From: Panopea generosa
Lineage: Eukaryota > Mollusca > Bivalvia > Adapedonta > Hiatellidae
Reading direction: 5' to 3'
NCBI GenBank assembly: GCA_029582155.1
Contig: CM055896.1
Location: forward strand, 5,127,598-5,191,597
Length of the DNA stretch: 64,000 nt
Part shown: positions 1 to 64,000 of the stretch, in pieces
How the letters are laid out: each line of letters starts with the position of its first letter
Numbering within the stretch: the stretch's first letter is position 1
Made by a program: the position numbers and the translations under genes
The notes under the pieces: generated by a model
The model's database searches: none
Seen by the model: the letters and a program-made list of their open reading frames with translations, nothing else
Told to the model about the DNA's origin: nothing

Positions 1-90
1 CTGTTTTAACGGACAATAGTTAATATTATATATCAAGACTCTCTGATACTATTATGGTCAATTAAATTGAAAAAAAAAATCAACATTTGG

Positions 91-184
91 CAGAGACCTT
101 GATATTGTATCTATGGTTTGCATTGTAGCTCGCCGTAGTCTGGTCTGTACATTTATGTCTTGATTATTCACAAATAATTATCTC

Positions 185-237
<53 letters not shown>

Positions 238-624
238 TGCATTGTGAATGAGCATCTGAAAAGATCCAAAAAATCATAAATTCCGTGTTGTGAATTCAAT
301 TATCTCCCTTTACGAAATTAAATATATATTAATTATCTGTATCTATATGATCCAACGGGTTTATAAATATGTCCTTTATATAGCATGTGAGTAGTCATGA
401 ATCCTTAACTAGATCCTACTCATATAAAGCTATCAGTTCATGTATGTAAATTTGTCCACCCTGTCCTGATGTGTTGCATGTAATTCCATAGTATATAAGT
501 CATGGTCGACACCAAATTTATTGGTTTGGCAGAGGCCTTCATATTGTTTCTGTGGTTTGCATTGTACCTAAGTGCACTCTGTACATTTATATCTTGGTTA
601 TTCACAAATAATTATCTCCATATA
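91..624 (+). repeat. Direct repeat pair of about 98 bp (91-190 and 528-624)
   Basis: A block starting GGCAGAGACCTTGATATTG at 91 and ending in TTATCTCCACATATA recurs at 528-624 with scattered substitutions. The same phrases appear in the same order (TGGTTTGCATTGTA, CTGTACATTTAT, TTCACAAATAATTATCTCCA). The first copy runs straight into the TA microsatellite and the second into a minus-strand SINE tail. The DNA between them is AT-rich with no coding signal. This is either a tandem duplication with a spacer or two copies of a dispersed repeat. Confidence 0.7.
188..235. repeat. (TA)n microsatellite
   Basis: An uninterrupted TA dinucleotide run of about 48 bp, directly after the first copy of the 98-bp repeat. 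Confidence 0.97.
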
Positions 625-786
625 GATTGATTGATTGGATATTTAGCGTCATTTTATGCCACCGAGGGCTAACAGACGATCAGTTAACATAACCACTGTT
701 TCCAAGGGATCCTGAAAGGTTATCAAGTACTCGAGCACACCCCATTGCCGCAAGTAACTGATAACTTACTCACTCGAATAAGCGGA
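624..786 (-). mobile_element. tRNA-derived SINE, 5'-truncated (family A)
   Basis: Read on the minus strand, this is the 3' part of the SINE seen complete at 2423-2712. It has the body containing GGATCC and the TAACTGATCGTCTGTTAGCC stretch, the conserved phrase ATGACGCTAAATATCCAATC, and an AATC-repeat tail (seen here as GATTGATTGG). The tRNA-like head is missing. A short AGAAC pentanucleotide run (about 787-822) abuts the truncated end. Confidence 0.8.
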
Positions 787-822
787 ACAGAACAGAACAG
801 ATAATACAGAACAGATACTACA

Positions 823-1540
823 GAAAGGGATAGATAATAAAGTTTTTACATGACGAGTTTCCAATTTTAAAAATCACTTACCAAATGTTGATTTATCAAC
901 TTTTACCTGAACGAAGGAGATTTTAAAATAGTTTTAATATATTTATGAAATGTGCAAATCTGTCTTGTTCACCATACCCGCCATTATTACAAACACTCGG
1001 TTTAATAAATCCCATAATGCAACATTTAACATGTACACGTACACTGTTAGCTTTTTTGTCGGTCAACTCGTGATAAAAAAAAAACTTGTTTGTTTCTGTC
1101 TGAAAGCCGTGGCGGGTTCATCCGTGTCCAAACGGCAAAATGATCTCAGATCATTTAACTTCCACCGCGGATGTTGTGTGTTTGATCGCAATTGGGTCTA
1201 ACATTTGAGAGCAATGTTGCCAGTTACATGCGAACGGACGGTGGTTGTACTAAATGTATATACAATGCGTAACGTTTAATGCGCTGAACCTGGCCGAATA
1301 CCCATTAAAACGATGACCAAGTGTTCACATGCACCATCTCGGGGACTGGGGATTATGGGTTCGATTCCATGCCAGTCGTTGCATACAGAATACTTGACAA
1401 GAATGCGAAGCAGTCAACATACGCTCGTCTAAACTCTGGACCATATATAAAATGCAACAATGAATGCTTCTCTTAAAAGGGAATTTATCAGGAATTTTCA
1501 CAAGCGAAGTAAAATAAATAAGTTAAAACTATTAGTATTA
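823..1540. other. Non-coding stretch with weak tRNA-like fragments
   Basis: No convincing gene. GGGTTCGATTCCATG near 1360 resembles a polymerase III B box, and GTTTGATCGCAATTGGGTC near 1180 is a weaker match. Both could be decayed heads of tRNA-derived SINEs. The 83-codon open stretch at 950-1201 has no recognisable domain. Confidence 0.4.
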
Positions 1541-1765
1541 TTATAAATATTATCATCATCATTGTCATCATTTTCATCATAAGCTGAAGCATTATCATCA
1601 CCATTACCACCATTCACCAATCACTATCAACATCATTACGCCACCACCACCACCTTCATAATTATCATTATCATCATTAGCAGCAGCAGCAGCAGCAGCA
1701 GCATAACCGTTGGTACCACCACCATCATCATCATCACCATTATCATTCATTATCATTAGTATGGT
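1541..1765. repeat. ATC/ACC/CAG trinucleotide-rich microsatellite
   Basis: Interspersed ATC, ACC and a CAG run (seven or more CAG units near 1680) make a compound trinucleotide repeat. Similar ATC/CAG-rich stretches occur at 37.4 and 62.8 kb. Confidence 0.9.
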
Positions 1766-2139
1766 AATGCTGATAACAATAATAAAAGTTTAATTTACGA
1801 TATATGATCAGTTCTAACACCAGTCATTCAACACCACAAATACATACAATGTAAACAACGGTACAAGACTTTGCATATATATTATAACGTTGGACCGCCT
1901 CTTTTAACGGTGTATCGATATATTATAAGGCATAGTACCACCATTGCAAAAAGGAAGTCTTCCGTGGGGTATGACACATGGCCCCTACTTTCTCATCATA
2001 TTTTGATAGTGCAGAGGTTGACAAACAGTAAAATGTAGGCTTCACTTCTTTCATTTGGGATTCTCTATGAATGACAAACCTTCAAACTTTTATTATTTAC
2101 TATAGAATAAAGAACAAAAATCAATGGTGGGTTTACACC

Positions 2140-2236
2140 TATAACGGTGAACCGCCAATTTTAACGGTGCAACGGTATATTTTATCGGTGCACCGTTAAA
2201 ACGCCGATATGTTAACGGTGCAACGGTACCGGTGCT
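2140..2236. repeat. Short direct and inverted repeats of an AACGGTGCAACGGTA motif
   Basis: TTAACGGTGCAACGGTA occurs at about 2160 and 2213. Between them lies a partial inverted version (GGTGCACCGTTAAAACG). A related phrase (CTCTTTTAACGGTGTATCG) is at about 1900. Just upstream, about 45 bp around 2090-2135 (ACTATAGAATAAAGAAC and following) match 61125-61170, so this is part of a dispersed repeat. The rest of 1766-2422 shows no gene. Confidence 0.6.
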
Positions 2237-2422
2237 TTTGACCCTGAGCGTACACCATAGTATGGACCCTGTTGAGGCAACTGCGGCACGGCATTTTCCC
2301 CTCATCGCTAAAGATATTGCTGTGGAATATTGCCCGTCTGCATCATGTCACACCCCAGTTGACCAACATTCTGTTATTTGGGTAGCTGTATATATGACAA
2401 TTGCATACATTTCTGAATCGGG

Positions 2423-2712
2423 CCCGATTAGCTCAGTCGGTTACGCGTCTGACTATCATTCCAAGGGTCGTGAGTTCGAATCCCCAGCCCGGCAACAGCT
2501 TCCGTGATAACTGATATACGACATTATGTGTGTTTATCATTCGTCTCTCATCGCTTATTCACGTGGGGAAGTTATCAGAAACTTGCGGAGATGTGGTGTG
2601 CTCGAGTATTGGTTAACCTTTCAGGATCCCAGCAAACAGTGGTTATGTTAACTGATCGTCTGTTAGCCCCCATGGCATACAAAATGACGCTAAATATTCA
2701 ATCAATCAATCT
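2423..2712 (+). mobile_element. tRNA-derived SINE, apparently full length (family A)
   Basis: The head is tRNA-like: A box TTAGCTCAGTCGG near 2429 and B box GAGTTCGAATCC near 2473, followed by a body of about 220 bp and a short AATC-repeat tail (CAATCAATC). Partial or diverged copies in this window are at 624, 11143, 17671, 18822 and 25906. The structure resembles molluscan tRNA-derived SINEs such as the RUDI/V-SINE type, but I cannot confirm the family name. The 91-codon open stretch over it is incidental. Confidence 0.88.
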
Positions 2713-3545
2713 GAATAATTTAAAGTATCTTTGTCGGTTCGGTCTTAGTCATATTTGTAATATGCATGTACTTAGTATATAGATCTATATATTAAACTAT
2801 CTATAACATATTTTTATAGTCAAACTATATGTTATGAGTGTTTATTGGAAAATTATCAGCATTTACCTTCACCCATTACATCATATAGACGCCTTTGGAC
2901 ACCTCTAATATAGAAGGCTTTTGAATTGTTGGGTGAATTAATTTTATATTAACTGACAGAGTTGAAAACAGTGCAGGAAGTGTTCAGATTGCTCGTTACG
3001 AGCAGTCTTAATTCTTCCTGCACTGTTTTCAAAGGCCTTCAAAAACGCGTATCTATGGAGTAAAGGGTTAATATAAGAAAACAACTAGACTATATTCAAA
3101 ATATGATTTCATGTCTCTGTGTAAGTTGACACTGGAAGAAGACGCAATATTTATTATTTTTTTAAATTTTAAATTTGAATCAAACTAGCTTATATCTCTT
3201 TATCAACAACTATTGACTCGTATGATTTATTGCCTAAATATTTAAGATTGAACCATAATTAGTTATAAATATAGCATTCCCTGACTTTGTGTACCACAAT
3301 TTGATACAGGAAATGCTTAACATAATGTCGGTTATAAATAATCATTGAACATTTCTTCTTCTTTAAAATGAATTTTCCTTACTTTTATACTATTTTTTTT
3401 ATTTCAATGGTATTATTGATGTATTTTGAACATTTTGAAAGCATTATTATGTTTGAATTGTGAATTTAGAAAATAAAATGATGTTTGGAAATTGGGGTAA
3501 GAATCAAGGAATAAGAGATATAGTTCCTTGTATGAATACATGATT
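2713..3545. other. AT-rich non-coding stretch containing a nested hairpin
   Basis: No gene is visible. The only structured element is the hairpin at 2964-3030, listed separately. Confidence 0.5.
2964..3030. repeat. Nested perfect hairpin (17-bp outer stem, about 10-bp inner stem)
   Basis: GAAAACAGTGCAGGAAG at 2964-2980 pairs perfectly with CTTCCTGCACTGTTTTC at 3014-3030. Inside, GCTCG-TTA-CGAGC (2991-3003) forms a second stem that extends outward to about 10 bp with one mismatch, so the 67 nt fold into one rod with a symmetric internal loop. The three-base terminal loop is small for a Dicer substrate. The tip of a palindromic transposon is equally possible. Confidence 0.75.
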
Positions 3546-3990
3546 TCGGAAGTCTACTTTCACTTCCGTATTCACGCAAAATCTCGCAGTATCTTTTTTT
3601 TAATTATCGTTACTTCCATTCATCTCAGGAACACACATCAAAATACTTATACTGCAGAATGAAATGATCATCAAAACAATACCATTTCCAGAAATGTGTG
3701 TTTAAAATTGTAGAAGTACTTGTGATTACAAAATGTGTATACTGCAGCTAAAATAACGACAAATTACGATAAATTTTCCTTCAAACCTCAATATCTTTAA
3801 TTCAAGAGCATTTTGTGTGATCCAAACATGTTTAAACATCTTAAATTACACACAATTTATAGTTTATGTACAAGAAATCAGTTGCCTGTGAATTATGAAT
3901 GATTAATTTGCAAATTATGAGTCATTCTGTGGCTGTTTCATCAACATTTAGTCAGGAGATACAAGTGTCCTATCCTTCTATATAAGTCCG
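3546..3990. repeat. Dispersed repeat, copy 1 (paralogue at 26885-27464)
   Basis: Long collinear similarity with 26885-27464: shared phrases include TTACTTCCATTCATCTCAGG, CATTTCCAGAAATGTGTG, ATACTGCAGCTAAA and AAGAAATCAGTTGCCTGTG, ending TTCTATATAAGTCC. It is non-coding. The class is unknown; no tRNA-like head or terminal inverted repeat was found. Confidence 0.75.
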
Positions 3991-6900
3991 GATCCAGATA
4001 GTTAACACCATTTTATCAATTTAAATACTATTTGTTTATAAAACAGCGAATTCAGTGTTAATATTAAGGATAACCAAGTCCCTAAAACATAAGAAAAACA
4101 CGCAAAAACGCATCTACGACAGCCTAGCAGAAATAAAATCGCGGGAGCATGCCCCCGGACTCTTTAAAGGTGTGGTTACACATCGTTTTCAGGCAAGCTA
4201 CGCCCCTGGTTGGTCTTTGACTCCTTCTTTGTCTTATTTGCAAATTATGCAGTATTTGTATATATGTTTAATAATGCATTAAATTAAAATTTAAACCTAA
4301 TCTCTCTCTAAAAATACTATTCTAAGCCATAGTTATTATCATAAAACGTCTTCGTCCTTTTCTCGGTCTTTGTCGTTTATTTTCAGTCGTTGTCAGTCTT
4401 TATCGATCTTTGCGGTGTTTAGTACGACTTGATCCGAATGAATAGACGCTTCCGTGTATTTAACGCTGTATACATGTCTTGTTATGATTACATACACTTA
4501 TGGAGGGAAACGCTTTGATTTAGTTTGTTGTGAATGGGATAACTGAAGTGAAAACTCAGGTATGTGTTTATAATAACGTATGATGTTATTTCACACCAGG
4601 AACCGAAATACTCGTGACTTTAGAACTGAATAATAACGAGAGCAATCGATCATTTCGGCCCAGTGACCTTGCCCTTCTGGATTTTCTAATTTTATCCCAT
4701 TTCTTTTAAAATCCGAGTCTTTCATATGGAGTTACACATACAGTTCAGATAAAGTTATTTGGTATATTAAAATATGTATCTTGTTTTAATGTACAGGTAA
4801 AACGTAAAATCTTGTCTGGGTTTTTAGATCAAAGATGGCTACCTTACCACACCGCAAGTCGGTCAAGAGTTCAAGGCGAAGGTCGTCTTGTCGTTTCATG
4901 TTACGGTAAACATTCTGAAGTAGGTCAATCATGCAGATAATAATCAAATTTGAAGAGCGGTTTGTTTGTCAAGTTGACATTTCAAGGATTATTGATATAA
5001 TGGTTGAACTTTAAATGTTATAACTTGTATACCAGTACTGTAGAGTAGAGTATCATTTAATACATGATATTCATTGATTGCTAGAGACACACATAAACAT
5101 GTAAAATGAGTATTGAAAGTGTTTGCTCTGCTAAGAATTTACCAAGCTATTTTGTATCTTATGTGCAGACTTTACAACATTTGTTTGGTTTGATAATGAG
5201 TCACTGTTTTGAAACATACAGTAATATTGAAAGACCCTGATTGAAAACAGCTTTATATTAACTGAATTTAGTGAGTAGGTCTGCAGGGGCATAGCTGGTA
5301 TTTCTCAAGTTGTAGACTCGGACTGGATTCCAAGAGACAGTTGACCAATGGGGGGGGGGGGCTCGTGAAGCCTGATAACATGTAGCTCTGGGCCTGGTGT
5401 GTCTAAAAGCAGCTTCGCCATATGATTTCACTAATATAAACCATAGAAGCTAGACCAAATAATGATCTTGGAAAAAAAATATAATTCATCTTTTGTTTAT
5501 TCATGAGGAAATTGAAGATAATTTCTAAATTATACATTTTGTTCTGTAAAAATCTTTTTTCCTAAAAGAAAGTAACATACCTATTCTTCATGTACTGGTC
5601 AGGTCAGGGGTGTACATAATTGTAAATCATAAGCATGTCTGCTAGTACTCTGAAAAAAGAAAACTTTATTATATCTGTAATTAATTTGTTTGCAGACAAA
5701 ATACAATTTAATTTAGCTTAGCTGAAGGAACACAAAGTGTTTGAACAGCTGATTGATATATGGTTAAAAAATCAGCCAGAACTTCATCTGTGTATGAATA
5801 TTAACTTTTCAAAAATAATTTGCTTGTTAAAGGGACACAAAATGATTTTGATTGATTTTCACTTAATTATATACATTTGAAACCTTAACTATATAAAGAT
5901 CTACATAATGCTTTGCCAATATGTAATTAATATAGTCCAATAAAGTCTAAATGTGCAGACCTTTAATTTTGTGTCTATTTTGGAATCAGGCAAAAAAATT
6001 GCCTCTGTTTCTGGTTAACCTGATCGTCCATAATTTTTAGCATGCCGGGACTAATGTGCAGGAGAGCTATTGCCATAATGTCGGCAGTCGTCTGTAGACA
6101 CCCAGGGTAAACTTTTGCATTTAGTTGCGTTTAAGTTTTGGTGTTTTCCTCCAATCTCAATCTTTGCATGGTGGTGAGTTTTATCCCATAGGTGAGCTTT
6201 GTTGTCTTCTGACAACTCTTGTTATTTCAAATTTCAAACAATTATTTTTTTTTGGTTCATCACAATGATTTCCATTACATTACAATGTCACTACATTATG
6301 CCTAACGGTATGTTGAGTAAATCTATGTTACTTAAATAACATGTTTAACATAAACATACAGTTACAACCTATGATTGACTTGATTTGAACATTTATAGTA
6401 CATTTTGAGAAAAAAACAACCTATCTATCCTTTTTTCAGGGGCTAACCAGAACTGAATATTTTTTTATTTTTGGCATATATATATTCCATGCCATTTATG
6501 ACTTAAAATGTAGCAGGTAATATGATCTTATCAGTTTTTATGGTGAAGGGACAGGAAGTGTTACCACTGTCTGTTTGTTTATACTACCGGTAGGTCAAAT
6601 TAGTTTCTGAGCATTAATTTTTGAGAGGGTTGATGTTTTTTTAGTTAATATTTGGTGTTTAACTGTTTAAATATAAAATACATACATGTATAGGTCAACT
6701 CAATATTTGTCAACATCGATACAATTTTACAGGAGTTGTGGCCCTTTTTCAACTTCATTTTTCCAATTCCTAAGTTTCAACAGAATTTTTACATTTAATT
6801 ACAGGAGTTCTAAACCCTTTTTGACAAGATCTTTAGATAGTTTACTAAGATAATAAATTGGGGTGGGGGAGGGGCATCCATATTCTATGGAGACATTTCT

Positions 6901-7036
6901 TGTGTCAGCTATTGATATTTAAAAATGTTGCATTTCTATTTTATTAAAAAATTACCTGTTACACTTATAATCTGAATGATCATGAATATGCAAAATATGA
7001 ATATGATGTCTTTCAACCATTAATGGTATTACGATG
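3991..7036. other. Intergenic or intronic stretch, no secure gene
   Basis: Mostly AT-rich DNA without coding signal. Two weak candidates occur. One is an exon end with donor CAG|GTATGTG near 4560. The other is a Kozak-like AAGATGGCT at about 4833, opening 24 codons (MATLPHRKSVKSS...) that end at TTACG|GTAAAC, which resembles a donor site. A 12-base G run lies at 5350-5361. Nothing else could be identified. Confidence 0.4.
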
Positions 7037-7360
7037 TCTCCACTTGATAGTAGACTGAGAGGTCTACACTTGACAGAAGACTGAGAAGCTTTTATTTGAC
7101 AGAAGGATGAGAAGTTTCCACTTGTCTTAAATAGTGACAGCTCTAAATTTGACAGAATACTAGAGGAGGTCTATACTTTAAATAAGACTAAAGGGGGTCT
7201 TACTTGACAGAAGACTAGAGAAGGTCTTTACTTGTAAGAAAACTGAGAAGTTTCTACTTGATGGTAAACTGAGAAGTTTCAGTTTGACAGATGACTGAAA
7301 AGTCTTCACTTTCCAGTAGACTGAGATATATTTACTTGACAGGACTTTATGTTGAGAAGT
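7037..7360. repeat. Minisatellite, 26-28 bp unit
   Basis: About 12 diverged units of the type TTGACAGAAGACTGAGAAG followed by a T-rich joint. Units differ by substitutions and small indels, indicating an old array. The minus-strand open stretch across it is a by-product of the repeat. Confidence 0.9.
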
Positions 7361-7764
7361 CACAATTTTATACTACTGTACTGTATATATTACATATTGC
7401 ACTTATATATGTGTGGTACTTATGCATATATACTTAATTTACTATTGAATTACTAATACATGGTACTATATGATTGTACTGTACATGAACCAGGCTTCTT
7501 CTAGGTAATACATTATAAGTACTGTGATACGCCTACTGTATTTGTGGGAAAGGAAGTCATGCCATCATACCATGATAGTGTCGGTGATTAGACCAATATT
7601 GCTATACTGTCAAATGAGATATACAGAGTGTCAGACATTGGCGTGTTACAAGTGTTTCATTTATTTGCCAGTTAGAAATTTTAACAGAGATTGGTGCTGT
7701 GTCTCGCTCTTCCATGTAGTCACCCATGAATTTTTTTCATTTGAATGAAATATTTTTTAAACTA

Positions 7765-8460
7765 AAATTTTGTTTGCCGTTTCCCGACCCAAGATTTCAG
7801 AAGTTGGTAGGTAGGAAGGCTCTTTCCCAACCCAGGATTTCAGAAGTGGGTATGTAGGCTGGTTCTTGACCCAGGAGTTGAGAAGAAGTAGGTACAGTAG
7901 ATAAGCTGATTCCCGACCAAGGATTTCAGAAGTGGGTAGGTAGTTAAGCTGATTCCCGACCCAAGAGTTTAGAAGAAGTAGTACAGTAGATAGGCTGATT
8001 CCTGATCCAGGATTTAAGAAGTTGATAGGTAGATAGACTGTTTCCTGACCCATGGTTTTAGAAGTCGGTAGGTAGATAGGCAGGTTCTCGACACAGGATT
8101 TCAGAAGTGAGTAAATAAATAGGCTTGTTCCCGACCCATGGTTTCAGAAGTGAGTAGGTAAATGGACCATTTCCTGACGAAGGATTTCAGAAGTGTCTAG
8201 GTAGATAGGCTGATTCTCGACCCTGGCGATTTCAGAAGTGAGTAGGTAAATGGACTGTTTTTCGACCCAGGATTTCAGAAGTGTCTAGGTAGATAAGCTG
8301 ATTCTCGACCCTTGCGATTTCAGAAGTGAGTAGGTAAATGGACTGTTTCCCGACCCAGGATTTCAGAAGTGTGTAGGTAAATAGGCTGATTCTCGACCCT
8401 GGCAATTTCAGAAGCGACTAGGTAGATAGGTTGGTTTTTGACCTAGGATTTCAGAAGCAG
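7765..8460. repeat. Minisatellite, about 43-bp unit
   Basis: About 16 units of the type GACCCAGGATTTCAGAAGTG followed by a GTAGGTAGATAGGCTGATTC-like half. Late units alternate two variants, one with CCCTGGCGATTTCAG and one with CCCAGGATTTCAG, so a dimer of about 85 bp is spreading at the 3' end. Open stretches inside are artefacts. Confidence 0.92.
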
Positions 8461-8698
8461 GTTTTCATAGTTTCATTTACCAGAAAATCACACCTTCAGA
8501 GTAGATCTTATAAAATAAAAAAAAAGAAACGGCAAAACGAGGGCTCTCGTAGTATTAAAAGGAGACCGGAAACATTTTTTAAGCTTTAAAAGTAGCTTTT
8601 GATATACTGGAGTGGTAGGTTCAATATCAGATTTTCAGCTTTGTACATACTGATTTGTTTTATACTAAATATAATAAATGTTGTTTTTTTAATTTCAG

Positions 8699-8820
8699 AG
8701 TCTTGACACTTGACCTCAAAATATGTTCCAATATCAGTCTTAGTTGCTGACTATCTGCAGTATTGATAATGATTCTATTGATGATAACAACATGGACCTG
8801 CTGATGGTAGTCATAGTCAG
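8699..8820 (+). other. Candidate non-coding 5' exon of the downstream zinc-finger gene
   Basis: A strong acceptor (TTTTTTTAATTTCAG ending at 8698) and a donor CAG|GTAATGG at 8820/8821 bound 122 bp containing stops in all useful frames. It would fit a 5'-UTR exon spliced to the acceptor at 13833, but this rests on splice-site appearance only. Confidence 0.25.
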
Positions 8821-8870
8821 GTAATGGCGGTTAACTTGTTTGAATTTGAAACTACCAGTAGATGCATTTT

Positions 8871-9065
8871 AGGCCATAATAAATTAATTGCTAGATTATC
8901 ATCCCCTAATTTTCATGCCACCTAGACCCTTTTTATTTTCATAAAAAAAAAAGATATAAAAAACATAAAAAATTTGAAAAATGAAAATAAAAAAAGTCCT
9001 CCTGCCCTTCCCATTTTTAAGAAAAATGTTGATGATAATCTAGCAGTTAATTTTTAATGGTCTTA
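8871..9065. mobile_element. Palindromic MITE, full copy (family P1)
   Basis: The left end AGGCCATAATAAATTAATTG (8871 on) and the inverted right end (GATGATAATCTAGCAGTTAA... to 9065) form terminal inverted repeats of about 33 bp. Pairing continues inward through CCCTTTTTATTTTCAT against ATGAAAATAAAAAAAG, with an A-rich centre. Half copies are at 13690-13793 and 60480-60566. No coding capacity; a non-autonomous DNA transposon. Confidence 0.82.
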
Positions 9066-9179
9066 TCTGGCATGGCAAGTAGCTGTAAAAATATATTGTA
9101 TGATATTTGTTCATGTTTGAGGTTTTGCTCTTTTTTTTCAATATTCATATTTTCAATTACTCATTTAATACGTCACAAA

Positions 9180-9580
9180 ATATGTAGCAATTTTAAGGTG
9201 AAAATCTATTTTAGACTAACCTAGGTGTGTAGCCCAAGTTAGAATATCCATTTTCAATATGTTATTTAAGCATGTTTAAATAGATATCTTTTTGGTATTG
9301 CGGGGTCAGTGAGTATATAGGCAATGATCTATTGGAGAAAAAAAAACGTTACCGGTAATAGCAAATTTCAAGATTTTCAAAAATCTTGATGAATTTTCTT
9401 TAAAGGAAACATTTTTCCAATATACCATGCCTATATATTATATTCACTGACACCGTATTGCCAAAAGGATATCCATTTTAACATGCCAAAATAATATATT
9501 AAAAACGATAAATTTCCTAACTTGGGCTACGCACCTAGGTTAAGATTAAAATAATTTCCCTGCTGATAATTGCAACATGT
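9180..9580. mobile_element. Large palindromic repeat (family P2)
   Basis: The left arm (9180-9350) and the inverted right arm (9407-9580) share CCTAGGTGTGTAGCCCAAGT (right arm GCGTAGCCCAAGT), the ATATTATTTTGGCATGTT region and GATATCCTTTTGG. The centre holds AAATTTCAAGATTTTCAAAA and a near-inverted partner. A further piece at 9775-9833 is found inverted at 28300-28355, next to another arm-type segment at 28497-28640, so the family is dispersed. No ORF. Confidence 0.8.
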
Positions 9581-10332
9581 ATTGTACCATATTAAATGAG
9601 TCAAGTGATTTTATTTTGATCTGTTATACAGGTTTACATGACTGTAGTAAAAATTGTTTTATCTTAGAAAGAGTTCGAATAATGATGCGAAGGTTGTCAA
9701 GCAGTATCTAAGTGCTGTCTATATTTAGAATGGGGATTTCAGTTCCAAGTTTACCACTGCAATTGAAACATCTATTTTGTCACGTTTCGGTGGATTTGAT
9801 CTACTAAACCATTCGGATTTTATTTATTTATGATGATGAGATGCTTTTTATCTATTTTAAAAATAGTTTTATTTTTAAAGACATTTATAGCATTTTTCCT
9901 GATATACTCCCTTTAAGTGACTGCCTGTTTTTTATTTGTTGAACATAATGAGTCATGTCATTATTTTTTTATGCTTTAAACACCATAATAAAACTGCAAA
10001 TTGACACATAAATGTATGTTATTGTTATCTGCAGATACCATTAAAGCTGTTGCCATGGTAATGTGGTATAGATTTACAAAACATTTCCATTACAGTTGAA
10101 GGTATGTTAAATATATATAGACAATAATATTATATTGAATTTCTGGAAAATCTGATATACTGGTGTATCATCATTATACATGTTCTATTTTTGTTTTGTT
10201 TTCTGTAAGTCTCAAGAAAAGATAACTCATTGATCTTATGTTAAGACCAAAAACAAGGAGTTGCTTCCCTTTAACAAAAGTTTTTTCCAAGCTGTTATGC
10301 TTTTCTAGCCTTTGCAATAGAAGCTATTTGTA
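9581..10332. other. AT-rich stretch, mostly featureless
   Basis: Apart from 9775-9833, which matches (inverted) 28300-28355 and belongs to the P2 dispersed repeat, I see no gene or structured element. Confidence 0.4.
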
Positions 10333-10441
10333 GTCCGCCCGTGGCTGAGTGATCCAAAGGCACTGTCTCGAGATCACTTACCTATTGCCGCTAAGATCAT
10401 TGGTTCGAAGTCCCACTTGCTCCAAATACTTCATACGTGAG
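10333..10441 (+). mobile_element. tRNA-derived SINE head (family B, Leu-like)
   Basis: GTCCGCCCGTGGCTGAGTGATCC resembles the 5' half of a class II tRNA with A box TGGCTGAGTG. The B box is GGTTCGAAGTCCC, followed by ACTTGCTCCAAA. A fuller copy of this family is at 19911-20153; here the body is lost after about 10441. Confidence 0.75.
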
Positions 10442-10464
10442 AAAAATCAAGTAAAATAAAAAAA

Positions 10465-10895
10465 TCTATTGGTCCTTTTATAAAAATTGTGAATTTCATG
10501 TCCCCAGGTTTGGCCTTGGGGGTGGGGCCTACTTTTATATAAGAGAAAATGACAAAAACCATCATATCTAATGACTGAATAGACTCATTTGAATGGTGTT
10601 TCATGTGATTTGTTGTTGCTAACATGAAAGTTAATGTTTATGTTTATTGAGTGCTCTCCCCCACCCCACCTCTGTAATATTTGGCCAAAACAGTCAAATT
10701 TAAGGTTACTTTAAAAATCTTATTATTATTATAGGAAGCAATGGAATATAAATTGTAAGCATTTTTAATGAGGCCTATGAGTCATAAAAATTAGTGAACT
10801 TCATGCCCCTGGGTCTGGCGATTTGACCCTTGGGGTGGGTACTACTTAACTAAATCTATATAAGAGAATATGATGTGATTTGTTGATGCAGATTT
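10465..10895. repeat. Two tandem copies of a dispersed repeat, about 270-bp spacing
   Basis: The phrase pattern AAATTGTGAATTTCATG...CCCCAGGTTTGG...GGGTGGGGCCTACTT...TATAAGAGAA occurs at 10485-10560. It recurs diverged at 10785-10870 (AATTAGTGAACTTCATGCC, GGGTGGGTACTACTTA, TATATAAGAGAATATG). It is non-coding. Confidence 0.65.
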
Positions 10896-11142
10896 ATTTG
10901 ACATTCAAAATTCATGTTTGGATTTTTCCCGCTTTCCGAAGGACAAAAGTTGGAAAATAGATTCATATAGCTTTATATCATCAAGGAGGATAATCAGTTG
11001 ACCCTTAAGGCCCTGTGAGCCTCTTCGTATATTTTTTTGGATTTTTTTTTTCGTCTTTTGCTCCATAAACCATGATAAAAAAAGAATGTCGTACCTACCA
11101 ACCCATTTTTTTTCTAGCACGTCGCAGGAAACAAAATTATTA

Positions 11143-11302
11143 TCATTCATATCTCAGCACTGATTCAAGTGGGAAAGTTATCAGTTACTTGCGAATATAG
11201 GTGTGGTCCAGTAATGGTTCCCAGGAAAGAGCAGTTGGGTTGACTTATTGTCTGTTTGGCCCTCAATGGCATAAAAATGATGATAAATATTCAAACTAAT
11301 AT
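11143..11302 (+). mobile_element. tRNA-derived SINE, 5'-truncated (family A)
   Basis: Matches the 3' portion of family A: CATATCTCAGCACTGATTCA, GGGAAAGTTATCAGTTACTTG, a diverged cassette, then CAATGGCATAAAAATGATG and AAATATTCAAAC. The tRNA-like head is absent. Confidence 0.8.
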
Positions 11303-13689
11303 GTATTTAATTGTTAATTCATAATTTCATAATACATTGTTCAATTAAGAGTGTTCAGTTTTGGAACAAGAGTACCTTGTTGCAGTTTTGAGCAATCAGG
11401 CCATATTTAAAAAATATATTGTTTGCCATGCTCCTACCTACTCACTAAAATTGCAGCTTCCCAAACTTTTTTATTGATTTTCAATGCATTTAATTTTTTT
11501 TCATGATTTCTGTCCATTTTTCTTTAAAATGACTATGCAAAATCAAAGTTTGGCAAAATAAATTAATTAGCCACTTACCTACCTGAAAAATACTGGGTCG
11601 GAGCACAGTAAACAAACAGTTTTTTAAGGATGTCCTCAAGTCCATGTATGTATCAAACTTTGACATTATGTTCGCTTGTAAATATATACATGCGAAACTG
11701 ATAAAATGAAATATTGTTATTTTTTTTGACAGTTTGAAGGCAGCGTGGTGGACATATTGGTAGATTTGGTTTTCTTGTCTCTGGTGAAACCTGGGAAACT
11801 GCAGGTTGGAATATTTAAAATTATTATTATTATTATTTTTATTAAGATGAAACAAAGGCCAAAATTGAATTTTAACAGTGAAATGATTTAAACTTGTTTT
11901 ATGTGTAAGTTGATATGGTTATGATATAAATTTATACATTCTTTTGTTAACTCAAAATATGTTATTATATTACATGTATTTGGGGGGGGGGGGGGGAGAA
12001 ATACACAATTAAAGAACAGCGAAATTCCAAAAAAATATTCTTGACTTTTTTATAGTCTTCTGATTAGGTTGTTATTTACATTTAACAATTTTAACAGTGG
12101 AATTATTAAATATTATTCACTGGGAAACCTTCATACTGCATCAAAAAGCATAACATTAGAAATCATCTCTTAAAAAGTTGGAGTGAATTTGTAGATGTAA
12201 GTATTTATTCTGTGTTAAATTTCAGTATTTCATGAAAGCAAAAATAATTGAAAGAATCAGCGTTAGATATGTAACAAAAAAAATATATAAAAAATATGGT
12301 TTTTTTTGTGTTTTTTTATTAATACCTCAAGCTTTTTCTTTTTCAAGCATGGCTTGTATAATCAATAATCTAATTTTATAAACTGCATATCAACCAAATT
12401 CTCATATAATGAAGTTATACATACATGTATTCATATTAATGAGTAGATGTACACTATGCATATATATACATGTATGCCTTGATAGGGTTTGGGTTGTGGT
12501 GTCACTGGTGATTTACATTGTTCATGCATTTCAAATGCATTTTATGATTGTTTACATTAAACATTTTTGCTTTTTTATGTCAATTAAGCCTAAAAATATA
12601 ATATCTACATGACCTAATTGCTCCATTAAAAGAACCTATGTATAATTTCATCAGTCAATTACCATGAAAGCATAACTGTCATTTTTAGCATGTCTTTTTA
12701 AAATAAGATGCAAAGCTTTTGTTACGACCCTGGCGCCATTGTCTTCATCATCCATTCAAAGTATAGTTGAGATCATCAGTGTTTAAACTTCGCATCACTG
12801 TCTGACCTTGACCTACTTTATTGACTGTTAATTCTTACATTGTCCGGAGAAGTTTTGTGTTGCGCTCGGCCATTTTCCGATAAAAGTTTTATGTTAAGCT
12901 CAGCTTTTTCTCTATTTCTCAACTGCTTTCTTACATATGTAGTGACTGAACCTTACTAACACATTCATACTATGCTATACTAGCAATGTTTATATAGCTA
13001 AGTTGATACATTTGTCACATGGCTTCACCACTATTTGCAGGTACATTTATAACATGACTTTGCCACTGTTTGCAGATACATTTGTAATTATCGTTTATTG
13101 TTCATTCTTATAAGAATCATACTTGGGTTTGAGGTTTGGATAGAAAATTCTGTCGCGAGGGATAACTGTTTTGGCAAGAACGAGGCTCTGCAGAGTTCCC
13201 ACGAAAACAGTTTATTGACAGTGGTATATACAATCAGTCACCAGCATCGTGTTTATTTTTACCTCTGCAACATATTTTCATTTTGGACTTTCAATCTAAA
13301 TGTACTCTTAAAAGTAAAAATGGAACCAAATGAAAATGAAGTGTAACAGTTTATTTGAGAGGTACACAATGAGGCAAATTATACACTATCTGGCACTATT
13401 GTTGGTGGGAAACAGAAAGCAATGGAAGTTGATAATATAAGCAATAATAAATTCTATTTATAGGAGAAAATGGTTGTGTCACGTTGGGTTAAAGGTTAGA
13501 AGTTAAAGGTTAAAGTACAAATCAAGAGAACAACACTGAAACACATAATTATTTTTTTCAGTATTCCTATTCAGAAACTTTTAAAGGCAATCTGACAAAA
13601 GATTTATAGTGAAGAACTAGTGACAAAAAAACCCTCCATTTCCTCTGAGTTCTTAGAAAGGGGGAGGGGGTGGGGGTGGGGAGAATTTC
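11303..13689. other. Intronic or intergenic stretch without a recognisable gene
   Basis: AT-rich DNA; a 15-base G run at 11982-11996 is the most distinctive feature. Around 13120-13185, GGTTTGAGGTTTGGATAGAA and GGGATAACTGTTTTGGC recall a dispersed repeat seen near 30880-30970. Open stretches here (for example 121 codons at 11490-11855, minus) have low-complexity, Asn-rich or hydrophobic composition and no domain. Confidence 0.4.
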
Positions 13690-13793
13690 ATTATTTTTTA
13701 TTTATTTTTACGAAAATAAAAAGGGTCAGAGCGGCATGGAAACGAAGGGGCAGGCATGGATGATAATCTAAAGATTAATTTATTATGGCCTTA
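13690..13793. mobile_element. MITE half copy (family P1) next to a splice acceptor
   Basis: CGAAAATAAAAAGGGTC, GGCATGGATGATAATCTAAA and TTAATTTATTATGGCCTTA match the right half of the P1 element (see 8871-9065 and 60480-60566). It ends about 40 bp before the acceptor CTATTTCAG at 13833. Its terminal ATGGCC opens an in-frame 17-codon extension ahead of the likely start, which would be translated only from unspliced RNA. Confidence 0.75.
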
Positions 13794-13835
13794 TATCAAT
13801 ATTTCCAATTATTTAATTACTTATCTATTTCAGGT

Positions 13836-16634
13836 ATGGCCAAGCTTCCAGTCCTTCAGCCAATGTCAAAGGCACAGCCTGATCTCATTAATATCCTACA
13901 TGACGAGGTTATCTCATTGTGCCAACAGAAATATTCTGCTGTGTCTGGTATCGAGATTGACGGCATTATTTGTATATCCATTTTAGACACAAAAGAACAG
14001 CAAGTTGTGAAAATACATAAAACTCTAAAATCTGTTTTTGCTGATACTATTGTGTCGACAACAAAGAAAAGAACAAATTATCCTAGAATAGCTGGTATCC
14101 TGTCTTCTCGAGGGCCAGCAGAGGTACCAGCACCTAAAGTACCGGTACAGATACCATCAAACAGTCACTGGTGTTTCACCACTTAACATAACACCAGCAG
14201 GATGAAACGCTTGATTTCAAAAATGATATTAACAAGTTAAGTGAACTGTTGAAAGCTTCTGATGAGGCCAACTATGTTAATCAAGTAGTAGGTGGCAGTA
14301 TCAATGATGATGAGCCAGTGGCGAAAAAGAGCAAAAGAAAAAGAAAGCAACCCAAACGAGCTGCGTCTGCTCAAGAAAAAAATTTGGCCCTCGTTGAAGC
14401 TGCAACTGACAGTCCAAATGAGGTATGGAATGGAAATGCAACCTTCGGTGATATACCCGAAGCTGTTGATAAAGTTTTCACAGTCAAGGAGGAACCCTGT
14501 GACCTTGAATACCAAACCGCTGCACAGACTCAGGCCAAAAATTGTAAGTGTTCAGAGTATATCACATATGGATGAGAAAAGTGATGTAGTTGATAAAGAA
14601 AGTAGGAAACCTAGTGAGTCTGTGTCTCATTTAATTGAAAAACTTATAGATAAGGAGATACAAAGTCGAACTGACCCCACTGGCTCACCTTTATATACTA
14701 ATGATGGAGGAGTTGAAAATGCAAGTGTTCAGAAAACTGGTGATCTGGATATGATGAAAGCTGATAATGTCAAAGTTAAACAAGAGAACACAGCTGTCGA
14801 TAGCGAGTATGGAGTTGAAGAAAATAATCAAAATTTGGAAGCAGATGGTGAAATTAAAATGAATAGAGAACACAATCAAAATATTGAAGGATCTATTGCT
14901 CAACAGAATTCGGAAGAATGTAATTACCAAGGCATAGAAAATCTGGTAAGTGATGCAAAAAATAAGAAAAATATTTTTGATATGGAAAAACATTTGATTT
15001 TGGGTAATGGTTCACTTGGTGAGGAAAACTCTGGTTCAGATAGTGGTCAGGGTTCAAACCCAAATGAAGCTATTAAAATGGCACTTTTGGAGAAGTATTA
15101 CGAGAAGGGATCAATTGCTCATGAAGGTTATCCACATGAAAGACCAAGACAAGTCCAGGATCCTCTTGGACGAAGCTGGATTGATATGGTGAAAGACAAT
15201 GTTAATAAATATCAAGCTGCACTTAATGAGAACTGTGACAAAAGTTAAAGGTGGCAGCTCGCCATCAAGTGTTCAAACTCGAACTGGTAGGTCTGGGACA
15301 ACTGCATCAACCAGAGGGCTACTTCAGAATGCTAATCATCTTAAATCTCTTCTGAAGGAAGCCCCTGGTACACTTAATTTGGGATCTGCATCTGGTACTG
15401 AAGATAGCGACCCATGGAGAGGCCCTGGACCTCGGGCAAGAAGTCTCCCAGGAAATGTGCATGGCTCAAGTTCAGACAGGTCTCAGTCAACATCACCAGC
15501 TCCAGTTGTTAAAATTGAAGTGGATGAAGACACAAGTCATGAAATGTATCTTAAAGATGGTGTAAGTGAGCCAACAGAACTGAAATCAAAAGACACACAA
15601 CAAAACCCTACAAAGCAAGGAGGGAGAAAACTGGAATCGCGATATCCAGCTTTATTTAATCAGTTGCAGCAGGCAAGGGGGGCAAGCGGGTCAAGCCAAC
15701 CAGACTCGCTGGTGGACAGACTGCCTTTTATCTCATTCCAGGAACTGTTTTCTCAGACAGCCACATCAACAGCCTGAAGGTGGCAGTGGAGTGACCGTTC
15801 CAAGAATGAGTGATTCTGTGACAATGCAGCTTCTAGCCAAAGCTAAAATGAATCCATATCCCTCAAAGGAGCCAGACCCTAATAAGAAACGATCAGTTTG
15901 GAAATGGAAAAAGCGACATGTTAAACCGAAGGATGACAGTGGACAAGTTCTTTCTCATTTACCTGCACCACCTAAAAGAGCAGCATACAGAATTGAAATC
16001 TTTGCTCAGTCCATCTCTTGGAATAAACATGTCAGCAAAGAAAACTTTTTCAAAGAAGCGTAGGAAGGGAGATGATGATGATGATGATTATGATGATGAA
16101 GACTACAAACCATATAGTGACAGTAGAGTGAGAAGGGGCATGGAAAACACTTATAGGGTGAAGGAGAAAACTAGAACAGGATCTGGAGAAAAACCGAGAA
16201 TGGATTTTACAGAAGTTGATCAAATTGATAGTGATATTGATGACATGTCTGAGATGGAACAAAGTGAGCCGCCTATGCAGCTTGTGTCCGCGTACTGTAA
16301 AAATAATTGTGGTCATAAATTTGTGAGTTTTGCCGAGCTACAAATCCATGAGGAAGAATGCATGTGTGTCGCAAGTAAATCTGGCAAAGATAAACCTGAG
16401 ATAAGTGTTGAAACTATTGCTGCTGCAAAAGGAAGATCTATTCCCAGAGAAGCAGAAACGAATTCAGAGGAGTTGGAAAGGAACCTGCCAGAAAGCAATG
16501 CATTATCCGCATCAGGAAATAACAATTTTAAGTGCAATTTATGTGGACTAGATTTCAATCAGCAGTACCGCTGGCACTATCACATGGTGAAAGTACACGG
16601 CGTGTCTGCAGACGACATGGGATTGTTCAGATGA
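13836..16634 (+). CDS. Zinc-finger nuclear protein, large 3' exon, reading frame interrupted by six +1 shifts
   Basis: An acceptor (TTATCTATTTCAG, ending 13833) is followed two bases later by ATG at 13836 (MAKLPVLQPMSK...). Coding character runs to TGA-free frame ends and finally to the stop at 16634, but the frame steps forward by one base near 14159-14162, 14200-14202, 14537-14541, 15240-15243, 15748-15751 and around 16001-16003. No other stop interrupts it. Removing six bases from 2,799 would leave 931 codons including the stop. Visible features: an N-terminal folded region of about 100 residues; basic KKSKRKRKQPKR (NLS-like, near 14330); Ser/Glu/Asn-rich middle with VKQE- and VKIEVDE-type motifs that look like SUMO sites; a DDDDDDYDDEDY acidic run (16070-16100); a C2HC-like finger (CKNNC-X12-H-X3-C, near 16296-16365); and a terminal C2H2 finger (CNLC-X12-H-X4-H, near 16530-16600). 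Family not recognised; a chromatin or transcription role is inferred from the fingers and NLS. It is either a real gene with insertion-type sequence errors or a young pseudogene. Confidence 0.7.
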
Positions 16635-17040
16635 ATATTTTTAGTTTTAGTTAATTTTGATAATAGATTTTACTCACAAAGAAATACTTCAGTTATGCAA
16701 CACTTAATTGATTTCATTAGTTCTTTTAATTTTTGATTGAGGTATTTTATTTTAAACCCTGCTTTCAATGTTATATGGTGTTGAGCTTAAAGTACGATGG
16801 TGTCTACTTAAGACAATACTTAAGTCTTTAAGTGCTGACACACAGGAGTATTATACCGTCGACACATGGTATGATACACCACCCATTCACATTAAACTGA
16901 CACCGGACCGACCAGACCTAGAACTAATCCTCTTAATGCTGAACACCAAGAAAGGAATCTTCAAGCACCAATCTCTCAAAGATTTTTACAATAAATTTAC
17001 ACTAGATAGTTGAGAAATAATAAAACAGATTTATTGTACC
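16635..17040 (+). other. Probable 3' UTR of the zinc-finger gene with poly(A) signals
   Basis: AATAAA hexamers are at 16990-16995 and 17019-17024, followed by a GT/T-rich stretch (TTTATTGTACC). Inside lies an 81-codon open stretch (16768-17013) with a locally codon-like patch (DTWYDTPPIHIKLTPDRPD). I do not recognise this patch; it could be a decayed coding fragment or chance. Confidence 0.45.
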
Positions 17041-17189
17041 ATTCCAGAACATTTGACATGATAGATGGAAACCACCATTTTACACATGAGCATTACTGTA
17101 AAAAAGTTCATGAAGAGATTCAGTTAAATGTTCTTCAGTAGGTCAATGCTGATTCCTAAAATACATATAGCTTTTATAATTAGTGCAAC

Positions 17190-17336
17190 TGTCACAGTGT
17201 GTACATAACCTACTAAGAGATGAATTTATGTAAGCAGGTTCGGTTAGCTGAGACGGTTAGAGCATTCGCTCTGTAAGCGAAGGGTTCCCGGGTTCGAGTC
17301 GCAGACTGGTTGCATATTTTTCTCATCCTGTTAACA
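17190..17336 (+). repeat. 5' LTR of the miniature element, with tRNA-like core
   Basis: The core at about 17238-17311 resembles a tRNA: A box TAGCTGAGACGG (17245-17256), D-stem pair GCTG/GAGC (imperfect), anticodon stem TTCGC/GCGAA around the loop TCTGTAA (a TGT, Thr-type, anticodon), and B box GGTTCGAGTC (17291-17300). Position 33 is C instead of the near-invariant T, and the T stem is mismatched, so a functional tRNA is unlikely. Confidence 0.78.
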
Positions 17337-17444
17337 TTGGCGCCCAACGAGGGACTCTGACTGATATATATTTCTAGAAACATTTCACATGATTCTCTGT
17401 TCTCTATGGAAATTCGGGATGAATTCCAAATTTGTGAGGGAATA

Positions 17445-17588
17445 TGTCACAGTGTGTACAGCAACCTACCAGAGAGGAATTAATGTAAGTGGTTCGGTTA
17501 GCTCAGATGGTAGAGCATTGGCCCTGTAAGCGAATGGATCCCGGGTTCAGGTCCCGGACTGGTTGCATATTTTTCTCATCGTGTAACA
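17445..17588 (+). repeat. 3' LTR of the miniature element, with tRNA-like core
   Basis: Same layout as the 5' LTR: A box TAGCTCAGATGG (17499-17510, closer to consensus than in the 5' copy), loop CCTGTAA, T stem CCGGG/CCCGG intact, B box GGTTCAGGTC (17544-17553). Each LTR keeps tRNA features the other has lost, as expected if an intact tRNA-like sequence was ancestral. Confidence 0.78.
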
Positions 17589-17670
17589 CAACTAATAATT
17601 GCTTTGTGTATCAAATATAGGACTAAACTCTATTGGCAGTTGACTGGCTTGATGGTGATTATACCAAATA

Positions 17671-17927
17671 TTGATTGATTGATTGAATATTTAACGTCAT
17701 TTTTATGCCATCGAGGGCTAACAGATGATCAATTAACCTAACCACTGTTTCCTAGGATCCTGGAAGGTGAACCAGTACTCGAGTACACCCCATCACCGCA
17801 AGTAACTGATAACTTTCCCACTTGAATCAGCAGTGAGAGACGAATGATAATGAGACGCAATATCGTATATCAACCATCAAGGAGACCATGGCAGGACTGG
17901 GGATAAAAACTCACAACCCCTGGAACC
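17671..17927 (-). mobile_element. tRNA-derived SINE (family A), nearly complete
   Basis: On the minus strand: remnants of the tRNA-like head (GGTTCCAGGGGTTGTGAG near 17920), then the family A body and the AATC-repeat tail. ACCAAATATTG before and ACCAATATTG after the element resemble a target-site duplication. It lies 80 bp from the miniature LTR element. Confidence 0.82.
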
Positions 17928-17944
17928 AATATTGAAAAATAGTG

Positions 17945-18100
17945 ATTTTTAATTGCCAGTGGTCGTTTAACCAACCATTCTTGACAATATTCTTGGACTT
18001 TAGCTTAAAAAATTCCAAATTTCAACCTTAGATATCTAGTTTAACAGATGACAGATAGAATAATTTATTTGACTACATATTAAGTGCCCCTAAGGTGCTT
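17945..18100. repeat. Dispersed repeat, copy 1 (paralogue at 21170-21305)
   Basis: CCAACCATTCTTGACAATAT and the following GACTTTAGCTTAAAAAATTC, ATAGAATAATTTATTTGACT match 21188-21300 with many substitutions. Non-coding. The remainder to 18821 is featureless AT-rich DNA. Confidence 0.65.
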
Positions 18101-18821
18101 GCAGATTTTGGCCTAAAAATGGTCTCCAGGTTTCAAAATTTGTTTTTCTTCCTTTTCAATTTCAGTTAAATTTTCGTATGACATTGTGTATAATTGATTT
18201 TTTTGTCATACAGTTATTTCTGTGGAATTACATGTAGTTTATTTGAAAATGATTTTTAAGAGTTGCATTTTTGAAGTATTTGGTGTTCATTTCGATGTAA
18301 ATATATTCATTATCATACATAATTTGTTCAATTTGCAGATGTATGGTTACAAAAAGTTGGCCAGATCATCTTATATGTGGATTTTCTTGGTGATATTTGT
18401 AAGATTTTGTTTTTGTGTTAGAAACTGTTTTTCACGATTTTCATGATTTTTCGTTTGTTGCCTCTGAATTTAAATGCAATTTTTTTGAAAATTTGTTCGT
18501 TAGATTTTAGATAAGAATATGAAATGCCCTCGTGATGATGAAATATCAATAAAACAAGGTGACCTATTATAAAAGTTAAGTAGTGTATATTTCATAAGCA
18601 TTTATGTGTATCACTAGCATTTTATGTTCAGGTTAACATTTACAGATTTTGGCAAAAAAAAAAATCAAACAAAAACTTGCAATAAAAATTGCTGTAAGTA
18701 AAAACTTAACAAAAAAAGAAGTTCTGACAAATGTGACTGAGTGTGTTTTAAATACTGTACAACATAAAATATAGAACATTAATGTATGCTACCTGATTCG
18801 CTTGTTATAGGTAGCTGGAAA

Positions 18822-19104
18822 AGGTTAGCTCAGTCAGTAGTACATCTGACTAACTATCCAGGGGTTGTGATTTTCGATCCCTGCCCTGCATAGTCTCCAT
18901 GATGCACGATATACAACATTGTGTCTACATTGCCATTTATCTCTCACTGCTGATTCCTTGTGGAAAAGTTACCAATTACTTGCAGATATGGATGTGATTG
19001 AGTTCTGGTTAACTTTTCAAGATCCCAGGAAAGAGTGGTTACGTTAACTGACCATCTGTAAGCTCTTGATGCCATAAAAATGGTGCTAAATATTTAAACA
19101 AACC
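18822..19104 (+). mobile_element. tRNA-derived SINE (family A), full length but diverged
   Basis: Head GGTTAGCTCAGTCAGTAGTA with a decayed B box (GATTTTCGATCCC), then the family A body (TACAACATTGTGTCTACATT, AAGTTACCAATTACTTGCAG, GATCCCAGGAAAGAGTGGTT) and the 3' phrase GATGCCATAAAAATGGTGCT with AAATATTTAAAC. Confidence 0.85.
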
Positions 19105-19910
19105 AACAAATAATAAATGTTTTACTTCAGTAGTAGTCATTGTCAGAGACTTGTACCTGCAAGTGGGTATTAATGAGTTTGAGGTCTTGAGTGTGAGTTC
19201 AGGTGTGACACATTGACGTTCAATATGAGGCAGGTCCTCAGAATTGTTGGGGACACAAACAGCTCTTGCAGGGTCTTCTGAGGAAATGCTAGCATTGAGC
19301 ATAATAATTACCATTTTTCTCAGCATTGTAATAGTAGAGAAAATACAAAAAAAATCTAAAATTTTAAAATCTGTCTTTCATATTGACAAGAAAAACCTTT
19401 CAGTCATATGATGGTGACTAGAAATATTCAATAAACATCTTGGTTAGTGCATGTCCATATTGGGATCCATACTGCATATAGTGTACACTATATATTTATT
19501 TATTTTGGACCCTTGGGTCAAGGCTGATTTTATGCAGTTTACTCACCAACATTAGATACCTAAAGTATATGCATGGAAATCGAATGTGTACATTTCAGAT
19601 AAATCCAGAAATAGCTTCTCTAGTGCAAATAATGATTATATTGTCTGAAAAGGAAGTGTTTTTAAATTAATGTGTATTGATATTTTAACGTGCAACGAAG
19701 GAGTCACAAAAATAACTTATGGCAATTATTACTTTTTTTTGTAACATGCAGCTCTGGTAAGAGAATAAAATGTGCCTTGCTTTGAAAAATGACTTTTTAG
19801 TTAACAAAATACTGTGCTTAATACATGTATTTGCTATTAAAAAAATTGTGAACTGTTGCCCTATTCTGGATTTAATATCTAAATGCTTCTTTGTCATTTT
19901 TTAATCGGTC
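19105..19910. other. Non-coding AT-rich stretch
   Basis: No gene or structured repeat recognised. Minus-strand open stretches of 95 and 70 codons lack domains; the first overlaps the SINE end. Confidence 0.4.
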
Positions 19911-20153
19911 GTCCATGACCAAGTGATCTAAGGCAGCCGTCTTAAAATCTTAAGACCTTTCACCTACTAAGGTTGTAGGTTCGAGTCCCGCTTGCTCCAA
20001 AAACTTTTATGGGGGAAAGTTTGCCAGTTACTTGCAGAAGTGTGGTGGTTCTGCTTAGATTCATTCAGAGGTCTCCTCCCCCAGTAAGATTGGAGATACC
20101 ATATATAACTTAAAATGTGTTGAAAATGGCGTTAAACCTCATTATTAAAAAAA
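19911..20153 (+). mobile_element. tRNA-derived SINE (family B, Leu-like), full length
   Basis: Head GTCCATGACCAAGTGATCTA with A-box character, a long variable-arm region, B box GGTTCGAGTCCCGC, then GCTTGCTCC. The body has GCCAGTTACTTGCAGAAGTG, CCTCCCCCAGTAAGATTGG and AATGGCGTTAAACCTC, ending in poly(A). Other copies are at 10333, 34160, 46310 (minus) and 57965. Confidence 0.85.
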
Positions 20154-22650
20154 AAATTCAAATTTAAATTCAGTTTGATCTTACATGAATTAGCCATTTT
20201 TGGAAGGCGAGCAAAGCTCTGACTTCCTAAGCTGTCGTGCAGCTCCAGCAATCTGTTATACAAACTACGCATTGCAGGAACCGCAATATTCATCCGACCG
20301 ATAAAGTAGTTCACAACTTTCAACACGCATTTACCGTAGCAGAGGACGTATTATACAACAAAAATTTAAAGTTTTTATTTATTGCGGATGTTTTTCTTTA
20401 CAAAAGTTCAAAAATACGATACGGGAAGCATACAATTTTCATGGAAATGCGGAAGAATACACTTATCTCGGTGTGCTCTAAAAAAGTGGCAATTTTCATT
20501 GATAAAACAATGTTTTACGTATTTACTACTATGCATAGTGACGTCATCTAGTGATGGTGGGGTGTGGGGGGGATATAATCTCTAACACCATTCGACATGT
20601 AATCATTAACACGGTCATGGAACAACGTAGAGTGATTCGCGTTGACAGTTTGTCACAGATTCACGTCGACAGTAGTACTGTTTTTGTAAATTTTGACACA
20701 GTTTCTAATCGACAGCAGGGACATCACCATGGATGTTTTTAATATGTTAAATATATCCAAACATATGAAGTATATTTTTACATTCGGGTGAATTTTATGT
20801 ATTATTAGTAAAATGCGATCAAACTGAACATATGATTATGACTATTTCTTCAAGTTTGAAAGCAATTGAATTGCATTTCTCTGTCATTGGAGCTTTTTTA
20901 ATATATGTTAATAACTGACACAACTTCCACATCAAATCACAACCAGCATGATAAATAATAAATGTAGTCACTTTAATTGCTAAGTTTTGGTAAGGCCAGA
21001 ACACGCATTTATCCGTTTATATAAATTTCTAATTTTTATAAGACACAGGTTTGTGACGACTAGGGTAACGGAGGCGTGTCGATCCTTATTTCAATGTTAC
21101 GGATTCAGTGTCAACAGTTTTAACTTGTAGAATAGTGCAACCCTATGCGAATACTGCCATTTACACTTCAGGGGTCGTATTCACCAACCATTCTTGAGAA
21201 TATTCTTAGGCTTGAGTTTGAAAATCCAAATTTAAATCTTAGAAATGTCGTTTACCATGACATATAGAATCATTGTGAGTGTTTATTTGACTATATATAT
21301 TAGCTGTCCCTACACAAGCCCGTAGCTACTCTGAGGCCTCCCTGTTTTTCGGGCTAGGTATGAGCAAAATTGAGGCACTATAATTAATATCCTTGTTACA
21401 TTTTAAAACTAAATAAATAATGATACTCAGATGAAGTATTGGTCAAGCAGCACACAATGCCTCAATTTATTTGCTAGGGATGGAAAACTTTGATTTTATT
21501 GTTGCTGCTGTTTTACCCAGCATATTCTAGACTACACTAGACCATTGTCTGTAAGCTTACAATCAAAAGACTGTGATTGACTACAAGCCCACACTGAAGC
21601 TAGAAATTAGTCAGTACTATAGAAAGCTTCGTTCTGAAAGCACGTGCGGTTTATTATACCAACGTGCGGGCAGTATTGCATCCATACTGGACATTATCCC
21701 ATATAAACCACGAACTACGGGAAGACAATTACATTGTGCGCATGCTGGCAATTCTGAGGCTGTTACTGACTACTTACCAAATAAATTAATTTTACCGGTT
21801 TCTAGATCATATTTTACAACTCATTTAATTTAATCAAAGGCTTTCCGAAATACAAGATGTTCTGAACGAGGTGTTTGTTACTACCAGGTAACATTCACCA
21901 GAAATTGGATTTTTTTTCTCTCTTAAGAAATGTCTATTACAAGTATTTCGATAAGAACTGTATTGTTGGAAAAATGCAGTATCTTTTGATGATATACCAA
22001 CACGTCTTATAGGCGTTTTAGATAAGTGCAGTTATGAATTATATTATATATATATGTACTTACACAGAAACTTGATCTTATGATAGTCATATGTGCATCT
22101 CTGTATTTTTATAAATGAACAATTTGAATTTCAAGGGCCCTTAAATAGGATATAACATGTGAGATCTAAACAGTGGGTCTTAAGTATGCTTCACCGTTGT
22201 TCATCGCTGTTCCCTCTTCATTCTGAATAGGTTGTTGCTATTTGTTTTCCTGATGGTGCTTGAAGCCAAATTAGTCAGACGTGGTCATGGACTTTTATCA
22301 TATATTTTTTTTAAAAATAAATAATACAAGAGCTGTCGGACTATTTCGATGTTGTTCTAAAACAACAGCTTTTTCAGGAAATAAGTACCAAATGGAAAAC
22401 AAGTAAAACTCAGGGGTGGTAAAATTAAACAATAATAATTGCTTATCTATTAAAAATAAATTAGCAAAATAATCCACCAACACTATTTATTTGCGTTATC
22501 AACAGTTACGTTTTTCTGAAAACAACAAAGTGAATGACTGGCTCATATTGCCTTAATATCAATTAATTTAGCATGACATATAGGCCTATGCACTAACTTC
22601 ACCTCAGAGGGCAATATATCGGTATCAGTTCATCTAAATTGATCTATAGT
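20154..22650. other. Intergenic region with scattered dispersed-repeat pieces
   Basis: 20615-20680 (AGAGTGATTCGCGTTGACAG, TTTGTCACAGATTCACGTCG) recurs inverted at 24664-24722. 21170-21305 (GTATTCACCAACCATTCTTG) is a paralogue of 17945-18100. A minus-strand stretch at 20180-20326 (FIGRMNIAVPAMRSLYNRLL) faintly recalls a retrotransposon polyprotein, but too little is present to classify. Nothing else stands out. Confidence 0.4.
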
Positions 22651-22654
22651 TGAA

Positions 22655-23345
22655 ATAATTTTGTACCAGCATGCACAGTTTATCATAGCTGGATACCCTT
22701 TCATGAAAATGAAGAAAATAAAACCCTTTGGGCGTGCAAATTTTGCCCCCAGGGTCATGGTTTTGAACAAATTTATGAGAGGACCACAAACTGACCCTAT
22801 TTGTCAAACATCTAATATCAAGGCCTTGTACTACAAACCTTTACCTGCTAAAAACAAAATTTCTAAGTCTAAAAGGGAAATAATTCTGCCAAATTGCAAT
22901 CAAGAGTTATGATTTTTGTCTCTATGAGTTTCCTAGTGGATGTTGAACACACCTAGTGAGGTTTAATTCCTGTCCAATGATAGGATGATGAAAAAGGTAC
23001 CAAATCAAAAACTTTAACCTCTGAAAATCTCTAACCATATTTTCTAAGTCCAAAAGAGCCATAACTCTGTAAAAATGCAACCCAGAGTTATGGTTCTTAT
23101 CTCTGTGCATTCCATTGATGATACTGAACACACATGTAAATTTTCATTCATATCGTATGAGTGTTGGCATAGATATATTACCTTATAAAAAACTCTAACC
23201 TGAAAAAATAAGTAAAAAAAGGGCCATAACTCTTCCTGACTGCAACCTACAGTTAAAGTTATTATGTCTGTGAGTTCCATTGATGATGCTGAACACACAT
23301 GTGAAGTTCCATTCATATCAAATGAGTGGTTGCATAAATATCTTA
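22655..23345. repeat. Three tandem copies of a dispersed repeat, about 190-bp period
   Basis: Each unit carries a version of AGGGCCATAACTCT, a GCAACC...AGAGTTATGGTT stretch, CTGTGAGTTCCATTGATGAT, GCTGAACACACATGTGAAG and a TTCATTCATATC...ATGAGTGGTTGCATA segment ending in TACCT-rich sequence. Units start near 22690, 23040 and 23215 and are diverged. Non-coding despite open stretches. Confidence 0.7.
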
Positions 23346-23365
23346 CCTGATAAAAAAAAATCAAC

Positions 23366-23432
23366 ATAGATACGTTTCGAACTTGCGACATTTAGGTTGA
23401 CAGTTCAAACTGTTACCCCTACGCTATCGGAA
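23366..23432 (-). mobile_element. tRNA-like fragment (SINE head)
   Basis: Minus strand: TAGCGTAGGGGTAACAG (A-box-like), then GCAAGTTCGAAAC (B-box-like) about 45 nt further. The size matches a tRNA, but the stems are poor and no CCA-side pairing is clear, so a SINE head is more likely than a tRNA gene. Confidence 0.5.
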
Positions 23433-25905
23433 CAGACAGTAGTACAGCACACTTAATATTGGTATCTAGTTTACTTTATAGTTTATGTAACGGATAAATC
23501 CGCTATCATACTACAAACACCCGTAATATGGTAGGTTCCATTTAAAAATAGAATACGAAATGTAAATTGCGCATGTCATAGATATTGTTATTATACGGGC
23601 ATTCGCGGTAATAGGTATATCGCGGTATTAGGTATACAAAGGATATATATAATATTTCAAATGAACATCAAACACACAAATACAAAATTTGTGTTTATAT
23701 TTTTGTGCGTTGGGTGGGTGTTGTCGGTCAAAGTTACGATAAAGTAATTGACTTTTCACATATGTAGATGTTGTGAACGACTGTATTTATTTTAAATCAA
23801 ACAGTGCGCTATACATGCGGTTGCATGAGTGACCGGAATATGTTCTGCTGTTGTGTCCACACGTCAAATGCCTACTGTAATTCCCACTACTGGTGGTGGT
23901 GACCTTACACTGTTTACATGAATATGTATACTGTTCTTGCTACGGTTTTGGAACATGCGTCATTTTTTGTCCAAAAGCACATGTATAAGTTAGAAATTAT
24001 TTGGCTAGTAGAAAATTCCATGTACATCTAACCGGTTTAGTTGTTGATCTGGAACGATTTCATCGGCTTAGGAAAGAGGTCAACATCTACTGACGATCAT
24101 GACATTCTATGTAAAATGGAATGATCTGTTTTGAAAAATCTGATCGATTTTATTGACTGAGACAATAGGACATGTTATCAATGATAGGCGTACATCCAGA
24201 TCACATCTTCGACAGAAGATATGTCTAGACCTGCCATTAGTGTCAACTAGAAGCTGTGACCCTGTAGGGAAGAATCTATGACACTTAAATCATCATCGAC
24301 ACAAACCTGTGACACATGGCGCTTTTTTTCAAACGGTATTTCTCACTTAGTATAAGTAAAATGTCAATTAATTATAATACTTTTTAAACAAAATTACTTA
24401 TACAACAGTTGTCAATGGTATTCTGAACTGATTAATGTTTTTATTGACAATTTCACTTCCACTTTCGTTTTACATACATACTTAGCGAGGATTTGTTAAT
24501 TCGTGTGTTTTAAACCTCTACTAATGCACGCAGGATCGATTGGAGCTTTGTCAATGCCAATTAATATAAGGTGAAAATCAATCGTGTAAAAAAGTTTTAA
24601 ATTTATAGCTGTGTCCAGTAAATAATTAACTATAGACATCAAAATATTATGTGTTTTCCCGCATCAGATCGACATGAATCTGTGACAAACTGTTGACACG
24701 AATCACTCCACGTTGTGACAGAGTTCCCTGACTGTGATTAATGGGGTGAAATATTGACATGTTTTCGATATAACAACTCGTAATTTGAGTAAATAGTGAT
24801 TGTTAGTGAAATTTTATTCACTACGGATTGTCCTTTTTTAATTTTGATAGTAAAATAACGAAATTAGGTTCGGGGCTACATTCGTTGTTTATAGAAAAAC
24901 GCGCCAATCTGTCATCTTATGCAAGCAGTGTATTGATGAACATAAATTAACGGTTAATTAGGTCATCCGAACGTTATGTTTGTTGTGTTTATGTGTTGTA
25001 TTTTTAGATTGATTAAATGTAGGTCACGCAACACCGTTTATAATGCTATTTATTGATTATTTATATTGTTGATTGAAAGCTATATGAGAATCGAACATAA
25101 CTAAGTCAATATGCGCGTAAATCTATAAGTAGGTCATGTTTGATTATGGATATGTGTTGTATATTTGCGGACAATCAGGAACATTTTGTGCTGAATGCGT
25201 TTCGTTATCCATAAATCATAACTATTAAACTGGAGATATTAAAATTGACTCGAGTTGTACATCACTCCTCAATTCTTTCAATTTTGGAGAAACATCAGAA
25301 TATGAAGGTTTGTTTGTGAAGCTTTCATATTGGTTGTTCATGTTGATAATTTTTATGTGGAGATGTGGAAAGGAATCCTGGACCACCACGTTACAAGTTA
25401 ACAAAATGTCCTGAAATGGATATTTTTACCAGGGTCATCAAATATTCAGTCAATTTTCACACGGAAGAGGGTGTGTACCATGATGTTTGCATTTTTTTTC
25501 AAATGCATTATTAAAACTTTATAGCTACTGTTGGAAAAGTATTGATATGGACTCTGTATTGTATGCAGGAGATTATTTATAAAGATACGCAAAATAAATA
25601 TTAAACACACCACATTCTTTTCCAAATCTGAATGAATTGCCTTTTAACATATCAGAAATCTAACTAAGTTTTTTTCTAATTTTCCGAACCTACATTTTTG
25701 AAATAACACAAGCAGTGCGTCTTCCCTCAGGCCCTTCAGGCCTTTGATTGTTGAATTTGGTTCCACTAAGGGTCTGAATGATGAAGTGAAGGTTGTCTAG
25801 CAGTGTATTCATATTATTTATTTTTAGAATTTCGGGTTTTGAGTGACATAGAGCATTTCCACCAATCCGACCAATTGATGAGGTTCCCTTCTTAACCATG
25901 GAGTA
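23433..25905. other. Intergenic stretch, few features
   Basis: 24664-24722 is an inverted match to 20615-20680. A phrase near 25790 (GTGAAGGTTGTCTAGCAGTG) matches 9688-9707 weakly. Otherwise AT-rich DNA with no coding signal. Confidence 0.4.
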
Positions 25906-26210
25906 GCTGGACCTGATAAGCTGTGTCAGTTACGTGTCTGACTATCAATCCAGGGGTTGTGAGTTTGAATTCCCGCCCGGCAACAGTCTCCGTGATGATT
26001 GATATACAACATTGTATCTCATTATCATTCGTATCTCACTACTGATTCAAATGGGAAAGTTATCAGTTACTTGGGGAGATAGGGGTGTGCTTGAGTACTG
26101 GTTAACCTTTCAGGATCCCAGGCAACTGTGGTTAGGTTAACTGATCGTCTGCTAGCCCGCGATGGCATAAAAATGACGCTAAATATTCAATCAATCAATC
26201 AATCAATCAA
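25906..26210 (+). mobile_element. tRNA-derived SINE (family A), full length with long AATC tail
   Basis: Diverged head (TGATAAGCTGTGTCAGTTAC) with B box GAGTTTGAATTCCCGC, then an intact family A body and a tail of about six AATC units at 26186-26210. The long pure tail and well-preserved body suggest it is one of the younger copies here. Confidence 0.87.
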
Positions 26211-26884
26211 TAACCCTTGAGTAACAGAAATCAAAATTTTACCAAACTTTGTCAGAATGCTTATTGCTTGGTAGAATGCATATGTAAGTTCAATAACCAG
26301 CTCAATAGTCCCATTTTTACACAGCAGTATGTCCCTTTGATAGTTTGAAATTTGCTGAAAATTAATATTGATGTCTCCTTTTTAACTTGTGTAATTTCAT
26401 TCCAATCTTAAACCAACATGGTCACAATGTTTATTGATAAAATGTCTAGTTTGAGTTCAATAATTTTTTAACTAATATTGCCAAATCAAAGGCATTTGTC
26501 ATAAAACAGTGATATTGCTTTTGTTTTAAGCACAATTTCCATATTGGTGATTAATGCTTTTTCATTTTTTTTTTAAATATCCTTGCATAAACATGTATAA
26601 AGGAAGAAAAATAGTTCACTTGATATCAACAGGAAATTAATTCTTATTCAAATGGGCTAGGGTTGAAGTATAGTATGGTGATATACACGAGTCCGATTGT
26701 TTATGTATTGTAGCTATTTATAACTACATGTCCTTATAAATATAATTTACAATTTCATGAACATGGTGAATTGTTTTAAAGGTATGAATTGAATAAACAT
26801 TAGTTCAGTTTTATCTTCGCTTCATTTTAAGTTTTATAAGGAAATTATATAGAGAAGGAAAGGCAACTTATTGAGATTTTGTGA
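26211..26884. other. Non-coding AT-rich stretch
   Basis: Nothing recognised. Confidence 0.4.
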
Positions 26885-27464
26885 ACGCTCACATATTCAT
26901 GCAAAATCCCGCAATATCTCAATTTCAATTATCTCGACTTCCATTCATCTTAGGAACACAAAATTCTTACATTTTTTTCCCGCTATTTTAACATCACATT
27001 ATATGACGTTACTTCCAGTGTTTATATATTTATTATTCCATGATTAAGGCGATAAGCCTAAACATCTGTATTAATTTTTAACTAACGTTTTTTTATGTGA
27101 TGATGTTTTTTTAAACTGTATTATTACATTATAGAATGAAATTCTCATATCAGACAATAACCATTTCCAGCAATTTGTGTTTAGAATTGTTAAAATACTC
27201 CAGATTACAAAATGTACATACTGCAGCTAAAGTAACAAATTACGAGAAATTTTACTTTATACATCAATTTCTTTAATTTAAGCTCATTTTCTGCGATCAA
27301 AACATTTTAAAACATCTAAATTAAATACAACTTATATTTAAATACAAGAAATCAGTTGCATGTGAATTATGAATGATTAATTTACCAGATAATTATTCAT
27401 TTGTGTGTTATTTTATCAACATATAGTAAGGAGATGCAAGTTTCCTATTCCTTCTATATAAGTC
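26885..27464. repeat. Dispersed repeat, copy 2 (paralogue at 3546-3990)
   Basis: Collinear with 3546-3990, with an extra segment of about 140 bp around 26990-27130 absent from copy 1. Shares TTCCATTCATCTTAGGAACA, ATACTGCAGCTAAAGTAAC, AAGAAATCAGTTGCATGTGA and the end TTCTATATAAGTCC. Confidence 0.75.
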
Positions 27465-28296
27465 CTTGGTTTTATCAGTCAAATTTAATATTTATGTATG
27501 TGCTAGTGTTTAATCTTTTGACATTTGCTTTGTGAATTGAATTGAAGAAATTTAGTATTAATGTGTTCTAATTCATGTTCTAAAACTACAGTTCAGTTAT
27601 CTTTTTTTTTTAAATGCCTGCGTGGTTCCGGCTAAGAATAGAATCACTGCCAATCTGTGCAGAGGGGTAGGAATCACTGTGACTCATGCATGTCGTAGGA
27701 AGCAACAATTTGAGTAATACAATAGAATTTTGCTGAAACTCTGCAGTTCTGCAGGTATCAAGGTTCTAGGTTCATTCTGCATATTCATTTGTTAATTTAT
27801 TTTTTAATATGTCTGTTAGTTTGTTGTTTTTTGTACATGTAGAGTGAACCTGGAATCTTCCTTCCTGTTGGCGTCAAATAACCTATAATGTGTTGGTATG
27901 CCGTAAAACCCTATTCATTCATTCATTCCAGATATTGTACCAATATTTATTTAATGAATAGTTAAAAAGTTAATTTTGACGTAGGCATTTAAAGTTTATT
28001 TTTACTTCAATCACTGATTTTTTTTCAATCCGTTATACATTCTAGTTGCCCATTTATTTGCCAGTTAACAATATGTATATATATATATATTGAGCAAGAG
28101 TAATTAACAAATTTTAACAATATCAATAATGTATTCCATATAAACACTCCCTCATATCTGTCACTCATTTCTCAGCTGTCAATCTTATGTTTTAAGCATT
28201 CAATTTAATCGACCAAACAAAAGAAGAGAAAAAAACAACAAGTGTGCATGGTTACATACAATTCAGAAATAATAGACAAAAAGCAAATCATTATCA

Positions 28297-28640
28297 TTAA
28301 TAAATAAAATCCGAATGGTTTGGTAGGTCAAATCCACCAAAATGTGACAAGAACGATATTTTAATCGGTGTGTTAAGCTTGAAACGAAATACACCATTCT
28401 GAAAATAGACATTAAAATACTGCTTGACGTCCTTCACTTGTAAACTTGTAAAACCCATCAAAATGAAATTCTGTGATTCATTTAATACTGTCACAAAATA
28501 TGTTGCAATTTTAAGCAGGAAATCTAATTTAGTCTAAACTTATGTGCATTGTTAGAAAATCCATTTTTGATATATTATTTTGGCATGTTTAAATAGATAT
28601 CCTTTTTGAAATACAGGGTCAATGATTATATGTTAATTAT
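28297..28640. mobile_element. Partial copy of palindromic repeat family P2
   Basis: 28300-28355 (AAAATCCGAATGGTTTGGTA and following) is the inverse of 9775-9833; 28497-28640 (AATATGTTGCAATTTTAAGC, ATTATTTTGGCATGTTTAAA, GATATCCTTTTTG) is an arm of the 9180-9580 palindrome. The order is the same as in the reverse complement of the first copy. 27465-28296 before it shows no gene; a short TA run is near 28074-28090. Confidence 0.7.
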
Positions 28641-28723
28641 AAGCATGCTTTAATACAAGAAAACGTTTTTAGCCAATCTAAAAAAATTAAAAATTCCTGT
28701 ATTCCTGTATTCCCTTTAAAGAA

Positions 28724-28820
28724 ATTAGTGCAAATCAATTACAAACCTGTCTTGAAAGGCCACTCTTATTCTTCCCTTGACTAGCTGCTTAAAACAGGTT
28801 TGTATTTGATTTGCACTAAT
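28724..28820. repeat. Inverted repeat with 29-bp arms
   Basis: ATTAGTGCAAATCAATTACA... (28724-28752) pairs with ...TGTATTTGATTTGCACTAAT (28792-28820) with about two mismatches; the spacer is 39 bp. Probably a tiny MITE or the ends of a deleted element. Confidence 0.75.
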
Positions 28821-29424
28821 TGTTGCTAAATACAGGTAAATTTACCCTCAAATGATAGAAATGGGATATAGAAAATATGGTTGCTTAAGAAAGTTGGCTG
28901 CTTAATAGAGGTGACCGCTTACACAAGTTTGTCTGTATAATTGAAGAAACATACTTGACGGACTCCAGATGTGTGTTTTGTTATTACTTTGTTGTGTTAA
29001 TTAATATTGTGTAATTGAACAATTTGATTGACATAATTGGTCAATGCTTCTGTGATTTTTGTGCGATTTATATATTACTCTTTTTTTTTTTTTCCATACC
29101 AATTTGCATTTTAATAGCTCTTCAATATGTCTAGGTCAATTTGTTGATAAGTTTGCCCTTTTTTGTATTTTTTGAGCAAAACTCATCTGAGCTGTTCCTG
29201 TAAAAAGTAGTCTTCGAGCGTGTTGGGGGCCATTGCTTAACCTCTTGTTTAGTCACAGCACTGGTGTGATAGCATTTAATTGAAACTGTTTGCTTTTTTT
29301 TCATTTCTTAGGTAATCTGAATTATTCTATCTAATTTTATTATTTGATATATTTTGTTATTAATGCCAAGTTTATTTATGCATTATTTCATTATTCATTC
29401 AGTGTTTATATTGCAGTTATTGTG

Positions 29425-29640
29425 TGTAGGTATTGCATGTGCATGATCGTGGGTTCGATCCCCACCCAGGTCATGTCAATCTCTTGAAAAATTGTACATG
29501 TACTAGTCACTTGATTCATAGAATTAAGAGGTTAGTTCTAGGACGGGTGGGCCTGGTGTTGGCGTCGTGCCATGTAGTCTGCGTCATGATATTCCAGTGT
29601 AGCAGTGCTAAAAATTATATCTCCAGCAGAAACTCATGAT
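29425..29640 (+). mobile_element. tRNA-derived SINE-like fragment (third type)
   Basis: GTGGGTTCGATCCCCACCC at about 29449-29467 is a strong B box with T-stem pairing. Downstream, GGGCCTGGTGTTGGCGTCGT and CCAGTGTAGCAGTGCTAAAA look like a SINE body. The A-box half is degraded. The 68-codon open stretch here is incidental. Confidence 0.55.
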
Positions 29641-31390
29641 ATGGTGGGGAAAAAAATGAAAGCAACTTTAAACACTTAACATTATATTATGACCTTCAAT
29701 GACAAAAGGTTATGATGATACGGTATATGAGAAGTTTATTGTTATGAAATGAATCCTTTGTGTCTGTGAACCAAGAAAACATTTGTACAAACGAAGATTC
29801 CATAATTTTTGTATATGATTTATTTATCCTCACTCTTTGCTATTATGTTACATTTTCTGTGCTGGGTATGAGAGAGTGTTCCACTCAGTTTCAAGAAAAT
29901 TGTTGAATACAAAAGTCATGTGTATATTGTGATGAATGTTTGTTATTTACAAAATAGATTTTGTGCGATTTTAACTATTTGTTTGCTGCAGGCATAGATG
30001 AAACCATTCACTTACAATTTAGACCGACATTAGCTTTCGAGTAAGTCCCACTCTGTTTAGGGTCTACATTTTTGGCTCTCGGTCAGTATTTATTATTCTC
30101 CCATTTCTGCTCACAGAAGATACCGGTTTCCCCCAATTGAGGAAATACCTTTTTTGCACACTGAATAATGATATCTGCATTTTTACCGGGGTTAGATATT
30201 TCTATCTCACCCTAGTTCCAAGATAAAATTCTCACATTAATGACATAAAATATAAAATATATGATGTAAATCATATAATTTAAGGTTTAAAAAGCGACAT
30301 TTGTAAAAAATATTATGAAAAATTAAATGAAAATAATTGATCAACATGTTTGGTATGCAAGAAAGAGAAAACAGTTCCAGAACAGTTATTCCTCGGGACA
30401 AAATTTTCAATCCTAACATCAAACCCATGTACGGTTCTGATAATCTTCTGTGAATTAAGCATTATCGAATTCTCGCGGGTAATATGTTATAATAGTCTTT
30501 ATTCATTGTGTGCAAGAAAAAAAATCCATCATGAGTTCAGCCATGTGGCAAAGAAAAAGCTCACCGTCTGGGAGAATATAAACATGCAAGGGACTTGGCA
30601 GAGCTTTGTCCCTGCATGTAATTTTGACCCCTTAGATAACCTTCTTCTATCCCACATGGATGCTCATGATGGATTCTTATATTCTTGCACACTGGATAAA
30701 TATATCTGTATTTTTAACTGGTGGTTACATATTTCTCGCGCTATGACGTATTGCCATTCATAAAATCCTCAGGCTAGAAGTATTATTTTATAAATACTTT
30801 GGTACATGTATCCTTTTCTTCTGTAAAAAATAAACCAGAATAAAAAATCACACAGCTAAGGTTTTATACAAGAAAAAGTTAATGAGTTTTTCGTTGCGGA
30901 TTGAAAATTCCGTCTCAGGATAACTGTTTTTCCTCGGGTTGGAATTTTCCATCTGCACCTCAAACCCGTAAAAGATACCTATAATCACACCTGTTTGTGT
31001 CAGAATGAGGTAATCTCAGAAGTAAGTTACTTGTCATCGGATCAGCATCTACAGTTTTTGTCTCTTTAAAAAGTCGGTAGTGTGTTAATAACACCCTGTC
31101 AGATGAACTGATGATCTGAATACAGTAATGGAGGAGTCTATTACAGAACTGCAGCAAACCGAGGTTGGAATCAAACAATTAAATGCAAATACTACTTTAC
31201 TTGCCTTACATGCATACCGGTTTATTATATACAAATGCAATTACATTATATTAAAGTTCACATTAGTGCCAAAAGGTGCCAAGTGCATTGTTTTTTCAGA
31301 TACATTTAGCGTCTTTGTGCACTAATGAAATGTACAATTGTTTTTGATTATCATGTTGTTTTAAGTGTACATATGTGAACTTTTTAAAAA
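29641..31390. other. Non-coding region with an internally repeated dispersed element
   Basis: CTTTTTTGCACACTGAATAA...ATATCTGCATTTTTACCGG (30150-30190) recurs diverged at 30683-30725 (TGCACACTGGATAAATATA, CTGTATTTTTAACTGG). TTCCTCGGGACAAAATTTTC (30389) is echoed at 30930 (TTCCTCGGGTTGGAATTTTC). This suggests a repeat with duplicated or terminal sequences over 30060-30970. The 137-codon open stretch at 30350-30763 overlaps this repeat and has no domain. Confidence 0.45.
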
Positions 31391-31760
31391 AAAAATGAGT
31401 ATTATTTCTATAGAAGTTTTTATAGATTTTTAGTATATATTGTTAATTTGTGCAGGCACATTTATCAGTCAGTGATGGGTGAGATGTGTATTGTACACTG
31501 TCCTGTACATGTACATGTATATACATGTTATATATATATATATACATATTGTATTAAAAAGTAATTTTGAAAAGTTAAATTTTTGTTTGAAAATGTTTCA
31601 CATTTCCAAGTGATCATACTCCTCCCATCTCTGTGGTTTAGTTGTACAATGAACACTTCCAAGTTCACTTACCTCTCTCTCACCAAAGAGGTCATGGGTT
31701 GTGCTCGGCTTGGTAAAATCAAACTTATGTGACGCTGTAAACAGTTAATTGTAGAAGGAT
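31391..31760 (+). mobile_element. SINE-like dispersed repeat, block A copy
   Basis: GCAGGCACATTTATCAGTCA, CATCTCTGTGGTTTAG (A-box-like), CTCACCAAAGAGGTCATGGG and GCTCGGCTTGGTAAAATCAA are shared with 56116-56500 and 57606-57960. It ends in CAGTTAATTGTAGAAGG, then passes into the 35-bp minisatellite. Probably tRNA-derived, but the B box (GGGTTGTGCTCGG) is poor. Confidence 0.6.
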
Positions 31761-33118
31761 TCTCAGATTCTTTTTCCACAATCTGAGGTCTTCCTCCACC
31801 AATTAATCTTTCATTATCTGAGGTCTTCCTCCACCAATTAAGCTTTCATTATCTGAGGTTTTCCTCGTCCAATTTAACTTTCATTATCCGAGGTCTTCCT
31901 TGTCCAATTAAACTTTCATTATCTGAGGTCTTCCTCGTCCAGTTAAACTTTCTTTATCCGAGTTCTTCCCTGTCCAATTAAACTTTCATTATCCGAGGTC
32001 TTCTTTGACTGATTAAGCTTTCATTATCCAAGGTCTTCCTACCTCGACCAATTAAGCTTTCATTATCCGAGGTCTTCCTCGACCAGTTAGGCTTTCATTA
32101 TCCGAGGTCTTCCTCGTCCAATTAAGCTTTCATTATCCGATGTCTTCCTTGTCTAATTAAGCCTTCATTATCCGAGGTCTTCCTCGACTAATTAAGCCTT
32201 CATTATCCGAGGTCTTCTTCGACTAATTAAGCTTTTATTATCTGAGGTCTTCCTTGTCTAATTAAGCCTTCATTATCCGAGGTCTTCCTTGTCTAATTAA
32301 GCCTTCATTATCCGAGGTCTTCCTCGACTAATTAAGCCTTCATTATCCGAGGTCTTCTTCGACTAATTAAGCTTTCATTATCCGAGGTCTTCCTCGACCA
32401 GTTAAGCTTTCATTATCCGAGGTCTTCCTCGTCCAATTAAGCTTTCATTATCCGATGTCTTCCTTGTCTAATTAAGCCTTCATTATCCGAGGTCTTCCTC
32501 GACTAATTAAGCCTTCATTATCCGAGGTCTTCTTCGACTAATTAAGCTTTTATTATCTGAGGTCTTCCTTGTCTAATTAAGCCTTCATTATCCGAGGTCT
32601 TCCTCGACTAATTAAGCCTTCATTATCCGAGGTCTTCTTCGACTAATTAAGCTTTCATTATCCGAGGTCTTCCTCGACCAGTTAAGCTTTCATTATCCGA
32701 GGTCTTCCTCGTCCAATTAAGCTTTCATTATCCGATGTCTTCCTTGTCTAATTAAGCTTTCATTATCCGAGGTCTTCCTCGACCAGTTAAACTTTCATTA
32801 TCAGATGTCTTCCTAGACCAATTAAACTTTCATTATCCGAGGTCTTCCTCGTCCAATTGAACTTTCATTATCCGAGGTCTTTCTCGTTAAATTAAACTTT
32901 CATTATATGAGGTCTTTCTCATCCAATTCAAAGTTTCGCTGAAACTTGATGGGAAAGATCAATGTGAAGTTAAGTTTGATGAGTTAAGGCCCTTTCCATT
33001 TTTTAAATTAAAACTTATGTCCGTGCTTAAAGGGAGTTTCAATGTTCATTCTCTGAGGATTTCCTCATCCAATTAAACTTTCATTTTCTGAGGTTTTCCT
33101 CGACCAATTAAACTTCAA
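31761..33118. repeat. 35-bp minisatellite, block A copy, with higher-order units
   Basis: Units of the type CCGAGGTCTTCCTCGACCAA + TTAAGCTTTCATTAT (35 bp) run to 32930, with outliers at 33045-33118 after a short insert. Within 32060-32770 the same succession of variants (accagTTAAG, gtccAATTAAG, CCGATGTCTTCC, gtctAATTAAGCC and so on) repeats with periods of 315 and 280 bp (nine and eight units), so higher-order units have been copied. HindIII-type AAGCTT recurs. A related array is at 56505-57175. Confidence 0.93.
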
Positions 33119-33394
33119 TTCTCTGAAAAATAATTATGTTCATAAACGTTTAGGTGAACCGTTTTCTTGTTTTTGTAGTTGACCTCGTAGAAAAGATGGC
33201 CACCACAGGGTCGTAAAGTAAACAATTAGTTATCTCTGGACATGTACATGTGAAATATTTACAACTAAACCAGGAAGACTTCGAGTGTGATTTGCCCAAG
33301 TTGTAAGAACTTGTTTCACAATCGAAGTAAAACAAATAAGTTTAAAATTAAACTACACTTACTCTTTATTTTAATGCAAATGGGCCAATTCAGA

Positions 33395-33830
33395 ATTGTC
33401 GGTGGAGTCGACAAAACGCTCAACAGTCAAGTGGACAACTATCTCTAACAAAATTCTTCTCTGAAATACTTTTTTATATCTTTACCGAATTTCATTTACT
33501 TCATCCGTGTAACTTCTGGCAGATTTATTATTCAAGCTGGCCGCCACAGAGAAGCAAAATACTAGTATATAGAAATATTAATAAAAAATACCAAGTTTTG
33601 ATAAAAACACAAATTTTCTGTGCATTCAACACTGACATACATACGTCCCATCAGAGCAATAAGGCACCAGGTGTATATGAAATAAGAAGGCATTTGAGAC
33701 TTTAATGCACCAATGTGGCGCATTGGAAGGTGCTTTTTAGAATGGCTTTTATCGCCTCCTAATAATAATATCTAATAAAACTGCTGTTACTAAAAAGACA
33801 AAAACTGCAAACAAAATCTTCTCTCGATTT
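33395..33830. repeat. Duplicated segment, block A (paralogue at 57175-57605)
   Basis: GTCGACAAAACGCTCAACAG, CATACATACGTCCCATCAGA, GAAATAAGAAGGCATTTGAG and CTAATAATAATATCTAATAA are matched in order at 57188-57560. Non-coding. From 33831 to 34150 no gene is seen. Confidence 0.8.
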
Positions 33831-34159
33831 AATAATGTTCACCAACATTTATGAAAAGAATGTCCTCTTAAAATATCCAAGATGGCCGTCAGAGAAGCTC
33901 GACATTCGCATGAAGTTGTATTGGGAAATGTATTAAAATGGCAAAATACTAGTACCCTAAATGATTTGAATTATTTATTTTATTATCATTATTATAATAT
34001 TGTTGCGTGTATGGTCTCACTTCAGAACCTTAAATTTTTTACCATGTAAATTTTACATTACGAAAATTCCAACCATCATCTCATCTTAAACTCCCTTTTC
34101 AATGTTGAGACAATTTCATTAATGCAATGCGCCCCAATACTTATATTTGCTTACCTTTC

Positions 34160-34310
34160 GACGATCCGGTCATAGGCTCGAGTCCCACTCGGTCCAACAA
34201 TGCTTGTGGGAAAGTATGTCAGTTACTTGCTGAATGACGGTTGGTCTACTCAGGTTCAGTCTGATATCTGCCTGCACCACTAAAACTGGTTATGTAAATG
34301 TAACATGATA
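34160..34310 (+). mobile_element. SINE family B, 5'-truncated (block A)
   Basis: Starts within the head (GGCTCGAGTCCCACTCGGTC) and continues GTCAGTTACTTGCTGAATGA, CTCAGGTTCAGTCTG and CTGCACCACTAAAACTGG. Matches 57965-58090. Confidence 0.75.
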
Positions 34311-34350
34311 TATGTATATGGAATGATCAGTAGTTGCGCATGTCATTTTT

Positions 34351-34938
34351 GCGTTCCGGTTCGATGATTTTGACGACCGAGTTCCGGTTCAATGATTTTT
34401 GACCGAGTTTGAGACCTTTCTGAATTAAAGCTATTGTCCGTGTTTCTTCTCTTGAACCAACACTCGCATTTCAATGAAACTTGCTGGGAAGGATACGTGT
34501 GCAGTTTATGAATATCCCTTTTAGAGTTCTGTTCCGATAATTTCGGCTGAGAAACGGCCCTTTTATATGTTAAAATGAAGAATATTATCCTCGCTTCGTG
34601 TTGGATTTCGCTAAAACTTGCTGGGAAGGATCAATGTTCGTTTTGCGTTCCGGTTCGATGATTTTGACGACCGAGTTCCGGTTCAATGATTTTTGACCGA
34701 GTTTGAGACCTTTCTGAATTAAAGCTATTGTCCGTGTTTCTTCTCTTGAACCAACACTCGCATTTCAATGAAACTTGCTGGGAAGGATACGTGTGCAGTT
34801 TATGAATATCCCTTTTAGAGTTCTGTTCCGATAATTTCGGCTGAGAAACGGCCCTTTTATATGTTAAAATGAAGAATATTATCCTCGCTTCGTGTTGGAT
34901 TTCGCTAAAACTTGCTGGGAAGGATCAATGTTCGTTTT
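34351..34938. repeat. 294-bp tandem duplication, apparently identical copies
   Basis: 34351-34644 and 34645-34938 begin GCGTTCCGGTTCGATGATTT and read through GGCTGAGAAACGGCCC and CGCTTCGTGTTGGATTTCGC to CAATGTTCGTTTT. I found no difference on reading. A diverged third start follows at 34939 (GCGTCCCGGTTTGATG). One diverged copy is at 58126-58340. Internally the GAAACTTGCTGGGAAGGAT module occurs twice per unit. Confidence 0.9.
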
Positions 34939-36355
34939 GCGTCCCGGTTTGATGAGTTGAGGCCCTTTCCATTTTTGAAATTAAAACTAATGTTCGTGCT
35001 TAAGCCTTTTTCTCTTGAACTGACAATCGCAATTCAATGAAATTTGTTGGAAAATACCAGTACGAAATATAGTCGTGTATATATATCCCTTTTGCGCTCC
35101 GGTTCAATGCTTTTCGGCCGAGTTAAGGCACTTTTTAATCTTCGCATGGAGAATCTTACCAGCGCTTCTTCTTGAGCCGTCCTTTGGAATTGACTGAAAC
35201 TTGTTGAAAAGTCTATTTTGCATATATTTTTGTATTTTGGTTCTGTGATTTTTGCCATTTTACTTTTCTTAATACAAGGTTCGCACAGATATTTTCAACC
35301 TCTCAAATGAGAAGTGCTTATTTCTTTAAAAAAAAGCTCCTTGAATAGTGCTTATTTTTAATGTCAGTGGGAAAAGTGCTTGAAAATGAACAAAAATCAT
35401 TGAAAAGTGCTTGAAATTAAACGAGTTTGAATTTAGAAAACAGTAACGGAGAATATGAAATCGCCATTTATTTTACTCCGTGTTTTACTTTATGCAAGAG
35501 AATTTTGACAAATCTGTTTACCAGCAGTATTGTACATTGCAGCATGCTGGGAACCAGTGTGCACCTGTTCTAATTTTAAAAATAGATAGATGTGTTGTCA
35601 AAACAAACAATTGTAAAATTTAACGCAGTTGACAAGATTTTGCCCAACAAAAGGTTCCTTCTAGCCCATATACAATATTTTATATTTTAAGGAAATCTGA
35701 TTTTAGAACAATCATGTAACAGCTAGACAGGTCAAAATATATGAAAGGAAACATTTGCAAACCTGAACTTCAGCATTTGCAAATATTGTACAGATATATC
35801 TGTAGCTAAATAATCGCGTGACAAGCGACTATTTCATTACGTGATTATTTGGCGGGAGTCTATGCATATTCATTATTTTAATCTCTATTCTATATTATCA
35901 AATATTCAATGCAGGGGTTAATACTCTATACGAATAATTGTTCCTTGTCGGTCAGCTATTAAAAACTTGCATTTTTACAATAGATTGATTTTAAGGCGCA
36001 TGAATATACATTGGCATAGAGGCTATTTGTAATGAATATGCATGAGTCCAAGATGGCGGTAGACTGGTCCTCTGTGTACTACGAAATTTTGAATGGGTAC
36101 CATAATAGGAAATGGAACCAGATTAAGATGGCGGCGCCCTACTGTTCGGCATGCCTTTGACAGTTATCTTGTATTAATTACCTGGTCAGTCAAGTATAAC
36201 TTGTCAACCATAAGTGTTCCTTCTCTTGAGAAAGAACAATAAATAATTCTCCCATAAGCCGCGCAGAAAAAATGCCGATAATACCCTTTTGACAACCCCA
36301 AAATACAGAGAATAACATCAAATGCAATTTAGCAGCTGTTTTTGTTCTGAACTAG
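34939..36355. other. Non-coding stretch with repeat remnants and YY1-like motifs
   Basis: 34939-35250 is further degraded material of the tandem family. 35285-35440 carries several AAAAGTGCTTGAAAT-type phrases. Two CAAGATGGCGG/TAAGATGGCGGCGCC motifs lie at about 36050 and 36126, resembling YY1 sites. No coding exon follows that I can recognise. Confidence 0.4.
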
Positions 36356-37345
36356 TGAATGATCAATTCAATTCGATAACATTTTTCACAACTACTTAAG
36401 CTGCTTTCTGGTCAAAACACGGTTGTCAGACAGCTCTTATGCGCCTGATTGAGGAATGGAACATTTCACTTGACAGGGGAGATCATGTGGCAGCTATCCT
36501 TATGGACTTATCAAAGGCATTTGATTGTCTGCCACATGACCTCATCCTTCTCAAACTGGAAGCATACGGGATGTCTGAAAATGCATGTAAACTTGTACAC
36601 AGTTATCTTACAGATAGGAGACAATAAGTACAAATAGGACAAACCCACAGCACATGGCTTAAAACTAAGAAGGGGGTCTCTCAAGTTTACATCCTAGTTC
36701 CATATCTTCTACTTTGTCAACAATTCTTCACTGACAACTATGCAGATGACAACACATTGTCATTTCCCCATAAAAACACTTAAATTTTAAAAGACGTTCT
36801 AGAGTATGAGAGTAATATTCTTATAGATTGGTTCAATATTTACCAAATGCAGGCTAACCCTGATAAGTTTCAAGCTATAGCTGTTGGTAAAAAATCGCAT
36901 GCTACTATAACAACTTTTTATGTAGGTAATGTGGATGTTTCCGGCGATGGCTATGTTAAACACTTGGGTGTTAATGTCCTTTATCAGATTAAATTTTAAT
37001 TACTGTCCTCTAGTCTGGCGTTTCTGTAGCAAAACAAACACTGAAAAAATAGAAAAACTTCAGCACAGAGCCCTCAAGGTAACATTTAATGATTTTTCTT
37101 CTAGTTATGATACCCTATTATGTAGAGTCAATATGGCAACCCTACAGCTCAGTAGAATCAGAGGCATTACATTGGAAACAATTAAATGCCTATACAAACT
37201 ATCTCCACCATATTTGCATCATCTTGTCAAATTAAAAAATTCTAGATATTCTTCCAGGTATGAAAATTGCGCAGAAATTCCAACTGTCAAAACTGCTATG
37301 TATGGTAAGAGATCATTTGGGTTCGAGGCGGTTCAAGTTTGTCAA
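36356..37345 (+). pseudogene. Non-LTR retrotransposon reverse transcriptase fragment, copy A
   Basis: Pieces of one RT/C-terminal ORF in several frames: HGCQTALMRLIEEWN, LSKAFDCLPHDLILLKLEAY (motif A, catalytic Asp in KAFD), NYADDNTLSF (YADD at 36739-36750), QANPDKFQAIAVGKKSH, then FNYCPLVWRFCSKTN...KLQHRALKVTFND near the C-terminus. The pattern fits the CR1/Jockey-like group of LINEs. Frameshifts, a loss of about 75 bp before YADD and another of about 130 bp near 36980 (relative to copy B), absent endonuclease and lost C-terminus show it is dead. It joins the module at 37346 abruptly at GTTCGAGGCGG. Confidence 0.85.
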
Positions 37346-38458
37346 TAGTGGTGTGAGACGTTCATCATGGTCATGATCACTATCGTCGTCGTCGTCGACG
37401 TCCGATCGACATAATCATCATCATCATCAGCAGCAGCAGCAATATAAGCTGTAGCAGCATTAGCATCATCATCATTATCATTAATAATATCATTATTATT
37501 ATTATTATTATCATCATTATTGTTTTCATTATTATTATCATTATTTTTACCATTAGTATTATCATTATTCTTCTTCTTATTATCATTATTATTATCATTA
37601 TTATAATTATTATTATTGTTACGCATTATATGAACAGTACTGGTTTTTCTTTGGAAAAAAATATGCAAAACAAATATTAATGAAAATAAACAACATTCAT
37701 TGTAGCTCAGGTACTGTCCGTGTATTTAAGAATATTAGGTAATTATGCATTAGCTATGCATTGACTATGAAAATAAATCTCCACTTTTGTTTGTTTTGCT
37801 TCGTAAAACATCATACATGCAATGTACGTTATTTTTATTGCGCATTTACTAACATCAAATGTGTATTTAATGACTACATTGTTAGATATGTGTGCAATTG
37901 GTTACATATTTACTAATGCGTCGTGCATATTTGATTGACAGCTCAATCATGTTCACGATAGTATGATGATCTATAATTATTACAATGAGATAATGTCATA
38001 ACCCTGGCACGTGAGTGTGTCAGCCAATCGTATCACTGGGATCCGCCCGCATTACAATGAGCTAAATACCTCACGGATATTGACTTTCCTGTCCTGTCTA
38101 AAAACATTTAGTTGTGTTGGATTTGTTATAAAGTTTTCATGTTTTAAAGAAAAAAATATACTTTTACGGAAAACTGATTTATTTGGAATAGGAAATACAG
38201 AAAAGTAAGTAGCTTTTTTGCATTATTAATATTTTTGTTGATTTTTATTAGTATTATTACTACCGTTTTTTTTACAATTTTTAGAGAAGTAAAAAACATT
38301 TTGAATATTTTTTATCATGATTCATTTGATTTAATTACGGAAGAAAACACCATTACATGTCGTGTTGTTGTAAAACGTATATATAATTTATTCAGACAAG
38401 GACCTGCTTCCGCCATTTTTGTTTCTTTCAAGTGAGCACTTTTAAGCATAAAACTACA
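37346..38458. repeat. 1.1-kb duplicated module, block A (paralogue at 62769-64000)
   Basis: Begins AATAGTGGTGTGAGACGTTC, then an ATC/ATT-rich microsatellite (37380-37620), TGAACAGTACTGGTTTTTC, TTGCTTCGTAAAACATCATA, CCCTGGCACGTGAGTGTGT, CTCACGGATATTGAC and ACAAGGACCTGCTTCCGCCA, ending AAGCATAAAACT. Non-coding; open stretches arise from trinucleotide repeats. The class is unknown; it could be a non-autonomous element because copy B sits in different flanking sequence at its left end. Confidence 0.82.
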
Positions 38459-38710
38459 TTTGGGATATTAAATTGCATTAACCATAAGTATAAGTTATGC
38501 CTGAATTACAAATCCAATACACGATAATATTAAATTACCCCCTTAAAATACATTGAAGAACAACTCATGAAAAAATTACTTTGCGCTTATTATTTTAAGA
38601 ATATAAATAGCTAGTACAACTTTCTCCGTCGGCGTGTTCGTTGGCTCCTGACACGATATACGTGGACTTGACGATACGGTATAGGTTAATATAGAAGCAT
38701 AGGAATATTG

Positions 38711-38970
38711 GTTGGTCCCGGATTCTTATTCATTACCCCGCCCTTGTTTTGCCCGAGTCCCAGATTCTTATTCATTACCCCGCCCGTGTTTTGCCCGAGT
38801 CCCGGACTCTTATTCCTTACCTCGCCCATGTTTTGCCCGAGTCCCGGATTCTTATTCATTACCCCGCCCGTGTTTTGCCCGAGTCCCGGATTCTTATTCA
38901 TTACCTCGCCCTTGTTTTGCCCGAGTCCATGATTTTTATTCATCACCGCGCCATTGTTTTGCCCGTGTCT
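38711..38970. repeat. 42-bp minisatellite, six units
   Basis: The unit is CCGGATTCTTATTCATTACC + CCGCCCGTGTTTTGCCCGAG + TC. Since 42 is divisible by 3 and the unit lacks stops, the plus strand is open in all three frames and the minus strand in one, giving periodic peptides such as PGFLFITPPVFCPS. This is a property of the repeat, not evidence of a gene. Confidence 0.93.
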
Positions 38971-39599
38971 GCTATAATTTTATTAACCAATGTATTGAAT
39001 ATCTAATTATTTCTTAATGTCGAAAACCCGTAAATGAACGTCGTATTTGTATGTAGGTTTAAGTTGTTTACACATTTATGTAAACCGTTAAGAAAACATT
39101 GAGAGAAAAATCGCATAAGTTTGTTTTTGACAATAGTGTTTTATCCGGCTTGAAATAAGAAATGAGACTTAAAATTGTGAATGTTTACCTTTGGTATAAA
39201 TGTGCATATCGCCTGGTTGCTCACAAAACAATCAAATCATGAAACACTTTTGAAATTCCTATAGTATTTATATATAAAAGTGGCAAAATGAAACTCCAAA
39301 ATATTTTACCTAAAACATTTTTTTAAATGCTTTACACAAACAATCACAATGACCGAATAAAACGGAATTGTGTTATTTGCATGCATACTGTGCTACTATC
39401 AAGTTATCCAGACAACATATTTAGTGGATAACATAACATATGTATACTGAAATTCCCAGAAATATGTCCAATTTATGGTGTGGTATAACCTACACATTGT
39501 GAGTGATGTTTGTTTGAAGTTTATCAATATAAAGAAACGCAAAAAAATCCATAATTTCTACAAATACACACTCTCTGTTTTACAAGCAGTGTTCCATTT
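38971..39599. other. Non-coding AT-rich stretch
   Basis: Nothing recognised. Confidence 0.4.
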
Positions 39600-39935
39600 T
39601 GCAACACCATCCCAACCACATCCATCACCAATAACAACACCAATACCACCAACAACAACAGCAACACCACTAACAACAACAACAATAACAATAACAAATT
39701 CAATAGCACTATCAACAACAGCAAATGCAATAGCAGCAGCACCACCACCAACAAAAACGACAACAATAACACAAACAACAACAAATGCAAAGCATTATCT
39801 ACAGCAGCAAAAACAACAGCAACAATATTAACACCACCGCACCATCATCACCACCACCCCCAATAACAATCACCACACCACGACCAAGAACAGCAATAAC
39901 AACAACAAATACAACAACAATTTCTACAGCAGCCA

Positions 39936-39971
<36 letters not shown>

Positions 39972-40020
39972 CTACTAACATTTCAACGACAATAGCAACC
40001 AAAACAGATGCAAAAAACAA
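39600..40020. repeat. AAC/ACC/CAG trinucleotide-type low-complexity block
   Basis: About 420 bp composed almost only of A and C on this strand, in AAC, ACC, CAG and AAT mixtures, with a pure AAC run at 39936-39970. Open stretches of both strands are compositional. Confidence 0.92.
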
Positions 40021-40329
40021 ACATAAATCTTAGTGACCGTTAACTATACTGATGTACTAATTCCGTCTAACCTATTATAATAACAACTACGTGACATCTA
40101 CAAGCGTTCACCTCCATTCAGCGGCCCCTGACTTGTGACTTGTACCTTGGGTAGTTTACATACAGCTGTTCGATAGATTTTAATTTAAGAAACACGGGAA
40201 TGTGTTTAAATCGGGACAACGCCTTTATATGTTAATACGAAATAAAAACAAGCTGGACACCATATAACACGTTTTTAACTGTCCGTCATAGCCTTCTATC
40301 CTCCAATGAATATATAAAAGCATACTTTT

Positions 40330-41345
40330 TAAAATAAGGGGACTGGTCCTCTTTACAAAATCTGATGAATGTCAATTTTAAAGAAATCACCTAAGACTGT
40401 TAAGTACATCAACTTCTAAAAGAGTGAACCAGTCTCCACATTCACTTTCAAACAAAAAAATATAAACATCAAGATTTGGAGACAAATATACAAACACAAG
40501 CAATAGCATTGTTTTCAAAATGAGAGGACTGGTCCCCTCTTCAAAATCTGGTGTAAAAGTAAATTTGAAAGAAATCACTCGAACAGTTAGTTACATCAGC
40601 TTCTAAAAGGGGGGATCAGAAACATAATTTATTAAATATATTTTTAAAAAGAGGGCACTTATGCCCTCTTTCGCTCAAAAGTAACAACAAAAGTATATTA
40701 ATATCATGTTTTAAAAAACCTACTGTAACAAAGCATTTAAATCATTATTTTCAAAAGATGGGACTCAGAAACATTCAAAGTAATCCGAAATCTGATAACA
40801 TGTCTGTTTTTAAAGAAACATCGGCTGAATTATGTCATCAAAGTATAAAAGAGAAGAAGGTCCACTCTTTCCAGTCTTGAAAAAAAGTGTATCAAATCAT
40901 TACCATCATAATTGTTTTCAGAAACAGTGGTCTGGTCCGCTCTTAATGTATTCTGGTAGAATTGTCACATCTGAATTCCGCAACTAACAACTGATCGGTA
41001 GATGGATATTTGAATACCCTACTAGCCAACTGCCAACTACCTACTATTCACACATTGGTAATAACCATCGATTTTAATTAAGGGGAACAGTCTCTTCTCT
41101 TTTTTTCCAAAAAAACATATGTAGGTTAGCATTGTTCATAGTTTTTAATGTAATACTAACACAAGCAGTTTCCTCTTTCACTTACTATGTAAAAATTGTA
41201 TGGAAAACTATATCACAGCAATTACAACATTATTTCAAAAAAGAAGGGATTGGTCCCTTAATTCACTAGAATGAAGTTTTATACCAGTACAATGTCCCTT
41301 TTTCTGAAGAAAATAATAGGAAATCTTCTAAGAAACAAGTAAGAA
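40330..41345. repeat. Degenerate tandem array, 160-225 bp spacing
   Basis: A recurrent module 'TTTTcAAAAt.agGGGACTGGTCCcCTCTT' with a following AAATCTGGT...AAAGAAATCAC...CATCAGCTTCTAAAAG half occurs near 40330, 40515, 40740, 40915, 41075 and 41232. Copies one and two are clearly alike; later ones keep mainly the GGACTGGTCC core. Not coding. Confidence 0.7.
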
Positions 41346-41754
41346 GTACTTATATATATATAGTACAATAGTTTTATATTTGGAAACTGGACTATGTCTG
41401 ATATTTTACATTTTGTCACTGTACCGTTTCGATAATATCATGCTTCACGAAGCAAAGACGAGTTTGAATTGTCAATATTTACTGTACAGTAAACATGAAT
41501 AACCACTGTTGAGTTCAAGTGCTTAGTTCCAGACTCCAATAGTATGTATTCACTCTGTACCATCCAAAAGATCATCTACGTATTTTGCTGCAATATGTGT
41601 GCAACATCGTAATGTCCTCTTGTATAGGTGTGTATGGCAGTTATACAGCTATTATATTTCGTCTATGCGCATACATTTATATGTCCTGAAATGTTAAAAT
41701 ACGAATCAAAATTATTAATGTATCTATTATTTATATGGTCCACGTTTTAGAGAG

Positions 41755-42085
41755 TAGATGTTCAAATAGCATCAGAATTAATAACAACAGCAGAAAGCAG
41801 CAGCAAACAAGAAAGCTATTAAAAATCATCATAATTATAACAGTAGCATCAACAGCAAACAGAGTAGCTGTTCAATTATCACCATAATTAATAACAGCAA
41901 CAGCAAACACGGAACCTGTTCAAATATCATCATAATTAATAACAGCAGCAGCAACAGCAAACAGAGTAGCTGTTGAAGTAGTGTCCCTAATTATAAATAG
42001 CATCAGCAACAGAGTAGCTGTTCAAATAGTATCATAATTAACAGCAGCAACAGAGTAATTTTTTCAAATTTTATCATAATTGATA
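41755..42085. repeat. Tandem repeat of about 55 bp with CAG/AAC content
   Basis: The module CAGAGTAGCTGTTCAAATA + TCATCATAATTAATAACAGC recurs about six times with variable CAG/CAA inserts. Confidence 0.85.
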
Positions 42086-44524
42086 ACAGAAGTTGTAACA
42101 GAGTTTTCCTTAAGAGTTTCGTTATTTTCCATTCCGAATGCATACGCAAACCCTTTACTTGTTGTGAAAGAACAGAACCATAACATTATTGTACTATACG
42201 AGATGTTACCCGCTGGAGCAGGTTATGATAACAATGACATTAACGTTGATTCTGTATTTCAACATATTCTTCGAAAGACTGAAACTATAATATTTTTGAT
42301 AAAAATATGTAACGGTTTAAATTATGAATCGCGTTACAAATGACTATATAGTATCACTTTAAAACAGAATACGAGTGCTTGTCAAGGATTGACACGAATA
42401 ATTACATAATTAAAATGTATCATAAAGTCCCGAAAATATAATTATTTTTATTATTAAGTTGTTTTCAGCGCACATTTGTGCAAATTATCATTTTAAACGA
42501 CATCTCCGTTGAAGCCAGTTTTTACTGGTTTTTTTTCTGAATTATTACCAAACAATTATAGTTAAAATTCATCAGGTGGTCTTTCTAACCCAATATTGGC
42601 ATCCAGTTGGTGTATTACTCCCGAATATAAACCAGGCATTAATTCAATATTCTAAACCTATGGAAACATAATAGTTACAATAGTTTGGGATCTCAGACCC
42701 CATCTAGAGTTATACTATATTAACGAAAAATGACAAATATAAATACTATACTGTGGTATATAAATTAAAGAATCCTATTTTTTTAAACATATAATAGGCA
42801 GTTTTTATTTGTATTTGTGAAATGTCTGTATCTTTTCGGCATAAGTAAGAGTTTAACAATTTTTAGTTCCATTCTAAGAAGCATGGATAGTATATTTACT
42901 TCTATTAATATTGCCCTATTTAAGATATATCGTTACATGTTTTGAAGATGAAGCTCCTTGCACGATATGGGTTTCATTTTCATTTTTGTACACCATGTTG
43001 TTTAATTTATTCATGTGTTTATGAAAATATTAAACATTTGTTATTTCTCTTTGTCTTTATCGCTATTTTCTTAATTGTAAATATGTTACTTGAAAATAAA
43101 CTTTTACCTCGGACATGTGATACTATTTGATTACATGATCCATTATATTGAACTCGAGTAAAGTAACCTAGAAAAGTAAGTGGATTCGGTTTTTCTGAGT
43201 TTGTACATGATGGGCAATACATAAATAACAGCTCTCCCACACGATCCCTGGCTTAAGCAGTATCGTATTTACTTATTTCATTGAGTGTGTTCAGTTGTTC
43301 TTAAACAAAAAATGATACCAACACAATCAACATATGGGTTTAAATTTACGATCACTTCACTGTTTTGTAAGCTAAACAAAGTATCACAATTAAGAATTTT
43401 AGGTTTGATAAAACATTTGACATTGAATGAAGATAATTGTTACAGAAAGGAAAATGAAACGAGAAATACATGTTTTATTATGTTTTAACCTCTTCAGTAT
43501 GGACTTTCCTTTATTTGCAATTTGTGAATCTCAAGTCAAGAATATATAACCAAGCTCAACGTTTTAATTATTCAGTTTCATTTTCCCGAAATCTGAGTTT
43601 CGCTTCCAACAGTATCACAATAATTGTCTACTTTTTATGCTAAAACAATAAATTTTAATAGCAAAAAATAGATTAAAAAGTATATTTCTACTCATTGCTA
43701 TAATGTCCTAATCCTTGGAAACGGTCATAATTTGTGTATAAAATTGCCAAAAAAAATCTGATTACCAAAATATATTAAGAAGTTTTGAAATGTATTTTAA
43801 GAAGAGATCTCTAATTTAGAATGTGGAGAAACTCATGCATACACATTAAGATAATTTCAATTAGAACGAGTGATTACAAGAAGAGAAAAAGTTATTTTCT
43901 AGACAATAAGCTTGAATGAGCGTACACCTTGAAGATAGTTTCTCCTCTGGTGTATGTGTCTTTGGTGCGTTCTAATGGCAATTTCAGACATGATTTTTTG
44001 TAAGAGAAAATTTCTCCTTTATATCATGTCGTGTTTGTAGGTATCGAACAGGTGCAAAAACAAACTTCTCTTTTGTTGCTAGCGAGAAATTTCTTGTTTT
44101 CTTATGCAAACGAAACATTTCACTTGTTCTGCATATTTTTTCCGATTGCAACGAGATTATCATAGAAGAGAAATTTTCTCTTCTAGGAGTGCCTTGCTTT
44201 TTACATATTATTCTGAAGAGAAGTTTCTTTTCTACTTGACAGTTATGAAAGATTCATCCTTTCAAACGCGTGCATTTGAACCAAATTTCCAGAACAGAAA
44301 ATTTATCTTGTAAAATATTGCATGACAATAGCGTATATCTTAAAAATATGTCACTTTATTGGTCTCATTCGAACTTAAAGTCCAATTCAGCTCATTTGTA
44401 GAGGTAAAACACTCTTTTGGATTTTCTCTTTTTATTTTGGAGCGCATTCTTTGTTAACACAATTCTTTGGTCACAATTTTCATATCATAAAACGCTTCTC
44501 ATTGTAAAAACATTTTTTACTTTC
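42086..44524. other. AT-rich stretch with AGAGAAATTTCTC-type short palindromes
   Basis: No gene recognised. 43870-44300 contains five or more short palindromic GAGAAA(A)TTTCTC-like motifs at irregular spacing and a small inverted pair (ATTTCAATTAGAACGAG near 43856 and GCGTTCTAATGGCAATTTC near 43967), suggestive of a decayed MITE. Confidence 0.4.
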
Positions 44525-44879
44525 TATAGCACAGACTTCTTACAGAAGCGTTCAGTGACTGTATGACCAGATGGACAAAAGCACTTGAACAGTTGACCCG
44601 CTAGAATGAAAGAAAATGGCGTACATCATTTTCTTCGTACTGGTTGTTCTATTGGCAATATATGGTCGTGCTTGATCTTTTCGTTTCCATTGCTTGTTTC
44701 CAGTTCTTTGTGGCAGACAGTTTCCCAGCTTTAAAAGCTTGAACCAACCTAAATACTGTGTACATAGAAATGGACTGAGATCCATATATATCACACAGCT
44801 CATCAAATATTTGCTTTGCATTTATACAAAGCTTAATGTGGCATTTTATATAGCCACGAATTTCAGTCTTTCCGTCCAT
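44525..44879 (-). pseudogene. Mariner-like transposase remnant with internal deletion
   Basis: The start at 44879 opens MDGKTEIRGYIKCHIKLCIN, then KQIFDELCDIYGSQSISMYT and VFRLVQAFKAGKLSATKN, which fit the N-terminal helix-turn-helix DNA-binding region of mariner transposases. After about 60 residues the frame changes and the sequence jumps to NKQWKRKDQARPYIANRTTS and MMYAIFFHSSGSTVQV, normally found over 100 residues later, just past the first catalytic Asp. The first Asp is deleted and the later DD34D part is absent, so it cannot be catalytically active. No convincing TIRs were found. Confidence 0.82.
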
Positions 44880-46309
44880 GTTACAAGGTGACTTGTAAAA
44901 TGGTCAGTGTATATGATTGCACATATGCCAAACTTGAATATCTCGGTCATTTGAAAAACAATTTACACGAAACAAACGGGTATCGTTAGCTATTGAAAAC
45001 AGGATTGAAGTGCAATGAAGTGTTTTAAAATAACCTGGGATAAAACTTCGGAATCGCATTAGTGACGAAACAGTTTGCAGGAGACCCTTGAACAACCATG
45101 AAAGATGAAGTATATTATTAAATTATATAGAACTAATAAATACAACATAGTTTTGTTCCATATATGTTATTATGAGACACCATTATACAGTTTCCTCATT
45201 TACGTTTTTTAACTACGGCCTAATACTGAATAATAGCAAAATTGACTTTTTAAAATTAAATGTTGAGTTAAAACGTTGAAATTTTATTTTCGTCCATAAA
45301 TATCATTTAGGACGTCCAGTACAACTGTAGATATCGTATTTTGAAATTCATAAAATAATTTGCTTAATATATATTTAGGTTGAAACCCACTCAAAACAAA
45401 GGTTTATCGGTTTTGTCTGCTGCCAGTGCTATTTTCAATACTTTGTGATCATCACAATTTTAAATTCAATCTAAAAGAGTTGATCAATACATGTTATATT
45501 ATGCTCTATTAGTTTAAACTTATTTATTTTACATCGATTGTGAAACAAGTTCTTACAACTTAAGCAAATCACGCTCGAAATCTTCCTGTGTAGAACCAGT
45601 ACTAAGCATATACGGATAAAGTGTCGTGCTCCAGGACACCACACATAGCCGTGGCGGAGAATCGACCCATGACCCTCCGATCATTGGCAAGGTGTTCTAC
45701 AACTGGACCACCATTATTTCAATGTATACTAAAATGGATAAAGAAAGCGATTAAGAAAGAAAAATATTACGGTGCGTATCCTTGGTGCAAATATGTATCT
45801 TGTCAATAGCCATGCACTTATACAGACTGGTGATAACTTGTGACATGTAACGCGTGATGTTTACGTTACAGAACGTATGATATACGATAAAATAACCCAT
45901 AAATATACTGATTTTGCACTCAAAATTTAACCTTGACAATTTGCCACTATAAAAGAAAGATATATCTTTTTAAAAACTTTGGCTTACGACGAAAACAGAA
46001 AGACAGCTGAAATCGATTTAAAAAATCCCACAGTTTGAGCATATTTTCTAAATAACGAATTCAGATAATTGTAATTACGTTTACAACGTTAGACTAGAGG
46101 TTAAATGTCGATACCCAATGAATTTAAATCTTGTTAACAAGAAAATGTATATTAATATAGAGGAAGGAAAATATCTTTAATCATGCCGTCTGAAAACGTT
46201 ATATATGTGACACATACGAAGGTTGCACATTAATGAGTAATCGTGATCAATGTAGCTTAGACATCTGAGAAGCAGTTCAACTTTATATTTTACTGTCCGT
46301 CCTTTTTTT
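44880..46309. other. Non-coding stretch
   Basis: 44880-45110 may be 5' flank of the mariner remnant. 45545-45720 (AATCGACCCATGACCCTCCG, minus-strand tRNA-like B box) may be a SINE scrap; CTTACAACTTAAGCAAATCACGC there resembles 33275-33310 inverted. No gene. Confidence 0.4.
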
Positions 46310-46500
46310 GGGTGAAACTGTTTTCCGTCAAGAAGAACTCAGAATGAATCTGAGTAGAACAACCGACCTTCCACAAGTAATTGGCAAACTGTCTTACATA
46401 AAGCTTTTTGAGCGAGAGGGACTCGAACCACCGAACATAGCGCTGATAGTGAGTATTCTTGAGACGGCTCCCTTAGACCACTGGTCAACGGAGGACCCAT
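46310..46500 (-). mobile_element. tRNA-derived SINE, family B, minus strand
   Basis: Minus strand: GGGTCCTCCGTTGACCAGTG head, GGTTCGAGTCCCTCTCGCTC B box, then GCCAATTACTTGTGGAAGGT and CAGATTCATTCTGAG. The 77-codon plus-strand open stretch is its shadow. Confidence 0.78.
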
Positions 46501-46789
46501 TAGCTAAACAAAGCTGTGTCAATCAAATATACAATCTGTAATTGATATGTCATTGACATTAAATATAAATGTATTTCATCTAATGTGAAACGTTGTATTT
46601 AATTTAACATCTAAATAGCGTCCGGTCAGTATTTAAACCGCTTTCCAGAAAAAAATTATTTATGTTTGAAATTATGTAGATTGGTGTATGGATATATGTC
46701 CATACTTTTCAACAATCGCGCATGTTCTAAAAAAATATCAAACTTATCTCAATAAAATTATAAAAAAGTATATTGTTACCATCGATGAT

Positions 46790-47475
46790 ACAAAACAGTC
46801 AAACTAATATCACGACACTCACTGTTACCACCAAGCCCACCATTTCCTATAATATCACGACATTCACTATTACCGCCACGCCCACCGTTACCTATAATAT
46901 CAAAACACTCACTATTACCACCACGCCCACCATTACCTATAATATCAAGACACTCACTATTACCACCACGCCCACCATTACCTATACTATCACGACACTC
47001 ATTATTACCACCAAGCCCACCATTACCTAAAATATCACGACAACCACTACTACCACCACGCCCACCATTACATATAATATCACGACAACCACTACTACCA
47101 CCACGCCCACCATTACATATAATATCACGACAACCACTACTACCACCACGCCCACCATTACATATAATATCACGACAACTACTATTACTGACACGCCCAC
47201 CATTACATATAATATCACGACAACCACTGTTACTACCACACCAACCATAGCATATAATATAATATCACGACACCCGCCATAAACACACCAACCATTACAT
47301 GCAATATCACGACACTCTCTATTACCACCACGCCCACCATTACATATAATATCACGACACCAACAATTACCACCACGCCCACCATTACATATAATATCAC
47401 AACACCACTGAACTACTACATCCACCCCCACCATTACATATTATATCACGACACTCACTATTACCACCACGGCCA
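46790..47475. repeat. 45-bp minisatellite
   Basis: About 15 units of CACTCACTATTACCACCACG + CCCACCATTACCTATAATAT + CACGA. At 45 bp it keeps reading frames open on both strands. Variants with CATATAATATC dominate the second half. Confidence 0.93.
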
Positions 47476-47485
47476 CCATTACTGA

Positions 47486-47548
<63 letters not shown>

Positions 47549-47670
47549 ATGTACTACTACTACTGCTATTACTACTGCTGCTGTTATTACTACTGCTGAT
47601 GCTACTACTACCATTAGTTCTACTACCACTACTACTACTACTACTACTAATAATAATAATAATTCTGCTA
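47476..47670. repeat. (ACT)n trinucleotide array with interruptions
   Basis: A pure ACT/CTA run at about 47488-47548, then ACT/GCT mixtures. Continues directly from the 45-bp array. Confidence 0.93.
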
Positions 47671-47804
47671 CCACTGCTATATCCACTATTTCTTTTTCTT
47701 TTTATAATAATTCCACTATTAATAAAAATAATTACTACTACTATTATTAACTACTTGATTCGGGAAGTATCAGGGTCTGGGGTATACTAGTATCCTCTGT
47801 CTGC

Positions 47805-48003
47805 ATCAAGAATGTATCAATCGTTCAAACTCCAGGCTGCATCAATCGTTCAAACTCCAGGCTGTATCGTTCGTTCAAACTACAGGCTGTATCGTTCGTT
47901 CAAAATATAGGCTGTATCGTTCGTTCAAAATATAGGATGTATCGTTCGTTCAAAATATAGGATGTATCGTTCGTTCAAACCCCAGGCTGTATTGTTCGTT
48001 CTA
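47805..48003. repeat. 25-bp minisatellite
   Basis: About eight units of AGGCTGTATCGTTCGTTCAA + AATAT, with early units carrying CTCC instead of ATAT. Confidence 0.9.
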
Positions 48004-48108
48004 ATACACAATTTGCATTACTCTTGAAAAGTATTTTATATATTTATATTTAGTAGACTAAATCTGTGGAAACAAATCAAATATGAGAGTCACGGGATTT
48101 TTCATTGA

Positions 48109-50358
48109 ATGACGTACTGTAACATTGGTGTTTGTACTCTCTTATTGGTGTGCCGACTCCAACGTTGTTTAGCGTATTACAACATTGGTAACAGTATTCC
48201 AATGCTGATTTGCGTACTCAAACACTGTTGTATGTACTACAACATTGGTGGTGTGTGTACTCAAACGTTGGTGTATGTACCCAACCAGTAGTCTGTGTAC
48301 TCAAACAGTGATGCGTGTACTACGTATTGATGTGTATACTCCAACATTGATGTTTGTACTCAATATTGATGTGCGTACTCAAAAATTGATATCTGTATCC
48401 GAACAGTGGTCTCTGCATTCATACATTAATGTGTCTACTCAAACATGGATGTGTGTACTCAAACATTGATATGTGTATTCGAACATTGATGTGTATACTC
48501 CAACATTGATTTGTATACTCCAATGTTGTTGTGCATACTCCAATGTTGATATGTTTAACTCAACCATTGATGTGCGTACTCAAACAATGATGTGCGTAAA
48601 AAACATTAATGTGTGTACTCAAACATTGCTGTGTGTACTCAAACATTGATATGCATCCTCAAACATTGATGTGCTTACTCAAACAATAATATGTGCACTC
48701 AAACGGTGATATGTGTACTCATACATTGATGTGCGTACTCAAACATTAATGTATGTATTAGATATTGATGTGCGTACTCAAACATTGATGTATGTACTCA
48801 TACATTGATGTACGTACTCAAACATTGATGTTTGTACTTAGATATTGACATATGTACTCAAACATTGATGTGCGTCCTCAAACATTGATGTATGTACTTA
48901 GATATTGACATGTTTACTCAAACATTGATGTGCGTCCTCAAACATTGATGTGCTTACTCAAACATTTATAAGTGCACACAAACAATGATGCGTGTACTCA
49001 AACATTGATGTGCTTACTGAAACATTAATATGTGCACTCAAACCGTGATATGTGTACTCAAACATTGATGTATGTACTCAGATATTGACATGTTTACTAC
49101 AAACATTGATGTGCGTCCTCAAACATTGATGTGCTTACTCAAACATTTATAAGTGCACACAAACAATGATGCGTGTACTCAAACATTGATGTGCTTACTG
49201 AAACATTAATATGTGCACTCAAACCGTGATATGTGTACTCAAACATTGATGTATGTACTCAGATATTTATATATTTACTCAAACATTGATGTGTATACTC
49301 AAACAGTGATTTGGGTATTCAAACAAAAATGTGCATACTGAAACATTTATTTGCGTACTCAAACATTAATGTATTTACTCAAACAAAGATGTAAGTACTC
49401 AAACATTGATGTATGTACTCAAACATTGATGTAGGAACTCAAACATTGATGTGTATACTCAAACATTGATTTGCGTACTCAAACATTGATTTGCGTACTC
49501 AGATAGTTATGTGTGTACTCCTACATTGATGTTTATAGTCCAACGTTGGTGTGTGTAATTCAACATTGATGTGTGTGCTCAAACATTTATGTATGTACTT
49601 AGATATTGACATGTGTACTCAAACATTGATGTGCGTCCTCAGACATTGATGTATGTACTTAGATATTGACATGTTTACACAAACATTGATGTGCGTCCTC
49701 AAACATTGATGTACTTACTCAAACATTTATAAGTGCACACAAACAATGATGCGTGTACTCAAACATTGATGTGCTTACTGAAACATTAATATGTGCACTC
49801 AAACCGTGATATGTGTACTCAAACATTGATGTATGTACTCAGATATTGATATGTTTACTCAAACATTGATGTGCATACTCAAACATTGATGTATGTACTC
49901 AGATATTTATATGTTTACTCAATTATTGATGTGTGTACTCAAACAGTGATGTGTGTATTCAAACAAAAAATGTGCGTACTCAAACATTGTTGTGCATACT
50001 CCAATATTGATGTGTGTACTTAGACATTGATGTATGTACTCATATATTGATATGTGTACTCAAAAATGGATGTGTGTACTCAAAAAATGATGTGCGTAAA
50101 CAAAATATTGATATATGTACTTATACATTGATGTGTCTACTCAAACATTGATTTGTCTTGAAACATTAATTTGCTTACTCAAACATTAATATATACATTC
50201 AAACATCGATATGTGTAATCAAACATTGATGTGCATACTCAAACAGTGATTTGCGTACTCAAACATTGATGTGTGTGCCCAAACATTGATGTACGTACTC
50301 AAACATTGACGTGTGTACTCAAATAGTGATGTCCTTACTCCAACATTGATGTGTGTTG
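48109..50358. repeat. 20-bp satellite array of 2.2 kb with higher-order repeats
   Basis: About 110 units of ACTCAAACATTGATGTGTGT with rare length deviations. A specific succession of variants (TGCGTCCTC, ATTTATAAGTGCACAC, AATGATGCGTG, TGCTTACTG, ATTAATATGTGCAC, CCGTGATATGTG, ATGTATGTACTCAGATATT) recurs at about 48921, 49108 and 49686, so blocks of about nine units (about 180 bp) were amplified together. Open stretches are artefacts. Confidence 0.95.
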
Positions 50359-50723
50359 TGCTTTATAAATGTTTTAGTCCAGAGAACATAGTGTCCATTA
50401 TCGACAGACAATGTGAATAAATTGCCTTTTGTTACACGTTTTTTTTGTTCTCCTCTTAGAGGAAACTATATAACGTTTCTTTTTGATGGGTCTTTTGTCT
50501 ATCTGTGAACGTCGCGTCAATCATAAAAGCCGTCGTAACAGATGCGGCTGATCAATATGGTACACAACTCTAGTTCTCTGTTATTAGAAATTAATCCTTC
50601 AATACTTAAATACCATCTAAGCGTAAATGTATTGGCAAACAATTTGATTAAATAAATGAGAGGAGAACAAATAGAGAGAAAAATATGTCCATGGAAGAGA
50701 CATAATGAGACATGAGCAAATAG
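50359..50723. other. Short non-coding interval
   Basis: Nothing recognised between the two arrays. Confidence 0.4.
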
Positions 50724-50870
50724 ACAGAACAGAACAGAACAGAACAGAACAGAACAGAACATAACAGAACAGAACAGAACAGAACAGAACAGAACAGAAC
50801 AGAACAGAACAGAACAGAACAGAACAGAACAGAACAGAACAGAACAGAACAGAACAGAACAATACAGAAC
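50724..50870. repeat. (AGAAC)n pentanucleotide array
   Basis: About 29 units of AGAAC with single-base variants. The same pentamer occurs briefly at 787-822. Confidence 0.97.
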
Positions 50871-51644
50871 AGCTGTTCCATTCAAAACATCCTAGTTAAT
50901 TATTAAAATAACGGAACATCTAAACAGTGTTAAAAAAGAGCTTTTTATTTCTGAAAGGTGACAATAAAGGTTTTATCTAACATTATTATTGTCAAAAACT
51001 TTGTCCCAAACATGCGGTCGCAGACATTGCCAAATCGTGTCTCAAGTTTGACCAAATCGGTACAAAACGTATGTTAAAACATGAAAAGTCTAAATTTAAG
51101 ACTTAATCGACAAGCTTGGGTTATTTTTTTTTGTAATTTTTTATTTTCATTCTCCATTCTCCAATACATGAGATATTTCAATATGCTAATACAATTTCAA
51201 TTAACAACATGTATAGTATTTACATATTATATAAATAACAGATTATTTTCTACAGAAAATATCATATTTTGATTATATTATTTGAATAGTGAATAACATT
51301 GGATTTTACCATATGGTGCTATTAAGTTAGTGTCATTTTGGAGGCAGTAAATCAATGTTTTGAGTGTGTGTGTTTTTTTCGTGTTTTAGAAAGTTGAAAG
51401 AAAAAAGGAAAATGAACAACATACATTCAAGAATATCAAAATCTAAAAAATAGTCTTGACCCTTTTTGTTTATAATTCGTCTTCTGATTATGTTGCTGTT
51501 TACATTTAACAATGGAATTATCAAATCTAAAGCTTAGGTTTTTAGATAGATACAAAAAAATAACATGGCTACATGTAACAACAAAAACAGCAAAAATACA
51601 AAACAAACAACCAACCATCAATTTATTATTTTTACTTAACCAGT
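50871..51644. other. Non-coding AT-rich stretch
   Basis: Nothing recognised. Confidence 0.4.
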
Positions 51645-51745
51645 TTTATGCATCAGATAAACTATAGTTTCATGCATCAGATAAACTATAGTTTCATGCA
51701 TCAGATAAACAATAGTTTCATGAATCAGATAAACTATAGTTTCAA
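51645..51745. repeat. 24-bp minisatellite, four units
   Basis: Four near-identical copies of ATGCATCAGATAAACTATAG + TTTC. Confidence 0.93.
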
Positions 51746-52878
51746 AGGAGATAATAGCCACTGTCATACAAATGGCGGTTTTATGCAAAATAAAATAATG
51801 AAAATGCTATGTCGACGTCTATACTTACATCTGCAGTCTACTGTCTCTCTGTAACCTGACCATCATTTACATGTATAATGTTATTAGACATGTTATTAAA
51901 TCTACTAAAATGTGTTAATTTTTCATTAAATTTACATTAGTTTCTTTGCTAAGGATATGCATATCTTAACAATACTGCCTATAAAAAAAAATAAACTGTT
52001 CCAAAACCGATGACGGTGGCAAAGGGCTTTACTGATTCATGACTAACATAGCAGCAGTTGTAAAGAATGTTTGATCGAAGATTTAACCTTATAAATGAAT
52101 GTCTGTATTATATATGTCCAACTCCATATGGCAGATACCTTGTAGCCAAGACCGTTGTCTCAAGCTGACTGTTTGACGTTTTGGAACAAGCTTCCCAAGC
52201 AGTCTGTGACAGCACTATTATTAATTAAGTGATTTGATTGGTCCAAGGATTGTCACATTGACCTACATGGAAGACTTCGACAGGGGTTTAAAATGACTTG
52301 CCGAGGACTATTTATTGGATCAATATCAAATAAATTAATTAACAGTCTATCCCAGAACCTGATACCTCACTCAGATCTTTCAACCCTCAATAAAAAAGCA
52401 GGGAATTCTCTGTCCCACAATTCATAGAAATTGTACGCTTATTAACTGTGACGTCATTCAAACATTCACTGAAGCAAATGACCAACCAACGTGTTCAAAT
52501 GTGGCTTTCCCTATTTTGCATTTTAACGGACTCACACGGGAGAGCTGTGTTCGTTCTACAGACTAGGATCAATATCAAATAAGTTTATTTATTAATAATA
52601 TTGTTTATTTACAACCGGAAGAAGCTGTAATTGCCCAATATTCTGTTTCAAACCGGTCCTGTTTGTCCGTAGTGGATCTGTTCGGTACAAATCGGCTCGA
52701 ATCGCGTCATGTGATATGAGAATGTAACTCAATGACAAGGCTAATAAAAAAGAGCATTTTATTTATATACCTACAAACTATTGGCTTTGGGATATTTAAA
52801 GAATACAATGTCCAGAACTCAGTCATAGTAACAGATTTAAGTTAATCGTTTTACTTTATGTTCTGATTTGATTTTCAG
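51746..52878. other. Upstream region and probable 5' intron of the aerolysin-like gene
   Basis: Ends in a good acceptor (TTTGATTTTCAG, 52867-52878). No first exon or promoter could be fixed. A TATA-like ATTTATATAC at about 52762 is possible but lies inside the presumed intron. Confidence 0.35.
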
Positions 52879-53962
52879 AGAACAACAGACAAAATGGCCA
52901 GCAGTGAAAGAGTACATGAAGTAAACCTAGAGGAACTCGTTGAAAAGTACGTCTGGAAACGTTTCAAGGAAGACAAAGGGTTAGGAGGCATTTTCTACAG
53001 ACGGAGTAAATACTACATGGATATAAGGTGGGGATACGTAGATTTCAAACACAAAACAACGACGGTTGAGCGCCCAAAGAACCCTGAGACAAAAAAAGAT
53101 AATGTTGAATTGTATTCCACTGAATATGTAAACGAAACCACAACAGAGCAACAGTATACATTCAGTTCAAGCCGAGAAACAACTGCATCAACAAAAATTG
53201 AGTTACAAGAAAACTACACAATTGGTGCTGAAGCGAACCTGGAAGTCGATCTTGGCGGTGTGGTTACATTTGGTGGTGGAATAAACGGATCTTTATCCGT
53301 GACAGAGGCAAAAGGACAGGAGTATTCAGAGACACTTGTATGGAATATAGACACTGAAGTTAAAGTTCCTGCACGTAGCAAAGCAACGGCGTCGTTATAT
53401 GTTTTTGAGCAACCATCTATCTCTGATTTTACAGTTGAAACAAAAGTGACCCTTCCGTCAGGGAAACTTCCAGTTTCGATTCGAAGAATTCAAGACGACA
53501 AGATCACGCAAACGTATTGGATAACAAACTTATCAGCTATATTCGACGATGATTATCGCAAAAAGAGCAGTGTTAAATTTGAGGAAGTGGAAGAAACAAT
53601 CACAAAAGCGGATGGGCGAGAAAAAAAGATTATAGATACAGTGGTTGTTTTGACAACGCACGGTGTGTGTAGAAACCTATCTTGGAAAAATCAACATGTA
53701 AAGGTGCAGTGCGAAGAAATTGATGGGGCAACTGGGGATAAAGATGACGAAAAAGCTAAGTCTGTGATGGATGGGGCAGATGGTGGTGACGTGTAGATCA
53801 AGCTGGAACATGTAGCAACTATGAAGACCTAACGCTCAAACAAATCGTAATAGAGATTTTATATCTAAATATTATATGTACATATTAACTGCTAATTCAA
53901 TTTTAAGTGTTGTGTGTTTCACTTGAACAATAGTTTTCAAAAATAATTGGCATCGAAATAAA
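52879..53962 (+). CDS. Aerolysin/ETX-MTX2-like beta-pore-forming protein (CDS 52894-53796, 300 aa)
   Basis: The exon begins after the acceptor at 52878; ATG at 52894 has a strong context (ACAAAATGG) and is the first in the exon. The 300-residue CDS ends at TAG 53796; AATAAA signals follow at 53957-53962 and 54174-54179. Residues about 70-190 have the alternating Ser/Thr-rich beta pattern of the ETX/MTX2 (aerolysin-type) domain: TTTEQQYTFSSSRETTASTK, then an amphipathic Gly-rich stretch (residues 108-136, around DLGGVVTFGGGINGSLSV) like the membrane-insertion hairpin, then LVWNIDTEVKVPARSKATAS, typical of the strand after it. Residues 1-50 would be a small head region; 278-300 is an acidic, disordered tail. 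Only two Cys (259, 273). No signal peptide or transmembrane helix, so it may be cytosolic or released without the classical route. The family makes oligomeric pores; in animals such genes are linked to defence or digestion, often after suspected horizontal acquisition. The CDS is uninterrupted. Target and role are unknown. Confidence 0.85.
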
Positions 53963-54860
53963 TTATGCCAAGTTTGAAAGGAAAACACTCACACACACAT
54001 AAAAGCTGATATTGAGTATAGACATGTGATAGATGCAATGGTATTTGTGTTTGCTGTTGGACGTCAGTATTGCTTCAAAGATAGTGTATATCCTGAGAGA
54101 AATGTCTTCCATATTTTTCAATAGCCATAACATTCTAATATATTTATTGAGCTACATATTTGTTATTCGAAGTAATAAATGTTTAACGCATCATTTTTGT
54201 CCATTTTAGTTTAATATAAAATAACACTTATATGGACAAGGTCTATTTGAAGCATTGCTTTTTTCGAGATTAGATTCCATACTTCATATACTCAATAAAA
54301 AGCTAAGGACCATTTAATTCATTTTTTCCGTAGACCATGCTTTAATATATGTACAAAGTAAATTTGCAATTGCTTTTATACGAATACATCTTTTCTGAAT
54401 TTACATTTTTCCCCAAAATTTGTTATATCTCAATTTATTGGGATTGTCATTAAATTCCATACAGTACTCAGATTTTTTGACTGTTCATCAAAACAATTTG
54501 ATAGAACTTTGTGGAAAGTTAGATTCGTGATAATTAAATTATGTTCTCGAAGAAATGTACACGTAGTATAACTAGTCGATGATGTCAGAGTAATACATGC
54601 CTGAGTTTATTACTAGATTAAGTATATACATATAATTTGTGATAAAATTACATATTATGTTTTTTATTATTTATAAATAAAGCGAATATATGAATGTGAT
54701 ATCTTCATTGGATACCCTATGGTTATCATTAAAACAAATACAAACTGCTTCCAAATAATTAATTTCCAGTTCTATCATAAATAAAGAAAACACTAGTCTG
54801 TAGTACCTACCCAGCTCTCCAGATTGGATCCGTTAAATAGCATTGGGGGTTAATATACCT
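53963..54860. other. 3' flank of the aerolysin-like gene
   Basis: AT-rich; alternative poly(A) signal at 54174-54179. No other gene seen. Confidence 0.4.
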
Positions 54861-55285
54861 GATTTGGAAGATATCAGGTTCTGGGAGATATCATGTTCTG
54901 GTTTATACCGGGAGATATCAGGCTCTGGGAGATATCAGGTTCTGGTTTATACTGGAATATATCAGGTTCTGGGAGATATCAGGCTATGGTTTATACAGGG
55001 AGATATCAGGTTCTGGTATATACCGGGAGATATCAGGCTCTGGGAGATATCAGGTTCTGGTTTATACTGGAGTATATCAGGTTCTGGGAGATATCAGGCT
55101 ATGGTTTATACAGGGAGATATCAGGTTCTGGTATATACCGGGAGATATCAGGCTCTGGGAGATATCAGGTTCTGGTTCATTCAGGGAGATAACAGGTTCT
55201 GGGAGATATCAGGTTCTGGTATATACAGGGAGATATCAGGTTCTGGGAGATATCAGGTTCTAGGAGATATCAGGTTCTTGTATAG
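54861..55285. repeat. Compound minisatellite, 17-bp and 27-bp subunits
   Basis: Alternation of GGTTCTGGGAGATATCA (17 bp) and GGTTCTGGTTTATACCGG + GAGATATCA (27 bp). A block of about 117 bp, starting near 54900 and again near 55017, is repeated almost exactly. The 186-codon open stretch (ISGSGRYQ-type periodic peptide) is a by-product. Confidence 0.93.
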
Positions 55286-56115
55286 ACTAAGAAAATCAAT
55301 ATTAACAGAACATGAGCTACTTAAGCGTTGGTTAACTCAATTTTATTTCTATATAATAAGACTAGAAGTGTTTTCACCTTACATATCAGTATCTCTGTTA
55401 TAAAGGTAGATAATTATTGGTATGGAAATGAAACAAGCATTCGTTAGTTATCTCCCTTCTAAGTAGTTAAAGTTGTGTACAGAAATGAAACATTAAAACG
55501 TTGCTTAACTCATTTTTTATTATTATCGTATAATGTTAAATTATCAACTTAATGAAGATTTATACGGAAAATAACATTGCAACAAGTACTTTCTATTTGT
55601 TAACTTATCGATTCGTTGAGGATATTTTCACAAATATGTTATTTTCTTAAAAAATTAATATTGTCATATACATAGAATGTTACTATTATTTGCAATGACT
55701 GGTTAAAAAAAGTAGAACACATGTTAATATTATTTTAGATATTGTAAACATTAAATAATGTATAAATCAAAGTACTTGAAGTACTGAAAGTCATTTAGTA
55801 GATGTTACTTTTTATATCTAAAAGAACAGCTAACTTTATTCAATATTATTCATATTGTACTTTCTTATTTCCAGCTAATTTTCCTCAATATATTTAATAG
55901 CATTATTAAAAATGAAGTTTATGTTTTATACAAATATCAATTAAATCACAAATTGAGATAACATTAAAAATAAAAACAAAATATATCAATAAACACGACT
56001 GACCTTTTATTGAAAAAAATCACAAATCTTAAACAGGAATGACGTTGTGTCCAGATTTGTGAAAGCTGAAATTTTTATGAAACATTATAAACATGTGCAA
56101 GAATACTGTGAATTT
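55286..56115. other. Non-coding AT-rich stretch
   Basis: Nothing recognised. Confidence 0.4.
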
Positions 56116-56505
56116 TAAAAAGAAAATGAGTATTATTTCAATAGAAATTTTTTATAGATGTTTAGTATATATTGTATACTTGTACAGGCACATTTATCAG
56201 TCAGTAATGGGTGAGATGTGTATTGTACAGTATACTACACATGTACAGGTATATACCTATTATATATATATAAACAGATTGTATTAAAAAGTAATTTTGA
56301 AAGGTTAAATTTTTGTTTGAATATATTTTACTTTTCCAAGTAATCAATCTCCTCCCATCTCTGTGGTTTAGTGGTACAATGAACAATTCCAAGTTCACTT
56401 TCCTCTCTCTCTTACCAAAGAGTGGGTTGGTGCTCGGCTTGGTAAGAATCAAACTTATGTGACACAGTTAACAGTTACTTGTAGAAAGATCGTACTCAGA
56501 TTCTT
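56116..56505 (+). mobile_element. SINE-like dispersed repeat, block B copy
   Basis: Collinear with 31391-31760: TTGTACAGGCACATTTATCA, CCCATCTCTGTGGTTTAGTG, GTGCTCGGCTTGGTAAGAAT, CAGTTACTTGTAGAAAG. A third, shorter copy is at 57606-57960. Confidence 0.65.
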
Positions 56506-57175
56506 TTTCCACAATCTCAGGTCTTCCTCCACCAATTAAACTTTTATTATCTGAGGTCTTCCTCCACCAATTAAACTGTCATTATCTGAGGTCTTCCTTT
56601 CTCGTCCAATAGAGCTTTCATTATATGAGGTCTCCTCCAGCAATTAAACTTTCATGATCTGAGGTCTTCCTCGTCCAAATAAATTTTCTTTATCTGAGGT
56701 CTTCCTCGACCAATTAAACTTTCATTATCCGAGGTCTTCTTGTCTCGTCCACTTAAGCTTTCATTATTTGAGGTCTTCCTCATCCAATTAAGACTTCATT
56801 ATCTGAAATCTTCCTCGTACAATTAAATTTTCATTATCTGAGGTCTGCCTAGTCCAATTAAACTTTCATTATCCGAGGTCTTCCTCGACTAATTAAGCTT
56901 TCATTATCCGAGGTCATTCTTCCTCGACCAATTAAGCTTTCATTATCCGAGGTCATTCTTCCTCGACCAATTAAGCTTGTGTTATCCAAGGTCTTCCTCA
57001 TCCAATTAAGCTTTCATTATCCGAGGTCTTCCTTGTCTAATTAGGCATTTATTATCCAAGGTCTTCCTTGACCAATTAAACTTTCATTATCCGAGGACTT
57101 CCTTGACAAATTAAACTTTCATTATCTGAGGTATTCCTCGTCCAATTAGGTTTTCATTATCCGAGGTCTTCAATT
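56506..57175. repeat. 35-bp minisatellite, block B copy
   Basis: About 18 units of the same family as 31761-33118 but more diverged, with several 4-8 bp insertions (for example TCTTCCTTTCTCGTCC) and without higher-order structure. Confidence 0.92.
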
Positions 57176-57605
57176 CAGAATTGTCGCTAGGGTCGACAAA
57201 ACGCCCAACAGTCAAGTGGACGATTTTCTCTAACAAAATTCTTTTCTGACATACCTTTTTATATCTTGCCGAACTTCATTTACTTCATCCTTTTAACAGC
57301 TTCTGGCAAATTTATTATTCAAAATGGCCTCCAATACTAGTATATAGAAATATTATTAAATACCAAGTTTTAATAAAATTCTAAAATTTTATTGGCATTC
57401 ATCACTGACATACATACGTCCCATTAGAGCAATAAGGTACCAAGTGTATATGAAATAAGAAGGCATTTGGCACTTTAATGCACCAATGGGCCGCATTGTA
57501 AGGTGCTTTTCAGAATGGCTTTTATCACCTCCTAATAATAATATCTAATAAGACTGCTGTTACTAAAAAGACAAAAACTGCAAAGAAAATATTTTCTTGG
57601 TTTAA
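57175..57605. repeat. Duplicated segment, block B (paralogue at 33395-33830)
   Basis: Same phrases in the same order as 33395-33830 with about 10-15% differences by eye and a deletion of about 20 bp near 57330. Confidence 0.8.
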
Positions 57606-57960
57606 TAATAGGTTTTAAGTGTACATATTATTTCTATAGAAGTTTTTATAGATTTTTAGTATATATTGTTAATTTGTGCAGGCACATTTATCAGTCAATG
57701 TGGGGTGAGATGTTTATACAGATTGTATTAAAAAGTAATTTTGAAAGGTTAAATTTTTGTTTGAAAATATTTACTTTTCCAAGTGATCAATGCTCCTCCC
57801 ATCTCTGTGGTTTAGTGTTACAATGAACACTTCCAAGTTCACTTACCTATCTCTCTCACCAAAGAGGTCGTTGGTTGGTGCTCGGCTTGGTAAAATCAAA
57901 CTTATTGACACATTTAACAGTTACTTGTAGAAGGGTCATACTCAGATACTTTTTCCACAA
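57606..57960 (+). mobile_element. Third copy of the SINE-like repeat (block B, extra)
   Basis: GGTTTTAAGTGTACATATTA through GTGCTCGGCTTGGTAAAATC repeats the 31340-31760 sequence, so block B carries the module twice, either side of the minisatellite. Confidence 0.65.
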
Positions 57961-57964
57961 TCTC

Positions 57965-58340
57965 AGGTCTTCGGTCCAACAATGCTTGCGAGAAAGTGTG
58001 TCAGTTACTTGCTGAATGACGGTTGGTCTACTCAGATTCAGTCTGAGGTCTGCCTGCACCACTAAATCTGGTTATGCTAAATATAACATGCGATGGAAGG
58101 ATCAGCAGTTGCGCATGTCATTTTTGCGTTCCGGTTCGATGATTTTGACGACCGAATTCCGGTTCAATAATTTTTGACCGAGTTTGAATCCTAAGTATTT
58201 TCGGAATTAAAACTATTGTCCGTGTTTTTTCTCTTGAACCAACACTCGCATTTCAATGAAACTTGGTGGGAAGGATTAGTGTGCAGTTTATGCATATCAC
58301 TTTTAGAGTTCCGTTCCGATAATTTCGGCTGAGATGCGAT
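57965..58340 (+). repeat. SINE family B 3' part plus one copy of the 294-bp unit (block B)
   Basis: 57965-58090 matches 34180-34310 (GTCCAACAATGCTTG, GCTGAATGACGGTTGGTCTA). 58126-58340 matches the start of the 294-bp unit (GCGTTCCGGTTCGATGATTT, TTCCGTTCCGATAATTTCGG). Block B has one copy and block A has two. Confidence 0.8.
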
Positions 58341-58836
58341 TCAGTCCAGCGCGCTGTCTTACGGTCTTGTTTTTCTACAAATACCTTCCTATTTTCGATG
58401 CAATTCATTACTTCTTTTTGTAATATGATAATATATTTTAACAGTTTAATCATAAACGAGAATGCAGATTGTATATTGCTATTAAAAGAAGTTGCCTTGC
58501 ATTATATAATGATATGGTTATATCAATTTGTTCGCATAGATTTTGTCAATGACAATTTGAAAAGTAATTGTTTTTTTTGTTATTATCACTAACTGCTATA
58601 AAAATCATTTGTAATCATAGCAAGTGATCGTAACAAAGCTTACCAGGGTTTATTTTTAATTGTTGCAACATGTCACAGCAGTCATTTGATGTTTTGTTAA
58701 TATTTAACAAACCGTTAATAAAACGACCCCATGTCTGATCAAAATTTAACACTGATCAGTTATCAACGACAGAATTTAATGTTGAAATGTGACACGGGTC
58801 AATTTTTAATGGGGTCAAAATTTAATGTTACACTGG
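58341..58836. other. Non-coding AT-rich stretch
   Basis: No match to block A here and no gene. Confidence 0.4.
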
Positions 58837-60115
58837 CCAAAACACGGTTGTCAGACAACTCTTATGCGCCTGATTGAGGAATGGAACATTTCACTTGACA
58901 GGGGAGATCATGTGGCAGCTACCATTATGGTCTTATCAAAGGCATTTGATTGTCTGCCACATGACCTCATCCTTCTCAAACTGGAAGCACACGGGATGTC
59001 TGAAAATGCATTTAAACTTGTATACCGTTATCTAACAGATAGGAAACAACAAGTAAAAATAGGACAAACCCACATCACATGGCTTAAAAATATGGAGGGG
59101 TCCCTCAAGGTTACATCATAGGCCCACTTATCTTTAATATCTTTATTAATGATATCTTCTTCTTTGTCAAAAATTCTTCACTGTACAACTATGCAGATGA
59201 CAACACATTGTCATTTTCCCATAAAATATTAAAATTTTAAAAGACGTTCTAGAGTCGGAAAGTAATATTCTTATAGATTGGTTCAATATTAACCAAATGC
59301 AGGCTAACCCTGATAAGTTTCGAGCCATAGCTGTCGGTAAAAAATCGCATGATAATATGACAATTTTCAATATAGGTAATGTGGATGTTTCCTGCGATGA
59401 CCATGTTAAACACTTGGGTGTTAATCTTGATTACTTACTAAATTTTGATCAACAGATTGCAAATATATGTAAAAAAGCAGCAAGGCAACTAAATGTTTTA
59501 TTTAGACTCAGTAAATTTATAAACCCTGAAAGCAAAATTGTGATCTATAAGTTCTTTATCAGATAAAATTTTAATTACTGTCCTCTAGTCTGGCATTTCT
59601 GTAGCAAAACAAACACTGAAAAACTAGAAAAACTTCAGCACAGAACACTCAAGATAACATTTAATGATTTTTCTTCTAGTTATGATACCCTATTATGTAG
59701 AGTCAATATGCCAACACTGCACCTCAGTACAATCAGAGGCATTGCATTGGAAACATTTAAATGCCTATGCAAACTATCTCCACCATATTTGCATAATTTT
59801 GTAATATTAAAAAAATTCAAAATATTCTTCAAGGTATGAAAATTGCGCAGAAATTCCAACTTTGAAAACTGCTATGTATGGTAAGTGATCATTTTGGTTC
59901 GAGGCGGCAGGTTTGGAATAGTATCCCAAATGACATCATGAAAACTGAAATTTTCAAGGAGTTTGTGAAATTATCCGCCCCTGGACCGGTCCAGCCTGTA
60001 GATGCTTTATGTGTTCATAGATGTGCCACCTACCCTTGCCACATACTCACACGCCTACGATATATAACATATAGCATCTGCTTTATTCTTTTAACTTTAC
60101 TTTAGTATTTTTTAC
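58837..60115 (+). pseudogene. Non-LTR retrotransposon reverse transcriptase fragment, copy B
   Basis: Same family as 36356-37345 and longer: HGCQTTLMRLIEEWN, LSKAFDCLPHDLILLKLEAH, GPLIFNIFINDIFFF, NYADDNTLSFS (YADD at 59190-59201), QANPDKFRAIAVGKKSH, VKHLGVNLDYLLNFDQQIA, NVLFRLSKFINPESK, NYCPLVWHFCSKTN, and a C-terminal WNSIPNDIMKTEIFKEFVKL. It is broken by frameshifts (for example around 59110, 59225 and 59828) and a TAA near 59564. The endonuclease is missing: both copies start near the same AAAACACGGTTGTCAGACA site. Confidence 0.87.
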
Positions 60116-60288
60116 TTTTTGAAATTGTCATCTGTTCTTTAACTGCACTGCTTTAGTCAACTGTTTATCTGCACGTTATGTAAATTTTAACATGCTTTAG
60201 TTAGATGATTTACTGATTTATCCTCTGGTTTAAATTCTTGCTCTGTATTTCTGTTATTAACCTGAGAAAGTTTAATTTTACTAAATTT

Positions 60289-60291
<3 letters not shown>

Positions 60292-60353
<62 letters not shown>

Positions 60354-60355
60354 GT
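60292..60355. repeat. (GT)n microsatellite
   Basis: About 64 bp of GT with one TTT interruption, some 180 bp after the end of the RT fragment. Confidence 0.96.
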
Positions 60356-60479
60356 AAACGCGTGAGTGTGAATGAAAATGAATGTCTTAAAAACGGGGAG
60401 GACGGGAGTATTTTATATTTTTATTTTTAAGAATTTGATGTTTTATCTAATAATTTTATATAAAAAAATGTTTTAATAA

Positions 60480-60566
60480 TATGAAAATAAAAAGGGTCTG
60501 GTAGGCACGCAAATAAAGGGGGCGGGCGGGGATGATAATCTAGCAATTAATTTATTATGGCCTTAT
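60480..60566. mobile_element. MITE half copy (family P1)
   Basis: ATGAAAATAAAAAGGGTC, GGGGATGATAATCTAGCAAT and TTAATTTATTATGGCCTTA match the right half of 8871-9065 and 13690-13793. Confidence 0.8.
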
Positions 60567-60620
60567 GTTGCTGTTCAAGCTGTTTAAGTTATCTTTATTG
60601 GGAGAGACAGCTGGGCTACT

Positions 60621-60713
60621 TACAATGTATATATTCTATATCCCTATATATAGTATAACAAAGACTTTATTATACTTTATATAGGGATATAGAATATATA
60701 TAATTATATTGTA
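60621..60713. repeat. AT-rich inverted repeat, arms of about 37-43 bp
   Basis: TATATTCTATATCCCTATAT... (left arm 60621-60657) pairs with ...ATATAGGGATATAGAATATA (right arm 60671-60713), including outer TACAAT/ATTGTA. The loop is about 13 bp. Confidence 0.85.
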
Positions 60714-61049
60714 ACTAGCCCCTCGGATAACTGTGCAGGAACTCCTAAGGTACAGTAATTATGTATGGCGAGTTAATCTATTTAAGTGCTTGAAATTGAA
60801 CGTTTCGACCTTGATTTTTTTTAATTTTATCAGTCCTTATCTGTATGAACCCTGTAATAAATATCTTGCCCGTGTTTCGCCTCAACTAACGATCACGTTT
60901 TACTGCGAAGGATTGATAATGCCATGTCTCTTAATGCATATGACATTGTCTCCTAGTAGGTGTTGGACTATTTTACGCGGAGGTAAATGTAAGTTAACAT
61001 GCTGTTTAATTTAAATGGACTATGTAAACATCACCATGTCTTAAAAATG

Positions 61050-61088
<39 letters not shown>

Positions 61089-61677
61089 GCTTCATCTTTG
61101 TCATCATCAAGCATGCAAATTTTTTTATTTACTATAGAACAAAGAACAAAAATCAATGGTTGGCTTACACCTCAAGTATTTATGATTTATACTCAACTCA
61201 ACCGGAAATAAGCGTATAGGTCCAGTTCCGGTTTGTAGTGACATTTTTATATTGGCCAATACCTTTAATGTAGACCAAGACGCGTGATACACAATAAGTA
61301 TGACAAGGCTCATACGATAGAGTTAATAGATAATAATAGTAAACGTTATTATAATCCCCTCCTTCTCCTCCTCATCATCAGCTTCATCTTTATCACCATC
61401 ATCTTCCTGTTCATCTACTACTTCAGGACTCACACCACTTTTATCTCCATTGAGTACTCCGGACAGATACAGGAGATAGATATAAAACATAAGTTATCTA
61501 TTTCTTCTCTTTTCAGGGCTTTGTGTTTCAGTGATTCTGTTTTTCCTACTAAGTTAAATGGTCAGTATTTTAGAAATTATCACTGAAATTTGATGCGGAT
61601 TCCAGATTTCTGGGCAATTCTGTGTCATTTCAAAATAGTTGGCTTGAACCGCATCGTGGACGAATAGTTGACATATT
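60714..61677. other. Non-coding stretch with ATC microsatellite
   Basis: An (ATC)n run at 61049-61086 and a weaker one near 61370-61400. 61125-61170 shares about 45 bp with 2090-2135. No gene. Confidence 0.45.
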
Positions 61678-62530
61678 ATTACTCTGGAAATTGATAGGTG
61701 TCATAAAACCATTGGATTAAAAAAGAAAACAATACGGTCAAGGTATGCTTTTTATCCCCCCCCACTAACTCTCTCCCCATTCCATCCCCGCCGAAGCCGA
61801 AGTGGGATATGGTAATGGTCTCTGTCCGTCCGTTAAGGGGATATTTCACACACTTATAAAGGACATTGAGAGAAAGTGCAGTGTGCAAGAACCATAACTC
61901 TTACTCTTGTCTTTACATAATTTTCCTTTGTTATTTCCCTTGTTTGGAGCATACCTTGAGAAGTTGAATACTTTAAAACTGCACAAAATGATAGAGAGTA
62001 TTGACAGGAAGTGGTCAGTACAATAATTATGCTCCTTTGTTACATTTAGTTGTCTTTGGAATAAATAAAAAAACTTTTGAAGGGAATTTATCTTAACATG
62101 ACCGTGGTCAAAAACAGTTACAGGAACTGCAATGTTCATAAACCATAAATTTTCCTCCGGCGTGGGTGGATTGGCCATGTCCAACATGGCTCTTGTTTCC
62201 GTTATAATTGCATCTCTTGAACTAGTAGATAATTTGAGCCCAGACCACATGCTGCATATTTTGTTTTTTCACTGTGTCTTAAATATAGATGTGACAATGG
62301 AGCCCTACAGGAAATGTAATACGTCTCACACCAATATTACATTTTCCATTGGGCTCCATTGTAACATTTATGTCCAAAACACAGTGAAAATACTAAATCT
62401 TCAACATGTGACTGGGCTCAAATTCTTCACTGTTTTAAGATATGCAAATATAAAGGGAAAAAACATACCTTGACCAGCTTTTTTTTTTAAATTCAATGCT
62501 TTTGTGAGACCTATCAATTTCCAGTGTAAT
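61678..62530. mobile_element. Non-autonomous DNA transposon of about 850 bp with long TIRs
   Basis: Left end ATTACTCTGGAAATTGATAGG (61678 on) and the inverted right end (CCTATCAATTTCCAGTGTAAT, to 62530) form TIRs of about 75 bp that continue through GGTCAAGGTATG at 61738-61749 and its inverse near 62470. Inside are GCCGAAGCCGAAGTGGGATA, CTCTGTCCGTCCG, a CAGGAACTGCAATGTTC...TGGCCATGTCCAACATGGCTC stretch, and a second palindrome (62233-62421). No transposase. Open stretches (134 and 113 codons) lack domains. Confidence 0.78.
62233..62421. repeat. Internal palindrome of the TIR element
   Basis: TTTGAGCCCAG (62233-62243) pairs with CTGGGCTCAAA (62411-62421); TCACTGTGT...ACAATGGAGCCC...AATGTAATA (62270-62321) pairs with TATTACATT...GGGCTCCATTGT...ACACAGTGA (62335-62387). 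The gap is 13 bp. Confidence 0.82.
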
Positions 62531-62768
62531 AGTATATCAACTCTTCGCCCACGAGGCGGTTCGAACCAACAATTCTGAAATAATACATAATTGTTCAGAA
62601 AGCTGGTATCAGCATCAAATTTTCAGTGGTGCTTTCTTAAATATTGACCATTTAACTCATGTTAGGAAAAACAAATCAGAACTGTACAAAGCCCTAAAAA
62701 AGAGAAAGTTTTATTTCTACATCCTTCATCCAGAGTACTCAAGGGAGATAATGGTGGTGTTAATTCAA
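62531..62768. other. Short non-coding interval
   Basis: GGCGGTTCGAACCAACAATTC near 62553 resembles an inverted B box; otherwise nothing recognised. Confidence 0.35.
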
Positions 62769-64000
62769 TAGTGGTGTGAGACGTTCATCATGGCCATTAT
62801 CACCAACGTCGTCGTCGTCACCGTCCGATCGGCATAATCATCATTAGCAGCAACAGCAATATAAGCTGTAGCAGCAGCAGCAGCAGCAGCAGCATCAACA
62901 TCATCATCATCATTATCATTACCATCATCATCATCATCATTACCATTAATAATATCATCATTATTATTATTATTATTATCATCATTATTGTTTTCATTAT
63001 TACTATCATTATTTTTATTAAGCATTATTATCATCATCATTATTACCATTATTATCTTATTGTTATTATTATTATTATTAGTAGTAGTAGTAGTAGTGTT
63101 ACGCATCATATGAACTGTACTGGTTTTTCTTTGAAAAAAAATCAGCAAAACAAATGTGAATTATGAAAATAAACAACATTCATTGTAACTCAGGTACTGT
63201 CCGTGTATTTAAGAATATTAGGTAATTACGCATTAGCTATGCATTGACTATGAAAATAAATCTCCACTTTTGTTTGTTTTGCTTCGTAAAACATCATACA
63301 TGTAATGTACGCTATTTTTATTGCGCACTTACTAACATCAAATGTGTATTTAATGGCTACATGTTTCGATATGTGTGCAATTGGTTACATATTTACTAAT
63401 GCGTCGTGCATATTTTATTGACAGCTCAATCATGTTCACGATATATGATGATCTATAATTATTACAATGAGATAATGTCATAACCCTGGCACGTGAGTGT
63501 GTAAGCCAATCGTATCACTAGGATCCTCCCGTAGTACAATGAGCTAAATACCTCACGGATATTGACGTTCCTGTCCGCCATAAAAATCTGTAATCTAAAA
63601 ACATTTAGTTGTGTTGGATTTGTTATAAAGGTTTTATGTTTGAAAGAAAAAAATAAACTTTTACGGAAAATTGATTTATTTGGAATAGGAAATACAAAAA
63701 AGTAAGTAGCTTTTATGCATTATTAATATTTTTTGTTGATTTTTATTAGTATTATTACTACCTTTTTTTACAATTTTTACAAGTTTCTTCTATTTAGAGA
63801 ATAAAAAAAACATTTTAAATATTTTTATCATGATTTGTATGATTTAATTACGAAAGCAAACACCATTTCATGTGTTGTTGTGAAACGTATATATAATTTA
63901 TTCAGACAAGGACCTGCTTCCGCCATTTTTCTTTTTTTCAAGTGCGCACTTGTTATCTGCCATTAACGTTTTAAATTTTACATTTAGCATAAAACTGCAT
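62769..64000. repeat. 1.2-kb duplicated module, block B (continues past window end)
   Basis: Starts AATAGTGGTGTGAGACGTTC as at 37346 and follows it collinearly with a longer CAG/ATC/ATT microsatellite (62860-63100), through CCCTGGCACGTGAGTGTGT and ACAAGGACCTGCTTCCGCCA, to the window end. It carries small insertions relative to block A, for example 18 bp near 63580. Confidence 0.82.

Follow-up and report, generated by a model that had tools for sequence, protein, structure and literature searches.

The closest described relatives of the element reported here are the Helenus elements (TRIMp3), the name given by Kojima (2024; PMC10886601) to miniature LTR retrotransposons (TRIMs) with tRNA-derived sequence in their LTRs. 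According to that account, Helenus is known from fungi, from animals of six phyla and from a single plant species, five orders of pteriomorph bivalves contributing 51 families, and its total length is 311-1263 bp (PMC10886601). Target-site duplications (TSDs) of 4 bp are given for animals, tRNA-Lys is among the primers of bivalve families, seven bivalve families are able to encode tRNA-Thr, and a zebrafish family forms tandem arrays while fungal families leave solo LTRs (PMC10886601). Kojima (2024; PMC10886601) further describes the LTR's own tRNA unit as having no complementarity to the primer site, considers a Gypsy-type helper the likely source of proteins, and calls the transcription of Helenus by RNA polymerase III (Pol III) unproven. 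Like the element described below, Cassandra is a TRIM whose LTRs contain a Pol III gene unit, promoter and terminator included, and it is found in tandem arrays (PMC7215508); unlike it, Cassandra is an element of plants, carries a 5S rRNA unit in place of a tRNA, and measures 565-860 bp in total (PMC10886601). Ajax of nemerteans is a TRIM of animals too, and its LTRs also contain a small-RNA promoter, but its unit is 5S-derived, its primer is tRNA-Leu and its TSD is 5 bp long (PMC10886601). Finally, biv-TRIM is, as here, a bivalve TRIM with tandem arrays, and it also has solo repeats (PMC6934838). Its repeats of 202-218 bp, internal domain of 77-80 bp, purine tract that is mostly GGGGAGA and lack of an unambiguous primer-binding site set it apart, and the part of its published results considered here makes no mention of a tRNA-like LTR (PMC6934838). 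Membership in biv-TRIM was accordingly rejected for the present element, whose LTRs are mostly 142-147 bp, whose internal domain is 108 bp and whose tract is GAGGGAA.

The element lies in a stretch of 64,000 nucleotides from the bivalve Panopea generosa, hereafter the window. Positions 17190-17588 (399 bp) hold a complete TRIM, and inspection of the letters located every part that an earlier, sequence-only reading had claimed for it, namely repeats of 147 and 144 bp with TG...CA ends, a primer site, a purine-rich end and a CAAC duplication. From 17186 to 17592 the order is CAAC, the 147-bp LTR, a single T (17337) that separates this LTR from the 18-base primer site, the remainder of the internal domain ending in TGTGAGGGAATA, the 144-bp LTR, and CAAC once more (Table 1). 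The two LTRs begin and end TGTCAC...TTAACA and TGTCAC...GTAACA, and they agree at 127 of 143 aligned bases, with five gap positions. The purine run GAGGGAA is short and sits two bases (TA) upstream of the 3' LTR, not flush with it. The LTR identity of 0.888 puts the window copy with the most diverged members of the sample described below, and it is therefore an insertion that is old and has decayed. The parallel with Cassandra that the sequence-only reading drew is a sound one, since a Pol III gene unit likewise sits in Cassandra LTRs.

Table 1. Parts of the TRIM and their positions in the window.
Feature	Position	Strand	Basis
Target-site duplication, left copy (CAAC)	17186..17189	.	Sequence, copy comparison
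5' LTR, 147 bp, TG...CA	17190..17336	+	Sequence, copy comparison
tRNA-Thr(TGT)-like unit in 5' LTR, proposed Pol III promoter	17238..17313	+	ARAGORN
A box of 5' LTR unit	~17244-17256	+	Placed by eye
B box of 5' LTR unit	~17291-17301	+	Placed by eye
T5 run 3' of tRNA-like unit in 5' LTR, candidate (leaky) Pol III terminator	17317..17321	+	Letters; run of 4-5 in 68/76 LTRs
Internal domain, 108 bp, not long enough to encode mobility proteins	17337..17444	+	
Primer-binding site, 18/18 complementary to host tRNA-Lys(UUU) 3' end plus CCA	17338..17355	+	
Purine tract GAGGGAA before 3' LTR	17436..17442	+	Letters
3' LTR, 144 bp, TG...CA	17445..17588	+	Sequence, copy comparison
tRNA-Thr(TGT)-like unit in 3' LTR	17492..17566	+	ARAGORN; Rfam tRNA, 36.2 bits
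A box of 3' LTR unit	~17498-17510	+	Placed by eye
B box of 3' LTR unit	~17544-17554	+	Placed by eye
T5 run in 3' LTR, candidate transcript end point	17570..17574	+	Letters
Target-site duplication, right copy (CAAC)	17589..17592	.	Sequence, copy comparison

The whole element was used as a query against the 1.47-Gb assembly of its own genome, where the best 40 of 1915 first-look candidates were scored. At least 47 matches were obtained, 46 of which cover at least 388 of the 399 query bases, and those other than the window copy have 87-91% identity. Forty loci picked by this query were fetched (L001-L040); as the flanks of L010 recur at L011, L016, L022 and L024, and those of L029 at L032, they amount to 35 independent loci. 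In this set of 40, selected with the whole element as query, every locus has an LTR-internal-LTR unit with identical junctions, and at two of them (L013 and L037) the outer LTR is truncated. Exact 4-bp duplications flank the unit at 22 of the 40 loci, or 21 of the 35 independent ones, compared with 20 of 1560 and 18 of 1190 mismatched left-right flank pairs, respectively, in the control. Where present (22/40 loci, chosen by the whole element), the duplications abut the LTR ends of the whole unit with no tail between. The absence of an exact 4-bp duplication from 14 of the 35 independent loci is counted against our best explanation: L026 has a 5-bp duplication, truncation or a position at the end of an array accounts for L013, L014, L037 and L039, and nine are without visible reason. 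The fetched loci conserve the TG...CA ends and the internal domain of 108 bp, single elements measure ~394-399 bp, and the LTRs outside the window are mostly 142-143 bp as compared with 144-147 bp within it. The identity of LTR pairs within loci spans 0.887-0.993, so that the insertions range from young to old. Queried alone, the internal domain returned at least 40 matches (the best 40 of 958 candidates), all full length and of 94-100% identity. Six further loci were reached in this way (L081-L086), and at all six the domain lies between TRIM LTR pieces; by eye L085 has a matching 4-bp duplication, L084 has complete outer ends and no duplication, L083 continues into another primer site, and the aligned LTRs of L081, L082 and L086 are incomplete. 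The 399-base element is a real, many-copy mobile family, far beyond chance. Indeed, the check that the sequence-only reading had proposed, a search for many copies with differing 4-bp duplications and the same primer site, came out in its favor (21/35 independent loci against 18/1190 in the control).

Arrays of three or four LTRs with internal domains between them occur at five of the 35 loci (L005, L013, L018, L026, L038), and at L014 and L039 the flank continues into another internal domain. An inverted TRIM unit was seen beside direct ones at L013 (1373-1567), and inverted units or pieces adjoin direct ones at the primer sites C12:29783056/29783274; together with a piece at L092 (below), these suggest rearrangement or self-integration. 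Near-identical 100-base flanks were observed at several places around the copies L010, L011, L016, L022 and L024 (C12, C13), as well as around L029 and L032; at such repeated-flank loci the TRIM apparently forms part of a larger sequence that is duplicated or mobile.

An autonomous partner, for Helenus a Gypsy element with the PBS region in common, was sought through the exact primer site, of which the genome holds 69; 50 of these were covered, 42 by reading and eight by their position inside internal-domain matches. Outside the loci and matches already known there are 36 exact sites, 20 of which were read, and 19 of those 20 were recognized by eye as TRIM copies. The 50 of 69 sites yielded no autonomous partner, 49 being TRIM copies and one (L092) a rearranged TRIM piece. 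L092 was considered as a partner, having an LTR end and primer site joined to another body, and was rejected: by BLAST its upstream part is an inverted piece of TRIM internal domain (49 bp at 84% to that of L003). The locus would most simply be a rearranged TRIM copy; the sequence just past its primer site has no match to the TRIM.

ARAGORN reports a tRNA-Thr(TGT) in both window LTRs. The Rfam tRNA model places the 3' unit at 36.2 bits, above the gathering threshold of 29, and the 5' unit under it; at that threshold Rfam finds only this one tRNA in the whole window, and no Cassandra-type 5S rRNA unit. The boxes of Table 1 were placed using motifs that we take to be those of the A and B boxes. 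The sequence-only reading had proposed tRNA-like LTRs with both boxes and a TGT anticodon, and had suggested running a tRNA predictor on both LTR cores; ARAGORN agrees for both, and Rfam for the 3' unit only. That reading had also described each LTR as largely tRNA-shaped, which is right in that each has a tRNA unit and overstated in that the unit fills only about half of the LTR (76 of 147 bp). At every one of the 35 independent loci ARAGORN names a tRNA in one LTR or more, usually Thr(TGT) and in some Ile, Tyr or Thr(GGT). Annotators should be warned that tRNA-Thr(TGT) calls in such genomes may be retrotransposon LTRs.

In the 76 LTRs of these 35 loci, pairing is held in the anticodon stem (69-76/76) and the T-stem (61-74/76). 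The acceptor stem includes three G-U pairs and has its second position unpaired in 75 LTRs, and 75 have C instead of U at position 33 of the anticodon loop. With C33 and the acceptor mismatch nearly family-wide, a working tRNA-Thr gene was judged unlikely. The majority sequence of the family keeps the two promoter boxes intact, which makes it plausible that the unit acts as a Pol III promoter. Deviation from the majority sequence amounts to 3.2% in the A box, 3.9% in the B box, 3.3% in the U3-like part and 3.4% in the tRNA unit; the T-run segment, at 5.6%, and the tail of the LTR, at 8.1%, vary more than its other parts. Copy divergence among the 76 LTRs gave no signal of extra constraint on the promoter boxes or the T-run; as the boxes diverge no less and the T-run more, selection on promoter or terminator after insertion is not demonstrated.

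The longest stretch of the T-run is five in 39 of the 76 LTRs, four in 29, three in six and six in two, and first and last LTRs are alike in this respect. As the run is found in both LTRs, a transcript begun in the 5' LTR should often stop before the primer site; this counts against our best explanation, as do, for the T-run as terminator, the six LTRs with only T3. For yeast Pol III, T4 alone is reported as essentially non-functional in vitro, five as the minimum and six as relatively efficient, and nearby RNA structure aids termination (PMC9278858). Given weak termination at T4-T5 in yeast and the weak acceptor stem here, the T-run could be leaky, with some RNA passing the 5' LTR. Cassandra RNA is reported with R at both ends, ending in the 3' LTR (PMC10886601, introduction), and Cassandra transcripts are presumed to read through intervening LTRs (Kalendar 2020; PMC7215508). 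The repetition of the run in the 5' LTR makes full-length RNA from a Pol III-driven LTR element a testable question.

The primer site was compared with the host by a genome search for a T-arm and acceptor end complementary to it, the reversed pattern serving as control. Such an end occurs at 31 places (control 0), and all 20 of the 31 that were fetched (L061-L080) are intron-bearing tRNA-Lys(TTT) genes; ARAGORN names Lys(TTT) at four and, because of the intron, returns '???' at 16, where TTT was read from the letters. These genes (on C1, C2, C5, C8 and C11) have an intron of ~20 bases, and many are clustered. The window's site is complementary to the 3' end of host tRNA-Lys(UUU) plus the added CCA at 18 of 18 positions; the sequence-only reading, which had it closely resembling the tRNA-Lys type, was right about Lys and too weak about the match. 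The 35 loci contain 41 internal domains, of which 18 show the window version without change and five, likewise unchanged, a second version, TGGCGCCCAACGTGGGGC, for which the corresponding tRNA end occurs at 41 places (control 0); both of the two fetched from these 41 are tRNA-Lys(CTT) by ARAGORN. The two discriminating letters are AA in 28 domains, TG in nine, TA in three and GA in one. G at position 17 of the site always accompanies T at position 13 (9/9; Fisher p = 6e-7), in keeping with the difference between the host tRNAs. When 35 copies (seven CTT-type, 25 TTT-type and three without type) were placed on a tree with the primer site left out, the seven CTT-type copies took seven changes, against a shuffled mean of 6.4 with 500/500 shuffles as low, so the label is not clustered. 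The tree is weak, with one of its 32 inner branches starred.

Taken by its structure, the window element is a Helenus-type element, a published kind, and it is assigned to that kind by five features. It is a TRIM of under 1000 bp without coding capacity and with two LTRs (~394-399 bp, internal domain 108 bp), its length falling within the Helenus range; each LTR bears tRNA-derived sequence with A and B boxes (by ARAGORN, with Rfam for the window's 3' unit only); a primer-binding site at the start of the internal domain is complementary to a tRNA 3' end (18/18 to tRNA-Lys(TTT) plus CCA, the second version to tRNA-Lys(CTT)); a purine tract precedes the 3' LTR (GAGGGAA, in 34 of 41 internal domains); and target duplications are of 4 bp (21/35 independent loci, control 18/1190). 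The tRNA-Lys primer, the tRNA-Thr call and the tandem arrays (in Helenus, those of the zebrafish family) are also held in common. Accordingly, the suggestion of the sequence-only reading that a tRNA-bearing animal TRIM would be a distinct class does not stand, as tRNA-bearing TRIMs were published as Helenus in 2024 (PMC10886601). A literature search of titles and abstract openings retrieved no second account of tRNA-bearing TRIMs besides Kojima (2024), which is itself cited in a 2026 meeting report (PMC12859917). Two points differ from that account: in the parts of PMC10886601 considered here, a T-run terminator in the 5' LTR is not discussed (the word 'terminator' appears once, about Cassandra), and neither are primer-site versions for two tRNA-Lys isoacceptors in one family. 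To that account the present analysis adds an exact match to the host tRNA, primer-site versions for two isoacceptors that are scattered over the copies, and the question of a leaky terminator. With its many copies, its exact duplications and a primer site that matches host tRNA genes letter for letter, the element allows the Helenus model to be tested independently within one animal genome.

Our best explanation, to which we give a probability of roughly 0.93, is that the element is a Helenus-type TRIM (TRIMp3), non-coding and ~394 bp long, that moves in trans by a route whose Pol III start, read-through, helper class and array formation we infer. Pol III would start at the tRNA-like unit of the 5' LTR, ~45 bases in, with U3 being the first ~45 bp, would pass the weak T-run (mostly T4-T5) of that LTR and would stop at the corresponding run of the 3' LTR, so that each end of the RNA would carry R, from the tRNA unit to the T-run. 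Pairing of host tRNA-Lys with the primer site would then prime reverse transcription, and proteins from an autonomous, probably Gypsy-type, element would make an LTR-to-LTR cDNA, with GAGGGAA used for the plus strand. This cDNA would integrate with a 4-bp duplication, and exchange between LTRs afterwards would yield the arrays.

Two other readings of the element as a whole bear on this explanation. The pair of LTRs might be nothing but two nearby SINE or tRNA-pseudogene copies, with a primer-site match by chance. tRNA-headed SINEs are common in animals, and each unit does score as a tRNA gene in ARAGORN; yet the same LTR-internal-LTR junctions recur at 40 of 40 loci (chosen by the whole element), the at least 40 internal-domain matches are full length and the six newly read all lie between TRIM LTR pieces, the duplications flank the whole unit and abut its LTR ends with no tail, and the primer-site versions match two host tRNA-Lys ends exactly, all of which leaves this reading very improbable. 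Units of 145 bp moving singly were not seen at the loci, which had been chosen by the whole element or its internal domain. A TRIM transcribed by Pol II, its tRNA-like unit being a fossil SINE insertion with no present role, is a more serious competitor that we nonetheless regard as unlikely. It would account for the family-wide tRNA defects (C33 and the unpaired second acceptor position, each in 75/76 LTRs), for boxes and a T-run that are not conserved in excess among copies, and for a T-run placed between promoter and primer site. Against it stand the two promoter boxes, intact in the majority sequence of the family; the repeated appearance of the design, boxes kept, among fungi, wasps, fish and bivalves (PMC10886601, section 3.5 and Figure 2 legend); and the reported transcription of Cassandra from the 5S unit that it carries (PMC10886601, introduction).

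Within the Helenus-type explanation, the two primer-site versions may be read in either of two ways. Reverse transcription of LTR elements allows the primer site to be rewritten by the priming tRNA. The scattered versions fit such rewriting by whichever tRNA-Lys primes, though the weak tree does not force this. In its fuller form, the primer site would be a stamp set at each event by the priming tRNA-Lys (UUU or CUU), and the weak T4-T5 terminator in both LTRs would set R and meter read-through; we advance this only tentatively, and rate the joint reading slightly lower since the T-run varies more than the LTR does elsewhere. The two versions could instead be inherited from two source lineages and not be fresh copies of the priming tRNA, which is a real possibility falling somewhat short of an even chance. 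Three intermediate (TA) sites among the 41 speak for two lineages, as does the weakness of the tree (1/32 inner branches starred), with which a single CTT-type origin is compatible; the unclustered CTT label (seven changes, shuffled mean 6.4, 500/500 shuffles as low) and the tie of G at position 17 to T at position 13 (9/9; Fisher p = 6e-7), matching the host tRNA difference, speak against. If the stamp reading is true, copies would record primer choice one transposition event at a time. The two versions offer a handle on the primer choice of LTR elements without experiment.

The remainder of the window holds several features of its own. An open frame at 15852-16634, with two C2H2-like zinc-finger motifs by eye, ends ~550 bases upstream of the TRIM, and another of 309 aa lies at 52867-53796; five nearby ORFs, including these two, gave no Pfam family at E up to 0.001. 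A 294-bp unit is repeated 2.1 times with 99% match at 34347-34955 and is probably a recent duplication. Finally, 35-bp units that are nearly identical (ATCCGAGGTCTTCCTCGACCAATTAAGCTTTCATT and a close variant) make up two separate arrays ~24 kb apart, at 31781-32928 and 56514-57171.
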